From: an uncultured Alphaproteobacteria bacterium
Lineage (GTDB): Bacteria; Pseudomonadota; Alphaproteobacteria; Methylaequorales; Methylaequoraceae
NCBI GenBank assembly: GCA_902526175.1
Contig: CABZJY010000006.1
Location: 1 to 64,000 of the forward strand
Length of the DNA: 64,000 nucleotides
Reading direction: 5' to 3'
Shown here piece by piece: positions 1-64,000 of this stretch; position 1 is the stretch's first letter, and each line of letters begins with the position of its first letter. Below the pieces are notes generated by a model, which was given only the letters and a program-made list of their open reading frames with translations, was not told the origin of the DNA and did no database searches. The translations under genes were made by a program, and so were the position numbers.

Positions 1-38
1 CCGAAGATAATAAAAGGCCTACTGATAAAAAAGATTAA
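1..38 (+). CDS. rpsP: Probable C-terminal tail of 30S ribosomal protein S16 (partial)
   Basis: Frame 3 reads a short hydrophilic tail (EDNKRPTDKKD) ending in TAA at 36-38. The usual order in proteobacteria is rpsP-rimM-trmD-rplS, and the next three genes here are exactly rimM, trmD and rplS, so a charged S16 tail is the natural expectation. Only 11 codons are visible and no S16 motif is included. Frame 1 is also open to position 66 but gives a less plausible hydrophobic end. The assignment therefore rests almost wholly on synteny. Confidence 0.35.
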   Translation, partial: EDNKRPTDKKD

Positions 39-132
39 ACTGAAAATTTGTAGTTTTATTTATTAATAAAATTAGAAAAGTTAAATTTACTTGTATTTAA
101 ATTTACATAAAAACTTTAAATTTCATAGTCAA

Positions 133-160
133 TTGAAATGCAAAATAACTCTGGTATTAA
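133..160 (+). promoter_or_regulatory. Candidate sigma-70 promoter for rimM-trmD-rplS
   Basis: TTGAAA at 133-138 is followed after 16 bases by TATTAA at 155-160, which carries an upstream TG (TGGTATTAA, extended -10 form). Transcription would start about 20 bases before the rimM ATG. The match is partial and the region is A+T-rich, so chance similarity is possible. The 150-base gap before rimM is much longer than most gaps here, which fits a promoter location. Confidence 0.35.
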
Positions 161-189
161 TAGTTTAAACTAACAAGATCTTTTGTGAA

Positions 190-678
190 ATGGTTATTGT
201 AGGAAAATTTGGGAAAACACATGGTTCGAAAGGCAATATATTGGTTCACAGCTTTACTCAAATACCTGAAAACATAAGATTGTTCTCAGAATATTATTTT
301 AAAAACGGGGATTTGATAGAAATTAGATTTATTAAAAAAAAAAATACAGGTTTTCTTACTAAATTAAATGGTGTTGAATCATCGGAAAAAGCAAAAAAAT
401 TTACTAATAAATATATCTACATTAAAAAAGATTGTTTGCCAAAAGTTAACAATGATGAATATTATTTTACTGATCTTATTGGATTGGATGTTTATATTGG
501 AAATATTAAAATTGGAAAAATTACCGATGTTAATAATCACGGAGCAGGCGATTATTGTGAAGTTAAAAAAAAAACTGGATTATTCTTATTTCCCTTTCTC
601 AAAGATCATGTAAAAGAAGTAAATATTGAATTAAATAAAATTATTTTATGTAAAAACTATTATTCAAATGAAATTTAA
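190..678 (+). CDS. rimM: Ribosome maturation factor RimM
   Basis: RimM is a cytoplasmic factor that binds ribosomal protein S19 and helps 16S rRNA 3'-domain processing during 30S assembly. The protein has 162 residues, the usual size. The N-terminal RimM barrel opens with VGKFGKTHGSKG near residues 4-15, and a PRC-barrel begins around residue 90 with the family's YYFTDLIG signature. The ATG at 190 gives a normal N-terminus; no clear Shine-Dalgarno is visible. The gene overlaps trmD by 11 bases, suggesting translational coupling in the rimM-trmD-rplS operon. Confidence 0.93.
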   Translation: MVIVGKFGKTHGSKGNILVHSFTQIPENIRLFSEYYFKNGDLIEIRFIKKKNTGFLTKLNGVESSEKAKKFTNKYIYIKKDCLPKVNNDEYYFTDLIGLDVYIGNIKIGKITDVNNHGAGDYCEVKKKTGLFLFPFLKDHVKEVNIELNKIILCKNYYSNEI

Positions 679-1369
679 TATTTTAACACTTTTTCCAGAT
701 ATGTTTCCAGGACCACTAAACCATTCAATTTCAGGTAAAGCACTCGATAACAAAAAATACAGCATAAAAGCTTATGATATTCGTAATTTTTCAGGTACTT
801 CGAATAAATCAGTTGATGATACGCCTTTTGGGGGTGGAGCGGGTATGGTAATGAGAGCAGATGTTTTGGATAAAGCGCTTAATTTTGTAAAAAATAAAAA
901 TGAAGGTATCCATACAGCTAGTATATATCTAACACCATCAGGAGAAAAATTAGATCAAAAAATGATAAAAAGAATTGTAAAATATGATAATCTTATATTA
1001 TTATGTGGGAGATACGAAGGTGTTGATCAGAGATTTTTAGATCACAATCAGATTAAAGAAGTTTCAATAGGAGACTATATACTAGCTGGGGGAGAGATTG
1101 CAGCATTTGTTTTAATTGAAGCTTGTATCAGACTGATTCCTGATGTATTAGGTAATAATAAAAGTTTAATTAATGAAAGTTTTGAAGATTATTTATTAGA
1201 ACATCCACATTATACAAAACCAGCGATATGGAATAACATTAAAGTTCCAGATGTTTTGAGATCAGGAAATCACAAAATGATAGCTGAATGGAGAAAAAAA
1301 GAGTCTTTAAAAAAAACAAAAAAAGTTAGACCTGATTTATTAAAATTGTATAACAGTTCAAAGGATTAG
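668..1369 (+). CDS. trmD: tRNA (guanine-N1)-methyltransferase TrmD
   Basis: TrmD uses S-adenosylmethionine to methylate G37 of tRNAs that read codons starting with C or with a G36 neighbour, preventing +1 frameshifting. The 233-residue product shows the SPOUT trefoil-knot signatures [11 protein letters not shown] (near 112-122) and [11 protein letters not shown] (133-143), plus HPHYTKP near 180. The length fits the family. It starts inside the end of rimM and is followed one base later by rplS, the classical operon arrangement. Confidence 0.96.
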
Positions 1370-1370
1370 A

Positions 1371-1889
1371 ATGATGAATATTTTAGAAAAATTCGAACAA
1401 AACCAAATCAAAGAGCTATCAAAGAAAAAAACAATTCCAGATTTTAAACCTGGGGATACAGTTAAAGTACATGTTAAGGTTAAAGATGGAGAGAAGGAGA
1501 GAATTCAGATTTTTGAAGGGGTTTGCATTGCATACAATAACGCAGGTCTTAATACTTCTTTCTCAGTCAGAAAGGTTTCTTATGGTGAAGGCGTTGAAAG
1601 GGTTTTTCCGATTTATTCTCCACAAATTTCTAAAATTGAAGTTTCTAAATTTGGCGATGTTAGAAGATCAAAACTCTATTACCTTAGACAAAGAAGTGGT
1701 AAATCAGCAAGAATTACAGAAAAAAATAAGTTTCTTCAACGAGAAAAAATAAAGGATGAAGTTGTGAATGTTGATAACACTGAAGCTAATAAAACTAAAA
1801 CTGTAGAATTAAAAAAATCTGACGAATCAGGAAACAACAAAAATACAACAAGTACAAAAAAAGATACTGATCAAGAAAAAAAATCATAA
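1371..1889 (+). CDS. rplS: 50S ribosomal protein L19 with an extended lysine-rich C-terminus
   Basis: L19 lies at the 30S-50S interface. Residues 1 to about 115 form the conserved L19 core, including [19 protein letters not shown] and [20 protein letters not shown] further tail of roughly 55 residues, rich in Lys, Asn, Asp and Thr, has no hydrophobic core and looks disordered. Typical L19 is about 115 residues, so the tail is extra. Two adjacent ATGs (1371 and 1374) are possible starts; the second gives the more usual MN- beginning. It is the last translation gene of the operon; leuC follows 8 bases later. Confidence 0.95.
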
Positions 1890-1897
1890 AGAATTTT

Positions 1898-3292
1898 ATG
1901 AGACCTCAAACTCTCTTTGACAAAATATGGAATAATCATCTTGTTCATAAGCAAGAAGACGGGACGTGTCTGCTATATATTGATAGACATTTAGTTCATG
2001 AAGTTACAAGTCCACAAGCTTTTGAAGGATTAAGAAAATCAAAAAGACAAGTTAGAAAACCAAACTTTACTTTTGCCGTAGCTGACCACAATGTTCCAAC
2101 ATCTGACCGTTCAAAGGGAATAGAAAATGCTGAAAGTAGAATACAAGTTGAAACATTGGAGAAAAATAGTAAAGATTTTGGGTTAAATTTTTTTCCATTA
2201 ATGGATAAAAGACAGGGTATTGTCCATATTATCGGACCCGAGCAGGGAATTACTCAGCCAGGAATGACTATTGTTTGTGGAGATAGCCATACTGCAACTC
2301 ACGGTGCATTTGGTGCATTAGCTTTTGGAATAGGTACTAGCGAAGTTGAGCATGTTCTAGCTACTCAAACCCTAATTCAAAAACCAGCAAAAAATATGAG
2401 AATTAATGTAACAGGTACTGTCAGTCCAAGTGTAAGTTCAAAGGATATTATACTTAACATAATAGGAAAAATAGGAACTGCGGGTGGAACTGGTTATGTT
2501 ATTGAATATTCTGGGGAGGCTATTTCAAGTCTAAGTATGGAAGGTAGAATGACAATATGTAATATGAGTATTGAGGCAGGTGCAAGGGCTGGTTTAATTG
2601 CTCCCGATGTTAAGACTATAAATTATATAAAAGGCAGACCCTATGCTCCAAAAAAAGAGAATTGGGATAGAGCAGTTAAATTCTGGGAAGATTTACCATC
2701 AGACAAAAATGCTAGATATGATAAGGAAGTCGTCATCAATGCAAATACTATTGAACCACAAGTTACCTGGGGAACAAGCCCTCAGGATGTTACCTCAATA
2801 AATGGATTTATACCTGATCCTGAAAAGATTAAAGATCTAAATAGAAAAAATGCGATTAAAAGGTCTTTAGACTATATGGGACTTAAACCAAATCAAAAAA
2901 TAAAAGATATTAAAATTGACAGGGTATTTATTGGCTCCTGCACAAATGGAAGAATTGAGGATATTAGAGAAGTTGCTAGGGTTGTTGAGGGCAAACAAGT
3001 AGTAGTTGATGCAATGATTGTCCCTGGGTCTGGATTGGTAAAAGAACAAGCTGAAAAAGAAGGCCTAGACAAAATACTCTTAAATGCTGGATTTGATTGG
3101 AGAGAACCAGGTTGTTCTATGTGTTTAGCTATGAACCCAGATCAATTAAAACCTAAAGAGAGATGTGCCTCAACTTCAAACAGAAACTTTGAAGGTCGAC
3201 AGGGGCGAGAAGGAAGAACTCACTTAGTAAGTCCTGCAATTGCGGCTGCATCGGCAATAAAAGGAAAATTTAGTTTAGTAGAGGATTTATAA
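1898..3292 (+). CDS. leuC: 3-isopropylmalate dehydratase large subunit
   Basis: LeuC with LeuD isomerises 2-isopropylmalate to 3-isopropylmalate in leucine biosynthesis, using a 4Fe-4S cluster. The 464-residue protein is full length for the bacterial form. The cluster cysteines are visible: C348 in GSCTNGR, and C406 and C409 in [28 protein letters not shown] near 126-144 is the aconitase-family substrate region. The stop codon directly abuts the TTG start of leuD, so the two subunits are probably made by coupled translation. Confidence 0.97.
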
Positions 3293-3898
3293 TTGGAAAG
3301 ATTTGAAAAAATAACAGGGATTGTCGCTCCACTTCCAATGATAAACATTGATACTGACATGATAATTCCAAAACAATTTTTGAAAACAATTAAAAGATCT
3401 GGACTTGGAAAGAATTTATTTTATGAATTACGTTATGATTTAAATGGTAATTTAAGAAATGACTTTGTTTTGAACTGGGATCCGTATAAAAGTGCATCAA
3501 TTCTGGTTACTGGAGATAACTTTGGTTGCGGAAGCAGTCGTGAGCATGCCCCTTGGTCTCTTTTAGACTTTGGAATTAAATGTTTAATAGCCCCAAGTTT
3601 TGCAGATATATTCTTTAATAACTGCTTTAAAAACGGAATTTTACCTATTGTCCTGGATCAAAAAAAAGTTGATAGCTTAATATTTAAAGCACAAAAAAAA
3701 GAGTTGCTTACTATCGATTTAGAAAATCAAAAAATTATTCACGAAAATGGTGAATACGACAAATTTGAAGTAGATTCTTTTCGAAAGAAGTGTTTGTTAG
3801 AAGGCTTAGATGACATTGGTCTTACTTTAAAAAAATCCAGTAAAATTGATGAATATGAGATTAAAACTAGTGATAAAACGCCTTGGATAAACGAATGA
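3293..3898 (+). CDS. leuD: 3-isopropylmalate dehydratase small subunit
   Basis: This is the swivel-domain subunit that completes the LeuCD isomerase. The 201 residues match the bacterial small-subunit length. [17 protein letters not shown] (near 73-89) is the diagnostic substrate-binding signature, and [15 protein letters not shown] near the N-terminus is also typical. The start is TTG, immediately after the leuC stop; MERFEKITG is the expected N-terminus, so the rare start is well supported. The last codons overlap the ATG of leuB (ATGA). Confidence 0.96.
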
Positions 3899-5001
3899 AG
3901 CAAAAAGATTATGAAATTTTACTTCTACCTGGCGATGGCATTGGTAAAGAAATATCTGAACAAGCTGTAAAACTGATTGATTGGATAACAGAATATACAA
4001 GTACAAATTTTAAAATCATCAGAGGTTTAATAGGTGGTGCATCTATTGATAAATATGGGGAACCAATAACTGAGGAAATAATACAAATCGCAAAGAAAGT
4101 TGATGCAGTTTTGCTTGGTGCAGTCGGAGGGGAAAAATGGGACAGCCTTAATTTTGAAATAAGGCCTGAGCGAGGATTGCTTAAAATTAGAAAAGAAATG
4201 GATTTGTTCGCAAATTTCAGACCTGCAATCGTTTTTAATTCTTTAATAAACTCTTCTACACTAAAACCTGAAATTATAGATTCACTTGACCTTTTGATTC
4301 TTCGTGAACTCACAAGTGGGATATATTTTGGAGAGCCAAGAGGTATTGTAGATATTTCTAATGATTCAAAAAGGGGATTTAACACACTATCATATACCAC
4401 AGAAGAAATTAAGAGAATTGCAATAGTTGCCTTTGAAACAGCAAAAAAGCGATCTGGGAAATTATGCTCAGTTGATAAAGCAAACGTTTTAGAATCAACC
4501 ATTTTGTGGAGAGATGTAGTAATTCAAACCTCAAAAAAGTATCCAGAAGTAGAGTTGTCTCATATGTATGTTGATAACGCTGCGATGCAACTAGTCAGAA
4601 ACCCCAAACAGTTTGATGTAATTGTTACAACTAATATGTTTGGTGATATTCTATCAGATTGCGCATCCATGCTGACTGGTTCACTTGGAATGCTTCCATC
4701 TGCATCTCTAGGTGAGATGAAAGATAATAAAAGGTTAGCTCTTTATGAACCTGTGCATGGATCAGCTCCAGATATTGCAGGAAAAAATATAGCTAATCCA
4801 ATAGCGATGTTTTTGAGTGTTGGAATGATGATGGATTATAGTTTTGATTTGCCTGAAATGAATAATCTGATAAAAAATACAATTGATAATATCTTAAAAA
4901 AAGGTTTTAGAACTAGAGACATTGCTGACAAGAGTGATAAAATCTTAGGAACACAAGAAATTGGAGACCTTTTAATTTCAGAACTGGAAAGAGTAAAATG
5001 A
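3895..5001 (+). CDS. leuB: 3-isopropylmalate dehydrogenase
   Basis: LeuB oxidatively decarboxylates 3-isopropylmalate with NAD+, giving 2-oxoisocaproate after decarboxylation. Motifs include [12 protein letters not shown] at the N-terminus, SVDKANVL, the metal-binding [16 protein letters not shown], and the NAD-binding [18 protein letters not shown]. The ORF track begins at a TTG at 3883, but the ATG at 3895 overlaps the leuD stop as ATGA and gives the normal N-terminus (368 aa), so I prefer it. It overlaps asd by 4 bases. Confidence 0.96.
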
Positions 5002-6014
5002 AAAAATATAACTTAGCAATTTTGGGTGCAACTGGAAACGTTGGAAGGGAAGTTCTCAATATTATTGATGAAAGAAACTTTCCTGTAAATGAAATATTTG
5101 CTTTGGCATCTAAAAATTCTGAAGGAAAAAAAATTACTTATGGAAATGACAAAACAATTACAGCTCAAAATTTGGAAAAATTTGACTTTAAAAATACAGA
5201 TATAGTTATTTCTTCACCAGGTTCAGAAATTTCTAAAGTTTATGTACCAAAAGCGACTAAGGCAGGCGCAGTTGTTATTGACAACACATCTTATTTTAGA
5301 ATGGAAAAAGATATTCCATTAATTGTCCCAGAAGTTAATTCAAAAGAAATTCCAAAATTTAAAAAAAAGAAAATTATTGCCAACCCAAACTGCTCTACAA
5401 TTCAACTTGTAACTGTTCTCAAACCAATTCATGATGCTTTTTCAATAAAACGAGTTGTAGTTTCAACATACCAATCTACATCAGGAGCTGGTAAAAAAGC
5501 AATGGACGAACTATTCAATCAAACTCTTGATGTTTACAAAAATAAGCATTTGAAAAGTAAAATATTTACAAAAAGAATAGCTTTTAATTTGATACCTCAT
5601 ATTGATAAATTTCTTGAAGACGGTTACACAAAAGAAGAAAAAAAAATGTCTGAGGAAACAAAAAAAATACTTGATTCAAAAATTAAATTGTCAGCTACTT
5701 GCGTTAGAGTTCCTGTTTTTATAGGACATGCAGAGTCAGTAAATATTGAAACAAAAAAACAAGTTACACCAGAAGAATTGAGAGAAGTTCTAAGTAATGC
5801 ACCTGGTGTGAGTGTAGTAGATTCTAGAATTGATGGAGGTTATGTAACGCCAGACGAAACCACAGGAGAAGATGAAGTTTTCGTAAGTAGAGTTAGAAGT
5901 GATAGTACAGTTAAATATGGTGTATCTCTATGGATTGCAGCCGATAACTTAAGAAAAGGTGCTGCATTAAATAGTGTTCAAATTGCTGAAGAATTAATTA
6001 AGTATCTCAAATGA
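4998..6014 (+). CDS. asd: Aspartate-semialdehyde dehydrogenase
   Basis: Asd reduces 4-aspartyl phosphate to aspartate semialdehyde, the branch point to lysine/diaminopimelate, threonine and methionine. The 338-residue protein has the NADP-binding GATGNVGREV at residues 10-19 and the catalytic cysteine C132 in NPNCSTIQL, followed by STYQSTSGAGKKAMDEL. Length and motifs match proteobacterial Asd. It is joined to leuB and to the next gene by 4-base overlaps, so it sits inside a tightly coupled operon. Confidence 0.96.
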   Translation: MKKYNLAILGATGNVGREVLNIIDERNFPVNEIFALASKNSEGKKITYGNDKTITAQNLEKFDFKNTDIVISSPGSEISKVYVPKATKAGAVVIDNTSYFRMEKDIPLIVPEVNSKEIPKFKKKKIIANPNCSTIQLVTVLKPIHDAFSIKRVVVSTYQSTSGAGKKAMDELFNQTLDVYKNKHLKSKIFTKRIAFNLIPHIDKFLEDGYTKEEKKMSEETKKILDSKIKLSATCVRVPVFIGHAESVNIETKKQVTPEELREVLSNAPGVSVVDSRIDGGYVTPDETTGEDEVFVSRVRSDSTVKYGVSLWIAADNLRKGAALNSVQIAEELIKYLK

Positions 6015-7051
6015 GTAAGAATTTTAGAAGTAGATTTTTCGAAGATTATGTACTTGGGGAAACTATTAGACACAGTGTTCCTAGAACAGTTACTTCTGGT
6101 GATGTTTCATTATATTTAGCTACAACCGGAAGTAGGTTTGCAATAAATTATTCACAAGAATTTTCAAGAGACTTAGGTTTTAAAGCAACTCTTGTTGATG
6201 ACATATTAGTCTTTCATTTAGTTTTTGGTAGAACGGTTCCAGACCTTTCACTAAATGCAATTGCAAATTTGGGTTATGCTGATGTGAGATTTCTTAATCC
6301 TGTGTATATTGGAGACACTATCAATTCAACTTCTAAAATTGTTGGTTTAAAAGAAAATTCTAATGGCAAAACTGGAACTGTTTATGTTCATTCTGAGGGC
6401 AGAAATCAAAAAGGGGAGTTAATATTATCTTATTACAGATGGTTAATGATGAGAAAAAAGAACCTTGACGAGCATTTAGATGATAAAACAATTCCAGAAA
6501 TGCCATCAAAAGTTGAAAAAAAAGACATGAAATTTTTTGAAAATATTAATTTAAAAAAATGGAATACCTCATTTACAGGAAGTGAAAATTTATTTGAAGA
6601 CTATGATGTTGGAGAAGAAATTGATCATCTAGACGGACAAACAATTGAAGAATCGGAGCATCAAATGGCAACAAGATTATATCAAAATAATGCAAGAGTT
6701 CACTTTAACCAACATGTAGAAAAAGATGGAAGATTTGGAAAAAGAATTATTTACGGGGGATATATAATTTCATTAGCTAGGGCAATTAGTTGTAATGGAT
6801 TAAGTAATACTATTAAATTAGCAGCAATTCACTCAGGAAAACATTCCTCTCCAACATTTAGTGGTGACACAATTTATGCCTGGTCAAAAATTCTTGAAAA
6901 AGAAAATTATAATAATGATGTTGGCATAATGCGTATAAGAACTTTAGCTTCTAAGAACTGCAACAAAATTACCTTTCCTGATGAAAAGTCATTAACAGAA
7001 AATATAGTTTTAGACTTGAACTATTCAGTTTTTATACCAAAAAGAATATGA
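6011..7051 (+). CDS. mch: Mesaconyl-CoA hydratase (MaoC family, ethylmalonyl-CoA pathway)
   Basis: Mesaconyl-C1-CoA hydratase converts mesaconyl-CoA to beta-methylmalyl-CoA in the ethylmalonyl-CoA pathway. The 346-residue length equals that of characterised Mch proteins and is about double a single MaoC domain. The N-terminus RFFEDYVLGETIRHSVPRTV and the segment YLATTGSRFAI are typical of this subfamily. The second hotdog half carries ARVHFNQHVEKD followed by IIYGGYIISLARA, the MaoC hydratase signature. A general MaoC hydratase is the alternative, but the presence of ccr, ecm and mcd in the window makes Mch the likely role. It overlaps asd and sdhC by 4 bases each. Confidence 0.88.
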   Translation: MSKNFRSRFFEDYVLGETIRHSVPRTVTSGDVSLYLATTGSRFAINYSQEFSRDLGFKATLVDDILVFHLVFGRTVPDLSLNAIANLGYADVRFLNPVYIGDTINSTSKIVGLKENSNGKTGTVYVHSEGRNQKGELILSYYRWLMMRKKNLDEHLDDKTIPEMPSKVEKKDMKFFENINLKKWNTSFTGSENLFEDYDVGEEIDHLDGQTIEESEHQMATRLYQNNARVHFNQHVEKDGRFGKRIIYGGYIISLARAISCNGLSNTIKLAAIHSGKHSSPTFSGDTIYAWSKILEKENYNNDVGIMRIRTLASKNCNKITFPDEKSLTENIVLDLNYSVFIPKRI

Positions 7052-7425
7052 AAAAAACCAATCTTCCAATCTCACCACATTTACAAATATATAGGCCACA
7101 ATTAACTTCTGTTCTCTCTATCTCACATAGAATATCAGGATTTTTCCTAGTACTACTTTTGCCCCTAATTATGGTTTGGTTAAGTTGTTTATTGATTGGT
7201 GAATTTGCATACTTATCATTAATCAACTTTTTATCACATAAAATTTGTAAATTTTTTTTAATTATGATTTGTTTTGGATTTTCATACCATATGCTAAATG
7301 GTATACGACATATTTTCTGGGACTTTGGCATAGGTGTTGAAATCAAAGTTTCAGGGTTATGGGGTATCATAATTTTATTCCTAACTTCTATGGTCACAAT
7401 TATTTTTGGTCTTACAATATTATGA
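7048..7425 (+). CDS. sdhC: Succinate dehydrogenase cytochrome b556 subunit
   Basis: SdhC is a membrane anchor of complex II; with SdhD it carries haem b and the ubiquinone site. The 125-residue protein begins with PISPHLQIYRPQLTSVLSI, followed by SHRISG, the SdhC signature, and has three hydrophobic spans (about 30-50, 68-85 and 103-122). It overlaps mch upstream and sdhD downstream, each through ATGA, so the anchor subunits are translationally coupled to the preceding biosynthetic genes. Confidence 0.94.
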   Translation: MKKTNLPISPHLQIYRPQLTSVLSISHRISGFFLVLLLPLIMVWLSCLLIGEFAYLSLINFLSHKICKFFLIMICFGFSYHMLNGIRHIFWDFGIGVEIKVSGLWGIIILFLTSMVTIIFGLTIL

Positions 7426-7757
7426 ACTTGAATTTACCTTCAGAAAAAGTTTTGTGGATTCTTCAGAGAGCGTCTGCAGTTTTAAATTTAGCGATTATTG
7501 TATACATTTTTTTTTCATTAAATGTTTCAAACCTACTAGATCATTCACTCACACAACTTTGGTTAGAACAAAATTTTAACAAATTAATTCTTTTTATACT
7601 TTTTTTTTCATTAGGTCTTCATGCTTCTCTTGGAATATCTGTAATAATACATGATTACATTCATGAAAATAAAATAAAAAATATTGTCCTGTTGGGAAAA
7701 AATTTATTTATTATACTCTTTTGGAGTTTTGTAGGAATTAGTTTGTATTTTATTTAA
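7422..7757 (+). CDS. sdhD: Succinate dehydrogenase hydrophobic anchor subunit
   Basis: SdhD is the second membrane anchor of complex II. The ORF track starts at 7359, inside sdhC, but the ATG at 7422 overlaps the sdhC stop (ATGA) and gives a normal 111-residue protein, so I use it. Three hydrophobic helices are visible, including [19 protein letters not shown], where the histidine and the HDYIHE segment match the SdhD haem/quinone region. Sequence conservation is low, as usual for this subunit; position in sdhCDAB secures the call. Confidence 0.9.
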
Positions 7758-7777
7758 AAAAAACAATATCTATTATT

Positions 7778-9559
7778 ATGTCTTTAAAAACTGAAACTTT
7801 AGAGTTTGATGTAATTGTCATAGGTGCGGGGGGGTCTGGATTAAGATCAACCATGGGTTGTGCATCACAAAATTTAAAAACTGCTTGTTTAACAAAAGTA
7901 TTTCCCACAAGAAGTCATACAGTTGCCGCACAAGGTGGTATTAGTGCTGCTCTTGGAAATATGGGGGAAGACGACTGGAAATGGCACATGTATGACACGG
8001 TTAAAGGATCTGATTGGCTTGGTGATCAAGATGCCATTGCTTTTATGTGCAAAGAAGCCCCGGACGCCGTTATTGAACTAGAACATTATGGTGTTCCTTT
8101 TTCAAGAACTGAAGATGGAAAAATATACCAGAGACCATTTGGAGGTATGACAACTAACTTTGGAGAAGGCATTGCTCAAAGAACTTGTGCAGCCGCAGAT
8201 AGAACCGGGCACGCAATGCTACATGCACTATATCAACAATCGTTATCGTATAATGCAGAATTTTTTGTTGAATATTATGTTATTGACTTAATTATGGGCG
8301 AAAATAATGAATGTAAAGGGGTTCTTACTTGGAATCTTCACGATGGAAAACTTTACTGTTTTAATGCCAAAATGACTATACTTGCAACAGGAGGATATGG
8401 AAGAGCATATTTTTCATGTACTTCAGCGCATACCTGTACAGGTGATGGGGGAGCCATGGTTTTAAGAGCCGGTTTGCCATTACAAGATATGGAATTTACA
8501 CAGTTTCATCCTACTGGAATTTATGGTGCAGGGGTATTAATAACCGAAGGTGCTAGAGGAGAAGGTGGATTTTTAACAAATAATTTGGGTGAGAGATTCA
8601 TGGAGAAATACGCTCCTAATGCCAAAGACTTGGCGAGTAGAGATGTTGTTTCCAGGTCCATGACTACGGAAATACTTGAGGGAAGAGGATGCGGAGTAAA
8701 AAAAGACCATATACATCTTAATTTGAGTCATTTAGAAAATAAAATTCTAGAAGAAAAACTTCCTGGAATAACTGAATCTGCAAAAATATTTGCTGGAGTT
8801 GACGTTAGAAAAGAACCAATCCCCGTTCAACCAACTGTTCACTATAACATGGGGGGGATTCCGACTAATGTTTTTGGAGAAGTTATTACTAAAGATGCAA
8901 AAAAAGAAATTATCGTAGACGGATTGATGTCCATAGGAGAGGCCGCATGTGTTTCTGTGCATGGAGCAAATAGACTTGGTTCCAACTCATTACTTGATCT
9001 TGTAGTTTTCGGTAGATCGTCAGCCAAAAGATGTGGTGAGTTATTATCTAGTAATAAAAAAAATAAAACTATTGCAAAATATGAGCTAGATAAAATCATT
9101 GATGAATTTATGGAATTAAAAAACTCTAAAGGTGATTGTAATGTTGCTAAAATTAGAACTGAAATGCAACATACTATGCAAAAATACTGTGCAGTTTACA
9201 GACAAGAAGATTCTCTAAAAAAAGGAAAAAAAATTCTTCAGGAACTTTTCGAACAGACAAAATCTATTCGAATACACGACAATTCATTAGTTTGGAATAC
9301 TGAAGTTGTAGAGGCTTTAGAATTAAAAAATTTACTTTTACAATCAATTGCAAGTATGGAGTCTGCAATAATTAGGAAAGAGAGTAGAGGTGCCCATTCT
9401 CGATCAGACTACAAAAGCAGGAATGATAACGAGTGGTTAAAACATACACTAGTTTGGGTTAACAAAGACTCAAAAACTACTCATGAATTTAAAAAAGTAC
9501 AACTTAAAACTAATAATGATGAAGTGAAAACTATCGCTCCAAAGGCGAGAGTTTATTAA
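7778..9559 (+). CDS. sdhA: Succinate dehydrogenase flavoprotein subunit
   Basis: SdhA oxidises succinate to fumarate at a covalently bound FAD on the inner face of the cytoplasmic membrane. The 593-residue protein has the dinucleotide fold GAGGSGLRS (17-25), the FAD-linking histidine H47 in SHTVAAQGG, and the active-site region [13 protein letters not shown] followed by [28 protein letters not shown] is also typical. It sits 20 bases after sdhD and is separated from sdhB by a 127-base gap, unusual for this genome. Confidence 0.98.
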
Positions 9560-9576
9560 AAAAAAACAATTCACTA

Positions 9577-9616
9577 TTGATATGTTATATCAAATCAGTA
9601 TCTATATATATAGATA
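9577..9616. repeat. Two adjacent A+T-rich inverted repeats between sdhA and sdhB
   Basis: TTGATAT-GTT-ATATCAA (9577-9593) is a perfect 7-bp stem with a 3-base loop. Six bases later TATCTATATATATAGATA (9599-9616) is a perfect 18-base palindrome. Both lie just after sdhA in the 127-base sdhA-sdhB gap. No T-run follows and the stems contain almost no G or C, so they are unlikely to be strong terminators. They could be mRNA-processing or stability elements, or simple A+T-rich chance structure. Confidence 0.5.
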
Positions 9617-9686
9617 TTAATGTCAGAATCAGTTATAATTACTGTTTATGTACTTGTAAAAATTTTAATAAAACGTTTTAATTGTT

Positions 9687-10454
9687 ATGGTAGAATTAAC
9701 ACTTCCAAAGAACTCAATTGTTGAACAGGGTAAAACCTTCAGGGAAAAAGGTGATGAAAATAAACAAATTAAAATAGATGTATACAGGTGGAATCGAGAT
9801 TCAGGTAAAAACCCAAGTATAGATACTTTTTGGATAAATATTAAGAATTTAGGTCCAATGGTATTAGACGCTTTAAACTATATTAAAAATAATATTGATC
9901 CTACTATAACCTTTAGGAGATCATGTCGCGAAGGAATATGTGGCTCCTGTTCAATGAATGTAAATGGCGTAAATACCTTAGCCTGTCTCCAGCCAATAAA
10001 GGGTAAAGCTTTAAAAATTTTCCCCTTACCACATATGAGGGTTATTAAGGATTTAATTCCTGATCTCAGCGATTTCTATAAACAATACAAATCGATTAAA
10101 CCTTGGCTTAGACCTAAACAAAAAAATTCAAAGAAAGAAATTTTACAATCCCCAGAAGATAGGAAAAAACTAGATGGACTTTATGAATGCGTACTATGTG
10201 CATGTTGTTCAACTTCATGTCCAAGCTACTGGTGGAATAGTGAAAAATTTTTAGGTCCTGCTATCCTTCTTCAAGCATACCGATTTATTGTTGATAGTAG
10301 AGATAGAGACAAAAAAAAACGTTTAGAAATGCTTAATGATGCATTTAAACTCTATAGATGTCATACAATTATGAATTGCACTAAGACTTGCCCAAAAAAT
10401 CTTAATCCAGCCAAAGCAATTTCATCCATCAAGAAAATGCAAATTACAAACTGA
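9687..10454 (+). CDS. sdhB: Succinate dehydrogenase iron-sulfur subunit
   Basis: SdhB carries electrons from SdhA flavin to ubiquinone through three Fe-S clusters. The 255-residue protein shows the 2Fe-2S cysteines C80, C85, C88 and C100 ([10 protein letters not shown] plus LAC), then the 4Fe-4S/3Fe-4S set in [17 protein letters not shown] and [17 protein letters not shown]. Length and spacing are standard. It may be read from the sdhC promoter or from its own promoter in the unusual upstream gap. The stop is two bases before the zapE start. Confidence 0.97.
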
Positions 10455-10456
10455 AT

Positions 10457-11500
10457 TTGAAAAATTTTAAATCAAAAGTATTTAATTACTTGGAAGAAAC
10501 ATATCTTATTAAACCAAATTCGGAACAACGAAATGCATTAAGTGTCATTAACCAACAACTTTTAGACGTATATTCTAAAATTAACATAGTAAAATCATTG
10601 TTTTTTAAAACTTCTGGAATTTATATTCATGGATCAGTTGGTGTTGGTAAGTCAGTTTTAATGGAAGCTATCTCAAAAGTTTTAAGAAAAAAACTATCAA
10701 TATTTCATTTCAATGATTTTATAACAATTTTACAACAAACGAAATCTCTAAAAAACAAGACAACTATTATAAATAAATTATTTAAAAACAAAGTTGTTAT
10801 AGTTGATGAATTACAGATCAACAATCTAGCTGATGCAATACTCTTATTTAATTTTTTAATTGAGTCGAAAAAAAAAAAAATATTTGTAATTTTTACTAGT
10901 AATAGGAGTCCTAAGAATCTTTACAGAAGTGTAATTAGCAAAAAATTTGTTACAAATTTAAAGAATTATCTCATTAGTAACTTTCATGTAATTCAGTTTA
11001 AATCTTTAACAGATTATCGATTGATGAATGAGATGGGAGACTTTTTCTATTTTTCAAATCCAAGAAATAATTACAAACAACAAGATTTACTGGTTAAAAA
11101 AATTTGCATAAGTAAACTAACTTCTAATAAAGTCTTGAAAAACTCATGTCTTACTTTCAAATCTAATAATTCAAAGAAGATTATTGACAGTTCTTTTAGG
11201 AAAATTTGCGGGGCTAATTTTGGCGTTATGGAATATAAAGAAATTGTAAAAAAATTTAATTATATCATAATAAGAAATATTCCCATATTAAATGAAGAAA
11301 AAAAAGATTTAATTGCTAGATTTATAACTTTAATTGACCATATCTATGAAAAAAAAAAATTTTTATCAATATCATCAAATTATGGGATAGATAAAATATT
11401 TAAAGCAAATACAAAAAAATTTGAATATCAAAGAACATACTCAAGATTAATTGAAATGGGGTCTAAAATTTATGTTTCAAAGTTTTTTAAAAATCTGTGA
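10457..11500 (+). CDS. zapE: AFG1-family ATPase ZapE
   Basis: ZapE/AFG1-like AAA-type ATPases are linked to the division ring in bacteria and to quality control of respiratory-chain subunits in mitochondria. Walker A is GSVGVGKS (59-66) and the Walker B-like segment is VVIVDELQI near 112-120; VIFTSNRSPKNLY is the sensor-1 region typical of this family. The start is TTG, two bases after sdhB. At 347 residues it is somewhat short and diverged compared with usual alphaproteobacterial members. Linkage to sdhB is a common arrangement in this class. Confidence 0.85.
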   Translation: MKNFKSKVFNYLEETYLIKPNSEQRNALSVINQQLLDVYSKINIVKSLFFKTSGIYIHGSVGVGKSVLMEAISKVLRKKLSIFHFNDFITILQQTKSLKNKTTIINKLFKNKVVIVDELQINNLADAILLFNFLIESKKKKIFVIFTSNRSPKNLYRSVISKKFVTNLKNYLISNFHVIQFKSLTDYRLMNEMGDFFYFSNPRNNYKQQDLLVKKICISKLTSNKVLKNSCLTFKSNNSKKIIDSSFRKICGANFGVMEYKEIVKKFNYIIIRNIPILNEEKKDLIARFITLIDHIYEKKKFLSISSNYGIDKIFKANTKKFEYQRTYSRLIEMGSKIYVSKFFKNL

Positions 11501-11521
11501 ATTTAATGTTATTAGTTAGTT

Positions 11522-12442
11522 ATGCATATTGAAGATAAAATTTTAAATTTAAAAAAAAAAAGAAATGCAGTAATTCTCGCACACTATTATCAGGATGAAG
11601 ATATTCAAGACATAGCTGACTATGTCGGTGACTCACTTGATTTATCAAGAAAGGCAGCAAATACAAGTTGTGATACAATTGTTTTTTGTGGGGTGAAATT
11701 TATGGCTGAAGTAGCAAAAATTCTTAATCCAATGAAAAATGTAATTATTCCAGATTTAAATGCTGGATGTTCATTAGAACAATCATGTCCTTCTCACTCA
11801 TTTAAAAAATTTAAAGAGGAAAATCCCAACCACTTGATAATTTCATATATAAACTGTTCTGCAGAAATAAAAGCTTTATCGGATATTATTGTTACATCAT
11901 CAAATGCCAAAAAAATTATTGATCAATTACCAAACAATGAAAATATCATTTTTGCGCCGGATCAGCATTTAGGCAGTTATCTTAATAAAATAACTGGGAG
12001 AAATATGCTTTTATGGAGAGGATCTTGTATTGTTCACGAAACCTTTTCTGAAAAAGAAATAGTAAAACTTAAAATTAGAAATCCTAAATCTGAGCTTATA
12101 GCTCATCCTGAATGTCCTGAAGAAATTCTTCGACATGCTGAACATATTGGGTCTACATCATCGCTACTTAGGTATACGGAAAATAGTGGCTCCAACAGTT
12201 TTATTGTAGCTACAGAACCCCATATCATTCATCAAATGAAAAAAAGAGCACCTCAAAAAGAGTTTATTATTGCGCCAGGAAATGATGGTAGCTGTTCCTG
12301 CTCAAACTGTCCATTTATGGAGCTAAATACTATGGAAAAACTTTATCACTGTTTAGAAAATAATACCCCAAGCATCGATATGAACTCAGTTTTAATGAGA
12401 AGTGCAAAGAAACCTCTCATAAAAATGCTTGAGATGAGTTAG
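11522..12442 (+). CDS. nadA: Quinolinate synthase NadA
   Basis: NadA condenses iminoaspartate with dihydroxyacetone phosphate to quinolinate in de novo NAD synthesis, using an oxygen-sensitive 4Fe-4S cluster. The 306-residue protein belongs to the shorter NadA type. HYYQDEDIQDIADYVGDSL (21-39), CGVKFMAE and the cluster cysteines in AGCSLEQSC (C83), HPECPEE and GSCSCSNCPFMELN are visible. It forms a pair with nadC 12 bases downstream; nadB is not adjacent, so iminoaspartate must come from an enzyme encoded elsewhere. Confidence 0.96.
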   Translation: MHIEDKILNLKKKRNAVILAHYYQDEDIQDIADYVGDSLDLSRKAANTSCDTIVFCGVKFMAEVAKILNPMKNVIIPDLNAGCSLEQSCPSHSFKKFKEENPNHLIISYINCSAEIKALSDIIVTSSNAKKIIDQLPNNENIIFAPDQHLGSYLNKITGRNMLLWRGSCIVHETFSEKEIVKLKIRNPKSELIAHPECPEEILRHAEHIGSTSSLLRYTENSGSNSFIVATEPHIIHQMKKRAPQKEFIIAPGNDGSCSCSNCPFMELNTMEKLYHCLENNTPSIDMNSVLMRSAKKPLIKMLEMS

Positions 12443-12454
12443 TTAAATTGTGAT

Positions 12455-13309
12455 ATGAAAGATGTTTTTAATATTTCAAAGGTCGCTTTAAAACTTCTTG
12501 AAACTGAACTGAAATTTGACTTAGGAGGTAACTCATTTAATGGTGATGTCACATCAACAACATTCATTAGTAGAAAAAAAAATGCTAACTTTTCTTTTGT
12601 TGCAAGAGAACCAATAAAACTCTGCGGTATAAATTTTTTGGAAGATTATCTCAAAGAATATTATCCAAAAATTAAAATTCAAAATTTTTTTAAAGACGGT
12701 GAAGAAATAAGTAAAAATCAAAGAATTGCAGAAATTTCAGGTAATTGTAGAAAAATTCTGTCTTTGGAAAGAACATTACTTAATTTCTTACAACACTTAA
12801 GTTCAATATCTACTACAACATCAGATTTAATTAAACTAATGGGAGATACCAAAACACAGCTCATGGATACACGAAAAACCTCGATAGGATTAAGATTGCT
12901 TGAAAAATATGCTACTTCGATTGGAGGGGCAATAAATCACAGATTAAACCTTAAACAAAAAATTCTAATTAAAGATAATCATCTAATTTTGTCTGAAGGG
13001 TTAGAAAAAATCATGAAAATTATTAAAAAAAAAAAAATTAAGGCATATCAAATTGAGTGCGATACTTTTGAGCAAACAAAGACGTTAGTGGAATTGGGTT
13101 GCAAACATTTTCTCTTAGATAACATGAAAGTAAGCGAAATAAAAAAGTGTATAAATTTGAAAAAAAAAAAAAATGTAATTTTTGAAATTAGTGGGGGTAT
13201 TAATTTTAAAAATATCAAGAATTATTCTCAATTAGGAGCTGATTATATCTCGGTTGGATCTATTACAAATAACAAAAAATTGGTAGATATAGGTCTAGAT
13301 ATAATTTAA
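12455..13309 (+). CDS. nadC: Nicotinate-nucleotide pyrophosphorylase (quinolinate phosphoribosyltransferase)
   Basis: NadC converts quinolinate and PRPP to nicotinate mononucleotide. The 284-residue protein has the N-terminal FNGDVTSTTFI segment, LERTLLNFLQHLSSISTTT, and the catalytic region MDTRKTSIGLRLLEKYA followed by GGAINHRLNL and IKDNHL. ECDTFEQ and the C-terminal EISGGINFKNI are also characteristic. Homopolymer A runs near 13025 and 13160 stay in frame. It follows nadA in a two-gene unit and is separated from mdh by 54 bases. Confidence 0.95.
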   Translation: MKDVFNISKVALKLLETELKFDLGGNSFNGDVTSTTFISRKKNANFSFVAREPIKLCGINFLEDYLKEYYPKIKIQNFFKDGEEISKNQRIAEISGNCRKILSLERTLLNFLQHLSSISTTTSDLIKLMGDTKTQLMDTRKTSIGLRLLEKYATSIGGAINHRLNLKQKILIKDNHLILSEGLEKIMKIIKKKKIKAYQIECDTFEQTKTLVELGCKHFLLDNMKVSEIKKCINLKKKKNVIFEISGGINFKNIKNYSQLGADYISVGSITNNKKLVDIGLDII

Positions 13310-13363
13310 AAAGATTCAATTTCTTTTTAAATTGATATATCATTTAATATAAAGGGGAATTAA

Positions 13364-14323
13364 TTGTCAAAAATTAGTTTGATCGGCGCTGGGAATATAG
13401 GAGGGGAGTTAGCTTCCTTGATAGCTTCAAAATCATTAGGAGATGTCGTTTTAGTTGATGTTGTTGATGGTCTGGCTAAAGGAAAGGCATTAGACCTCGG
13501 ACAGAGTGGTGCTGTGAGAAACTTTATTTATTCTATTTCTGGTGGAAGCTCCTTATCAAAAATTAAAAACAGTGATGTAATAGTAGTTACAGCTGGAATT
13601 TCTAGAAAACCAGGAATGAGCAGAGATGATTTAATTTCTACCAATCTTGAAATTATGAAAAATATCGGACAAGCTATTAAAATTTACAGTCCTAATTCGT
13701 TCATTGTTTGCGTTACAAACCCTCTCGATGCTATGGCATGGGTTCTAAAAAAAATCAGTGGAATAAAAAAAAATATGATTGTAGGTATGGCTGGAATACT
13801 TGATTCAGCAAGATTTAAATTTTTTTTATCAAAAGCTTTGAATGTATCTCAGGAAGATATTCAAACAATGGTCTTAGGAGGACATGGCGATACTATGGTA
13901 CCACTTTTGAATTATACAAAAATTAGTGGTATTCCTATTCTAGAATATTTAAAACAAAATAATGTTAAAAGAAAAATTGTTGATGACATAATTGAAAGAA
14001 CAAGAAATGGGGGAGGAGAAGTAGTATCATTGTTAAAAACTGGATCGGCATTCTATGCACCTGCTATAAGTGCATGTGAGATAGTTGAGTCTTTTTTGAG
14101 AAATAAGAAAAAATTAGTTCCTTGTTCAACGTATCTTACAGGAGAATATGGTGTTAAGAATCTTTTTGTAGGAGTTCCAGTTGTAATAGGTAATAAAGGA
14201 ATTGAGAAAGTTGTCAAAGTTGAGTTCAGTACCGAAGAAAAAAATCAATTTAAAAAATCAGTAAAATCAGTAGACATTTTAACAAATTTATGTCAAAAAC
14301 TGTTGATTAAAAGTAATTTTTAA
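13364..14323 (+). CDS. mdh: Malate dehydrogenase (lactate dehydrogenase-like type)
   Basis: Mdh interconverts malate and oxaloacetate with NAD+ in the TCA cycle. The 319-residue protein begins ISLIGAGNIGGELA, the NAD-binding fold, and shows TAGISRKPGMSRDDL, NPLDAMAW and the catalytic histidine in LGGHGDTMVPL. This is the LDH-like MDH found in alphaproteobacteria. The start is TTG at 13364, supported by a strong Shine-Dalgarno AAAGGGGAA at 13351-13359. The 54-base gap after nadC and the good ribosome site suggest a fresh transcription unit, mdh-sucC-sucD. Confidence 0.96.
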   Translation: MSKISLIGAGNIGGELASLIASKSLGDVVLVDVVDGLAKGKALDLGQSGAVRNFIYSISGGSSLSKIKNSDVIVVTAGISRKPGMSRDDLISTNLEIMKNIGQAIKIYSPNSFIVCVTNPLDAMAWVLKKISGIKKNMIVGMAGILDSARFKFFLSKALNVSQEDIQTMVLGGHGDTMVPLLNYTKISGIPILEYLKQNNVKRKIVDDIIERTRNGGGEVVSLLKTGSAFYAPAISACEIVESFLRNKKKLVPCSTYLTGEYGVKNLFVGVPVVIGNKGIEKVVKVEFSTEEKNQFKKSVKSVDILTNLCQKLLIKSNF

Positions 14324-14361
14324 CTATCAATCTTCTTAAATCTCTATTTACAGATATAAAT

Positions 14362-15528
14362 ATGGACATTCATGAATATCAAGCAAAACAACTACTAGCA
14401 AAGTTTGGTGTTAATATCCCTGCAGGAGAAATAATATATCAACCACATGAGGCGGTAACCGTAACATCTTGGCTGAATGAAGAAGAAGTCATGGTTAAGG
14501 CCCAAGTTCATGCAGGCGGAAGAGGTAAATCTGGAGGGATAAAAAAGTGTACTGGTCAGGAGGAAGTTGTTGAAACTGTTGAAAAGATGATAGGCATGAA
14601 ATTAAAAACACCACAAACAGGTGATAAGCAAAAAACAGTAACAAGGGTATATATAGAGAAGGCCCATAACATTCAAACTGAACTATATTTTTGTGTATTG
14701 GTTGATAGAGAAACTGGAGGTAATACAATCATTACTTCTAAAAAAGGTGGTATGGATATTGAGAAGGTCGCAGAAAATGATCCTGATAGTATTTTTAAGG
14801 TAAAATTATCTCCAGGAAATAAATTATTAAATCACCATGCAAGAACAATATCCTATGAACTAGGTCTAAAAGGCGCAGTTGCTAAAAAAGCTCAAAAAAA
14901 TCTTATAGGTATATACAATGCATTTGAAAAATTAGATGCAGCCATGATTGAAATTAACCCTCTAGCAGTTACCAAAGAAGGTGAGGTTGTTGCACTTGAT
15001 TGCAAAGCCTCATTCGATGACAATGCTTTGTACCGCCAAAGACAAATTGCAGATATGAAGGATGAGAACGAATATGATCCACTTGAACTAGAAGCTGCTA
15101 GGCATGATCTCAACTATGTTAAGCTTGATGGAAACATAGGCTTAATGGTTAATGGTGCTGGTCTTTCTATGGCCACGATGGATATAATTAAGTTTTATGG
15201 GGGGGAAGCAGCAAATTTTATGGACGTTGCTGGTGCTGCAACACCTCAAAGAGTTGCAGCTGCATTTAAACTGATATATAGGGATAGCGACGTAAAAGGT
15301 ATATTAATAAATATATTTGGAGGTATGATGAGATGTAATGATATTGCTCAAGGTCTTGTTGATGCATCTAAAGAGGTAGGACTTGATAAGCCATTAGTTG
15401 TAAGACTTGAGGGTACAAATGTTGAAATGGGTATGGATATTTTGAAAAACTCTGGCTTTCCAATTACACCAGTTCCAACTATGGAACAAGCTGCTAAAGA
15501 AATTGTTGAACTAGTTAAGAAAAATTAA
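14362..15528 (+). CDS. sucC: Succinate-CoA ligase (ADP-forming) beta subunit
   Basis: SucC forms, with SucD, the succinyl-CoA synthetase that makes ATP or GTP from succinyl-CoA in the TCA cycle; it holds the ATP-grasp domain. The 388-residue protein starts [17 protein letters not shown], contains [14 protein letters not shown] near 47-60, and the metal-binding [10 protein letters not shown] and [10 protein letters not shown] segments. The stop TAA shares its last base with the sucD ATG. It also consumes the succinyl-CoA expected from the ethylmalonyl-CoA route. Confidence 0.98.
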
Positions 15529-16403
15529 TGGCCGTTTTAATTACTAAAGAGTCTAAAATTATATGTCAGGGTTTTACTGGTTCTCAAGGCACATTTCATT
15601 CAGAAAGAGCAATAGAATATAATACTAATATTGTCGGAGGGGTTACACCTGATAAAGGTGGGATGAAACATTTGAATATTCCTGTATTTAATACTGTCGC
15701 AGAGGCTAAGAAAAAAACTGGGTGTAATGCTTCAGGGGTTTTTGTGCCTCCCCCATTTGCTGCAGATGCTATTTTGGAGGGTGTGGAAGCAGAACTAGAT
15801 CTGATTGTTTGCATCACTGATGGGATACCAACAAGCGATATGCAAAGAGTTAGACGAGAGATGAAAGGATCAAAAACAAGGTTAGTCGGCCCAAATTGTC
15901 CTGGGGTACTAACTCCAGGAGTTGGAAAAATTGGAATTATTCCTGGACACATTTGTAAACCTGGGAGAATCGGAGTTGTATCAAGATCAGGAACACTCTC
16001 CTATGAAGCAGCCGTTCAAACCTCATCGTTAGGTCAATCTACAATTATTGGAATCGGAGGAGATCCTGTAAATGGTACAAATTTTGTTGATGCTTTAGAA
16101 CTATTTTTAAAAGACGATGAAACAGATGGTATAGTTTTGATTGGGGAAATAGGAGGAACACCGGAAGTAGAGGGTGCTGAATTTATAAAGTCGTGGAAAG
16201 GTCAGTTTAAAAAACCTGTAGCGGGTTTTGTTGCTGGTGCTGCTGCTCCAAAAGGAAGGAAACTTGGACATGCTGGGGCTATTGTAAATTCTGGAGCTGA
16301 AACAGCTGATGCAAAAAAAGAAGCACTTAAATCAGCAGGAGTTATAGTTGCTGATACTATAACGACAATTGGTGAGGCAATGATAAAAGCTATGGAGATT
16401 TAA
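15528..16403 (+). CDS. sucD: Succinate-CoA ligase alpha subunit
   Basis: SucD binds CoA and carries the phosphorylated active-site histidine. In this 291-residue protein the CoA-binding region is [14 protein letters not shown] (13-26), [13 protein letters not shown] follows near 119-131, and H248 in [11 protein letters not shown] is the phosphohistidine. The 1-base overlap with sucC implies coupled synthesis of the two subunits. The expected sucA/sucB do not follow; an ACT-domain gene starts directly after the stop. Confidence 0.98.
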
Positions 16404-16937
16404 ATGAGTAAGAATAACAATATTGCCCTTATTTATTATTTAGGAGAAAATAAACCCAATTTAATTACAGATGTTACAAACTATCTCACGGAGATGGAAG
16501 GAGACTTTTCTGGTGTTACCTTTGCAACTTTGGGAAGAGGATGTGAACTTACTATGATTTATGAAAAAGGTTCTGACATTAATTTTGATGATTTACAAGA
16601 TGGTCTAAATAAAATTGAATCTTGTAAAAAAGGGAAAATCCAAGTTAAACCTTTTGAACTCAGTACAGAAGGAGGTCCAACTTCAAAAATTACACATCGA
16701 ATAATTCTTTCAGGTGAAGATCAAAAAGGTATTTTAAACAAAATCATTAAAACCTTAGATCAGAATTCAGCTATTATAGTGAGAATGAATACAGAGAAAA
16801 TAACATACCCTGAGCATACTCAATACTTTTGTCGATTCGCCATATCTGTTAGACAAGAAAACGCACCCCAGTGTCTATCTGAAATTGTAAAAGTTGCTGG
16901 CCAAATGAAATTAACATTCCGATATGAAACATCGTAA
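16404..16937 (+). CDS. ACT-domain protein, GcvR-like
   Basis: The 177-residue protein looks like two ACT domains (roughly 5-80 and 90-175): ALIYYLGENKPNLITDVTNYL starts the first and ILSGEDQKGILNKIIKTL the second. ACT domains bind small ligands, often amino acids. GcvR, the glycine cleavage regulator of enteric bacteria, has the same architecture, but no DNA-binding domain or gcv genes are seen here. The ATG directly follows the sucD stop, so it is probably cotranscribed with succinyl-CoA synthetase. The ligand and target are unknown. Confidence 0.7.
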   Translation: MSKNNNIALIYYLGENKPNLITDVTNYLTEMEGDFSGVTFATLGRGCELTMIYEKGSDINFDDLQDGLNKIESCKKGKIQVKPFELSTEGGPTSKITHRIILSGEDQKGILNKIIKTLDQNSAIIVRMNTEKITYPEHTQYFCRFAISVRQENAPQCLSEIVKVAGQMKLTFRYETS

Positions 16938-16938
16938 G

Positions 16939-17853
16939 TTATTTTTTTGATCTTGGGTGAAAATTATCAATTGTTTCTCTAATTTTACTTACATCAACCG
17001 CAGTATATTTTTGAGTTGTTGATAATGACTTATGTCCCAATAATTCTTGGATAGATCTTAAATCTACTTTATTATCTAATAACTGAGTTGCGAACGTGTG
17101 TCTCAACGAATGTGGGGTTGTATTCTCTGGAAGAAGTTGCTCCCTTCTAATTCTTGATAATTCTCTTTGAATAATAACAGGATTAAGTTTTTTACCTCTT
17201 TTACCTAGAAATATATAATCTTCATCTTTAATACAAAATGGAACCTCATTGAGCATTTTAAAAATGTATTGTTTAAGTTCTGGAAGGATGGGTAGTGACC
17301 TATCCTTTTTTCCCTTGCTTTTTACTAAAATAAATTCGGTATACTTTATATTTTTCAACTTGATATTTAGAACCTCACTTATTCGAAGACCGTAACCCCA
17401 CATAAGTAAAAAAATTGATTGATTTCTTCTTCTGATCCAATTATTTCCATCTTTCGTAAAGTTAAAAAATATTTTCTCTACTTGCTTAAAAGATAAAGGT
17501 CTTGGAAGAGATTCTTGAAATTTGGGGGATTTAATTGCCAAAATTTTTGAAGACTTTATAGAATTTTGTTTTTTTAGATATTCAAAAAAGTTTTTAATTG
17601 AAGATAAGGCCCTTGCATTACTTCGCTGTGAAATATTTTTTTTAATCCTGTAATAAAACCACCCAACTATGGTTTTTTCGTCAATAAATTTTAGTGACTC
17701 AAAACTCACTTTTTGATTTTCATATTCTTTTAAAAATCTTAAAAACGAGATTAAATCACTTTTATAAGAAATAACTGTATTTTTGGACACTCTTTTCTCA
17801 AATTCAAGCCAGGAAGTCCAGGATTTAATATTTTTTTCTAAAATATCACCCAT
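16939..17853 (-). CDS. xerC: Tyrosine recombinase XerC
   Basis: Xer recombinases resolve chromosome dimers at dif before cell division. The 304-residue protein has an N-terminal SAM-like core-binding domain (10-95) and a catalytic domain with R157 in GYGLRISEVL, a lysine near 180-183, H248 and R251 in HSLRHTFATQLL, H274 in LLGHKSLSTTQ and the nucleophile Y283. XerD is the alternative, but the partner upstream is DUF484, the usual neighbour of xerC, so XerC is preferred. The genes overlap by one base. Confidence 0.88.
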   Translation of the reverse strand: MGDILEKNIKSWTSWLEFEKRVSKNTVISYKSDLISFLRFLKEYENQKVSFESLKFIDEKTIVGWFYYRIKKNISQRSNARALSSIKNFFEYLKKQNSIKSSKILAIKSPKFQESLPRPLSFKQVEKIFFNFTKDGNNWIRRRNQSIFLLMWGYGLRISEVLNIKLKNIKYTEFILVKSKGKKDRSLPILPELKQYIFKMLNEVPFCIKDEDYIFLGKRGKKLNPVIIQRELSRIRREQLLPENTTPHSLRHTFATQLLDNKVDLRSIQELLGHKSLSTTQKYTAVDVSKIRETIDNFHPRSKK

Positions 17854-18500
17854 TATAGGAATTGTTTCAATTTTTCTTGAAAAATATTACTGAAAAAAGA
17901 AATAAGATCTGTACCTCGGTTTTGCAAAAAAATTTTTTCCTTGCTTCCAAAGACTATAATTGAAGGTTCGTCAAAAATTTCATTGTCTAGTGAAAAAATA
18001 GCATTTGATATTATTTTTTTTTTTACATTTTTTATTTGAGGGAGAGTTTCATTTACAGCATCCATAATTAATTCACCCTTTTTTTTATAAATATCTGAAA
18101 GGTTTTTTTTTTCTGTAAAATATCCTCCAAATTCTTCAACTCTTTTTGATGAAGATATTAGAAGGAAACAGTCTAATTTTAATGATTTACAGATTTCATT
18201 GTTTACATATTTTTTAAAAATGTCAGTTCTTTTAATCCTAACAATATCAATTACTAAATTTAAAACAGCTTTTTGGGTAAAGAAATTATGTTCAGCATTT
18301 TTAAGTACTTGTCTATAGTTTTGTTTTAAAGAATTAAATAACCAATCTTTGAAGGAGATTACATTTTTTGTTTCATATTTAGTTTTTAAATTATTTGGAA
18401 AATTCATTTTACTAAGGATTTTTTCATGCTTAATAAAATAATCAGGGTTTTTTTCAAGAAATTCCTGTACCTTTTTTTCCGTTATTTTTGATCTGATCAT
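17853..18500 (-). CDS. DUF484 family protein
   Basis: DUF484 proteins are GAF-like proteins of unknown function commonly encoded beside xerC. This 215-residue product has the characteristic N-terminal helix VQEFLEKNPDYFIKHEKIL (about 10-28), a coiled middle and a predicted GAF-like C-terminal half. It lacks a signal peptide or membrane span, so it should be cytoplasmic. Its start lies 64 bases from the divergent priA start in a pure A+T-rich gap likely to hold both promoters. Confidence 0.8.
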   Translation of the reverse strand: MIRSKITEKKVQEFLEKNPDYFIKHEKILSKMNFPNNLKTKYETKNVISFKDWLFNSLKQNYRQVLKNAEHNFFTQKAVLNLVIDIVRIKRTDIFKKYVNNEICKSLKLDCFLLISSSKRVEEFGGYFTEKKNLSDIYKKKGELIMDAVNETLPQIKNVKKKIISNAIFSLDNEIFDEPSIIVFGSKEKIFLQNRGTDLISFFSNIFQEKLKQFL

Positions 18501-18564
18501 GTTAATATGAAATATATTATATATTGGTATAAAATGTAAAATTAATCTACATTAAATTATAATA

Positions 18565-20556
18565 ATGATTGTTAAAGTTCTTCTAACACTTCGAATAAAC
18601 CAACTTTTTTCATATAGAATAAAAAAAAACTCTCTGATAAAAAGAATTAGGATTGGTCAATTAGTAAAGGTAGATTTTAAAAATAAAAAATATTATGGAA
18701 TTATTTTTTCCTTCGATAAAAAGCCTTTCAAAGGAATAAAGTATGTTGAAGAAATTTATTTTGATATAGTTTTAAAAAAAGAATTTCTCGAAGCGCTAAA
18801 TATTTTTTCTAATTATAGTTGTAATACATTTGGTTCGTTACTCAAATTAAGTCTTGCTGGATTTAATAAACGTACTTATTACAAATTAAAAAATAGTATT
18901 CCCAATGCAAGAAAACAAATTAGAGCTATGTGCTCAAAAGATTTAAACCTGGAACAACAAAATGCAGTTAAGGAAATTAAAATAGGTAATTTAAAATCCT
19001 TTAAAACTATTTTATTAGATGGTGTGACAGGTTCAGGAAAAACTCGTGTATATACTAAAATAATTCAAGAAGCATTGGAAAAAAGTTTTCAATGTTTAGT
19101 CTTAGTTCCTGAAATAATTCTTACCAGCCAATGGATTAGTGAATTTAAAGATGAATTTGGTTTTGAACCTGAAATATATCATTCTTCAATAAGTTCAACA
19201 AAAAAGTCTGCGATTTGGATAAATATAGCTTTAGGAGAGTTGAAATTGGTGGTTGGAACAAGATCAGCACTTTTTTTACCATTTAATAATCTTGGCCTCA
19301 TTATTTTAGACGAGGAACATGATTCATCATACAAACAAGAAGATGGCGTAATAATTAACTCAAGAGATTGGGCTGTTTTGTTGGCAAAAAAAAGTAATTG
19401 TAAGATCATTCTTTCGACTGCAACACCATCAATTGAAACTTTATATAATTGCCATATCAAAAAATATACTAAAGTATCTCTTACCAAAAGGTTCAACAAT
19501 ACAAAATTACCAGAAATTGAGATAGTTGATATGAAAAAAAATGCCTTAGATAAAAATAAATGGATTTCTAATCCTCTAAAAGAGGCTTTAAAAACTTGCT
19601 TTAATTCTGGAAAACAAAGTTTATTATTTTTGAATAAAAGGGGTTATGCCCCTGTAGTGATTTGTACTAAATGTGGTTATTCTATTTCATGTCCAAATTG
19701 CGATTTTGCATTAGTTCTTCATAAAAATAAACATATCAATTCAGATCATGTATTAATATGTCACCATTGTAATTATTTAGAAAAATTTAATGAAATTTGT
19801 CCAAAGTGTAAATCAAAAAACTGCTTAACAAATGCTGGTCCTGGTATTGAAAAGATCTATGAAGAAGTGAGTGATTTATTTCCAAGAGAAGAGATATGTT
19901 TGTTATCAAGTGATACCGTGAAAAATAAAAATAACCTTAAAAAAATTATTAATTCTATTCAAAACAAAGAAATTAAAATTATTATTGGTACACAAATTAT
20001 TGCCAAGGGCCATCATTTTCCAAATCTAGAAACAGTAGGAATAATAAATATAGATAATTTAATAAACAGCTTAGATTTTAGGTCATGTGAAAGGGCTTAT
20101 CAATTAATTACACAAGTTGCAGGTAGATCTGGGAGAGAGAGTAGTGCTGGAAGAGTTTTAGTTCAAACATATCATCCTGAAAGCAATATAATTGAAATGT
20201 GTTCTTCGTACCAAAAGGAAAATTTTTATAAATGGGAATTAAAAAAAAGAAAAAAATATAGATTACCGCCGTTTGTAAATTTAATTTCAATTATTATTGA
20301 AAATAATAATCCCAGCATTGCTAAAAAGCACGCTTATGAAACTATTTCATTATTAAAAGTAAATCTGGAATCAAGGGTATTTGGCCCTACTCCGGCTCCG
20401 ATATTTAAATTAAGAAATAAATATAGATATAGAATATTAATAAAATTTGAAAAATCTTCAATTCATAAGCAAGAAATAAGAGAGCGTTTAATGAAAATTA
20501 TTTTTAATAAAGGAACTAAAATAAAAGTTGATGTTGACCCATACAATTTTTTGTAA
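18565..20556 (+). CDS. priA: Primosomal protein N' (replication restart helicase PriA)
   Basis: PriA recognises stalled forks and reloads the replicative helicase. The 663-residue protein has an N-terminal DNA-binding region, Walker A LLDGVTGSGKTRVYTK (near 151-166), the DEAH box in LDEEHDSSYKQEDG, and the zinc-binding cysteines CTKCGYSISCPNC and CHHCNYLEKFNEICPKC. Helicase motifs V-VI appear in IGTQIIAKGHHFPNL and QVAGRSGRESSAGRV. The length is slightly below E. coli PriA (732) but normal for streamlined genomes. It precedes the ATP synthase operon, a frequent alphaproteobacterial order. Confidence 0.95.
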   Translation: MIVKVLLTLRINQLFSYRIKKNSLIKRIRIGQLVKVDFKNKKYYGIIFSFDKKPFKGIKYVEEIYFDIVLKKEFLEALNIFSNYSCNTFGSLLKLSLAGFNKRTYYKLKNSIPNARKQIRAMCSKDLNLEQQNAVKEIKIGNLKSFKTILLDGVTGSGKTRVYTKIIQEALEKSFQCLVLVPEIILTSQWISEFKDEFGFEPEIYHSSISSTKKSAIWINIALGELKLVVGTRSALFLPFNNLGLIILDEEHDSSYKQEDGVIINSRDWAVLLAKKSNCKIILSTATPSIETLYNCHIKKYTKVSLTKRFNNTKLPEIEIVDMKKNALDKNKWISNPLKEALKTCFNSGKQSLLFLNKRGYAPVVICTKCGYSISCPNCDFALVLHKNKHINSDHVLICHHCNYLEKFNEICPKCKSKNCLTNAGPGIEKIYEEVSDLFPREEICLLSSDTVKNKNNLKKIINSIQNKEIKIIIGTQIIAKGHHFPNLETVGIINIDNLINSLDFRSCERAYQLITQVAGRSGRESSAGRVLVQTYHPESNIIEMCSSYQKENFYKWELKKRKKYRLPPFVNLISIIIENNNPSIAKKHAYETISLLKVNLESRVFGPTPAPIFKLRNKYRYRILIKFEKSSIHKQEIRERLMKIIFNKGTKIKVDVDPYNFL

Positions 20557-20630
20557 ACTATTTTTATTTTCAAATATTGAAAATAAAAGTATGTTATGAT
20601 AAAAATCATTTTTCAATTATTGAGGTTAGA

Positions 20631-21191
20631 TTGTCAACAACTCTACTAAATTATAATGAAATATGTGTTAGATATGCACGAGCGCTAATAAAAGTGTTTA
20701 AAAATGCATCTGAACAAGATAAGTGTCTAAAAATGTACAAGAATTTACTAGATCTTAAGAAAAAAAGCGCATCCTTTGAAAGATTTCTACTTAGCCCAAT
20801 GATACCTATAAATAAAAAAATGACTTGTTTAAACAAACTACATTCAAAACTAAAGATTGAAAAGAACCTATTTAATTTTTTATGTATCCTATGCAAACAT
20901 AACAGATTGTTTGCATTAGAAATGATATATTCTAAAGTTAATGATATTATTAAAAAGAAAAATAATACTGTAAGACTTGACATAATAACAACGGAAAAGA
21001 TTGACGAAAAAATTTCTAACAAAATAAAAAAAACTGTCTCTGATTCTATGAAAAAGAATGTTGAAATAAATAATACAATCGACAAAAGCATAATTGGTGG
21101 AATGATTTTAAAAATTGATTCCTACATGATCGACGATTCTATATCCACAAAATTATCAAATTATAAAAACATACCAAAAGGAATAATTTAA
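20631..21191 (+). CDS. atpH: F1 ATP synthase delta subunit
   Basis: The delta subunit ties F1 to the b-subunit stalk. The ORF track extends to a TTG at 20577, but a second TTG at 20631 is preceded by GAGG at 20622-20625 with 5-base spacing, and it gives a 186-residue protein, the normal size. I therefore choose 20631. The segment [19 protein letters not shown] begins the helical N-terminal domain, and [19 protein letters not shown] near the end is the delta-subunit signature. The stop overlaps the atpA ATG by one base. Confidence 0.9.
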
Positions 21192-22732
21192 TGACAATTG
21201 ATGCATCAGAAATTTCAGAAATACTCAAAAAAGAAATATCAGAGTTTGATAGTGAAACCAAGGTTACAGAAGTTGGTACTGTTCTAACGGTTGGAGACGG
21301 TATCGCTAGAGTTTATGGGTTAGATAATGTAAAAGCCGGTGAAATGGTTGAGTTTCCTGGTAAAATCAAAGGGATGGCCTTAAATCTTGAAGAAGATAAT
21401 GTTGGTATTGTTATTTTTGGAAATGATAGAGAAATTAAAGAAGGTGATATAGTAAAAAGGACTGGTCAAATTGTTGAAGTACCTGTTGGCAAAGGTCTTT
21501 TGGGAAGAGTTGTAGACGGTCTTGGAGACCCAATCGATGGAAAGGGTCCTTTAAAAAATGTTAAAAAACAAAGAGTTGAAATAAAAGCTCCTGGTATAAT
21601 GCCAAGAAAGTCTGTACATGAACCAATGCAAACTGGCATCAAAGCGATTGATAGTTTAATACCGATCGGACGTGGGCAGAGAGAGCTAATTATTGGTGAT
21701 AGACAGACAGGTAAAACAGCAGTCATAGTTGATACAATTATCAATCAAAAAAAAATAAATTCTGGAAAAGACGAATCTAAAAAACTTTATTGCATATATG
21801 TGTCAATTGGACAAAAGAGATCAACTGTTGCACAAATAGTAAAAACGCTTGAAGATTACGATGCGCTTGATTATTCAATTGTAGTTGCCGCGACTGCATC
21901 TGATCCAGCGCCACTTCAGTTTCTTGCACCTTATACGGGGTGTGCCATGGGTGAGTTTTTTAGAGATAACTCGATGCATGGTGTAATTTTTTATGATGAT
22001 CTATCAAAACAAGCCGTGGCTTATAGGCAAATGTCTTTGTTGCTTAGACGTCCTCCTGGAAGAGAAGCATATCCTGGTGATGTATTTTATATTCATTCAA
22101 GGCTTCTTGAGCGTGCTGCAAAGATGAGTGACAAAGAAGGTGGAGGTTCTCTGACTGCTCTTCCTGTCATAGAAACACAAGCTGGAGATGTTTCGGCTTA
22201 TATCCCTACTAATGTAATCTCAATAACAGATGGACAAATTTTTTTAGAAACTGAATTATTTTTTAAAGGTATTCGACCCGCTGTTAATGTTGGTCTTTCT
22301 GTAAGTAGAGTAGGTTCTGCGGCTCAAATCAAAGCAATGAAGCAGGTTTCTGGTTCAATAAAATTGGATTTGGCGCAATTTAGAGAAATGGAAGCTTTTT
22401 CGCAATTTGCATCAGATCTTGACCAATCAACCAGAAAACTTCTTGAAAGAGGAAGAAGACTTACTGAAATATTGAAACAATCTCAATATTCACCCTTAAG
22501 TGTTGAACAACAGGTAATTGTAATTTTTGCAGGAGTAAATGGTTATTTAGATGAAATTGATTTGAAAGATATAACAAAATTTGAAAGTGATCTGTTAAAT
22601 TCTTTAAAAACCGAAGGAAAAGAATTACTAGGTTCAATAGAAAAAGAGCAAACAATTTCTGATAAATTAAAACCAAGAATTGAAAATTTTATTTCAAATA
22701 TTTCTCAAAAATATAAAAAAGAAAGTATTTAA
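21191..22732 (+). CDS. atpA: F1 ATP synthase alpha subunit
   Basis: The alpha subunit forms the F1 hexamer with beta and carries non-catalytic nucleotide sites. The 513-residue protein has Walker [11 protein letters not shown] near 169-178, the interface sequence [26 protein letters not shown] and [17 protein letters not shown]. All features match proteobacterial AtpA. It overlaps atpH by a single base and is followed by atpG with no gap. Confidence 0.99.
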
Positions 22733-25041
<2,309 letters not shown>

Positions 25042-25413
25042 ATGTTAACAGATATCATCACTCCAAAATCCATAGTATTTTCAGATGATTTAGATTTCTT
25101 AATCGTTCCTGGTACTGAAGGTGATATTGGTGTACTTGATAATCACTCACATCTGATTACTAGTATTAGACCTGGACTAGTTTATGGGTATAAAAATGAA
25201 AAAATTTTAAAAAGATATTACCTTAATGAAGGTATTTTTGAGTTTTCAAATAACTCGGCTACTTTACTTACAGAATTCGCTGAAGAAGTTGAAAAAATTG
25301 ACCATAATGAATTAAATAAACAAATTTCCGAAGCACAAAAGAATAATGATCAGCATAAATTAATAGAACTAAAAACCAAAAAAGATTCTATTGAAAATCA
25401 GTTTTACTTTTAA
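25042..25413 (+). CDS. atpC: F1 ATP synthase epsilon subunit
   Basis: The epsilon subunit forms the rotor base and regulates ATPase activity. The 123-residue protein shows the N-terminal beta-sandwich motif FLIVPGTEGDIGVLDNHSHLI (19-39), with RPGL next, and a short C-terminal helical part. The length is slightly below the average of about 130-135 residues. It starts directly after atpD and ends the operon; F0 genes are absent here, as is normal for alphaproteobacteria, which keep F0 at another locus. Confidence 0.95.
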   Translation: MLTDIITPKSIVFSDDLDFLIVPGTEGDIGVLDNHSHLITSIRPGLVYGYKNEKILKRYYLNEGIFEFSNNSATLLTEFAEEVEKIDHNELNKQISEAQKNNDQHKLIELKTKKDSIENQFYF

Positions 25414-25422
25414 ATATTAAGA

Positions 25423-25884
25423 TCATAAGTAATATTCCTTAAATTCGTCGAGAATTTCTATGTACATTTTCTTTTTGAATGGAATTACAACGTCAATTAC
25501 ACTTCTAGGATCTATCCATTTCCATGTTGAAAATTCAGGTTTAAAAAGATTCAAATTAATGTCTGAATCTATTCCTTGAAAACTACAAGCAAACCATCTT
25601 TGACTTTGGCCAACATATTCCCCATCCCATAAATTTTTCGAAATTTGTTTTGGAATCTTATATTTTAAAAGTTTTTTTGTTTTTGCAATAATTTTTATTT
25701 TATTAGTTCCTATTTCTTCCTTGAGTTCTCTTAGCATTGCATCAATTTCAGTTTCTGGACCATCAATACCACCCTGAGGCATTTGCCAATATTTATTGGA
25801 ATCAAGTCGCCGACCAACCCAAAGTTTCTTATCTTGGTTTATCAAAAAGACACCAATACCGTTTCTGTAATTAGTATCAGTCAC
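25423..25884 (-). CDS. rppH: RNA pyrophosphohydrolase RppH (Nudix)
   Basis: RppH removes pyrophosphate from the 5' end of mRNAs to trigger decay, and related enzymes cleave dinucleoside polyphosphates. The 153-residue protein has a canonical Nudix box, GGIDGPETEIDAMLRELKEE followed by IG, near 38-59, preceded by the family's WVGRRLDSNKYWQMPQGG. RYFACS-like WFACSFQG and FKPEFSTWKWID are also RppH-like. It is the last gene of a 12-gene minus-strand run and overlaps ctpA by one base. Confidence 0.93.
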   Translation of the reverse strand: MTDTNYRNGIGVFLINQDKKLWVGRRLDSNKYWQMPQGGIDGPETEIDAMLRELKEEIGTNKIKIIAKTKKLLKYKIPKQISKNLWDGEYVGQSQRWFACSFQGIDSDINLNLFKPEFSTWKWIDPRSVIDVVIPFKKKMYIEILDEFKEYYL

Positions 25885-27167
25885 TACTCCACAATAGACT
25901 GATTATTAAGTATATTTAAAGCTAAAATTAGGTCTAATGCTCTGGTAAGTTGATAATCTACAGTCTCATTATTTTGATCTTCACTTATATTTTTAGTATT
26001 TTTTTCTTTTGAATCGTTTTGATCATTTTCCATAGCGCCTCTAAGATCAGATTCTTTTCTGCTCTGAGTATCTTGGATTGGCTTGACTTCAGATTGTTCA
26101 ACCAAAATATCTGGATCTATTCCTGTCTTTTGAATTGACTTACCAGATGGAGTATAATATCTGGCTGTTGTTAATTTAATAGCGACATTTTCACCAGATG
26201 GTAATATAGTTTGAACTGAACCTTTTCCAAAAGATTTTGTACCCATGATAATTGCTCTTTTATGGTCCTGAAGTGCTCCAGCAACGATTTCGGATGCTGA
26301 AGCACTACCTTGATTAATTAATACTACAAGAGGTAGACCATTTATAAGATCGTTTTTTACAGCATTATATCTACTTCCATCACTTTTTTTTCTACCTCTT
26401 GTTGAAACAATTTCACCCCTTGCAAGAAAAATATCAGTAACGTTTACAGCCTGATCTAATAATCCGCCAGGATTATTTCTAAGATCAAGAACATAACCAA
26501 TAATCTCGTTTTTCTTTTTTTCTTTCATTTGTTTTATTGCTTTTTTAATTTCTTCATCAACTTTTTGATTGAAAGATGAAACTCTTAAGTATCCAATATT
26601 GTCTTCTAGCCTATATTTAACTGATTTAAGCTCAATAATAGCCCTTACTATATTAATTTTGAGTGATTCATCCCTTCTTTTGATGGTTAAACTAATTTTT
26701 GACCCTACTTTTCCCCTCATCAATGTTACTGCTTCTGATAGAGACAAACCCATTACAGCTTCTCCATCAATATGAGTTATAAGATCACCAGATTTAATTC
26801 CTGCTCTATCAGCAGGCGTATCATCAATTGGAGATATAACTTTAACTAAACCATTTTCTAAAGTAACTTCAATTCCCAGACCACCAAATTCTCCTTTGGT
26901 TTGAATTTTCAATTCATTTAAATCATCAGTATTGAGAAAAGTTGAGTGTGGATCTAGAGAATTAAGCATACCCTGAATTGCAGACTCTATAAGATCTTTC
27001 ACCTCAACTTCTTCTACATAATTATTTTTTATTTTTTCAAATGCCTCACCAAAAAGATTTAGATGTTTATAGACATCCTTTTTCTCGTCTGCAAAAGCTA
27101 GAGTTGGAAAAATAATTAAAAAACTGAGCAATTTAAAAAACATATTTTGATTATGCAGTAATTTCAT
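25884..27167 (-). CDS. ctpA: Carboxy-terminal processing serine protease (S41)
   Basis: S41 proteases trim or degrade periplasmic proteins. The 427-residue product has an N-terminal signal peptide ending near FPTLAFA (about residue 26), a PDZ domain with GGLGIEV and IDDTPADRAGIKSGDLI, and the catalytic Ser/Lys pair in GSASASEIVAGAL and GTKSFGKGSV. A low-complexity acidic/polar tail follows. It is cotranscribed with the EnvC-like gene, the common proteobacterial pairing that links the protease to cell-wall hydrolase control. Start at the first Met or at M9 is undecided. Confidence 0.94.
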   Translation of the reverse strand: MKLLHNQNMFFKLLSFLIIFPTLAFADEKKDVYKHLNLFGEAFEKIKNNYVEEVEVKDLIESAIQGMLNSLDPHSTFLNTDDLNELKIQTKGEFGGLGIEVTLENGLVKVISPIDDTPADRAGIKSGDLITHIDGEAVMGLSLSEAVTLMRGKVGSKISLTIKRRDESLKINIVRAIIELKSVKYRLEDNIGYLRVSSFNQKVDEEIKKAIKQMKEKKKNEIIGYVLDLRNNPGGLLDQAVNVTDIFLARGEIVSTRGRKKSDGSRYNAVKNDLINGLPLVVLINQGSASASEIVAGALQDHKRAIIMGTKSFGKGSVQTILPSGENVAIKLTTARYYTPSGKSIQKTGIDPDILVEQSEVKPIQDTQSRKESDLRGAMENDQNDSKEKNTKNISEDQNNETVDYQLTRALDLILALNILNNQSIVE

Positions 27168-28186
27168 AAAATCTCAACTTCTCTTTTCGGATCAATAACC
27201 TTTCCTTTATATCTTAATTCAAAATAGACTCTTTTTTTAGTTTTAGCACTTTTCTTTAGGTTATTTTTTGCAATTGGCTCTCCAATTAATACTTTGTTAC
27301 CTGTAATTGTGATTAACTCATCCATACCTGATAAAATGCAATGGTAGCCCTTTTCATTTACAATTATCACAAGCTTGCCATAACTCCTAAAATTCCCAGC
27401 ATATTTTACAATACCTTGAATTGGAGAGATTACATATGAATTTGTTCTTGGTTCAAATATAATCCCATTTTTAGTTAAGTAATTATTTGATTCACCAAAT
27501 TCCTCAACTACTTTACCGTTTACAGGTAGACGTATTTTTTGTTTGCTCTTATTTACTTTTTTATATCTTTTATACTTAGTTTCATTTATTAAGTCATTAA
27601 TATTGTTGGCTTTTTTGCTTATTTCTTTTTGTATTTTTGAATATTTTTTTTTTTGGTTTTTCTTTTGTAAACTGTTTTTCTTTTTAATTTGACCAGTTAA
27701 TGTTTTTTGGAATAACAACAAATTTTCTTTTTCAGAATTTAATTTTTTTTTTTGCTTTAGTATATTTGACTCAACATTTTCATACTCTGTAAAATTAGTG
27801 AAAAACATATTTATGTCCTTCTTGAGAATTTGGAGAGTCTCATTTTTAATAATTTGTTGAGTAACAAAATTGGGTTTTTGTAAAATAAGCGGATAAAGAA
27901 ATTTTACACTCTTTCTCTCAATTTCGTTCTTTTTTAAGAAAATGATACTCTCTGCTATATCCTCTTTATTTTTAATTTTTTTTTTTAAAATGGCTTGCTT
28001 TTGTTTTCCAATCAAGATTTTTAAATTTATAGATTTAATTTCAGCTTCCTTATCCAATAGTTGATTATGGATAGTAACAATTTTTTCCTGCAATCTTAAG
28101 ATCTCTGTAAGTTCTTTTTCTTTAGAACTAACTAGTGTAAAACCCAAAATTAAAATTATTCCAATTAAAAAAAAAAAACTTTTCAT
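27164..28186 (-). CDS. envC: EnvC-like murein hydrolase activator with degenerate LytM domain
   Basis: The 340-residue protein has a signal peptide or anchor at residues 1-20, a long Lys/Glu-rich coiled coil (about 22-210) and a C-terminal LytM (M23) fold beginning RLPVNGKVVEEFGE. The usual zinc ligands are absent: the first histidine/aspartate motif reads KNGIIF and the HLHFE position reads VYFELR. Such degenerate LytM proteins act as amidase activators rather than peptidases, as EnvC does downstream of FtsEX in enteric bacteria. FtsEX is encoded elsewhere in this window. It overlaps gpmI and ctpA by 4 bases each. Confidence 0.82.
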   Translation of the reverse strand: MKSFFFLIGIILILGFTLVSSKEKELTEILRLQEKIVTIHNQLLDKEAEIKSINLKILIGKQKQAILKKKIKNKEDIAESIIFLKKNEIERKSVKFLYPLILQKPNFVTQQIIKNETLQILKKDINMFFTNFTEYENVESNILKQKKKLNSEKENLLLFQKTLTGQIKKKNSLQKKNQKKKYSKIQKEISKKANNINDLINETKYKRYKKVNKSKQKIRLPVNGKVVEEFGESNNYLTKNGIIFEPRTNSYVISPIQGIVKYAGNFRSYGKLVIIVNEKGYHCILSGMDELITITGNKVLIGEPIAKNNLKKSAKTKKRVYFELRYKGKVIDPKREVEIL

Positions 28187-29709
28187 TTAATTATTCTTGA
28201 TTGACCAGTCATATCTAGAGGCTTATTAATCTTCATAAGATCTAATACTGTTGGGGCTATATCTGCTAAGATACCTTTATTTAAATTAAGGCCTTGTTTA
28301 CAGACAATCAAAGGTACTGGATTAAGTGAGTGGGTTGTGCATATTGAATTATTTTCTTTATCAAACATTAAATCAGCATTTCCATGATCGGCTGTCACTA
28401 CTAAAGTGTAATTAAATTCGTTACATAATTTATGAATTTTACCAAGGCATTTGTCAACTGCCTCAACAGCTTTAATAGTTGCATCAAGATTCCCAGTGTG
28501 ACCAACCATGTCTGGGTTTGCAAAATTTAAAAGTATAAATTCATAGTGTTTTTTTTGTATTAAGGTTGAAACTTTTTCAGTTAACTTATAACACGACATT
28601 TCAGGTATTAAATCATAAGTTTTTACTCGAGGGGATGGAATCACAATTCTATCTTCTCTATCATATTTTTCTTCTGCTCCTCCATTAAAAAAATATGTTA
28701 CATGAGCATATTTTTCGGTTTCGGCAATTCTTAACTGATTTAATCCATGCTCAGAAATTATTTTACCCAAGGTATTCGAAACCAGAGTAGATCCAAAAAC
28801 AGAATCTAAAATTTTGTCTAATCTCTTCGAATACTGGATTAATCCCAATTGTTCTGAAAGTTCAACTTTTTTTTCCCTTTCAAATATGGAAAAATCTGCA
28901 TCACATAATGCCGTTAAAAACTGTCTGACTCTGTCAGCTCTAAAGTTTGTAATTATAAAGCCGTCATTTTTTTCAAACCCTTTATATTCTTCAGAAATAC
29001 AAGGCGGTAAAAACTCATCCGTAAGAGATTCGTCGTAGCTTTTTTCAATCATTTTTAACGGATTGCTATACTCTCTCACACATTTTCCTTCAACAATAGC
29101 TCTGTAAGCTATCTCTGTTCTATCCCATCTATTATCTCTATCCATACAGTAATATCTTCCTGAAATACTTGAAATACTTGCATTATTGATATTTTCGATA
29201 ATTTCCGTCAGGTTTTTAAGATGATTTTTCCCATCCGTTGGGGGAGCATCTCTTCCATCAGTAATACAATGAATAAAAATTTCATTTGAATCAGAATTTA
29301 GAATTTTTAGTATTTCTACTAAATGATCAATGTGTCCGTGCACACCTCCATCAGATACAAGACCAACAATGTGTATCCTTTTGCAATTATTTTTTAAATT
29401 TTGAAGTTTTTTATTTTTTTTTAAATCTCCTGACATGATTGATTTATTTATTCTTATTAAATCCTGATCGACTATTCTTCCTGCACCAATATTTAGATGG
29501 CCGACCTCTGAATTACCAAATTGTTTTTTTGGTAATCCTACTTCGTTTTCAGAAGCAACAAGCAGTGTGTTCGGGTATTCCTCAACCATTTGATCATAAT
29601 TGGGAGTATTTCCCCTAATAATTGCACTATAATTATGATAATTCTGAGCAACACCCCACCCATCAAGCACACATAAAAATACCCTGTTTTGAGAAACATT
29701 ATTTTTCAT
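28183..29709 (-). CDS. gpmI: 2,3-bisphosphoglycerate-independent phosphoglycerate mutase
   Basis: GpmI interconverts 3- and 2-phosphoglycerate using two Mn2+ ions and a phosphoserine intermediate. The 508-residue protein starts with the metal site VLDGWG, and S67 in QFGNSEVGHLNIGAGR is the phosphorylated serine. DGRDAPP, RADRVRQF and TADHGNAD are the remaining metal/substrate motifs. It overlaps rlmH by 11 bases upstream and envC by 4 bases downstream, placing a glycolytic enzyme inside the translation/envelope operon. Confidence 0.97.
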   Translation of the reverse strand: MKNNVSQNRVFLCVLDGWGVAQNYHNYSAIIRGNTPNYDQMVEEYPNTLLVASENEVGLPKKQFGNSEVGHLNIGAGRIVDQDLIRINKSIMSGDLKKNKKLQNLKNNCKRIHIVGLVSDGGVHGHIDHLVEILKILNSDSNEIFIHCITDGRDAPPTDGKNHLKNLTEIIENINNASISSISGRYYCMDRDNRWDRTEIAYRAIVEGKCVREYSNPLKMIEKSYDESLTDEFLPPCISEEYKGFEKNDGFIITNFRADRVRQFLTALCDADFSIFEREKKVELSEQLGLIQYSKRLDKILDSVFGSTLVSNTLGKIISEHGLNQLRIAETEKYAHVTYFFNGGAEEKYDREDRIVIPSPRVKTYDLIPEMSCYKLTEKVSTLIQKKHYEFILLNFANPDMVGHTGNLDATIKAVEAVDKCLGKIHKLCNEFNYTLVVTADHGNADLMFDKENNSICTTHSLNPVPLIVCKQGLNLNKGILADIAPTVLDLMKINKPLDMTGQSRIIK

Positions 29710-30151
29710 ACGGATGTCCGTTTATTTTACAAATTGATCTATAGATTTGTTCTATTAGCATTACACGAATAAGCTGATGCGACCAAATAAGCTCTCCAAA
29801 TGAAAATTTATCATATTTGTTAAGCATTTTATAATGTAGTCCATAAGCACCACCTATTACAAAACAAATCTCGCTATGTCCGTCATTAATTTTTTCTAAA
29901 ACAAAGTTGGATAATTGTTTATCAGATATTTTCTTACCAATTGAATCAAGTAAAATAACCACTTGAGTATCTTTTAAATGATTGACTATTTTTTTCGCTT
30001 CAGACTCAATTTTTTTATTTTTTGATACTTTCTCAGTTTTAATTTCAATTATTTCTATTTTGTTGGGTAATCTTTTTTTATACTCTTCAATTATTTTTAG
30101 ATATGGTGAATAGCTTTGTATTTTTCCTACACAAATCAACTTAAATTTCAT
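29699..30151 (-). CDS. rlmH: 23S rRNA pseudouridine-1915 N3-methyltransferase RlmH
   Basis: RlmH is a small SPOUT methyltransferase that modifies helix 69 of 23S rRNA in complete 70S ribosomes. The 150-residue length is standard. The knot motif FVIGGAYGLHYKMLNKYD (near 96-113) and the C-terminal SHQLIRVMLIEQIYRSICKINGHPY are diagnostic. It follows rsfS by 3 bases, the conserved rsfS-rlmH pair. Confidence 0.95.
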   Translation of the reverse strand: MKFKLICVGKIQSYSPYLKIIEEYKKRLPNKIEIIEIKTEKVSKNKKIESEAKKIVNHLKDTQVVILLDSIGKKISDKQLSNFVLEKINDGHSEICFVIGGAYGLHYKMLNKYDKFSFGELIWSHQLIRVMLIEQIYRSICKINGHPYEK

Positions 30152-30154
30152 GCC

Positions 30155-30508
30155 CTATCCAAAACTTTTTTTTTCATTTGGACTATGCTCTGACCAGATT
30201 TTTTCAAGATTATAATGTTCTCTTATTTCTGGCTTAAATACATGTAAAACAATATCTCCAAAGTCAACCAAAGCCCAATCAGCAAGTGGTAATCCTTCTA
30301 CTGAAATAACATTTTTTTTTAATTCTTTAGATATTTTACCAACAATCGAATTTACGTGTCTAGATGAAGTTCCTTCACTAATAATTAAATAATCTGTAAA
30401 TGAACTCTTCTTTTTTAAATCTAGAATTTTTATTTTTTTTGCCTTCATTTCTTCAAGTAATCGCAAAATCGTAGATTTTAATACTTTGGGATTGGTTAAT
30501 TTACTCAT
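30155..30508 (-). CDS. rsfS: Ribosome silencing factor RsfS
   Basis: RsfS binds L14 and blocks subunit joining when nutrients are scarce. The 117-residue protein contains the family signature FTDYLIISEGTSSRHVNSI (37-55), plus GLPLADWALVDFGDIVLHVF near 78-97. It overlaps the nadD stop/start region by one base, and nadD-rsfS-rlmH is a conserved proteobacterial arrangement. Confidence 0.95.
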   Translation of the reverse strand: MSKLTNPKVLKSTILRLLEEMKAKKIKILDLKKKSSFTDYLIISEGTSSRHVNSIVGKISKELKKNVISVEGLPLADWALVDFGDIVLHVFKPEIREHYNLEKIWSEHSPNEKKSFG

Positions 30509-31095
30509 TAAGATTTAAATTTATTCTTAATTATTGTGGAAGAAATTCTGCAACCCCATCCATAATGGAATATCCAACATGGTGGCCTTAATAATTTTAA
30601 ATTACTTGAATGCACTTTTTTAGTTCTTTTATTTTTAAAAAATCCAATGCTTTTACTATTTATTATATTTAGAGAGTAAAATGGACGGTCAAAAATTGCA
30701 ATCGGAAGTTTATAAAAAATCTCTCTCCATTTTTTCCATTCATGCATCTTTTTCAAATTATCAACACCTTGGAGCCAAACAAACTGTACTTTTTTATTTT
30801 TTTTAATTAAATGGTTAATTACATCAATAGAATACGGGGTTCTTATCTCTTTTTCAATTCCTGACACAATTATTTTTTTATCTTTTGGATAAGCCTTAGC
30901 TTTTTCAATTCTTTCTTCAAAACTGGTAATTTTTTGCTTTTTTTTTAAAGGATTTGCTAACGAAATAATCCACCAAACTTCGTCTAAACAGAAATGTGTT
31001 AAAGCAAGCATACTAATTCTTAAGTGTCCATTATGTATTGGGTCAAAAGTCCCTCCTAATAGCCCAATACTTTTTTTTCTTTGAAAATGTTTCAA
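30508..31095 (-). CDS. nadD: Nicotinate-nucleotide adenylyltransferase
   Basis: NadD adenylates nicotinate mononucleotide, the step after NadC in NAD synthesis. The 195-residue protein has the nucleotidyltransferase motif GLLGGTFDPIHNGHLRIS (12-29), VWWIISLANPLK and, near the end, the ISSTIIK segment corresponding to the usual ISSTxIR. All are standard for NadD. It lies between proA and rsfS on the minus strand, while nadA/nadC lie on the plus strand 18 kb away. Confidence 0.95.
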   Translation of the reverse strand: MKHFQRKKSIGLLGGTFDPIHNGHLRISMLALTHFCLDEVWWIISLANPLKKKQKITSFEERIEKAKAYPKDKKIIVSGIEKEIRTPYSIDVINHLIKKNKKVQFVWLQGVDNLKKMHEWKKWREIFYKLPIAIFDRPFYSLNIINSKSIGFFKNKRTKKVHSSNLKLLRPPCWIFHYGWGCRISSTIIKNKFKS

Positions 31096-31100
31096 AAAAA

Positions 31101-32360
31101 CTATGGTCTTATTTGACCATTCCCTCGAACTTTATATTTAAAGCTTGTTAGTTGAGATACTCCAACAGGGCCTCTTGCGTGAAGTTTAGATGTAGAAATA
31201 CCTATTTCAGCACCCATGCCAAATTCTCCTCCATCTGCAAACTGTGTTGACGTGTTATGCATAACTATCCCACTATCCACTTTATTCAAAAAAAACTCAA
31301 CGACTTTTTTATCATTCGAAATTATGGCGTCTGTATGATTTGAACCATATTTATTGATATGATCAATTGCCTCATTTACTCCTCCTTTCAATGATTTTAT
31401 AGATATAATAGAGTCTAAGTATTCTGTAGACCAATCTTTTTCATTTGCTAATTTTAATGAGGGGTCCATTTTACAAACTGGTCTATCAGCCCTTATTTCA
31501 CAACCAAGTTCTTTTAGTTTATTAATAATTGGAGGTAGATGACTTTCTATTATTTCATAATCTATTAATAATGTTTCTGTCGCACCACAAATGCCAGGTC
31601 TTCTCATTTTCGCATTAACAACTATATCTTTAGAAATCTCTTTGTTTGAATTTTTATTAATATAGGTATGACAAATTCCGTCTAAATGTTTAATAACATG
31701 AATTCTGCTTTCTCTTGAAACTCTTTCTATTAATGATTTTCCACCTCGAGGAACAATTACATCAACATATTTATCCAACTTTAAAAGATATCCAACAGCT
31801 TCCCTTTCTGTCGTTGGAATGTTTTGTAAAGTACCGGATGGAAGTCCAGATTTTCTAAAAGATTTATTGATCAAATTGATTATAATACTTGATGAATAAA
31901 AACTTTCTGAGCCACCCCTTAATATAGTTGCATTAGACGATTTTAGACATAAAGCTGCAGCATCAGCCGATACATTTGGTCTTGATTCATAAATTACACC
32001 AATGACACCTAGAGGGACCGATACCTTTTCAATTTTTAGTCCATTTGGCCTACTCCAAGAACTGAGTTTTTTCCCAACTGGATTTGTTAACTTTGAAATA
32101 TCTTCCATACCTTTACAAATTGAGTCAATTCTTTCACTGTCTAAAAGTAATCTGTCTATAAGTGCTTTACTTAATTTTTTTTTTAATGCTCTTGAAACAT
32201 CTTTTTTATTTTCAGAAAGTATGTTTTTTTTGTTTCTCATTAATTCTTTTGAAGCATTAACCAGAGAGAGACTTTTGAACTTGTCGTCAACCATAGCAAG
32301 TTCAAATGATGCTTTTTTGGCTTTTTTGCCTATTTCGTTTATTGTTTCTTTTAATCCCAT
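31101..32360 (-). CDS. proA: Glutamate-5-semialdehyde dehydrogenase (gamma-glutamyl phosphate reductase)
   Basis: ProA reduces gamma-glutamyl phosphate with NADPH in proline synthesis. The 419-residue protein shows VPLGVIGVIYESRPNVSADA, ATILRGGSESFYSS, the region VIVPRGGKSLIERV and the catalytic cysteine in RRPGICGATETLL. FADGGEFGMGAEIGISTSKLHARGP is the C-terminal signature. It follows proB by 3 bases, so the two consecutive enzymes, whose intermediate is unstable, are made together. Confidence 0.97.
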   Translation of the reverse strand: MGLKETINEIGKKAKKASFELAMVDDKFKSLSLVNASKELMRNKKNILSENKKDVSRALKKKLSKALIDRLLLDSERIDSICKGMEDISKLTNPVGKKLSSWSRPNGLKIEKVSVPLGVIGVIYESRPNVSADAAALCLKSSNATILRGGSESFYSSSIIINLINKSFRKSGLPSGTLQNIPTTEREAVGYLLKLDKYVDVIVPRGGKSLIERVSRESRIHVIKHLDGICHTYINKNSNKEISKDIVVNAKMRRPGICGATETLLIDYEIIESHLPPIINKLKELGCEIRADRPVCKMDPSLKLANEKDWSTEYLDSIISIKSLKGGVNEAIDHINKYGSNHTDAIISNDKKVVEFFLNKVDSGIVMHNTSTQFADGGEFGMGAEIGISTSKLHARGPVGVSQLTSFKYKVRGNGQIRP

Positions 32361-32363
32361 AAT

Positions 32364-34518
<2,155 letters not shown>

Positions 34519-34773
34519 CTATTTGATTTTTACACCTACAAATGTTTTACCTTGAGATTTTCTCTGAAAAAAAACATTTCCTTTCTTAAGAGAAAAAATT
34601 GTGTGATCTTTACCAATACCAACATTAATTCCGGGATGAAATTTTGTTCCTCTTTGTCGAATTATTATATTACCAGGTACAACAGTTTCACCACCAAATT
34701 TTTTTACACCTAATCTTCTACCAGCAGTATCACGGCCATTCCTTGTACTACCGCCTGCTTTTTTATGAGCCAT
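34519..34773 (-). CDS. rpmA: 50S ribosomal protein L27
   Basis: L27 lies near the peptidyl-transferase centre. The 84-residue protein begins [20 protein letters not shown], followed by LGVKKFGGE and the [18 protein letters not shown] motif, all standard. There is no N-terminal Firmicutes-type cleavage extension. The start lies within the last codons of rplU (11-base overlap), implying translational coupling of L21 and L27. Confidence 0.98.
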
Positions 34774-35185
34774 TTTCTGTTCCTTTGTTTGAAGTTACTT
34801 CACTTTTTTTTTGCTTTGTGATTTTACTATCAGATTTTTTTTCTATCTTAGTAGTGTTGGCTTCAACAGATTTTTTTTTTATAATATCAATTACTTTTAC
34901 AAGTGTGACGGTCTGCCTATGACCAATTTTTCTTCGGTAATTATGTCTTCTCTTTTTTTTAAAAATTAAAACCTTTTTATCTTTTATAGTATTAATGATC
35001 TTTGCATGCACAACATAACCTTTGACATAAGGTGAGCCGATAATGGTTTCATTATTTTCGTCTGAAACTAATAACACCTTGTCAAAAAAAGTTTCTTTAG
35101 TTTTTTCTTCAATCTTTTCTAACTTAAGGGTTAAATCTTTTATGGCTTTATATTGTTTTCCACCAAATTCAAAAATAGCGAACAT
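34763..35185 (-). CDS. rplU: 50S ribosomal protein L21 with C-terminal extension
   Basis: L21 binds 23S rRNA domain I. The 140-residue protein has the conserved core [14 protein letters not shown], then [14 protein letters not shown] and [19 protein letters not shown], ending near residue 103, where most L21 proteins stop. About 35 further residues, rich in Lys, Ser and Thr, form a likely disordered tail that also accommodates the rpmA overlap. AGGAGT lies just before the ATG. It heads the 12-gene minus-strand run; a CATGT-TAT-ACATG inverted repeat (35203-35215) lies just upstream. Confidence 0.96.
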
Positions 35186-35303
35186 AATTTACTCCTAATT
35201 TTCATGTTATACATGCAAGATTACTGAATTAAAAGTATTATTTGCTAAAATTAAATATTTTTGTTAAATTTCAGTTCCTGTAATTTAAAGTAAAATAAAA
35301 AAA

Positions 35304-36476
35304 ATGAGCAAAATTGTTATTACTTCTGCCAAGAGAACCCCAATAGGAAAATTTTTAGGGGGGTTATCTTCTCTTTCTGCTCCTGAACTTGGTAAATATG
35401 CTGTTAACGCTGTCATCGATGATTCAAAACTGGAAAAAAATGATATTGATGAGCTTATCTTAGGTCAAGTCCTCACCGGCGGTGCAGGGCAAAATCCAGC
35501 TAGGCAAACTTCTTGTAAAGCTGACATTCCTTTCTCAAAAAGCGCAGTAACAATTAACCAAGTGTGTGGATCTGGGTTAAGGGCAATTGCTATGGGTATG
35601 CAGTCATTGCAATATAATCAATCTGAAATAGTTATTGCAGGTGGTCAAGAGTCAATGAGTAATGCCCATCATACTATTAATATCAGATCGGCAACTAAAA
35701 TGGGTGATGGTAAATTAAAAGATTCTATGATTGTTGATGGGTTGTGGTGTGCAATGAATGGTTATCACATGGGAACTACTGCCGAAAATGTTGCTGAAAA
35801 GTACAATATTTCAAAAGATGATCAAGATAAATTTGCTACAGAATCTCAAAATAAAGCTGAGAATGCTCAAAAGTTGAATAAATTCTTGGATGAAATCGTT
35901 CCAATTTCAATTCAGAAAAAAAAAGAAGTGACTGTTATAAGTGAAGATGAATTTCCAAGACATGGCTCAACTTATGAAAAGATTTCTACTCTTAAACCTG
36001 TATTTTCAAAAGATGGTACTGTTTCAGCAGGAAATGCATCTGGGTTAAATGATGGTGCTGCAGCTGTTACAATGATGAATGAAGATTTAGCTGCAAAGAA
36101 ACAACTTGAGCCATTAGCTCGCATTGTATCTTGGTCGTCAGTTGGTGTTGACCCTTCTATAATGGGCATAGGACCAGTTGAAGCAACAAAAAAAGCTTTA
36201 AAAAAAGCTAAATGGAGTCTAGATGAATTAGACCTAATTGAAGCAAACGAAGCATTTGCAGCCCAGTCTCTTGCAGTTAGCAAAGAGATTGGATGGGATA
36301 TGTCAAAGGTTAATGTAAACGGTGGTGCCATAGCACTTGGGCATCCAATTGGAGCATCTGGTGCAAGAATTTTGGTAACACTTATACATGAACTAAAAAA
36401 AAGAAACTTAAACAAAGGATTAGCAACTCTTTGCATTGGAGGTGGACAAGGTATTGCTATGTGTATTGAAAGGTGA
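35304..36476 (+). CDS. phaA: Acetyl-CoA C-acetyltransferase (beta-ketothiolase)
   Basis: PhaA condenses two acetyl-CoA to acetoacetyl-CoA, the entry step to both polyhydroxybutyrate and the ethylmalonyl-CoA pathway. The 390-residue protein has the acyl-enzyme cysteine in NQVCGSGLRA (near 89), GGAIALGHPIGASGAR with the active histidine, and the second cysteine in ATLCIGGGQGIAM. SAKRTPIGKFLGGL at the N-terminus is typical of biosynthetic thiolases. It is followed 7 bases later by phaB. No phaC synthase is nearby. Confidence 0.95.
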   Translation: MSKIVITSAKRTPIGKFLGGLSSLSAPELGKYAVNAVIDDSKLEKNDIDELILGQVLTGGAGQNPARQTSCKADIPFSKSAVTINQVCGSGLRAIAMGMQSLQYNQSEIVIAGGQESMSNAHHTINIRSATKMGDGKLKDSMIVDGLWCAMNGYHMGTTAENVAEKYNISKDDQDKFATESQNKAENAQKLNKFLDEIVPISIQKKKEVTVISEDEFPRHGSTYEKISTLKPVFSKDGTVSAGNASGLNDGAAAVTMMNEDLAAKKQLEPLARIVSWSSVGVDPSIMGIGPVEATKKALKKAKWSLDELDLIEANEAFAAQSLAVSKEIGWDMSKVNVNGGAIALGHPIGASGARILVTLIHELKKRNLNKGLATLCIGGGQGIAMCIER

Positions 36477-36483
36477 ATAATAG

Positions 36484-37206
36484 ATGGACAAGATCGCTTT
36501 AGTAACAGGTGGCACTAGAGGTATTGGGGAAGCTATTTCCAAAAAAATTTCTTCAAGTGGTATTAAAGTTGTAGCTAATTATTCGAGCAATGATGAGGCG
36601 GCAAATAAATTTTCTGAAAAAAATGGTATTGATGCTGTTAAATTTGATGTTGGTGATTACGACCAGTGTTCAAAAGCAATAAAGGAAATTGAAGCTAAAC
36701 ATGGTAATATATCAATACTAATAAACAATGCTGGAATTACTAGAGACGCAGCATTACACAAAATGACGTTGCAGCAATGGAATGAAGTAATTAATACTAA
36801 TTTAAATTCTGCATTTAATCTTGTTTCTTCAGTAATTGGAAATATGAGAGATTCTGGTTTTGGGAGAATTGTTCATATCTCATCCGTTAATGGACAGAAA
36901 GGGCAGTTCGGACAAACTAATTATGCAGCAACAAAATCTGCATTGTTGGGTTTTTCAAAATCACTTGCTCTTGAAGTTGCTAGTAAAGGGATAACATCCA
37001 ATGTTGTTGCACCTGGTTATATTAATACTGAAATGGTAGCAGCGATAAGAGAAGATATTTTAAAATCAATAGTTGATACAATACCTTCAAAAAGATTAGG
37101 GGAGTCTGATGAAATTGCAGATCTTGTTAATTTTTTGATAACTGAGCAAGCAGCCTACATTAACGGTGCAACTTTCTCAATAAACGGTGGATTGAGAATG
37201 GACTAA
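36484..37206 (+). CDS. phaB: Acetoacetyl-CoA reductase
   Basis: PhaB reduces acetoacetyl-CoA to 3-hydroxybutyryl-CoA. The 240-residue short-chain dehydrogenase has the cofactor loop VTGGTRGIGEAI (7-18), NNAGITRDA, the catalytic serine in HISSVNGQKGQFGQTNYAATK with the YxxxK pair, and APGYINTEM. The sequence around NGQKGQFGQTNY is typical of PhaB rather than FabG. Pairing with phaA supports the call. It ends inside the convergent gloB stop by 4 bases. Confidence 0.9.
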   Translation: MDKIALVTGGTRGIGEAISKKISSSGIKVVANYSSNDEAANKFSEKNGIDAVKFDVGDYDQCSKAIKEIEAKHGNISILINNAGITRDAALHKMTLQQWNEVINTNLNSAFNLVSSVIGNMRDSGFGRIVHISSVNGQKGQFGQTNYAATKSALLGFSKSLALEVASKGITSNVVAPGYINTEMVAAIREDILKSIVDTIPSKRLGESDEIADLVNFLITEQAAYINGATFSINGGLRMD

Positions 37207-37967
37207 AATAAGTCTTTTTTCTTCCTAACGTAGTCAAATGTTCTTTGTGACGAGTAATCACTCACTCCCAACATTTTTTGAAAGTTTTTATTATCAGAAT
37301 TTAGAAACGGATTAAGTTTTTTTTCTTTACCAAGATTAAAGGGTATTGTAAATTTTCCATCTCGAAGAAGGTTCTCAACCTCATTTTTTTTATTTAAAAG
37401 CTTTTTGTTCTCTGGATCTAACGACAGTGCAAATAAAATATTAGACTTTGTATATTCGTGACCACAATAAACATTTGTACTATCTGGTAAAGACCTAATT
37501 TTGAGAAGTGAACTCCACATTTGATTATTCGTACCTTCGAAAACTCTTCCACAACCTAAAGAAAATAAAACATCCCCACAAAAAAGTAATTTAGCATTTT
37601 CTGAGTAAAAACAAATATGCCCTGAGGTATGACCAGGAACTTCAAAGATTTTGAAATTAATATTACCTAACGCAAATTCATCATTATTTTTAAGAGGAAT
37701 ATCAATCCCTGGTATTCTTTTAAGATCTTTTTCGGGGCCTAAAATTTTACAATTTGTTTTTTTCTTAATTTCAAGATTTCCTCCTATATGATCATGATGA
37801 TGATGAGTATTAAAAATATAATTTAACTTCAATTTCTTTTTTTCTAGTAATGCCAAAACAGCATCTGATACAGCTGGGTCCACACATGCCGTTTTATTTG
37901 TTTTCTTATCTATAATTATATAAATATAATTATCACTTAACGCAGGTATTTGAAGGATCTCAAACAT
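37203..37967 (-). CDS. gloB: Hydroxyacylglutathione hydrolase (glyoxalase II)
   Basis: GloB hydrolyses S-lactoylglutathione in methylglyoxal detoxification. The 254-residue metallo-beta-lactamase-fold protein has the binuclear metal motif THHHHDHIGG (55-64), VPGHTSGHICFY, FCGDVLFSLGCGR, and YCGHEYTKSNILFA, all specific to glyoxalase II. The length is normal. It is downstream of metX-metW on the minus strand with a 10-base gap and converges on phaB. Confidence 0.94.
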   Translation of the reverse strand: MFEILQIPALSDNYIYIIIDKKTNKTACVDPAVSDAVLALLEKKKLKLNYIFNTHHHHDHIGGNLEIKKKTNCKILGPEKDLKRIPGIDIPLKNNDEFALGNINFKIFEVPGHTSGHICFYSENAKLLFCGDVLFSLGCGRVFEGTNNQMWSSLLKIRSLPDSTNVYCGHEYTKSNILFALSLDPENKKLLNKKNEVENLLRDGKFTIPFNLGKEKKLNPFLNSDNKNFQKMLGVSDYSSQRTFDYVRKKKDLF

Positions 37968-37977
37968 TAAATTTTTT

Positions 37978-38571
37978 TTACCTTTTAGAGATACAATAAA
38001 CTCCCTGATAAGCCATAAGATTTTCAGAGAATGAAGAGTTTATTTTGTAGCCAAGTTCACTAATTAAAACTTTTTTAATAATTTTTAATTTTTTTTGTTT
38101 ACAAAAATGTTCAAAATCACTTATTGAACATAGATGAATATTTGGAGTATTATACCATTCATATGGTAGAATATCGTTTTTTGGCATTCTTCCTTTAAGT
38201 AGCAAATCCAGTCTTATTTTCCAGTAAGCAAAATTTGGGAATGAAATTATTGCTCTTTTCCCAATCCTTATTAAATCATTTATTACAGCTTCAGGAGAAC
38301 TCATTGCATGAATAGTCTGGCTGAGAATGACTGTTGTAAATACATCATTCGGATAATCTTGAAGATCGGAGTTTGCGTCTCCTTGAATAACTGTCAAACC
38401 TTTTTCTACACATTTGTTAACTCCTTTTTGACTAAGCTCAATACCTCTACAATCTACTGATTTTTTAGATAGGAAATCTATCAAATCACCCTCTCCGCAA
38501 CCAACATCAAGTATCTTCTCATTTTCTTCTATAAATTCAGATATGATTTTTAAGTCATTTCTTAAACTCAT
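37978..38571 (-). CDS. metW: Methionine biosynthesis protein MetW
   Basis: MetW is a methyltransferase-fold partner of MetX; recent work in other proteobacteria suggests it is needed for full homoserine acetyltransferase activity. The 197-residue protein has LDVGCGEGDLIDFL (20-33) as the SAM-type loop, NFAYWKIRLDLLLKGRMP, and the family's PYEWYNTPNIHLCSISDFEHFC. It overlaps metX by one base, the standard metXW pair. Confidence 0.94.
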   Translation of the reverse strand: MSLRNDLKIISEFIEENEKILDVGCGEGDLIDFLSKKSVDCRGIELSQKGVNKCVEKGLTVIQGDANSDLQDYPNDVFTTVILSQTIHAMSSPEAVINDLIRIGKRAIISFPNFAYWKIRLDLLLKGRMPKNDILPYEWYNTPNIHLCSISDFEHFCKQKKLKIIKKVLISELGYKINSSFSENLMAYQGVYCISKR

Positions 38572-39686
38572 TATAAACCTAATTTTTTAGTTAAACCGCT
38601 TAAAAAACCTTTAAGAATTTTGTGGAACTCAGGTTCTTTCAAAAGAAACGAATCGTGTCCATTATCCGTCTTAATTTCAACAAAACTTACACTAGCTGCT
38701 GAACTATTTAAAGACTTTATTATAGTTTTTGTTTCTGCTGTTGGGAACAACCAGTCAGATGTGAATGAAAAAAAACAAAATGTTGCATCATTATTTTTAA
38801 ATAAATTTGATAAGCCTCCTCTTCTATTAGATAAATCAAAATAATCCATAGCTTTTGTAATGTACAAATAACTATTCGCATCAAATCTATCCACAAATGT
38901 TCTTCCCTGATATTTTAAATAACTTTCAATCTGGAAGTCAATGTCAAACCTATACGATAAAGAGGAACTAAATTGAAGATTCCTTCCAAACTTTTTTTGA
39001 AGTCCATATTCTGACAAGTAAGTTATATGCGCTATCATTCTTGCTACTGCTAATCCTCTACTCGGCTTGACATTAAACTCGTTATATAGTCCTTTATTCC
39101 AATTGGGATCAGCCATTATCGATTGCCGACCAATTTCATGAAAAGCTATATTTTGAGCAGAATGCCTGTAAGAAGTAGCAATCGGAACTATAGCGTTTAC
39201 TCTATTTTTAAATAGTGCGCCCCAAACTAACGCCTGCATACCCCCCATAGACCCTCCTATAACAGCAAACAGTTTTTCAATGCCTAATGCATCTATCAAC
39301 CTTACTTGAGCTTCAACCATATCTTTAATAGTTATAACAGGAAAGTCTAAATTATATTGTTTACCATTTTTAGGGTTAATACTTGACGGTCCTGTACTTC
39401 CTTGACAGCCTCCAATAACGTTACTACAAATAACAAAAAAAAAATTGGTATCAATCACTTTTCCTGGACCAACTAAAATATCCCACCAACCCTTTTTATT
39501 TGTTGAAGGATGAACTCCAGAACAAAATTGATCTCCGGTCAGTGCATGGCATACAAGAATTACATTGCTTTTATTTTTATTAAGTTTGCCATATGTCTCA
39601 TAAGCTATTTCGCACTTATCAAGCTGATCGTTTGATTCAAGTATCAGTTTTTCTTTAAATGTTATATCAATTTTATCAAATGCCAT
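38571..39686 (-). CDS. metX: Homoserine O-acetyltransferase
   Basis: MetX acetylates homoserine with acetyl-CoA, committing it to methionine. The 371-residue alpha/beta hydrolase has the nucleophile motif [10 protein letters not shown] (near 143-152), the oxyanion region CHALTGDQF, and the C-terminal [13 protein letters not shown] carrying the catalytic histidine. The gene starts about 40 bases downstream of a near-consensus promoter. It uses homoserine, which derives from Asd. Confidence 0.96.
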
Positions 39687-39724
39687 ATTGTAAAATAGTA
39701 ATCTTGTTTCTTGACTTGTATCGC

Positions 39725-39752
39725 ATCATAGCTATGTTGGGAATTGTGTCAA
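39725..39752 (-). promoter_or_regulatory. Near-consensus sigma-70 promoter of metX-metW
   Basis: On the minus strand TTGACA (39752-39747) is followed after 16 bases by TATGAT (39730-39725). This is a perfect -35 and a five-of-six -10. Transcription would begin near 39718, leaving a leader of only about 32-35 bases before the metX ATG. That leaves little room for a SAM riboswitch, so if metX is regulated by S-adenosylmethionine it is probably by another route. Confidence 0.65.
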
Positions 39753-39779
39753 AATAAATTTTTAGCAAATTAAGAAAAA

Positions 39780-40886
39780 GTGAAAAATAAAATTCCTTAC
39801 TTAAAAGATATTAAACCTGGGATTAATAAAATTTCAAAATATGTTTCAGGGGAAATTAAAGATAAAAAAATAATCGCAGCAAAATTATCTTCTAATGAAT
39901 CACCCTTTGAAATTCCTTCGAATATTATTAATTCTATTATTAAAGAGCTAAGATATTCTAATAAATATCCCGACGGTGATAGTGAAATACTTAAGTCAGC
40001 TATTGCAAAGAACTTTAAAATCAAAAAGAACCAAATAGTTTGTGGAAACGGATCTGATGATATTTTGTCATTAATTTGCCTTGCATTTTCTAGAGAGGAC
40101 TCTGAAGTAATTTGCAGTAATAATGGTTTTTTATTTTATCCAATTATTACATATTCCTCAGGTGCTAAACCAATATATGCTGAAACCGAAAATTTTTCTA
40201 TTAGCATAAAAAATATTAAAGAAAAAATTAGCAAAAAAACAAAAATCATTTTTTTTGCTAATCCAAATAATCCAACAGGATCAATTATTTTAAAAAAAGA
40301 GTTAGTAAAAGCGTTAAAGGAAATTCCTAAAAATATTATTGTAGTAATTGATGGAGCTTATGCTGAATATGTTATAGATAAAGAGTTTTCAGATGGTTTA
40401 GATCTAGTAAAAAAATTTCCAAACTTAATAATCACCAGAACATTTTCAAAGATATACGCTCTTGCGGCATTTAGAGTTGGTTGGGGATACAGCTCCCCTG
40501 AGATAATTCAAATATTAGAAAAAATTCGAGGACCTTTTAACGTAAATTTGGTTGCACAACTAGCTGCTTCCAAGATTCTGAGGGAAGAAAAATTTATAAA
40601 TAAGTCAATAAAACACAATATAAAATATAAAAATTTGATTGAAAAAGAACTCAAAGAAATGGGGTTTTTAGTGTTTAAAGGTCACGGCAATTTCTTATTA
40701 GTAAAAAACAGTTTAGAAATAATTTCAACAAAACAAATTTTAAGATATTTAGAAAAAAAAAATATTTATGTAAGATCATTAAGAGCATATAATCTTCCAG
40801 AGTGTTTTAGAGTGAGTGTAGGTAAAAGGAAAGAAAACATATTGTTTTTAAAAGAAATTAAAAAACTCTTAAAAAGAAGTTGTTAG
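39780..40886 (+). CDS. hisC: Histidinol-phosphate / aromatic aminotransferase
   Basis: HisC-type PLP aminotransferases act on histidinol phosphate and often also on aromatic 2-oxoacids or prephenate. The 368-residue protein has LSSNESPFEIPSNI, NPNNPTGSII, and the PLP lysine in TRTFSKIYALAAFRVGW. The start is GTG at 39780. The next gene is prephenate dehydrogenase only 3 bases away, so the physiological role may be tyrosine/phenylalanine formation in addition to, or instead of, histidine. It diverges from metX. Confidence 0.88.
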   Translation: MKNKIPYLKDIKPGINKISKYVSGEIKDKKIIAAKLSSNESPFEIPSNIINSIIKELRYSNKYPDGDSEILKSAIAKNFKIKKNQIVCGNGSDDILSLICLAFSREDSEVICSNNGFLFYPIITYSSGAKPIYAETENFSISIKNIKEKISKKTKIIFFANPNNPTGSIILKKELVKALKEIPKNIIVVIDGAYAEYVIDKEFSDGLDLVKKFPNLIITRTFSKIYALAAFRVGWGYSSPEIIQILEKIRGPFNVNLVAQLAASKILREEKFINKSIKHNIKYKNLIEKELKEMGFLVFKGHGNFLLVKNSLEIISTKQILRYLEKKNIYVRSLRAYNLPECFRVSVGKRKENILFLKEIKKLLKRSC

Positions 40887-40889
40887 AAA

Positions 40890-41744
40890 ATGTATAATAT
40901 AACAATTATTGGCCCGGGTCTCATTGGGGCATCACTAGGTCTATGTCTAAAAAAACATGCTTTGGCTAATAAAATACATGGAATGGATATCGATACTATA
41001 AACTTAAAAAAAGCAAAAAGTCTTAATGCAATTGACGAAGCTCACAAAGAAATAGGATCTTATGTCAACGAAAGCGATATTGTATTTGTGTGTACACCAG
41101 TTGGAACATTCCATAAAATTTTTGAATCTTTAAATAAATTCCTAACGAAAAAAACAATTGTTTCAGATGTCGGATCAGTAAAAGGATTTTTTTTAAAAAA
41201 ACCTTTTAATAACTTTAAAAATTTAAATATTGTACCAGGCCATCCAATTGCAGGTACAGAGTTTTCAGGAGCTTCAAATTCAAAAATAGATATGTTCGAA
41301 AACAAATGGTGTATCTTAACTCCAATTAATAAATCAAAAAGTATTAAGGTAATAGAAAATATTTGGAAACGTATGAATATGAGAGTTGAAATTATGTCTC
41401 CAAACAAGCATGACAAAATAATGTCTGTTACCTCTCATCTCCCACATTTAATTGCCTTTACAATAGTTGGGACTGCTTTTAATTTGTCTCCACGAGACCG
41501 AAAAAGTCTTTTAAATTTTTCTGCTGGAGGTTTTAGGGATTTTACAAGAATTGGTTCATCTGACCCAAAAATGTGGCACGATATATTTTTACAAAATAAA
41601 AAATTTATTTTAAGTACATTAGAAAAATTCGGAAATGATTTGGATTTTTTAAAAATGCTTATAAAAACCGAGAATTCAGGAAAAATTTTAAATATTCTTA
41701 AAAAAAATAAAACAATTCGTCAAAAAATATCAAAACTTTCCTAA
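40890..41744 (+). CDS. tyrA: Prephenate/arogenate dehydrogenase
   Basis: This enzyme oxidatively decarboxylates prephenate or arogenate in tyrosine synthesis. The 284-residue protein begins ITIIGPGLIGASLGLCLKK, the NAD fold, and shows VFVCTPVGTF, SDVGSVKGF, PGHPIAGTEFSGA and VTSHLPHLIAF. No chorismate mutase domain is present, so it is the monofunctional form. The coupling to hisC resembles the hisC-tyrA units of other alphaproteobacteria. It converges on plsC with a 4-base overlap. Confidence 0.93.
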   Translation: MYNITIIGPGLIGASLGLCLKKHALANKIHGMDIDTINLKKAKSLNAIDEAHKEIGSYVNESDIVFVCTPVGTFHKIFESLNKFLTKKTIVSDVGSVKGFFLKKPFNNFKNLNIVPGHPIAGTEFSGASNSKIDMFENKWCILTPINKSKSIKVIENIWKRMNMRVEIMSPNKHDKIMSVTSHLPHLIAFTIVGTAFNLSPRDRKSLLNFSAGGFRDFTRIGSSDPKMWHDIFLQNKKFILSTLEKFGNDLDFLKMLIKTENSGKILNILKKNKTIRQKISKLS

Positions 41745-42430
41745 TTGGTTTTGTATAAATAATTTTCAATTGTATTCATAACTTTTTCTTTTTTTTTTCC
41801 AGGTTGTATTGGCGGGAAAATTTCTAATTTAATTGTTCCAATTTTTTTTTTTATTTTTTGATTTATCCAAAAACTACCAGAATTATGACGAATAGTTATA
41901 ATAGGTAGATTTAAGTGTTTATACAAAAGAAATACTCCTGCTCCGAGATTATTTTTTTCTCCAGGCCTAGTTCTTGTTCCTTCTGGAAAGATTATTATTG
42001 TTCTTTTATTATCGATTTCATGGTTTTTAATTTTGGTTAGGATAATCTTCGAAGTTTTAAAAGTCGTTTTTCTGTCAACATAAATAAAGCCAAGCTTTTT
42101 AAAATAGAAACTCAGAATTGGAATTTTATTCAACTCCTTTTTGAGGAAATATATTGGATTTTCAAAAAGTGTATACAAAAAGAATGTTTCCCAAGCTGAC
42201 TGATGGTTAGATGCAATAATCGCTGGTTGTTTTAGAAGATTAAGATTTCCTTGAATTTTATAATTAATTTTAAGAACATACTTAATTATATATATTACTG
42301 ACTTTGACCAAAAAAAAGATATTTTTGAAGTAACTTTTACTGAAAAGAGAAATATAGCACTAAAAAAAGTAAAATAGATTATTGTCCACAAGAAAAAAAT
42401 TGTATAGAAGATTATTTCTCTAAAAAACAT
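41741..42430 (-). CDS. plsC: 1-acyl-sn-glycerol-3-phosphate acyltransferase
   Basis: PlsC acylates lysophosphatidate to phosphatidate at the inner membrane. The 229-residue protein has a hydrophobic N-terminal span (about 8-50), the catalytic motif SNHQSAWETFF (near 74-84) corresponding to HX4D/E, a YVDRKTTFKT substrate region and FPEGTRTRPGE. Other acyltransferases of this fold cannot be fully excluded. It ends the ftsE-ftsX-DUF218-plsC series and overlaps the upstream gene by one base. Confidence 0.88.
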   Translation of the reverse strand: MFFREIIFYTIFFLWTIIYFTFFSAIFLFSVKVTSKISFFWSKSVIYIIKYVLKINYKIQGNLNLLKQPAIIASNHQSAWETFFLYTLFENPIYFLKKELNKIPILSFYFKKLGFIYVDRKTTFKTSKIILTKIKNHEIDNKRTIIIFPEGTRTRPGEKNNLGAGVFLLYKHLNLPIITIRHNSGSFWINQKIKKKIGTIKLEIFPPIQPGKKKEKVMNTIENYLYKTN

Positions 42431-43014
42431 TAAAAACCAAAAATCATTAAGTACAAAATTTTAAAAAACTCTTCAATGATTAATTTGAACTCAAAAAAAC
42501 TATCTATAGATTTTTTATTTTCCTCAACAAAAAAACCTACAGGTACAAAAAAAAACTTTAACTCAGGTAATTCCTTTTCAAAAATTAGTTTTGTTCGTGG
42601 AAGATGATAGTATGACGAAATCAGATAAATTACATCTGAATGATGATTATTTAACCACTCTTTTACTTCGTTTACGTTACCAATTGTGTTTTTTGCCTTT
42701 AATCCATAAAAAATACAACAATCAAAATACTTTTCGTCATTTTTATTTAGTAAATATTTCTTCTTCATATCAATTTTAGGGTAAACACCGCTGACAAACA
42801 TTTTTCCATTATTTGATCTTTTCAACAAATCTAAGCCACTCTCAAATCTACCTTTACCACCTGTTAGGACAACAATTACTGAGTTATTCAGTTGAGAATT
42901 ACTTGGATTATGATGGTATTTTGGGAATACAGAGAATAAATATACAATCCACCATGTTAAACTTACAAATGTTATAACCAAAAAAAAAGTAACTATTTTT
43001 TTTAAATTAGCCAA
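42430..43014 (-). CDS. DUF218 (YdcF/ElyC/SanA-like) membrane protein
   Basis: DUF218 proteins are poorly understood envelope proteins; ElyC is tied to peptidoglycan/undecaprenyl metabolism and SanA to envelope barrier function. The 194-residue product has one N-terminal membrane anchor (about 8-30) and then the DUF218 core VVLTGGKGRFESGLDLLK, MFVSGVYPK and YLISSYYHLPRTKLIFEKEL. Most of it should be periplasmic. It overlaps ftsX by 8 bases and plsC by one base, a conserved alphaproteobacterial order. Confidence 0.82.
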   Translation of the reverse strand: MANLKKIVTFFLVITFVSLTWWIVYLFSVFPKYHHNPSNSQLNNSVIVVLTGGKGRFESGLDLLKRSNNGKMFVSGVYPKIDMKKKYLLNKNDEKYFDCCIFYGLKAKNTIGNVNEVKEWLNNHHSDVIYLISSYYHLPRTKLIFEKELPELKFFFVPVGFFVEENKKSIDSFFEFKLIIEEFFKILYLMIFGF

Positions 43015-43903
43015 AAAATCTCTTTTCTAAAAATTTAAAAGTCACTAAAGTGAGTAACAGGAATATTATCATTAAACTGAAAATAATAAAAAATGATAAA
43101 TAAAAAAAAATTTCGAATAATTCAAAAAACGATGTACTTAAAATATCAACATGGTTATAGAAAGGTATAGAAAATATTTTAACAATACTATATGAAATAA
43201 AAACGGAAAAGAAAGAGCCACCAATAGTTCCTAAAAAAATTTTTTTCAACAAAATTATTGAAATATTAATTGATATTTGCTTACTATCTGCTCCCATAAG
43301 CTGTACGACTTCCAAGAATTTATAATTTGCTGTTAATGCAGCATTAATTATTAATATCAAAAAGAACAAAAAGAGGATAAATATAAGGAAGCCTACTAAA
43401 ATAATGAAGAGCTTTACTTTAAAAAAAAATTCTTGAATCTCTAAAATTTCATCTTTGTGGTAGGTAACTTTATAATTTCTATTTTCTATTATTTTAGAAA
43501 AATTCTCAAAATTTATTTCAGAAAATTCATTATTGAATTTTAAATTTAAAAATAGTGGGACTCTCACACTTGACAAAGAGTGCAAGTCCCCTAAACCTAA
43601 ATATTCTTTTAAATCATTTTCAGTCAGTAAACGTACATATTCAAAAACTTTTTTTTTCTCAAAATACTGCAAGATTTCACTCTCTTTTATTCGCGGTATT
43701 TTTTTCTCAGAAATATCTGGGGAAATCCGTATTGTTACAATTCTTGATTCATTATTTATCCATGAATCTGAAAATTTAAAAAAATTTAAATAAAGCAAGA
43801 AGTGCATGCATAAAAAACTCATCAAAAAAAAAGATAGAAGGTTTAGAAACTTTTTTTCATCATTCAAAAAGGACTTTTGAAAAATATTTAAGATATAATT
43901 CAT
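43007..43903 (-). CDS. ftsX: Cell division protein FtsX
   Basis: FtsX is the membrane half of the FtsEX complex, which transmits ATP hydrolysis to periplasmic cell-wall hydrolase activators. The 298-residue protein has four predicted membrane helices (about 22-42, 163-190, 208-240 and 258-290) and a periplasmic domain between the first two, which contains KKIPRIKESEILQYFEKKK. VVQLMGADSKQI corresponds to the conserved LxGAt loop. Sequence is diverged but the pairing with ftsE is clear. Confidence 0.87.
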   Translation of the reverse strand: MNYILNIFQKSFLNDEKKFLNLLSFFLMSFLCMHFLLYLNFFKFSDSWINNESRIVTIRISPDISEKKIPRIKESEILQYFEKKKVFEYVRLLTENDLKEYLGLGDLHSLSSVRVPLFLNLKFNNEFSEINFENFSKIIENRNYKVTYHKDEILEIQEFFFKVKLFIILVGFLIFILFLFFLILIINAALTANYKFLEVVQLMGADSKQISINISIILLKKIFLGTIGGSFFSVFISYSIVKIFSIPFYNHVDILSTSFFELFEIFFYLSFFIIFSLMIIFLLLTLVTFKFLEKRFFG

Positions 43904-44556
43904 TTTGTTATAACAAACTGTTCAATGTTGACTTTTCTTGAATTAAAATATTCATCTTTATTTTGATTGTCTGCTACTATGATTGTTGTTCCTAATTTAT
44001 TAATAGCTTTAAGTAGAAAAAAAAGTTTTTCTCTACTAATGGAATCTAAATACAACATTGGTTCATCTGCAATTAAAATTGGGGGATTTGAAACCAACGC
44101 ACGTGCTATAACAACTTTCTGTTTTTCACCGTCTGATAGATTTACAACCTTAAGTTCAGCTTTTTTTTCAAGACCCACCCATTTTAGTATTTCAAAAACT
44201 CTGTTGTCATTCGAAGTCGAATTGTTACTTTGCACTTCGAATGATAATTGTACATTTTGGAAAATAGATAAATATGGAATTAAAAAATTTTTTTGTAAAA
44301 TTATCCCCATTTTTTTTCTACATCTATTTATAAAACTCTTATTTGAAAAAAAAACTTCCTCCCCAAAAATTCTGTATTTACCTGAAATTGGAAAGATCTT
44401 CATATACAAAAACTTTAAGAATGAACTTTTCCCACTTCCATTTTTCCCATGAATGACTAAAAAGTCTCCCTTAGATAATGTAATTTCAATATTTTTTAAT
44501 ATTAAATTATTATTATACCCTAAGCTTACTTTATTTATTTCTAAAACTTTATTCAT
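43900..44556 (-). CDS. ftsE: Cell division ATP-binding protein FtsE
   Basis: FtsE is the ABC ATPase of FtsEX. The 218-residue protein has Walker A HGKNGSGKSSFLKF (36-49), a Q-loop ILQKNFLIPYLS, the ABC signature LSDGEKQKVVIARAL and Walker B ILIADEP. The final base quartet overlaps the ftsX start. The serine-rich signature is slightly altered (LSDGE rather than LSGGE), which is also seen in other FtsE-like ATPases of compact genomes. Confidence 0.88.
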   Translation of the reverse strand: MNKVLEINKVSLGYNNNLILKNIEITLSKGDFLVIHGKNGSGKSSFLKFLYMKIFPISGKYRIFGEEVFFSNKSFINRCRKKMGIILQKNFLIPYLSIFQNVQLSFEVQSNNSTSNDNRVFEILKWVGLEKKAELKVVNLSDGEKQKVVIARALVSNPPILIADEPMLYLDSISREKLFFLLKAINKLGTTIIVADNQNKDEYFNSRKVNIEQFVITK

Positions 44557-44559
44557 TAT

Positions 44560-46875
44560 TCAAAATTTTGGTAATAATTCTTTTAAATAATTTTTTTCCT
44601 TTTGAGTTGTATTATCCTCGTTAATCATTTTTCTAATTTTTTGAATGATTTTTTCATATTCATTTTTTTCAAAAATAATTGGTATATCGTAAATTAAATT
44701 ATCTTTATTCTCTGCATTCTTTCTTGACGGATTTTTATTTTCTTCTTCATTTTCCTTTATTACTGATTTGTTTCTAATTTCTTTTTCCAAAGACTCTATA
44801 ATATCAATTGAAAATTTTTGTTTTTCCATAGATTTGTTAATTTGTTTATTTTTTAAAGCTTCAGAAGATTCATCTAAGGATTTTATTAGTTTATTAATCT
44901 TCTTTTTTGAATTTGGAATTACATCTAAAATATCATTTTTATTTCTCAATATTTTCTGTTTTATTCGTTCTTGGTCATTGGCTAATTCTTTAGAATTTTC
45001 TGAATTTTTTTGTTTAAATGTTTTTTGAATTAGTTTATTTTGTTCCTCATATGAGTTTTTTAAAATTTTAGAGACGTTTTTAGAATTCAATTCAGATATT
45101 TTTTTTTCACCCAATAAATTATCAATTAAATTTATTAAACTTTTTGCTTGATCTAAAGTTGAGTTTTTTGTGTCATTTTTAAAATTATCTTGATTCTTTT
45201 TCTTTTTCTTTTCTTTTTCGTCACGGTCAAGCTTTTGAATTAATCTTTGAATTTTTTCCATTATGGTTTCTAATTCATCATCAGATGCATCCCGTTCAAT
45301 TAAACTTTTGAGTTCATTTTTTAATTTAAGTATTTCTTCCTTAAAATATTCGTCACTATTTTTTTCAATAAGCATTGCAATTGAAAACAATTCGTTTATT
45401 ACTCTTTCAAATTTTGCATTTTGGGGAATTGAATCAATATTTAGAAAACTTATAACATTTCTTATTTTTGGCTTAATGAAATCAAAAGGGTTTTGAATTT
45501 TTTTAATAAACTTTTCAAGTTTTTGGAATAATATTTTATTATTCTCATCTAAATAATATTTTTTTCTAAATAAAATTATTTCATTGGCATATTCATTTAA
45601 AAACTTAACTTCAGGTAATGTTACCCTGTATGCCTCTGATTCTCCATAGTTTTGATTTAAATCATAAGATTTTAATCTAATAATTACATCCCTTCCTGAC
45701 AACGGATGATTTGTGAGATTTTGGCTAAAACGAATAATTTCCGATGAATTATTTGTCTGACCTATATTTTTAAACAAGTTAATATAACTAGCTGGCTTAT
45801 TAGAAACTTTATTAATTAATGAATCATCAGGTTTTGTATTGTTTTTAGAAATCAAACTAGATGATTTTATTTCTAAGAAACTGATATCATTATTTTCATC
45901 TTTTAAAAGATAATTAAATACTAAATTGTTGCTATCAATAAATGGTTTGTTATCAAATTTTATTTCTGGGTTCTTATCAATATTTATTATGATTTTTTGG
46001 AATAGTTTATCTTTAAAAACTATCTTATATTCTCCATCGGTTAATTCCCCTTTAAAAGTTGTTGTATTCTCAAAAAAATCTATTTTTTTTAAAAATTTTT
46101 TTCGTGAATTTTTCGTTAATTTTACGTTTACATTTTTTTCTTCAGTCCCATAAATCTTAATTAGGATTTGGCTATCTTTTTCTACTAAGAAATTGTCTAC
46201 TACATCATGGGATAATGAATTTTTTTCTAGAAATATTATTTCATTATTTGATTCTTCTGGTGGGTATATCCATATGTTGGTACTTAAATTATTGTTGGAA
46301 GAATATTCGTTCTCAAAATTAAAAAAACTTTTGATTTCATATGAATTCAAATTTTCTAACTTTATAAAGATAAAAGTAGTTAGAATTAAATTTAGTATTG
46401 TTATTTTTTTTAAAGGAAAAACAATACCAAAAAGATTTCTAAATTTAAAAATAAATTTTTGTTCAACACTTCTTTTAATTTTTTCTTTAAATTTTATCCA
46501 GATATGGTCATGAACTTCATTTTTTTTAGATAAAGACTCTGAGAAGTAATCTTTGTCAAAATAAGAAAACAATTCATTGTCTGAAAAATTTAGTTTTTCT
46601 TCAAGTTTTTTTTTAATTAAAAAAAGACTTACATTAGATTTGTTAATCTTTACAAAATTAGTTAATAAAACAAGGTTCAATAAAATAAATATAATTACTA
46701 TGCTTAATCTTATATAATTACTTTCAGTAAAAAGTTTAAAATTAATAATTATTAGTAATATAACAAAAGATAGAATGTGGAATCTGTTATTGTTTACAAA
46801 ATTTATGATAGTATTCCAAAAGAATGAAAAATATAATTGAAAACTTAATGAAAATAATCTCTCGTTTTTAAGCAT
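44560..46875 (-). CDS. DUF4175 (TIGR02302-type) family membrane protein
   Basis: The 771-residue product resembles the alphaproteobacterial DUF4175/TIGR02302 family, whose function is unknown. It has two N-terminal hydrophobic spans (about 35-50 and 55-72) and a third near 155-175, then an Asn/Ser-rich periplasmic-like region containing IWIYPPEESNNEIIF and DVIIRLKSYDLN, and a long charged coiled-coil C-terminal half (about 520-770). Family assignment rests on layout and synteny with lysA, argH and ftsE more than on a crisp motif. It lies 2 bases after lysA. Confidence 0.7.
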   Translation of the reverse strand: MLKNERLFSLSFQLYFSFFWNTIINFVNNNRFHILSFVILLIIINFKLFTESNYIRLSIVIIFILLNLVLLTNFVKINKSNVSLFLIKKKLEEKLNFSDNELFSYFDKDYFSESLSKKNEVHDHIWIKFKEKIKRSVEQKFIFKFRNLFGIVFPLKKITILNLILTTFIFIKLENLNSYEIKSFFNFENEYSSNNNLSTNIWIYPPEESNNEIIFLEKNSLSHDVVDNFLVEKDSQILIKIYGTEEKNVNVKLTKNSRKKFLKKIDFFENTTTFKGELTDGEYKIVFKDKLFQKIIINIDKNPEIKFDNKPFIDSNNLVFNYLLKDENNDISFLEIKSSSLISKNNTKPDDSLINKVSNKPASYINLFKNIGQTNNSSEIIRFSQNLTNHPLSGRDVIIRLKSYDLNQNYGESEAYRVTLPEVKFLNEYANEIILFRKKYYLDENNKILFQKLEKFIKKIQNPFDFIKPKIRNVISFLNIDSIPQNAKFERVINELFSIAMLIEKNSDEYFKEEILKLKNELKSLIERDASDDELETIMEKIQRLIQKLDRDEKEKKKKKNQDNFKNDTKNSTLDQAKSLINLIDNLLGEKKISELNSKNVSKILKNSYEEQNKLIQKTFKQKNSENSKELANDQERIKQKILRNKNDILDVIPNSKKKINKLIKSLDESSEALKNKQINKSMEKQKFSIDIIESLEKEIRNKSVIKENEEENKNPSRKNAENKDNLIYDIPIIFEKNEYEKIIQKIRKMINEDNTTQKEKNYLKELLPKF

Positions 46876-46877
46876 CT

Positions 46878-48095
46878 TTAAGATTTAAAAAAATCGGAAT
46901 CGTTAACTACTATTTCCTTAATTAATGGTCGACAATTATAATTTGATGACATACATGACCCATACGCTCCTGCAGAACATAAAACGAGGTAATCCCCACT
47001 TTCAACCTCATTAAGATCTCTATTAGATCCGAATATATCACTCGATTCACATACTGGACCAACAATATCATAATTACGTTTTTTACGATTCAATTTTTTC
47101 ATCGGAATTATATGATGATATGATTCATATAATGATGGCCTCATCAAATCATTCATACCAACATCAAGAATGAGGAAGTTTTTTCCCAATCCTTTCTTTA
47201 CTCTTATTACTTTTGAAATAATAAAACCGGCTGAACCAACTATACTTCTTCCTGGTTCAAAAATAAGTTTCAAATTCATTCTTCCAAATTCTTTTTTAAT
47301 GATACTGGAGTATTTCTTTAATGAAATTACTTGATTTTCAAAATAATTTATTCCTATACCTCCTCCAAGGTCTAAATTTTTAATATGAATTTTGTTTTTT
47401 TCTAGTCTTAAAATTAGTTTTCTAATTTTTTCAAAAGCATTTTTAAATGGGTCAATTTTTGTAATCTGAGAACCGATATGAATAGCAATTCCATCAATTT
47501 TAAGATTGCTGTAATCGTTTTTTCTTTTAAATATTTCTACCACCTTTGATATTGGTATCCCAAACTTATCATCTGATCTTCCCGTTGTTATTTTTTTATG
47601 TGTATTTGCATCAACATCAGGATTTACTCTTAGAGAAATATTGACTAATGTTTTTTTGTTCACTGCCAAGTTATTAATTTCTTCAAGTTCTTCTTCAGAT
47701 TCAACATTGATTTGAAAAATTTTTTTCTTTAATGCATAAATAATTTCTTCTTTTGTTTTGCCAACGCCTGAAAACACAATTTTATTTGGACTGATACCTG
47801 AATCCAATGCAAGTTTGAGCTCGCCTTTGGAAACTACATCCGCTCCAGAACCAAGTTTACCCAATATTTTAATTATTTCTTTATTAAAATTCGCTTTTAC
47901 AGCATAACAAATTAAAGGGTTAAGTTTTTCTAGAGATTTATAAAAATTATTATAATTTCCAATTATTTCAGTCAAAGAGTAACAATATATAGGAGTCTTG
48001 TGTATTTTAATAATATTTTCACAATCAACATTATTTATAAAGAGTTGTTTTCCAACATATTTTAAACTTTTACTTATCTTTTTAATGCTTACCAT
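46878..48095 (-). CDS. lysA: Diaminopimelate decarboxylase
   Basis: LysA decarboxylates meso-diaminopimelate to lysine with PLP. The 405-residue protein has the PLP lysine in CYAVKANFNKEII (near 65), GADVVSKGELKLALDSG, IHIGSQI, LDLGGGIGINYF, FEPGRSIVGSAG and the GPVCESSDIFG motif with the active cysteine. The start codon follows the lipoprotein gene by one base. It completes the lysine branch that begins at Asd. Confidence 0.96.
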   Translation of the reverse strand: MVSIKKISKSLKYVGKQLFINNVDCENIIKIHKTPIYCYSLTEIIGNYNNFYKSLEKLNPLICYAVKANFNKEIIKILGKLGSGADVVSKGELKLALDSGISPNKIVFSGVGKTKEEIIYALKKKIFQINVESEEELEEINNLAVNKKTLVNISLRVNPDVDANTHKKITTGRSDDKFGIPISKVVEIFKRKNDYSNLKIDGIAIHIGSQITKIDPFKNAFEKIRKLILRLEKNKIHIKNLDLGGGIGINYFENQVISLKKYSSIIKKEFGRMNLKLIFEPGRSIVGSAGFIISKVIRVKKGLGKNFLILDVGMNDLMRPSLYESYHHIIPMKKLNRKKRNYDIVGPVCESSDIFGSNRDLNEVESGDYLVLCSAGAYGSCMSSNYNCRPLIKEIVVNDSDFFKS

Positions 48096-48096
48096 T

Positions 48097-48210
48097 TTAT
48101 TCCGCAGGATACTCTCTTGGATAAGATGAATCCTCAGGTTTGTCTAGAGAACTTTTTTTACCACAAGAAAATATTAAAATTAAACACAAAATTAAGATTA
48201 AATTCTTCAT
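48097..48210 (-). CDS. lptM: Small lipoprotein, LptM-like (argH-lysA intergenic lipoprotein)
   Basis: This gene is too short for the ORF track. Reading the minus strand from ATG at 48210 gives 37 residues: a hydrophobic signal (MKNLILILCLILIFSC) with lipobox IFSC and cysteine at residue 16, then GKKSSLDKPEDSSYPREYP. The size, the lipobox and the location between argH and lysA match the LptM/YifL family, which in E. coli aids maturation of the LPS translocon LptDE. Its ATG overlaps the argH stop (ATGA) and its stop is one base from the lysA ATG. Confidence 0.82.
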   Translation of the reverse strand: MKNLILILCLILIFSCGKKSSLDKPEDSSYPREYPAE

Positions 48211-49607
48211 CTTTTATAGTCTATTTTTGTTTTAGCTTTTTTTATAGCTTTTTTTATTTCAGAAAAAGCTGTTCCGCCTTCTGATTTTTTATTTTCAACT
48301 GATTTATGTGGGTCCAAAAAGTTATATATTTTTTTTGAAATCTTAGAGTCTAATTTCTTTAAATCATCGAGCTCAAGTTCAAATAAGTTACATTTCTTTT
48401 TTTCAGCCATTACTACAGCTTTACCAGCTAAATGATGAGCTTGTCTAAATGTATACCCAAGATTCATTACAATCCAATCTGCAAAATCTGTAGCAGTGGA
48501 AAAATTCAATTTTGATGAATTGTACATTTGCTTTTTGTTTATATTTATATCCTTAATAACTTCACACATGACTAGTAAAATTAGTTGTACAGTCTCATAG
48601 GTTTTAAATACAGGTATTTTGTCTTCTTGTAAATCTTTGCTGTATCCCATTGGCAATCCTTTCATTGTTGTCAACAATGACATTAGATTTGAATAAAGTA
48701 ATGATGTTTTTGCCCTAACTAATTCTACAGCATCTGGATTTTTCTTTTGAGGCATGATTGATGATCCTGTTGAAAGAGCATCAGAAAAACTTACAAATGA
48801 AAAACTACTACTACACCAAATAATAAGATCCTCTGATAGTCTTGAAAGGTGCATACCCAATATAGAAGAAGCTGATAAAAAATCTATTGCAAAATCTCTA
48901 TCTGAAACACTATCAAGAGAGTTGTTAGTTGGTTTATTAAAACCTAAACTTTTGGATATAAACTTCCTATCAATTTTATAAAAATTCGTACCAACCAATG
49001 CACCTGAACCTAGAGGACACTCATCTATAGTCTTTAGAAGGTTTTTAAACCGTTTTTTATCTCTTTCAAACATTTCAAAAAAAGCGAGAAAATAATGTGC
49101 AACAGAAATTGGTTGTGCATTTTGGAGATGAGTAAATCCCGGCATAATATTGAATAAGTTATCTTCTGATTTTTTTATAAGAACTTTTTGGAAATTATTA
49201 ATAAGTTTAATAATTTCTCCTACATTTTCTCTTATCCAAATTTTTAAATCTGTAGCTACTTGATCATTTCTAGATTTACCAGTGTGAAGTTTTCCTGCTA
49301 AATCACCAATATCTTCTTTTAAAGCCATTTCTATATTCATGTGTATATCCTCATAGTCAGCATTAAATAAAAACTTATTTTTTTTTATAGAGTCACTTAT
49401 TTTATTTAATCCATTTAAAATTTTCTTTAATTCTGATGAACTAACAATACCTGCTTTTTTTAATGATTTTGCATATACTAAACAAACTTTTATGTCCTGT
49501 TTAGCTAGTAGATAGTCGAAATCTATTGAATTATTAATTTTCTTTAGAAGAGCTGACGAATCTAGCTTAAATCTTCCTCCCCACAAAGGATTGATTTTTT
49601 TTGTCAT
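48207..49607 (-). CDS. argH: Argininosuccinate lyase
   Basis: ArgH splits argininosuccinate to arginine and fumarate. The 466-residue protein starts with NPLWGGRFKLD, has DYEDIHMNIE, the TGKSRNDQVATDL segment, the catalytic TGSSIMPQKKNPDAVELVRAK loop and KGLPMGYSKDLQEDK. Length is standard. The gene shares a 17-base divergent gap with the thioredoxin-like gene and is first in the argH-lptM-lysA-DUF4175 chain. Confidence 0.97.
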   Translation of the reverse strand: MTKKINPLWGGRFKLDSSALLKKINNSIDFDYLLAKQDIKVCLVYAKSLKKAGIVSSSELKKILNGLNKISDSIKKNKFLFNADYEDIHMNIEMALKEDIGDLAGKLHTGKSRNDQVATDLKIWIRENVGEIIKLINNFQKVLIKKSEDNLFNIMPGFTHLQNAQPISVAHYFLAFFEMFERDKKRFKNLLKTIDECPLGSGALVGTNFYKIDRKFISKSLGFNKPTNNSLDSVSDRDFAIDFLSASSILGMHLSRLSEDLIIWCSSSFSFVSFSDALSTGSSIMPQKKNPDAVELVRAKTSLLYSNLMSLLTTMKGLPMGYSKDLQEDKIPVFKTYETVQLILLVMCEVIKDININKKQMYNSSKLNFSTATDFADWIVMNLGYTFRQAHHLAGKAVVMAEKKKCNLFELELDDLKKLDSKISKKIYNFLDPHKSVENKKSEGGTAFSEIKKAIKKAKTKIDYKR

Positions 49608-49624
49608 TATCTTATCTTAAATAA

Positions 49625-50122
49625 GTGTTTAAAATTTTGTTCATATTTACCATTTTTTTTTATCATGCTAGCGCTAATGATAAAAGTGAATTAATAATTC
49701 ATAAAGTTCCTAAAAATATAAAAATTAGCGATGTTTACGATTCTAAGGATAAAATTGTCAATATATTTGATAAAAAAAAGAAATTTACAATTATTAACTT
49801 TTGGGCTACCTGGTGTGCACCCTGCATTAAAGAAATTCCAGACTTACTGAACATTCAGAGTAAGCAAGAAGAAAAATTCAATGTTTTTTTTGTCTCCGTT
49901 GGTTTCTCATCTCCAGAAGATATAAAAAAATTTAAGGAGAAACACAAATTCGAAGAAATGAAAGTTTTGTATGACAAAAATCTAGAATTTAGTAAAGATC
50001 TAGAAGTTAGCACCATACCAACAACAATCATAATAGATAACAAACAAAAAGAAATAATAAAAGCAATTGGATATATTGATTGGAATGCCAAAAAAAAAGT
50101 AGAGCTTCTTGAGAATTTATAA
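49625..50122 (+). CDS. TlpA-like periplasmic thioredoxin
   Basis: The 165-residue protein has an N-terminal signal sequence (about 1-17, FKILFIFTIFFYHASA) and a thioredoxin fold with INFWATWCAPCIKEIP, active cysteines C64 and C67, and the cis-proline loop VSTIPTTIIID. TlpA-type proteins reduce periplasmic disulfides, often for cytochrome c or oxidase assembly. A TlpA gene divergent from argH is common in alphaproteobacteria. The start is GTG at 49625. It converges with etfA, overlapping by 6 bases. Confidence 0.88.
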   Translation: MFKILFIFTIFFYHASANDKSELIIHKVPKNIKISDVYDSKDKIVNIFDKKKKFTIINFWATWCAPCIKEIPDLLNIQSKQEEKFNVFFVSVGFSSPEDIKKFKEKHKFEEMKVLYDKNLEFSKDLEVSTIPTTIIIDNKQKEIIKAIGYIDWNAKKKVELLENL

Positions 50123-51052
50123 CTTTTGCTCAAGAGCAGGCAAGACTTCAAACAAGTCACCAACTAAACCATAGTCTGAAAACTTAAATATTGGCGCCTC
50201 TTCATCTTTGTTTATCGCAACAATGAACTTAGAGTCTTTAATCCCAGCAATATGCTGGATGGCTCCTGAAATCCCTACAGCAATATAGAGATCAGGAGCA
50301 ACAATTTTTCCTGTCTGTCCAACTTGCCAATCATTAGGAACAAATCCTGCGTCAACAGCCGCACGGCTTGCACCAATAGCAGCTCCTAATTTGTCGGCAA
50401 TGCCCTCTAATAATTTAAAATTATCTCCGTTTTGCATACCTCTACCACCAGAAATTACAATTTTTGCAGCGGTCAATTCAGGTCTATCTGACTCAGATAA
50501 TTCATGTTTTACAAAGTTAACTTTACCATCAAAGGTTAGTGACGAGTCAATTACTTCAACAGTATTTTTAGATTCTTTTTTACATGGCTCAAAACAAGTT
50601 CCTCTTACAGTAATAACTTTAATTTTATCCTTTGATTTTAGTTTACACACAGCGTTACCTGCATAAATTGGACGTTCAAATGTTTCATGATCTAAAACAG
50701 TCATAATATCAGAAATCTGTTGTACATCTAAATGAGCAGCTATCCTTGGTAATAAATTTTTTCCAAAAGTAGTTGATGGAGCAAGAATATGGGTATATTC
50801 ACCACTTTCTAAAAATCCTGTAAGTGCTTTTGTAATATCCTCAGCAATTTGGCTTTCAAAAATTTCATGTTTTATTAAGGTTACTTTTTTTAAACCTGAT
50901 ATCTTTTCAGAATCTGATACAATTTCTTGTGATCCAGTTGAAAAAATTAACATTTCAATATTGTCATCAATTTTTAATCCAGCACTGATTGTACTTAACG
51001 TCGAAGGTTTTATTTTCTTATTATCGTGTTCTGCAATAACTAATATTTTCAT
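50117..51052 (-). CDS. etfA: Electron transfer flavoprotein alpha subunit
   Basis: EtfA binds FAD and passes electrons from acyl-CoA dehydrogenases to the quinone pool through ETF:quinone oxidoreductase. The 311-residue protein begins [18 protein letters not shown] and carries the FAD domain with [44 protein letters not shown] and [12 protein letters not shown]. Its position at the end of the ccr-mcd operon makes methylsuccinyl-CoA dehydrogenase a likely electron donor. It overlaps etfB by 4 bases. Confidence 0.96.
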
Positions 51053-51801
51053 GATAATACCTTAGCTTCACTTTTTAATTTACCAATTAATTCTTCAACA
51101 TCCTGGACCATTATTCCAGGTTTTCTCTCTGGTGGATCATTCACTTCAATAATTTCTAACCTACTTTCTAAATTTAATCCAAAAGAACCTACATCAATTT
51201 GCTCAATTTTTTTTTGCTTGGCTTTCATAATGTTTGGTAATGAAGCGTATCTAGGTTCGTTTAGCCTTAAATCTGTAGTAATTATGCAAGGAAGTTCTAC
51301 GGATATAGTTTCTAATCCACCGTCAATTTCTCTGGTAACATCAAATTTCTCACCATTTTTCTCAACTTTTGAAGCAAAGGTAGCTTGGGATAAGTTACAT
51401 ATTTGCGCTAACATTTGTCCGGTTTGATTACTGTCATCATCAATTGCTTGCTTTCCCATTATTATTATTTCTGGCTTTTCCTTCTCTACAATTTTACTTA
51501 TTACTTTTGCAACATTAAGAGGTTCTAGGTCACTTGTAGTTTTAACTAGTATGCCTCTGTCTCCTCCCATTGCTAAACCTGATCTAATTGTTTCTTGAGA
51601 AGATTCACTTCCAATAGATAACACAACAATTTCATTTAATATCCCTTTTTCTTTCATCTTAACAGCTTCTTCTACAGCTATCTCATCAAACGGGTTCATT
51701 GACATCTTTACATTCTCAGTCTCTACACCAGTCTTATCTGCCTTAACTCTTATTTTTACGTTATAATCAATAACTCTTTTTACACAAACTAAAGCTTTCA
51801 T
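51049..51801 (-). CDS. etfB: Electron transfer flavoprotein beta subunit
   Basis: EtfB partners EtfA and holds the AMP site. The 250-residue protein starts [19 protein letters not shown], contains [36 protein letters not shown] and the family [21 protein letters not shown] segment recognised by acyl-CoA dehydrogenases. The order etfB-etfA with a 4-base overlap is standard. It starts 15 bases after the adenosyltransferase gene. Confidence 0.96.
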
Positions 51802-51816
51802 AATTACTCCATTAAA

Positions 51817-52371
51817 TTAAAATTTTTTTCCAGGCACCCACAAAATATCACCTTTTTTTCTATTTTCAAACCTTGCAGCCACAAATAGAAAATCAGATAA
51901 CCTGTTGAGATATTTAAATACCATATCATTTATGTGTTCTTTTTCAGATAGCGTTACAAGTTTTCTTTCAGCTCTTCTAACAATACATCGACAATGATGC
52001 AAAAATGCTGAAGATTTTTGTCCTCCCGGTAAAATAAATGAGTTCAGCGGTTTAAGTGATTCATTAATCTCATCAATTTTATTTTCTAATTCTTCAACAT
52101 GAATTTTGGAAACTTTTAAACTCTTCTTTTGATTTGAGTCCGGAAAACATAAATCAGCTCCCAGATCAAACAGGTGGTTTTGAATCTTTTGTAATACTTC
52201 TTTTATTTTTGGAGAACAATATATTATGGCTATTCCAATAGCAGAATTTGCTTCATCTACTTCGCCATAAACATCAACCCTAAGACTATTTTTTTTTACT
52301 CTTGTTCCATCACCTAAAGAAGTTTCACCCTTGTCTCCACCTCCAGTATAAATTTTGTCTAATCTTATCAA
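51817..52371 (-). CDS. pduO: Cob(I)alamin adenosyltransferase, PduO type
   Basis: This enzyme transfers the adenosyl group of ATP to cobalamin, making the coenzyme B12 needed by mutases such as Ecm. The 184-residue protein has the ATP-binding N-terminus KIYTGGGDKGETSLGDGTRV, then VDVYGEVDEANSAIG, and the C-terminal CRCIVRRAERKLV with NRLSDFLFVAAR, all PduO-type signatures. The location between mcd and etfB, next to ecm, suggests dedication to the ethylmalonyl-CoA pathway. Confidence 0.93.
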   Translation of the reverse strand: MIRLDKIYTGGGDKGETSLGDGTRVKKNSLRVDVYGEVDEANSAIGIAIIYCSPKIKEVLQKIQNHLFDLGADLCFPDSNQKKSLKVSKIHVEELENKIDEINESLKPLNSFILPGGQKSSAFLHHCRCIVRRAERKLVTLSEKEHINDMVFKYLNRLSDFLFVAARFENRKKGDILWVPGKKF

Positions 52372-52377
52372 ACGATT

Positions 52378-52584
52378 CTAACCAATGATTTGCTTTTTTG
52401 CATATATAGCTATAACTAATATAACGATCGCAAAAAATTGAAGAAAAACCCTGTATCTCATAAATTTGTTTATTTTATTAGAAGGATCATTCTTGGACTT
52501 TGCTGTATATAGCAGTCCAGCAATAAGGGAAAGAAATGTCAAAACTACCATTAACAGGATAATAAGATTTAAAAAAAAAATCAT
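52378..52584 (-). CDS. Small HIG1-like two-helix membrane protein
   Basis: The 68-residue protein has two hydrophobic helices (about 2-26 and 45-64) joined by a basic loop containing YTAKSKNDPSNKINKFMRYR, followed by VFLQ. The MRxRVxxQ-like sequence is the hallmark of the HIG1 (hypoxia-induced) domain, whose mitochondrial members associate with respiratory complexes; bacterial function is unclear. It starts at the last base of mcd and ends 6 bases before the adenosyltransferase, so it is made with the pathway. The match is based on a short motif. Confidence 0.72.
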   Translation of the reverse strand: MIFFLNLIILLMVVLTFLSLIAGLLYTAKSKNDPSNKINKFMRYRVFLQFFAIVILVIAIYAKKQIIG

Positions 52585-54266
52585 CAGTCTCTACCTAACA
52601 GACCTTTAGCTACTATTTGTGCTTGAATCTCAGCAGCCCCTTCGAAGATATTTAGAATTCTAGCGTCACATAACACCCTACTAATTGGATATTCCAAAGC
52701 GTACCCATTGCCTCCATGTATCTGTAGGCCACTATCCGCAACAGACCAAGCTACTCTAGCAGCAAGCAGCTTTGCCATACCAGCTTCAATATCACATCTT
52801 TCGTCATTATCCTTTTCTCTTGCCGAAAAAAGCGTGATCTGTCTTGCTATGGATGTTTCTATTACCATTAATGCAAGTTTCATGGCTATTCTTTGAAATT
52901 CAACGATTGGTTTACCAAACTGTGACCTATCTTTAGCGTATTGCAAACTAATATCTAATGCAGATTGTGCGACACCGACCGCCCTTGCAGCTGTTTGAAT
53001 CCTGGCTGATTCAAAAGTTTCCATTAACTGTTTAAAGCCCATTCCTTCCTTTTCGCCGAGCAGATTCTTTTTTGAAACTTTAATATTGTCTAGTGCTATT
53101 TCATATTCTTTCATACCCCTGTATCCTAAGACTTCAATTTCACTTCCACTCATTCCATCCATAGGAAAAGGATTTTCACAGTTTCCTCTTGGTTTTTCAA
53201 CCAAAAACATACTTAGTCCTTTGTAACCCTTTTCATCAGAGTTGGTTCTTGCAAGTACAGTCATTAAATCAGATCTAGCACCATGTGTTATCCATGTTTT
53301 GTTTCCATTAATAGTGTATTCTTCATCATTTAAAACTGCTCTTGTTGACAAACTTCCAAGATCAGACCCAGTATTTGGTTCAGTAAAAACAGCTGTTGTA
53401 AGCGTCTCTCCAGATGCAATTTTTGGCAAATACTTTTGTTTTTGTTCTTCGGTTCCGCCTAATCTTATCAATTCGCCTGCTATTTCAGCTCTTGTTCCTA
53501 GTGAGCCAGCTGCTAGAAACCCTCTGGAGAGTTCTTCAGTAACAACACACATCGCAACTTTTCCCATACCTAAACCACCATATTCTTCTGGAATAGCTAT
53601 ACTAAAGACTCCTAAATCAGACATTTTAGAGAGTATCTCATCAGGAATCAGTTTGTCTGCTAAATGCCACTCATTAGCTTCAGGTATAATTTCTTCATCA
53701 GTAAATTTTTTAAATTGATCTTGGATCATTTCCAATGTCTCATCACCCAAGCCTAGACTTGGAAAATTACCTTGACATAGATATTTGACAATTTCGTTCT
53801 TTACATCCTCTGACAGTCCATAGTTAATCACTTCACTAAAATTTTCTTCATTAAAAAAACTGAAATCTTCCGAGGTTAATCCCAAATCCTCAGGCCTAAT
53901 AATCTCTGATTGACTCATCATAATTCCATTTTTAATTTGCATGAGATATTCAGAGAAGCCACCGGCAAGTACTAAAGCATCTAGAGGAGAATTTTTATTA
54001 GTCGAGGATAGTCTTTTGTACCATTGCAACAATTCTCTTAAGCTTATTCTGTAGGTCTCAAACCAGGCATAACCGTGAGATTTGTATTGAACTTTCTCAA
54101 GTAAAGATGAACTAACTCTTCCATCCTTTACACAGCTAGATTTTAAAAAGCTACTAACTTTTTTGCTTAAAATCTCAAGTTTTTTAAGAATAAGGTCATA
54201 AGAATTGATCTTATCTTCAATCTCCGATTTTATTTCGGTTTTATCTATTAAATTTGAACTATCCAT
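52584..54266 (-). CDS. mcd: (2S)-methylsuccinyl-CoA dehydrogenase
   Basis: Mcd oxidises methylsuccinyl-CoA to mesaconyl-CoA with FAD. The 560-residue length is typical of Mcd and about 170 residues longer than ordinary acyl-CoA dehydrogenases; the extra N-terminal part includes VQYKSHGYAWFETYRISLREL. The dehydrogenase core shows IPEEYGGLGMGKVAM, VFTEPNTGSDLGSL, GNKTWITHGA and IFEGAAEIQAQIVAKGLLG. The start has a strong Shine-Dalgarno, TAAGGAGA (54273-54280). Position between ccr and the ETF genes supports the specific call. Confidence 0.9.
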   Translation of the reverse strand: MDSSNLIDKTEIKSEIEDKINSYDLILKKLEILSKKVSSFLKSSCVKDGRVSSSLLEKVQYKSHGYAWFETYRISLRELLQWYKRLSSTNKNSPLDALVLAGGFSEYLMQIKNGIMMSQSEIIRPEDLGLTSEDFSFFNEENFSEVINYGLSEDVKNEIVKYLCQGNFPSLGLGDETLEMIQDQFKKFTDEEIIPEANEWHLADKLIPDEILSKMSDLGVFSIAIPEEYGGLGMGKVAMCVVTEELSRGFLAAGSLGTRAEIAGELIRLGGTEEQKQKYLPKIASGETLTTAVFTEPNTGSDLGSLSTRAVLNDEEYTINGNKTWITHGARSDLMTVLARTNSDEKGYKGLSMFLVEKPRGNCENPFPMDGMSGSEIEVLGYRGMKEYEIALDNIKVSKKNLLGEKEGMGFKQLMETFESARIQTAARAVGVAQSALDISLQYAKDRSQFGKPIVEFQRIAMKLALMVIETSIARQITLFSAREKDNDERCDIEAGMAKLLAARVAWSVADSGLQIHGGNGYALEYPISRVLCDARILNIFEGAAEIQAQIVAKGLLGRD

Positions 54267-54328
54267 AAAAAATCTCCTTACTTATATTACTAACTAATAT
54301 ATTTTTATCAATCTTCAATCAAGAATGA

Positions 54329-55555
54329 TTATTTTAACTCCTTAAAACTCTTCATACCAGTTTTTTTTGCTTGAACTAGTGCAGCCATATTTCCGGGCAA
54401 ATGTTCATTATTCATCATTTTTGTATGTGCTGCTGGAATTTTTTCCCACAAAAAACATTCAGACATTAGTGGCTTTATAAGTTTATTTATCATCATATCA
54501 TTAGCTTGGTTAGCCTGATAGAGGTTTGCAAAGTGGCTACCTTGTATTCTTTTTTGTCGCATCCAAATATATCTCGCATCCATGGTCAAATTGTAGCCAG
54601 ATGTACCAGCGCATATTACAACCATACCACCAGTTTTAACTAAATAACATGATACTGGAAAAGTTGATTCGCCAGGATGTTCAAATACGATATCCACATC
54701 CTTTTTGCCAGTTATATTCCATATATCTTTCCCAAGAACTCTACATTTTTTAATAAAGTCTAAATACTCTTCCTGATTTTTGACATCTGGTAACTGACCA
54801 AAACAGTCATATTTTTTTCTATTCAGTACTCCAGAAGCCCCTAGTTTCTCAACAAAAGGGATTTTATCATCATCAGATATAATTCCAATCGCATTAGCTC
54901 CTACTGCTTTACAAATTTGTACAGCCATACTACCTATACCTCCTGAAGCTCCCCAAACTAGGACGTTCATTCCGGGTTTTAATGCATGAGGAGGATGTCC
55001 AAATAACATCCTAAATGCAGTTGCCAAAGTGAGTGTGTAGCAACCACTTTCTTCCCAAGATAGATGTTCAGGTTTCTTAAGTAATTGTCTTGACTGAACC
55101 GTTGTAAATTGAGCAAATGATCCATCATTAGTTTCATAACCCCAAATTCTTTGAGATTTGGAATACATAGGTTCTCCTCCATTACACTCTTCATCATCCC
55201 CATCATCACGATTACAATGAATTATAACTTCATCCCCAACTTTCCACCTTTTTACATTTTCACCTACAGCCCAAACTATACCTGAGGCATCTGATCCACC
55301 AATATGATATCCAGTATCCTCACCTATAACAGATATAGGTATTCCTTGAGATGCCCAAACATTGTTGTAATTTATTCCCACGGCCATTACCATTACCAAA
55401 ACCTCGTCCTGTTTAGGTTTTTGAACTGGCATTTTTTCAATCTGCATAGCTTTCTCTGGAACTCCGAGTCTATCCTCTCTTATTACCCAGGCATACATTT
55501 CCTCAGGCACCTCGCCTAAGGGTGGGATTTCTCCAATTTCATAAATTTTTTTCAT
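54329..55555 (-). CDS. ccr: Crotonyl-CoA carboxylase/reductase
   Basis: Ccr reductively carboxylates crotonyl-CoA with NADPH and CO2 to ethylmalonyl-CoA, the key step of the pathway. The 408-residue zinc-independent MDR enzyme begins IGEIPPLGEVPEEMYAWVIR, has INYNNVWASQGIP near 61-73, and the NADPH fold WGASGGIGSMAVQICKAVGA (201-220). GSHFANLYQANQAND near the end matches the CO2/substrate region of characterised Ccr. Polyketide-linked Ccr is the alternative, but its neighbours ecm and mcd favour acetyl-CoA assimilation. It heads the minus-strand operon. Confidence 0.95.
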   Translation of the reverse strand: MKKIYEIGEIPPLGEVPEEMYAWVIREDRLGVPEKAMQIEKMPVQKPKQDEVLVMVMAVGINYNNVWASQGIPISVIGEDTGYHIGGSDASGIVWAVGENVKRWKVGDEVIIHCNRDDGDDEECNGGEPMYSKSQRIWGYETNDGSFAQFTTVQSRQLLKKPEHLSWEESGCYTLTLATAFRMLFGHPPHALKPGMNVLVWGASGGIGSMAVQICKAVGANAIGIISDDDKIPFVEKLGASGVLNRKKYDCFGQLPDVKNQEEYLDFIKKCRVLGKDIWNITGKKDVDIVFEHPGESTFPVSCYLVKTGGMVVICAGTSGYNLTMDARYIWMRQKRIQGSHFANLYQANQANDMMINKLIKPLMSECFLWEKIPAAHTKMMNNEHLPGNMAALVQAKKTGMKSFKELK

Positions 55556-55571
55556 ATTTTTATTAAACTCT

Positions 55572-55589
55572 CTGTTAAAAATTTAACAG
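55572..55589. promoter_or_regulatory. 18-base inverted repeat in the ccr-ecm divergent promoter region
   Basis: CTGTTAAA-AA-TTTAACAG is a perfect pair of 8-base arms with a 2-base spacer, centred 25 bases before the ccr ATG and about 86 bases before the ecm ATG. The spacing and symmetry are those of a dimeric repressor or activator site. The 111-base gap must contain the promoters of both transcription units. A hairpin in the ccr leader is the alternative. No regulator gene is adjacent, so the binding protein is unknown. Confidence 0.5.
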
Positions 55590-55666
55590 ATTTGTAACAC
55601 AGATATTAAAAAAAAACATAAATTTCTTGTTGAAAGTCAAAATAAGTATTATTTTTTTATTCTGTT

Positions 55667-57658
55667 ATGAATGAATTACGTGATAAACCCTGGGTTATAA
55701 GAACTTATGCAGGTCATTCATCTGCTGAAGACTCAAATAAGCTTTATAGGAAAAATTTGTCTAAGGGCCAAACTGGCCTTTCAATTGCATTTGACCTCCC
55801 AACACAAACAGCTTACGATTCTGATGATGTGGTTGCAAAAGGTGAAGTGGGTAAAGTAGGTGTTCCCGTCAGCCATATAGGCAACATGATGACACTATTT
55901 AACAAAATTCCTTTAGAAAAAATGAATACTTCAATGACTATTAATGCGCCTGCTGCTTGGTTATTAGCACTTTACATAGCAACGGCTGAAAAACAGGGTT
56001 TGAAGCGTTCCACTTTGTCCGGAACCACCCAAAATGACATTACAAAAGAATATCTATCTAGAGGTACCTATATTTTTCCTCCAGAGGCTAGTTTGAAATT
56101 AACCTCTGATATTATAAAATTTACAACCTCTGAAGTTCCTAAGTGGAATCCTATGAATGTATGCTCCTACCATTTGCAAGAAGCAGGTGCTACCCCTGAG
56201 CAAGAATTATCATTTGCGCTAGCTACAGCTATAGGAATATTAGAATATGTGAAGAAAAATTCTAAGATGAATCACACAATGTTTGAAAAAATTGTTGGAA
56301 GAATTAGTTTTTTTGTTAATTCAGGTATGAAGTTTTTGACAGAAACATCAAAAATGATTGCTTTTACTGAAATGTGGCAAGATATATGTAAAACCCGATT
56401 TAAAATTGAAAATCCAAAATACAGAAGATTTAGGTATGGAATGCAAGTAAACTCGCTTGGTTTAACTGAACTCCAACCTGAGAACAATGTTTACAGGATT
56501 TTAATTCAAATGCTCCCAGTTGTAATTGCCAAAAATTCTCGAGCTAGGGCTGTACAACTTCCAGCGTGGAATGAAGCTCTAGGACTTCCAAGACCCTGGG
56601 ATCAACAATGGAGTTTAAGACTCCAGCAGATAATGGCTTATGAAACCGATTTATTGAATTTCGAAGATATATTTGATGGTTCTAAAGCTATTAGAAAAAA
56701 AGTACAGGATCTTAAAAAATCAGCAAAGAATGAATTAAAAACAATTGATAAACTTGGTGGATTAAAAGTTGCAATAGAAAATGGTTATATGAAAAAAAAG
56801 TTGGTTGAGTCACAAACAGATAGACAAAAAAATATTGAGAAGGGTGTACAAAAAGTTGTTGGTGTAAATTGTTACACTGAAGGAGAGGGATCTCCACTCC
56901 TTGATTCTAATGATGGTGGATTTATGAAAGTTGATAAAAAAGCAGAATTAAACCAAATCAAAAATGTAATTGAGTGGAAAGAAAAAAGAAATCCAGCAAA
57001 GATAAATAAACTCTTAAAAGTTTTAAAATCGAAAGCAGAATGTGGAGAAAATATTATGGAAACATCGATTGAATGTGCTCATGCTGGTGTAACAACAGGT
57101 GAGTGGGGTAAAGTAATGAGAGAGGTGTATGGTGAATATAGAGCTCCAACAGGGATTCTATCTTCATCATTAAATTTAAATAAAAGTGATACATCTCAGC
57201 TTGAAAAAATTAGAAAAAGGGTTAACGAAATTACAAAAAAAATTGGCATTAGACCAAAAATGCTTGTAGGTAAACCAGGATTGGATGGTCACTCTAATGG
57301 CGCAGAACAAATCGCAGTTAGAGCTCGTGATATAGGTCTTGAAGTTGTTTACGATGGAATAAGATCATCACCTGAACAACTTGCAAATACGTGTATAGAA
57401 GAGGGAGTTCATATTGTGGGTCTATCAATTTTGTCAGGATCACATCTTTTTTTGGTAAAAGAATTTCTTAAGCTATTAAAAACAGCAAATATCTCAAAAA
57501 TTCCTGTAGTCGTAGGAGGCATAATTCCTCCGACAGATGAAAAGAAACTGATTAAAATGGGAATATCAGCTGTATTCACTCCTAAAAATTTCCAAATTTT
57601 TGATATAATGTCTGAAATCGTTGAAATAATTGATAAAAAAACAAGAAAAAAAGATTAG
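55667..57658 (+). CDS. ecm: Ethylmalonyl-CoA mutase
   Basis: Ecm is the coenzyme B12-dependent enzyme that rearranges ethylmalonyl-CoA to methylsuccinyl-CoA. The 663-residue protein starts with WVIRTYAGHSSAEDSNKLYR and GQTGLSIAFDLPTQTAYDSD, typical of Ecm rather than methylmalonyl-CoA mutase. The cobalamin domain carries GKPGLDGHSNGAEQIA, with D540, H542 and G545 forming the DxHxxG motif. Single-subunit methylmalonyl-CoA mutases are usually longer (about 710-750). It is divergent from ccr. Confidence 0.93.
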   Translation: MNELRDKPWVIRTYAGHSSAEDSNKLYRKNLSKGQTGLSIAFDLPTQTAYDSDDVVAKGEVGKVGVPVSHIGNMMTLFNKIPLEKMNTSMTINAPAAWLLALYIATAEKQGLKRSTLSGTTQNDITKEYLSRGTYIFPPEASLKLTSDIIKFTTSEVPKWNPMNVCSYHLQEAGATPEQELSFALATAIGILEYVKKNSKMNHTMFEKIVGRISFFVNSGMKFLTETSKMIAFTEMWQDICKTRFKIENPKYRRFRYGMQVNSLGLTELQPENNVYRILIQMLPVVIAKNSRARAVQLPAWNEALGLPRPWDQQWSLRLQQIMAYETDLLNFEDIFDGSKAIRKKVQDLKKSAKNELKTIDKLGGLKVAIENGYMKKKLVESQTDRQKNIEKGVQKVVGVNCYTEGEGSPLLDSNDGGFMKVDKKAELNQIKNVIEWKEKRNPAKINKLLKVLKSKAECGENIMETSIECAHAGVTTGEWGKVMREVYGEYRAPTGILSSSLNLNKSDTSQLEKIRKRVNEITKKIGIRPKMLVGKPGLDGHSNGAEQIAVRARDIGLEVVYDGIRSSPEQLANTCIEEGVHIVGLSILSGSHLFLVKEFLKLLKTANISKIPVVVGGIIPPTDEKKLIKMGISAVFTPKNFQIFDIMSEIVEIIDKKTRKKD

Positions 57659-58529
57659 CGAAATTGCTGTAGAATCACTGAGATTATTAAATAAATACAA
57701 GTTGGAAGAATTTGTTCCTATTATAATTGAGAAAAAAAAGATTGGCTGGATTTATAAAGAAAATCTAAACCATTTAATAAGTAGTTCTTTGTTAGGTGAA
57801 GAAGACAGACAGACTTCAGTCAAACTAAATTTACAAGAAGCTGAATCATTTTTTCAAAAATCTTATATAGAACTTCAAAGGCATAAATTAATTAGAACGG
57901 ATGTCAACGAACAATGCCCTGTTTTTTATACAAATTCATTACAACCAAGATTAAATTTTAATTATTCATCAAAATTTTGTGATAACAACTTGTTTAGTGT
58001 TCAAAGATCAATTTTAGGTTTTTTTGGATTGCCAGCATACGGGGTTCACCTTAATGGATGGAAATTAAAAGGAAAGAATGTCTACTTTTTACTCGGAAAA
58101 AGGTCAAAAAATATAAAAAAGTTTCCCGGTCTATATGATAACCTTGTCGCCGGTGGGGTAGTTTCGAATCTAAGTTTAAATAAAAACTTAGCAAAAGAAT
58201 CTTATGAAGAAGCAAGTATAACCGAAAAAAGAATAAAAAATGCAAAACTAGCTTCTGTAATCTCATATTTTCATATAAATAACAATTGTTTTTCTCCATC
58301 AGTAATTATTTCATATGATTTAGAAATTAATAATAATGAAAAATTTAAAAATTTAGATGGAGAGGTTGAGGGTTTTGATTATTTTAATATTGATCAGATC
58401 TTTGAATTAGCTGAAAAAAGAAAAATTAAACCAAACTCTATGATTCCTATAATTGATTTCTTAGTAAGAAAAAACTTTAAAGTATTTTCAGAAAATGCTT
58501 TAAAACAAATAAAAAAATTTTTAATCTAA
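57630..58529 (+). CDS. Nudix hydrolase of the DUF4743/Tnr3-like type
   Basis: The 299-residue protein has an N-terminal DUF4743-like region (about 10-130) and a Nudix domain with GFFGLPAYGVHLNGW, KFPGLYDNLVAGGVVSNLSL and AKESYEEASI. The Nudix box is degenerate: the first glutamate and the arginine are replaced (L and K), as in the Tnr3/Nudix-20 group that acts on oxidised thiamine diphosphate in eukaryotes. Substrate here is unknown. It overlaps ecm by 29 bases from a TTG start at 57630; TTG at residue 25 (57702) is an alternative start. Confidence 0.72.
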   Translation: MIKKQEKKISEIAVESLRLLNKYKLEEFVPIIIEKKKIGWIYKENLNHLISSSLLGEEDRQTSVKLNLQEAESFFQKSYIELQRHKLIRTDVNEQCPVFYTNSLQPRLNFNYSSKFCDNNLFSVQRSILGFFGLPAYGVHLNGWKLKGKNVYFLLGKRSKNIKKFPGLYDNLVAGGVVSNLSLNKNLAKESYEEASITEKRIKNAKLASVISYFHINNNCFSPSVIISYDLEINNNEKFKNLDGEVEGFDYFNIDQIFELAEKRKIKPNSMIPIIDFLVRKNFKVFSENALKQIKKFLI

Positions 58530-58533
58530 TTTT

Positions 58534-59187
58534 ATGTCTATTTCACTCGATGGACCTTGTATGTTACCAGATGAAAACAAGGTCAAAAATATAGTTCTTT
58601 TTTTACATGGATATGGTGCTAATGGGAATGATCTAATATCTCTTTCTTCATTTTGGAAAGATTTAGCAGCTGATACTGCTTTTTATTCTCCAAATGCTCC
58701 TTTCAAATGTGATTTTGGCGCTGATAGCTTCCAGTGGTTTGAATTAATGAATAGGGATGAGAAGGAAATGAAACAAGGTTTAAAAAAAGCAGGGCCTATA
58801 CTTAACAAATATATTGACGAATTATTACTTAAACATAAAATCTCGGAGAAAAAATTAATTATTGTTGGATTTTCACAAGGTACAATTATGGCACTTTACC
58901 ATATGTGTAAAAGAAAAAATTCTTGTGGTGGAATTCTGGGCTACTCCGGAATGTTATTTGATGACGAAAATTATAAAAAGTCGATTGAATCCAAATACCC
59001 AGTTTTTTTATATCATGGAAAAAATGATAATGTAATTAGTTATGAATCTTCGATTTTTGCTGAAAGCAAATTAAAAGAGTATGGATTTGATGTAACATGT
59101 AAAATTCAGGATCAGCTTGATCATGGAATTGATGAAAATGGTTTAATCGAAGGAAAAAAATTTCTAAATAAAGTTTTAGGTATTTAA
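58534..59187 (+). CDS. Alpha/beta-hydrolase, phospholipase/carboxylesterase family
   Basis: The 217-residue protein has the oxyanion motif LFLHGYGANGNDLIS (23-37), the nucleophile GFSQGTIMAL (near 110-119), the acid in FLYHGKNDNVI and the catalytic histidine in QDQLDHGID. This pattern is that of the small carboxylesterase/acyl-protein thioesterase (YpfH-like) family. It lacks a signal peptide and should be cytoplasmic. It follows the Nudix gene by 4 bases and may be cotranscribed with ecm. The substrate cannot be read from the sequence. Confidence 0.83.
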   Translation: MSISLDGPCMLPDENKVKNIVLFLHGYGANGNDLISLSSFWKDLAADTAFYSPNAPFKCDFGADSFQWFELMNRDEKEMKQGLKKAGPILNKYIDELLLKHKISEKKLIIVGFSQGTIMALYHMCKRKNSCGGILGYSGMLFDDENYKKSIESKYPVFLYHGKNDNVISYESSIFAESKLKEYGFDVTCKIQDQLDHGIDENGLIEGKKFLNKVLGI

Positions 59188-59244
59188 TTCTAGTTTTCTA
59201 GTTACAACATATATAAGATATTAACCTTGTATTAAGATAATATC

Positions 59245-59808
59245 ATGAGTCTACAGTCTAATAGTTGTCCTGCCTTGGTTTTAAACGCAGATTATCAACC
59301 ACTAAGTTATTTCCCACTTTCAACTTGGTCTTGGCAAAATGCGCTTAAAGCAGTATTTCTTGAAAGAGTAAATGTTGTATCTCAATATAATCAAGTTGTT
59401 AATTCCCCAACTACAACAATTAAGTTACCAAGTGTTATTTCTTTAAAAGACTATGTTCCTTTGCCTTCAAAAGCTGCTTTTACACGTTTTAACGTTTTCC
59501 TGAGGGATAAATTCTGTTGTCAGTATTGTAGGAAAATTTTTCGTGCTGAAGAGTTAACCTTTGATCATGTTATACCCAAATCAAAAGGAGGAAAAACAGA
59601 ATGGAAAAATGTAGTAACAGCATGCAGATCATGTAACACTGCTAAAGGTAACAAGAGTTTAAAGAGATTTGGAACAAGATTGTTAAGAGAACCCAAAACC
59701 CCTTCAAATTTTGAACTTAAAGAAATAGGAAGATTGTATCCTCCAAACTATTTACACGAAGGATGGAATGATTTCTTATATTGGGATTCTGAACTTGAAT
59801 CTGAATAA
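59245..59808 (+). CDS. HNH endonuclease family protein
   Basis: The 187-residue protein belongs to a conserved alphaproteobacterial HNH family. The N-terminal part, VLNADYQPLSYFPLSTWSWQ, is typical, and the HNH domain contains a zinc knuckle CQYCRKIF, the HNH core LTFDHVIPKSKGGKTEWKNV and CRSCNTAKGNKS near 90-135. The family is chromosomal and single copy in many genomes, suggesting a housekeeping rather than mobile role, but its function is not established. It converges with coq7 with no gap. Confidence 0.85.
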   Translation: MSLQSNSCPALVLNADYQPLSYFPLSTWSWQNALKAVFLERVNVVSQYNQVVNSPTTTIKLPSVISLKDYVPLPSKAAFTRFNVFLRDKFCCQYCRKIFRAEELTFDHVIPKSKGGKTEWKNVVTACRSCNTAKGNKSLKRFGTRLLREPKTPSNFELKEIGRLYPPNYLHEGWNDFLYWDSELESE

Positions 59809-60321
59809 TTAGTATTTTTCGGATATGTTGATAGCTGTCTGAGTTATTTTTCTTACAAATTCCTTAAAAAATTTAATCCTTAAGCTTTGACTTTCATGCT
59901 GTGAGCCAAACGATCTGTGTTCATCTTCATCTGCTAAAAATTTTTCTATTGTTTTTTTAAATTGTTTCTTTTCTTTACCATCAATTTCACTTAATTGACT
60001 TCTGTAATGCTCGACAATTTCCTCTTCAACAGCTTCCGTACATGCTAAAACATAGTCCTTTCCTAATAATGCTGTAACTGCTCCCATTGAAAAACCACCA
60101 TATTTCCAAATACTATTCATAATTGTGGGCCTGACCCTTTCTTTAAGAATAAGATTTTCAAAATAATCAAGATGCACTTTTTCTTCTTTTGCAATTCTCG
60201 TTAGCTCATTTTTGAGTTTTTTATCTTTGGTGTATTTAATTTGTCCTGAGTAAATGTATTGGGCCCCATATTCGCCGGCATGATTCACTCTTATCATTTG
60301 CTCATAAAGTTTTTTGTTCAT
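59809..60321 (-). CDS. coq7: Demethoxyubiquinone hydroxylase Coq7
   Basis: Coq7 hydroxylates 5-demethoxyubiquinone, the penultimate step of ubiquinone synthesis, using a diiron centre and oxygen. The 170-residue protein shows the four-helix diiron ligands in VNHAGEYGAQYIY, EEKVHLDYFE, ACTEAVEEEIVEHY and LADEDEHRSFG. Its length is typical of alphaproteobacterial/mitochondrial Coq7 rather than the UbiF type. It overlaps dsbB by 4 bases and indicates aerobic ubiquinone synthesis. Confidence 0.95.
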   Translation of the reverse strand: MNKKLYEQMIRVNHAGEYGAQYIYSGQIKYTKDKKLKNELTRIAKEEKVHLDYFENLILKERVRPTIMNSIWKYGGFSMGAVTALLGKDYVLACTEAVEEEIVEHYRSQLSEIDGKEKKQFKKTIEKFLADEDEHRSFGSQHESQSLRIKFFKEFVRKITQTAINISEKY

Positions 60322-60812
60322 TTTGAAAATTCCTTCTTAATAAAAATTATTAAAATAATTGATAATAAAAGTGATATCAACATATTTCCTGCTGCCATTG
60401 ATATCCCAAAGAATGAGAGAATTACTTCGTCACATTTCACAATTTCAGTTTTCTCTAAAAAGTTTCTAAGTTGATCAATATTTTCAAAATTATCAATGTT
60501 GGAAGTACATCCGCTACTGTATTCCCAAAATTTTTGTTCTACACCAAAATGAAAACCTGAAATCAAAAAACTTGCAAGAAAATCTAATCCTAATAATGAA
60601 ATTAATATCCTTTTATCAAAAACATTTAGTGCATATAACAATGTAATAATTATTGAAACGAAATAAGGAATTCTTTGGTATAAACAAAGTTTGCATGGTG
60701 GATAATTTTCAATATATTGAAAATAATAAGCGAAAAATAATCCAAAAAAACTATATAGACCGATCGATATAACTAATTTTTTTTGATCTACATTTATTAA
60801 ATTGAGACTCAT
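60318..60812 (-). CDS. dsbB: Disulfide bond formation protein DsbB
   Basis: DsbB reoxidises DsbA and passes electrons to ubiquinone. The 164-residue protein has four hydrophobic helices, the first-loop redox pair C40/C43 in PPCKLCLYQRIPYF and the second-loop pair C102/C127. QRIPYF corresponds to the quinone-contacting segment. It is located between yqaA-like and coq7, so a quinone-using enzyme and a quinone-making enzyme share a transcript. No dsbA is in the window. Confidence 0.9.
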   Translation of the reverse strand: MSLNLINVDQKKLVISIGLYSFFGLFFAYYFQYIENYPPCKLCLYQRIPYFVSIIITLLYALNVFDKRILISLLGLDFLASFLISGFHFGVEQKFWEYSSGCTSNIDNFENIDQLRNFLEKTEIVKCDEVILSFFGISMAAGNMLISLLLSIILIIFIKKEFSK

Positions 60813-61391
60813 TTAAATTATAAAATATAAAGAAATTAGTATTATAATTATTATAGTTATAATATTAAAATATTTATCAACAATTTTTTTTGTTTGCTCT
60901 CCAAATTTGTAAACAATATATCCAACAAGAAAAAACCGTAAAAATCTTGAAATAGCTGAAAAGAATGTAAATAACAAAAAATTTACATTTAAAATACCGC
61001 AAGACACAGTAATAATCTTGTAAGGAAAGGGGGTAAATCCACCAATCATTACCAAGATCCATCCAATCTTAAGAAATTTTTCTTTGAAGTTTTCGAAATT
61101 TATTTCAAATCCTGAATAAAGTTTTATGAAGTATGGTTGTAATATGTCCCAAAAATAATAACCAATAAAATATCCAATCATTCCTCCAAGAACAGAAAAA
61201 ATTGTTGCTAAAATTATTAAAAATAAATATCTATTTCTTTTTGCGATAATCATAGGAATCAAAAAAATATCAGTAGGCAATGGAAAAATGAACGATTCTA
61301 TAAATGATATAAATGCTAATAATTTTGTTGAGTGCTTCTTCCCTGCATAGTCAATTGCCTTTTTATAAATTAAATTTGCAAATGTTTTCAT
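60813..61391 (-). CDS. YqaA-type DedA/SNARE-associated membrane protein
   Basis: The 192-residue integral membrane protein has the YqaA-family signature FIESFIFPLPTDIFLIPM (29-46), then GGMIGYFIGYYFWDIL and VMIGGFTPFPYKIITVSCG, all in hydrophobic segments. DedA-superfamily proteins are thought to be lipid scramblases or flippases, including for undecaprenyl phosphate and phosphatidylethanolamine. It directly precedes dsbB. A second superfamily member is divergently encoded 60 bases away. Confidence 0.87.
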   Translation of the reverse strand: MKTFANLIYKKAIDYAGKKHSTKLLAFISFIESFIFPLPTDIFLIPMIIAKRNRYLFLIILATIFSVLGGMIGYFIGYYFWDILQPYFIKLYSGFEINFENFKEKFLKIGWILVMIGGFTPFPYKIITVSCGILNVNFLLFTFFSAISRFLRFFLVGYIVYKFGEQTKKIVDKYFNIITIIIIILISLYFII

Positions 61392-61451
61392 ATTCTGATT
61401 TGCTGATTTTTGTTGATTTTAATGGTGTACTAAATTTCTGCATGAAGTTAA

Positions 61452-62147
61452 ATGATTAAAAAAAAAATATTAGGTTTATTCTATCTTTTAACTTTAATTA
61501 TTATTTTTTTTCTAATAATTAATTACGATATCTATAACAAACTTAGTTATGATTCTTTATTCTTCTACAAAGAAAAAATCATTTTATTTAAAGAATCACA
61601 TTTAATGTTAAGTATATTAATATTCTCTATTTCGTCTATGATTTGGGTTTTTCTCATGGGCTTCATTTTTCCTTTCATTGTTATTTCAGGGTTACTATTT
61701 GGTCAATATTATGGAACAATAATTTGTGTGATAAGTTTCACTTTTGGTGCAACCGCAAATTTTGCATTTGCAAAATATTTCTTTAAAAAAAAGGTTAATG
61801 AATTTTTTAGAAATAAATACCCAACAATCAAAAAGACAATCTCAAAGAATAATTTTAGGTATTTTTTATTACTAAGAATTTTACCTGGAATTCCTTTCCC
61901 AGTTAAAAATCTCTCTGGAGTACTTTTTGATCTAAGCAAAAGAAAATTTTTTTTTGCAACTTTTTTGGGAGAAATCCCACAGATATATTTATTTGTTACT
62001 TTTTTTCAAAATTTTTTTTATTCTTTGAACAATTCAGGAAAAATAAATTTAAAATTTATTTACAGTTTTGAGATTATATTTACTGTAGTTACATACTTTT
62101 TAATAATATTAACTGCAGATTTTTTAAGAAAAAAGTTCTTAAATTAA
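61452..62147 (+). CDS. TVP38/TMEM64 family membrane protein
   Basis: The 231-residue protein has about five to six hydrophobic segments and the SNARE-associated domain features FPFIVISGLLFGQYYGTII, FGATANFAFAKYFF and LLRILPGIPFPVKNLSGVL, where the LRxxPxxPFxxxN pattern is diagnostic. Family members are poorly characterised and related to DedA scramblases. It is divergent from the yqaA-like gene and overlaps the convergent glycosyltransferase-like gene by 4 bases. Confidence 0.85.
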   Translation: MIKKKILGLFYLLTLIIIFFLIINYDIYNKLSYDSLFFYKEKIILFKESHLMLSILIFSISSMIWVFLMGFIFPFIVISGLLFGQYYGTIICVISFTFGATANFAFAKYFFKKKVNEFFRNKYPTIKKTISKNNFRYFLLLRILPGIPFPVKNLSGVLFDLSKRKFFFATFLGEIPQIYLFVTFFQNFFYSLNNSGKINLKFIYSFEIIFTVVTYFLIILTADFLRKKFLN

Positions 62148-63205
62148 AAATTGTATGAGCTAGAGCCAAAATTTTCTTTTAAATTAAACCCCCCGTCTAT
62201 AACAGCGAATATATATTCTAGTCTTTTTTCACTTATATGAAAATTCATTGAATGCTCAAAACCCTTGTTACCAATTTCTATCAATAATTCTTTGTTACTA
62301 AGATAGTGATCACATTTTTCTTTATATTCTTGAATATTAGCGTACTCAATAATATTCTCACCATCAATAAAAGGGTAGGGACAGAGAATTTCCCATTTTT
62401 GCCGAATTAGAGCAATTGAATTTATTTGCACCATTTGAGACCTTACGTTGCAATTTCCAGCACCCCAAGCATCAACTACTGCATAAGAATTTACAATATT
62501 AGAAAAAAAATTATTGTTATCAGTAAAAGAGTTTAAAACTTTAAATCTTTTCGCAATTAATTCAGAGGCACTAACAATTTCTGATCTTAGTCCCGTTTGA
62601 ATTTGACCAAAGGAAACTAACAGATCATATTTTCTAGTTTTCTTTGTATTTAATTTTTTATTATCCTCAATTCTGTTTGGATAGGGAAGAGGAATAATTC
62701 CATATTGTTGGTAATCTTGTAAATAGGTTTCCCTTTTGAAATACCATCTCGCTCGGTCTCTCATAAAATTGTCAATCCAAGGTTCACCTCTATAAAAATT
62801 TTTTTTAACTCCTTCTTTTATGCATTTTTCTTGATAAGAATTTTTCCACCCACTTGCAGTCCATTCGCTACCGTCTATGAAAATAGTTTTTTCAGGTCTA
62901 TTTATTTCATCAAGTAAAAAAAATTTATTTCCACAATTTGAGTAACTCGCAGAATTGTATCTAGAACCTAGTGCAAAAATTAAATCGGCATCTTTTGAAT
63001 GTTCTACTATTTCAAAATCATTGCAAATTTTACACTTTTCTAGGTTTTCAATACCAATTTCTAGTCCTTGATTACTTAGGATCAACATGTTCTTGATTAT
63101 TTCTAAAGAGGAACAGTAAATTTCTGCACCGTGTTTAACAAGACTTTTTAGAATTTCAAAAGCTAGAAATTCTTCTCTGCAAGGCAAAATAACAACAATT
63201 TTCAT
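62144..63205 (-). CDS. Glycosyltransferase family 1-like protein of unknown specificity
   Basis: The product has 353 residues from the ATG at 63205; the ORF track uses an upstream GTG at 63226, but MKIVVILPCREEFLAFEIL is the better N-terminus. The layout resembles GT-B proteins: an N-terminal Rossmann-like part, a middle section with DLLVSFGQIQTGLRSEIV, and a C-terminal region with ENIIEYANIQEYKEKC and a final ERLEYIF-like helix, as in CgeB/Glyco_trans_1_2 proteins. No strong catalytic motif is visible. The gene stands alone, with no sugar-pathway genes beside it. Confidence 0.55.
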   Translation of the reverse strand: MKIVVILPCREEFLAFEILKSLVKHGAEIYCSSLEIIKNMLILSNQGLEIGIENLEKCKICNDFEIVEHSKDADLIFALGSRYNSASYSNCGNKFFLLDEINRPEKTIFIDGSEWTASGWKNSYQEKCIKEGVKKNFYRGEPWIDNFMRDRARWYFKRETYLQDYQQYGIIPLPYPNRIEDNKKLNTKKTRKYDLLVSFGQIQTGLRSEIVSASELIAKRFKVLNSFTDNNNFFSNIVNSYAVVDAWGAGNCNVRSQMVQINSIALIRQKWEILCPYPFIDGENIIEYANIQEYKEKCDHYLSNKELLIEIGNKGFEHSMNFHISEKRLEYIFAVIDGGFNLKENFGSSSYNF

Positions 63206-63394
63206 TTGTATAACTTGTTTTATCACTAATTAATACGTTATGCTATTATATTCCATCAGTTAGAATATTTACTGAGATACTAATTTCGTTTAAAGATGTA
63301 TTTTATCGTTACATGGTAAGTTTCTTTGGTTTATGATTTTAGTAGTTTAATAAAAATGTTTGGAAATTTGGAAAGTATTATGGAATTAATAGTT

Positions 63395-63424
63395 TTGATT
63401 TAAATAACATGTTAAAAGTATAAA
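63395..63424 (+). promoter_or_regulatory. Candidate promoter of tRNA-Leu
   Basis: TTGATT (63395-63400) is followed after 18 bases by TATAAA (63419-63424), ending 7 bases before the mature tRNA 5' end. The match is fair but the predicted leader would be almost absent, which is unusual for a tRNA precursor. The 226-base gap upstream (63206-63431) otherwise shows no gene or hairpin I can support. Confidence 0.3.
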
Positions 63425-63431
63425 GTTTTAT

Positions 63432-63518
63432 GCCCCTATGGCGGAATTGGTAGACGCGACGGATTCAAAATCCGTTGAACTTCGGTTCATGTCCGTTCGA
63501 GTCGGACTAGGGGTACCA
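63432..63518 (+). tRNA. tRNA-Leu (anticodon CAA)
   Basis: The cloverleaf is complete. The acceptor stem GCCCCTA pairs with TAGGGGT (one G-U), the D arm contains AATTGGTAGACG, the anticodon stem ACGGA/TCCGT encloses loop TTCAAAA giving anticodon CAA, and the long class II variable arm TGAAC-TTCG-GTTCA identifies leucine. The T arm GTCCG-TTCGAGT-CGGAC is perfect and the CCA end is encoded. It reads UUG codons. Confidence 0.97.
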
Positions 63519-63539
63519 TCTAAACTCAATGTGAGTAAG

Positions 63540-63610
63540 GTTTTCAGACTATACATATCGTTTTGAAAACAAACATTAAACTCTAACAAAATGTTTGATA
63601 GTGTTTGATA
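63540..63610. repeat. Inverted repeat and 10-base tandem repeat downstream of tRNA-Leu
   Basis: GTTTTCA (63540-63546) and TGAAAAC (63564-63570) form a 7-base inverted repeat with an 18-base spacer. TGTTTGATA then occurs twice in tandem (63592-63600 and 63602-63610, a 10-base period). Both lie in the 311-base interval between the tRNA and the next gene. They could be arm- or core-type recombinase sites of an old integration, or simple chance repeats in A+T-rich DNA. Confidence 0.4.
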
Positions 63611-63613
63611 CTA

Positions 63614-63691
63614 ATGACTCGTACAGACTACACAAGAATTTCACAAGGTTTATCAATTTATAAACAAGCGAGAATACATCTAAAATATTAA
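63614..63691 (+). pseudogene. Possible integrase N-terminal remnant beside tRNA-Leu
   Basis: A 25-codon reading frame (MTRTDYTRISQGLSIYKQAR and a short end) lies 96 bases after the tRNA. The segment ISQGLSIYKQAR resembles the opening of phage-type tyrosine integrases of marine bacteria, which typically begin with GLxxYK and lie just downstream of tRNA genes. The frame then stops and nothing integrase-like follows. The similarity is recalled, short and weak; a tiny unrelated ORF or noncoding DNA is quite possible. Confidence 0.25.
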
Positions 63692-63723
63692 ATTTTCTTT
63701 CCTTAGGTAATTTTTAAAAAATT

Positions 63724-63755
63724 AAAAAGAGGCTTTATAAGCCTCTTTTTTTTTT
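63724..63755 (+). terminator. Rho-independent terminator
   Basis: AAAAAGAGGCTT-TAT-AAGCCTCTTTTT is a perfect hairpin, with the core GAGGCTT/AAGCCTC, a TAT loop and a run of at least ten T residues. It is the best intrinsic terminator in the window. It lies 206 bases after tRNA-Leu and 75 bases before the LpxH-like gene, so it most likely ends tRNA-Leu transcription. Confidence 0.85.
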
Positions 63756-63829
63756 GTGTCATATAATATTAGTAACACTATATGTAGTGTTGTAATAATT
63801 TTGACACATTTATTTGATAAATGATTTGA

Positions 63830-64000
63830 ATGGATGGCGTATCCTCTAAACACAATCGTTACAGAACAATATGGATTTCAGATGTTCATCTAGGTACAAG
63901 CGGCTGCAAAGCAGAATTGCTTTTAGAGTTTCTTAAAGTTTCTAAGTCCGAAAAAATTTTTCTTGTAGGAGACATTATCGATGGATGGCGATTAAAGAAA
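63830..64000 (+). CDS. LpxH-like metallophosphoesterase, UDP-2,3-diacylglucosamine diphosphatase family (5' part)
   Basis: The frame starting at ATG 63830 runs to the window edge (57 codons). It reads through TIWISDVHLGTSGCKAELLL and IFLVGDIIDGWRL, giving the calcineurin-type metal motifs DxH and GDxxD. This sequence is typical of the alphaproteobacterial COG2908 family annotated as UDP-2,3-diacylglucosamine diphosphatase, the lipid A step after LpxD. Whether this subfamily truly performs the LpxH reaction is not certain. A TTGACA at 63801 may be part of its promoter, but no good -10 matches it. Confidence 0.85.
   Translation, partial: MDGVSSKHNRYRTIWISDVHLGTSGCKAELLLEFLKVSKSEKIFLVGDIIDGWRLKK

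Follow-up and report, generated by a model that had tools for sequence, protein, structure and literature searches.

A divergent cluster of seven genes in an uncultured alphaproteobacterium very probably forms the core of the ethylmalonyl-CoA pathway of a marine methylotroph of the TMED127/'Methylaequorales' lineage, in which it would feed glyoxylate to the serine cycle. The ethylmalonyl-CoA pathway is the textbook partner of the serine cycle in methylotrophs. Placing the cluster in abundant, uncultured ocean methanol oxidizers explains the presence of the pathway there. The pathway is already known for this order; the gene calls are right and the biology is largely ordinary, with one modest new point, a gap in the crotonase family and the probable replacement of CroR by a PhaJ-like hydratase. 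The identities of the enzymes come from sequence. Which way the flux runs, which proteins are partners in electron transfer and cofactor supply, and a role in the serine cycle are inferred from gene content together with a published reconstruction. The window is the whole 64,000-nucleotide stretch of DNA that was analyzed. The genome to which it belongs (G000) is represented by an assembly of 1.33 Mb in 31 contigs that is 83% complete, so that absences from it are weak evidence.

Structure of the cluster and identity of its enzymes

The first-pass annotation described a minus-strand run of ccr, mcd, a HIG1 gene, an adenosyltransferase gene, etfB and etfA, divergent from ecm, and all seven open reading frames were recovered as described (Table 1). 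Read from etfA towards ecm, the intergenic gaps measure -4, 15, 6, -1, 62 and 111 bases, and the first five of these bear out the description of the etfA-ccr run as nearly gapless but for a 62-base spacer between ccr and mcd. The cluster is not a chance arrangement, because the gene order from argH to nudix is kept in 8 of the 8 relatives' loci examined.

Table 1 Cluster genes and other pathway-related genes in the window
Feature	Position	Strand	Evidence
mch, mesaconyl-CoA hydratase	6011..7051	+	best solved matches 4e3e (404 bits) and 8hgn, beta-methylmalyl-CoA dehydratase (373 bits)
sdhA + sdhB, succinate dehydrogenase	7778..10454	+	read from ORF translations
mdh, malate dehydrogenase	13364..14323	+	TIGR01763 above cut-off
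sucCD-type CoA ligase	14362..16403	+	PRK00696, 512 bits
phaA-like acetyl-CoA acetyltransferase	35304..36476	+	TIGR01930 above cut-off
phaB, acetoacetyl-CoA reductase	36484..37206	+	TIGR01829, 332 bits (cut-off 302)
etfA, electron transfer flavoprotein alpha subunit	50117..51052	-	PF01012 and PF00766; order kept in relatives
etfB, electron transfer flavoprotein beta subunit	51049..51801	-	PF01012
PduO-type cob(I)alamin adenosyltransferase	51817..52371	-	TIGR00636; TTG start in ORF list
HIG1-domain / twin transmembrane helix small protein	52378..52584	-	PF04588 and NF033233
mcd, (2S)-methylsuccinyl-CoA dehydrogenase	52584..54266	-	6es9 match
ccr, crotonyl-CoA carboxylase/reductase	54329..55555	-	TIGR01751; 4gi2 match
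ecm (meaA), ethylmalonyl-CoA mutase	55667..57658	+	meaA identity; Ecm clade

Family, structure and tree matches agree with the original assignment of Ccr, Ecm and Mcd to the ethylmalonyl-CoA pathway, and by sequence the three are true members of their own families rather than generic paralogues. Ccr scored 551 bits on its equivalog model (cut-off 379), and 4gi2 is its best solved relative (621 bits). The best solved relative of Mcd is the authentic enzyme 6es9, matched at 631 bits over residues 27-557, a span that takes in the N-terminal extension; the next acyl-CoA dehydrogenase scored 277 bits and covered the catalytic part only, which places Mcd apart from ordinary acyl-CoA dehydrogenases. 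Ecm has no close relative among solved structures. Its identity is 59% to plasmid genes that carry the annotation 'protein meaA' and approximately 36% to the methylmalonyl-CoA mutase (Mcm) of its own genome. A 35-sequence tree splits Ecm and Mcm into separate groups with 100/100 support, so that Ecm does not group with Mcm, a placement that the first-pass annotation had held would count against it. Mcm holds its dicarboxylyl-CoA substrate by Tyr, Arg and His residues (1req numbering), and in the alignment these read as conserved in Ecm. PduO scored 194 bits against a TIGR00636 cut-off of 108, the HIG1 protein scored just above the cut-off of the NF033233 twin-helix model, and the ETF domains of both subunits are clear.

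The first-pass annotation had viewed the operon as a package of pathway enzymes with two support systems. The sample for comparison comprised 30 PduO loci of other alphaproteobacterial genomes, with 1.5 kb at each. An etfB gene lies beside PduO in 23 of these loci, a HIG1-like ORF lies upstream of PduO in 22 and an mcd-like gene lies upstream in 6. With such counts for etfB and HIG1, the HIG1-PduO-etfBA block is an old, class-wide gene order, and the idea of a specialized package was rejected. The arrangement is common to other lineages and is not special to Methylaequorales. In order and orientation the class block matches the window locus, which differs in joining mcd and ccr directly to the block. 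The window's etfB is approximately 56-67% identical to the PduO-adjoining etfB of other alphaproteobacterial families. The order ecm-ccr-mcd-PduO-etfBA recurs in G038 and, more loosely, in G026 and G031. A putative pairing of Mcd with the cluster's own ETF is plausible; a literature search for the combination of ETF, adenosyltransferase and ethylmalonyl-CoA genes returned no match.

A probable serine-cycle role in a marine methylotroph

The organism is a member of a small-genome, open-ocean methylotroph lineage, as its early description as a streamlined, probably marine alphaproteobacterium had anticipated. The closest named records to its Ecm are AG-900-F16 (98% identity), AH-716-M15 (80%) and MED657 (78%), and MED657 is listed as TMED127 in the portions of Glass et al. 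2025 drawn on here (PMC12542740). An xoxF gene (C5:64871, 674 bits) occurs in G000, with neighbors whose translations read as pqqB, pqqC, pqqE, xoxG/xoxJ-like, lut-like, ABC transporter, H4MPT-pathway and hopanoid genes. This island matches the TMED127/Methylaequorales island as given in those portions, which report H4MPT, pqq, lut and hopanoid genes in an xoxF5 island, a lack of 2-oxoglutarate dehydrogenase, and a prediction of the serine cycle together with the ethylmalonyl-CoA pathway. They also state that the order has the serine-cycle genes for serine-glyoxylate aminotransferase, hydroxypyruvate reductase and malate thiokinase. The lineage, island and predicted pathways are thus the same as here; absent from the passages in question are the gene cluster and its conserved synteny, the lack of crotonase genes and the patchy distribution of B12 synthesis. 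The first-pass annotation had found the pathway notable because such lineages are usually thought to rely on the glyoxylate shunt; that surprise is not supported, as this lineage has been reported to consist of serine-cycle methylotrophs (PMC12542740, same portions).

Most of the remaining pathway was located in G000. Among the genes that the first-pass annotation had proposed looking for, an epimerase gene lies at G000:C2:139243, pccB on contig C4 is adjoined by a biotin-carboxylase-like ORF (pccAB), and mcm on contig C5 has meaB beside it. Malyl-CoA lyase (mcl) was not found in the 83% complete assembly. Nine relatives carry mcl 11.3 kb downstream of mcm, adjoining accA; these genes are 91-95% identical among five of the relatives, and their best match is 5ugr (487 bits). 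Contig C5 of G000 extends for 3 kb beyond the mcm PF01642 match and ends there. Because the contig ends before the syntenic position seen in the nine relatives, mcl, along with accA, probably falls in an assembly gap, and the absence was not read as a true loss of mcl. Joint absence of Mcl and PccAB from the complete genome had been put forward as evidence against the pathway; PccAB is present, and the missing mcl is probably a matter of a contig edge.

In our preferred reconstruction, acetyl-CoA released by malyl-CoA cleavage would be condensed by PhaA and reduced by PhaB, and the 3-hydroxybutyryl-CoA formed would be converted to crotonyl-CoA, probably via a PhaJ-like hydratase. Ccr would then carboxylate and reduce crotonyl-CoA, the B12 enzyme Ecm would rearrange the product, and Mcd would oxidize the result with electrons leaving via ETF, while PduO would provide adenosylcobalamin for both Ecm and Mcm. 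The product of Mcd would be hydrated by Mch and split by Mcl into glyoxylate, which would go back into the serine cycle, and propionyl-CoA, which would be returned via PccAB, epimerase, Mcm, SucCD, Sdh and Mdh, with Sdh turning the resulting succinate into fumarate.

Regeneration of glyoxylate for the serine cycle is most likely because G000 carries xoxF, pqq, lut-like and H4MPT genes, and because no 2-oxoglutarate dehydrogenase E1 was found above cut-off in the 16 family genomes searched. The same evidence tells against growth on acetyl-CoA-forming substrates, as proposed in the first-pass annotation. It is improbable that the cluster is instead an acetyl-CoA assimilation route by which a heterotroph lacking the glyoxylate shunt could use acetate-like substrates for growth. 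In Methylobacterium extorquens, the same set of enzymes operates on both acetate and methanol (PMC2948502), and isocitrate lyase had no match in G000 (83% complete) or in the family, except for one weak partial match in G011, in keeping with the proposed lack of a shunt. Against this route stand the xoxF methylotrophy island and the absence from G000 of both 2-oxoglutarate dehydrogenase E1 and crotonase, which suggests that acetyl-CoA oxidation and beta-oxidation are both impaired; the consulted portions of PMC12542740, moreover, infer obligate methylotrophy for TMED127 bacteria. We consider it highly improbable that the pathway is something other than a closed cycle, with a PHB-linked overflow or a supply of propionyl-CoA or C4/C5 dicarboxyl-CoA precursors as its main function. 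The adjacency of phaA and phaB in the window and the missing mcl of the G000 assembly would fit such a reading, but most family members retain the genes that a complete cycle requires: mcl, mch, pccB, epi and mcm.

Our preferred reading, glyoxylate supply to the serine cycle, has a close counterpart in Methylorubrum (Methylobacterium) extorquens AM1, which likewise has Ccr, Ecm, Mcd, Mch, Mcl, Epi, PccAB and Mcm and no isocitrate lyase; a divergent ccr/ecm pair is found on Methylobacterium plasmids too. In contrast to AM1, the present genome is small and AT-rich, ccr-mcd is joined to HIG1-PduO-etfBA, and a crotonase-family CroR is lacking, with a PhaJ-like hydratase found in relatives instead.

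Several minor observations concern the propionyl-CoA branch. The sucCD-type ligase would free succinate from succinyl-CoA, with malate activation as an alternative; its identification as malate thiokinase found no support, as the malate-CoA ligase model PRK14046 gave 487 bits, below the cut-off of 604. Its retention after mdh despite the missing 2-oxoglutarate dehydrogenase fits a supply of succinyl-CoA from methylmalonyl-CoA mutase alone. MeaB is a GTPase that guards methylmalonyl-CoA mutase. The MeaB encoded directly downstream of mcm (G000:C5, L041 17106-18299) bears an N-terminal helix-turn-helix (HTH_3, 35 bits), and the MeaB of a second genus (L044 3642-4835) has a weaker HTH_3 in the same place.

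The crotonase gap and a PhaJ-like hydratase

CroR, a crotonase, is the enzyme assigned to dehydration of 3-hydroxybutyryl-CoA in M. extorquens (PMC2948502). No member of the crotonase family (PF00378) was found in G000 or in the other family genomes (16 searched) except G005; larger alphaproteobacteria have up to 36 PF00378 matches. G005 belongs to the same family, has crotonase genes and no xoxF was seen in it, and it was left out of the argument. With the family missing from every other genome searched, a contig-end artifact was rejected as the explanation for the absence of CroR.

Ten family genomes encode a PhaJ-like MaoC protein of approximately 150 residues (L110 15582-16034 and the related L098-L103 are among the loci). 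The one protein tested has the motif GDNNPIH, and its best match is the (R)-specific enoyl-CoA hydratase 5cpg. In G007 the gene lies 12 kb from mch, beyond rimM-rpsP-ffh-dapF. Contig C6 of G000 starts within this mch-to-PhaJ stretch, 6 kb from mch, and G000 would therefore lack the gene by assembly. For Rhodospirillum rubrum, a conversion of crotonyl-CoA to (R)-3-hydroxybutyryl-CoA by PhaJ has been proposed (PMC7238569), and a PhaJ-like hydratase fits the (R)-product of PhaB. On balance we favor a crotonase-free pathway in Methylaequorales, in which an (R)-specific, MaoC-type (PhaJ-like) hydratase would replace CroR in dehydrating the (R)-3-hydroxybutyryl-CoA made by PhaB. If true, the pathway can operate without a beta-oxidation-type hydratase, by a simple enzyme swap that is open to testing.

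Cobalamin supply

Most family genomes, G000 included, have at most two corrin-ring-type methylases (PF00590), which supports a dependence of G000 on external cobalamin. Seven were found in G012 and eight in G009, and both of these genomes have long runs of ORFs that read as cob genes (named from the starts of their translations) and seem to make B12. The vitamin requirement that had been proposed from the B12 dependence of the pathway is thus likely for G000 and does not hold family-wide, although the family genomes other than G009 and G012 seem to rely on an outside source of B12. The assimilation of methanol could accordingly be limited by B12 supply in the majority of these bacteria, but not in every one. 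Near mcm-meaB in L044 (5177-7826) are CobS-/CobT-like cobaltochelatase subunits, with the CobS model below cut-off, in a genome that has almost no corrin methylases. Cobalamin-synthesis-like clusters were seen at L114 (G009:C2) and L117 (G012:C20), in only 2 of the 16 family genomes searched.
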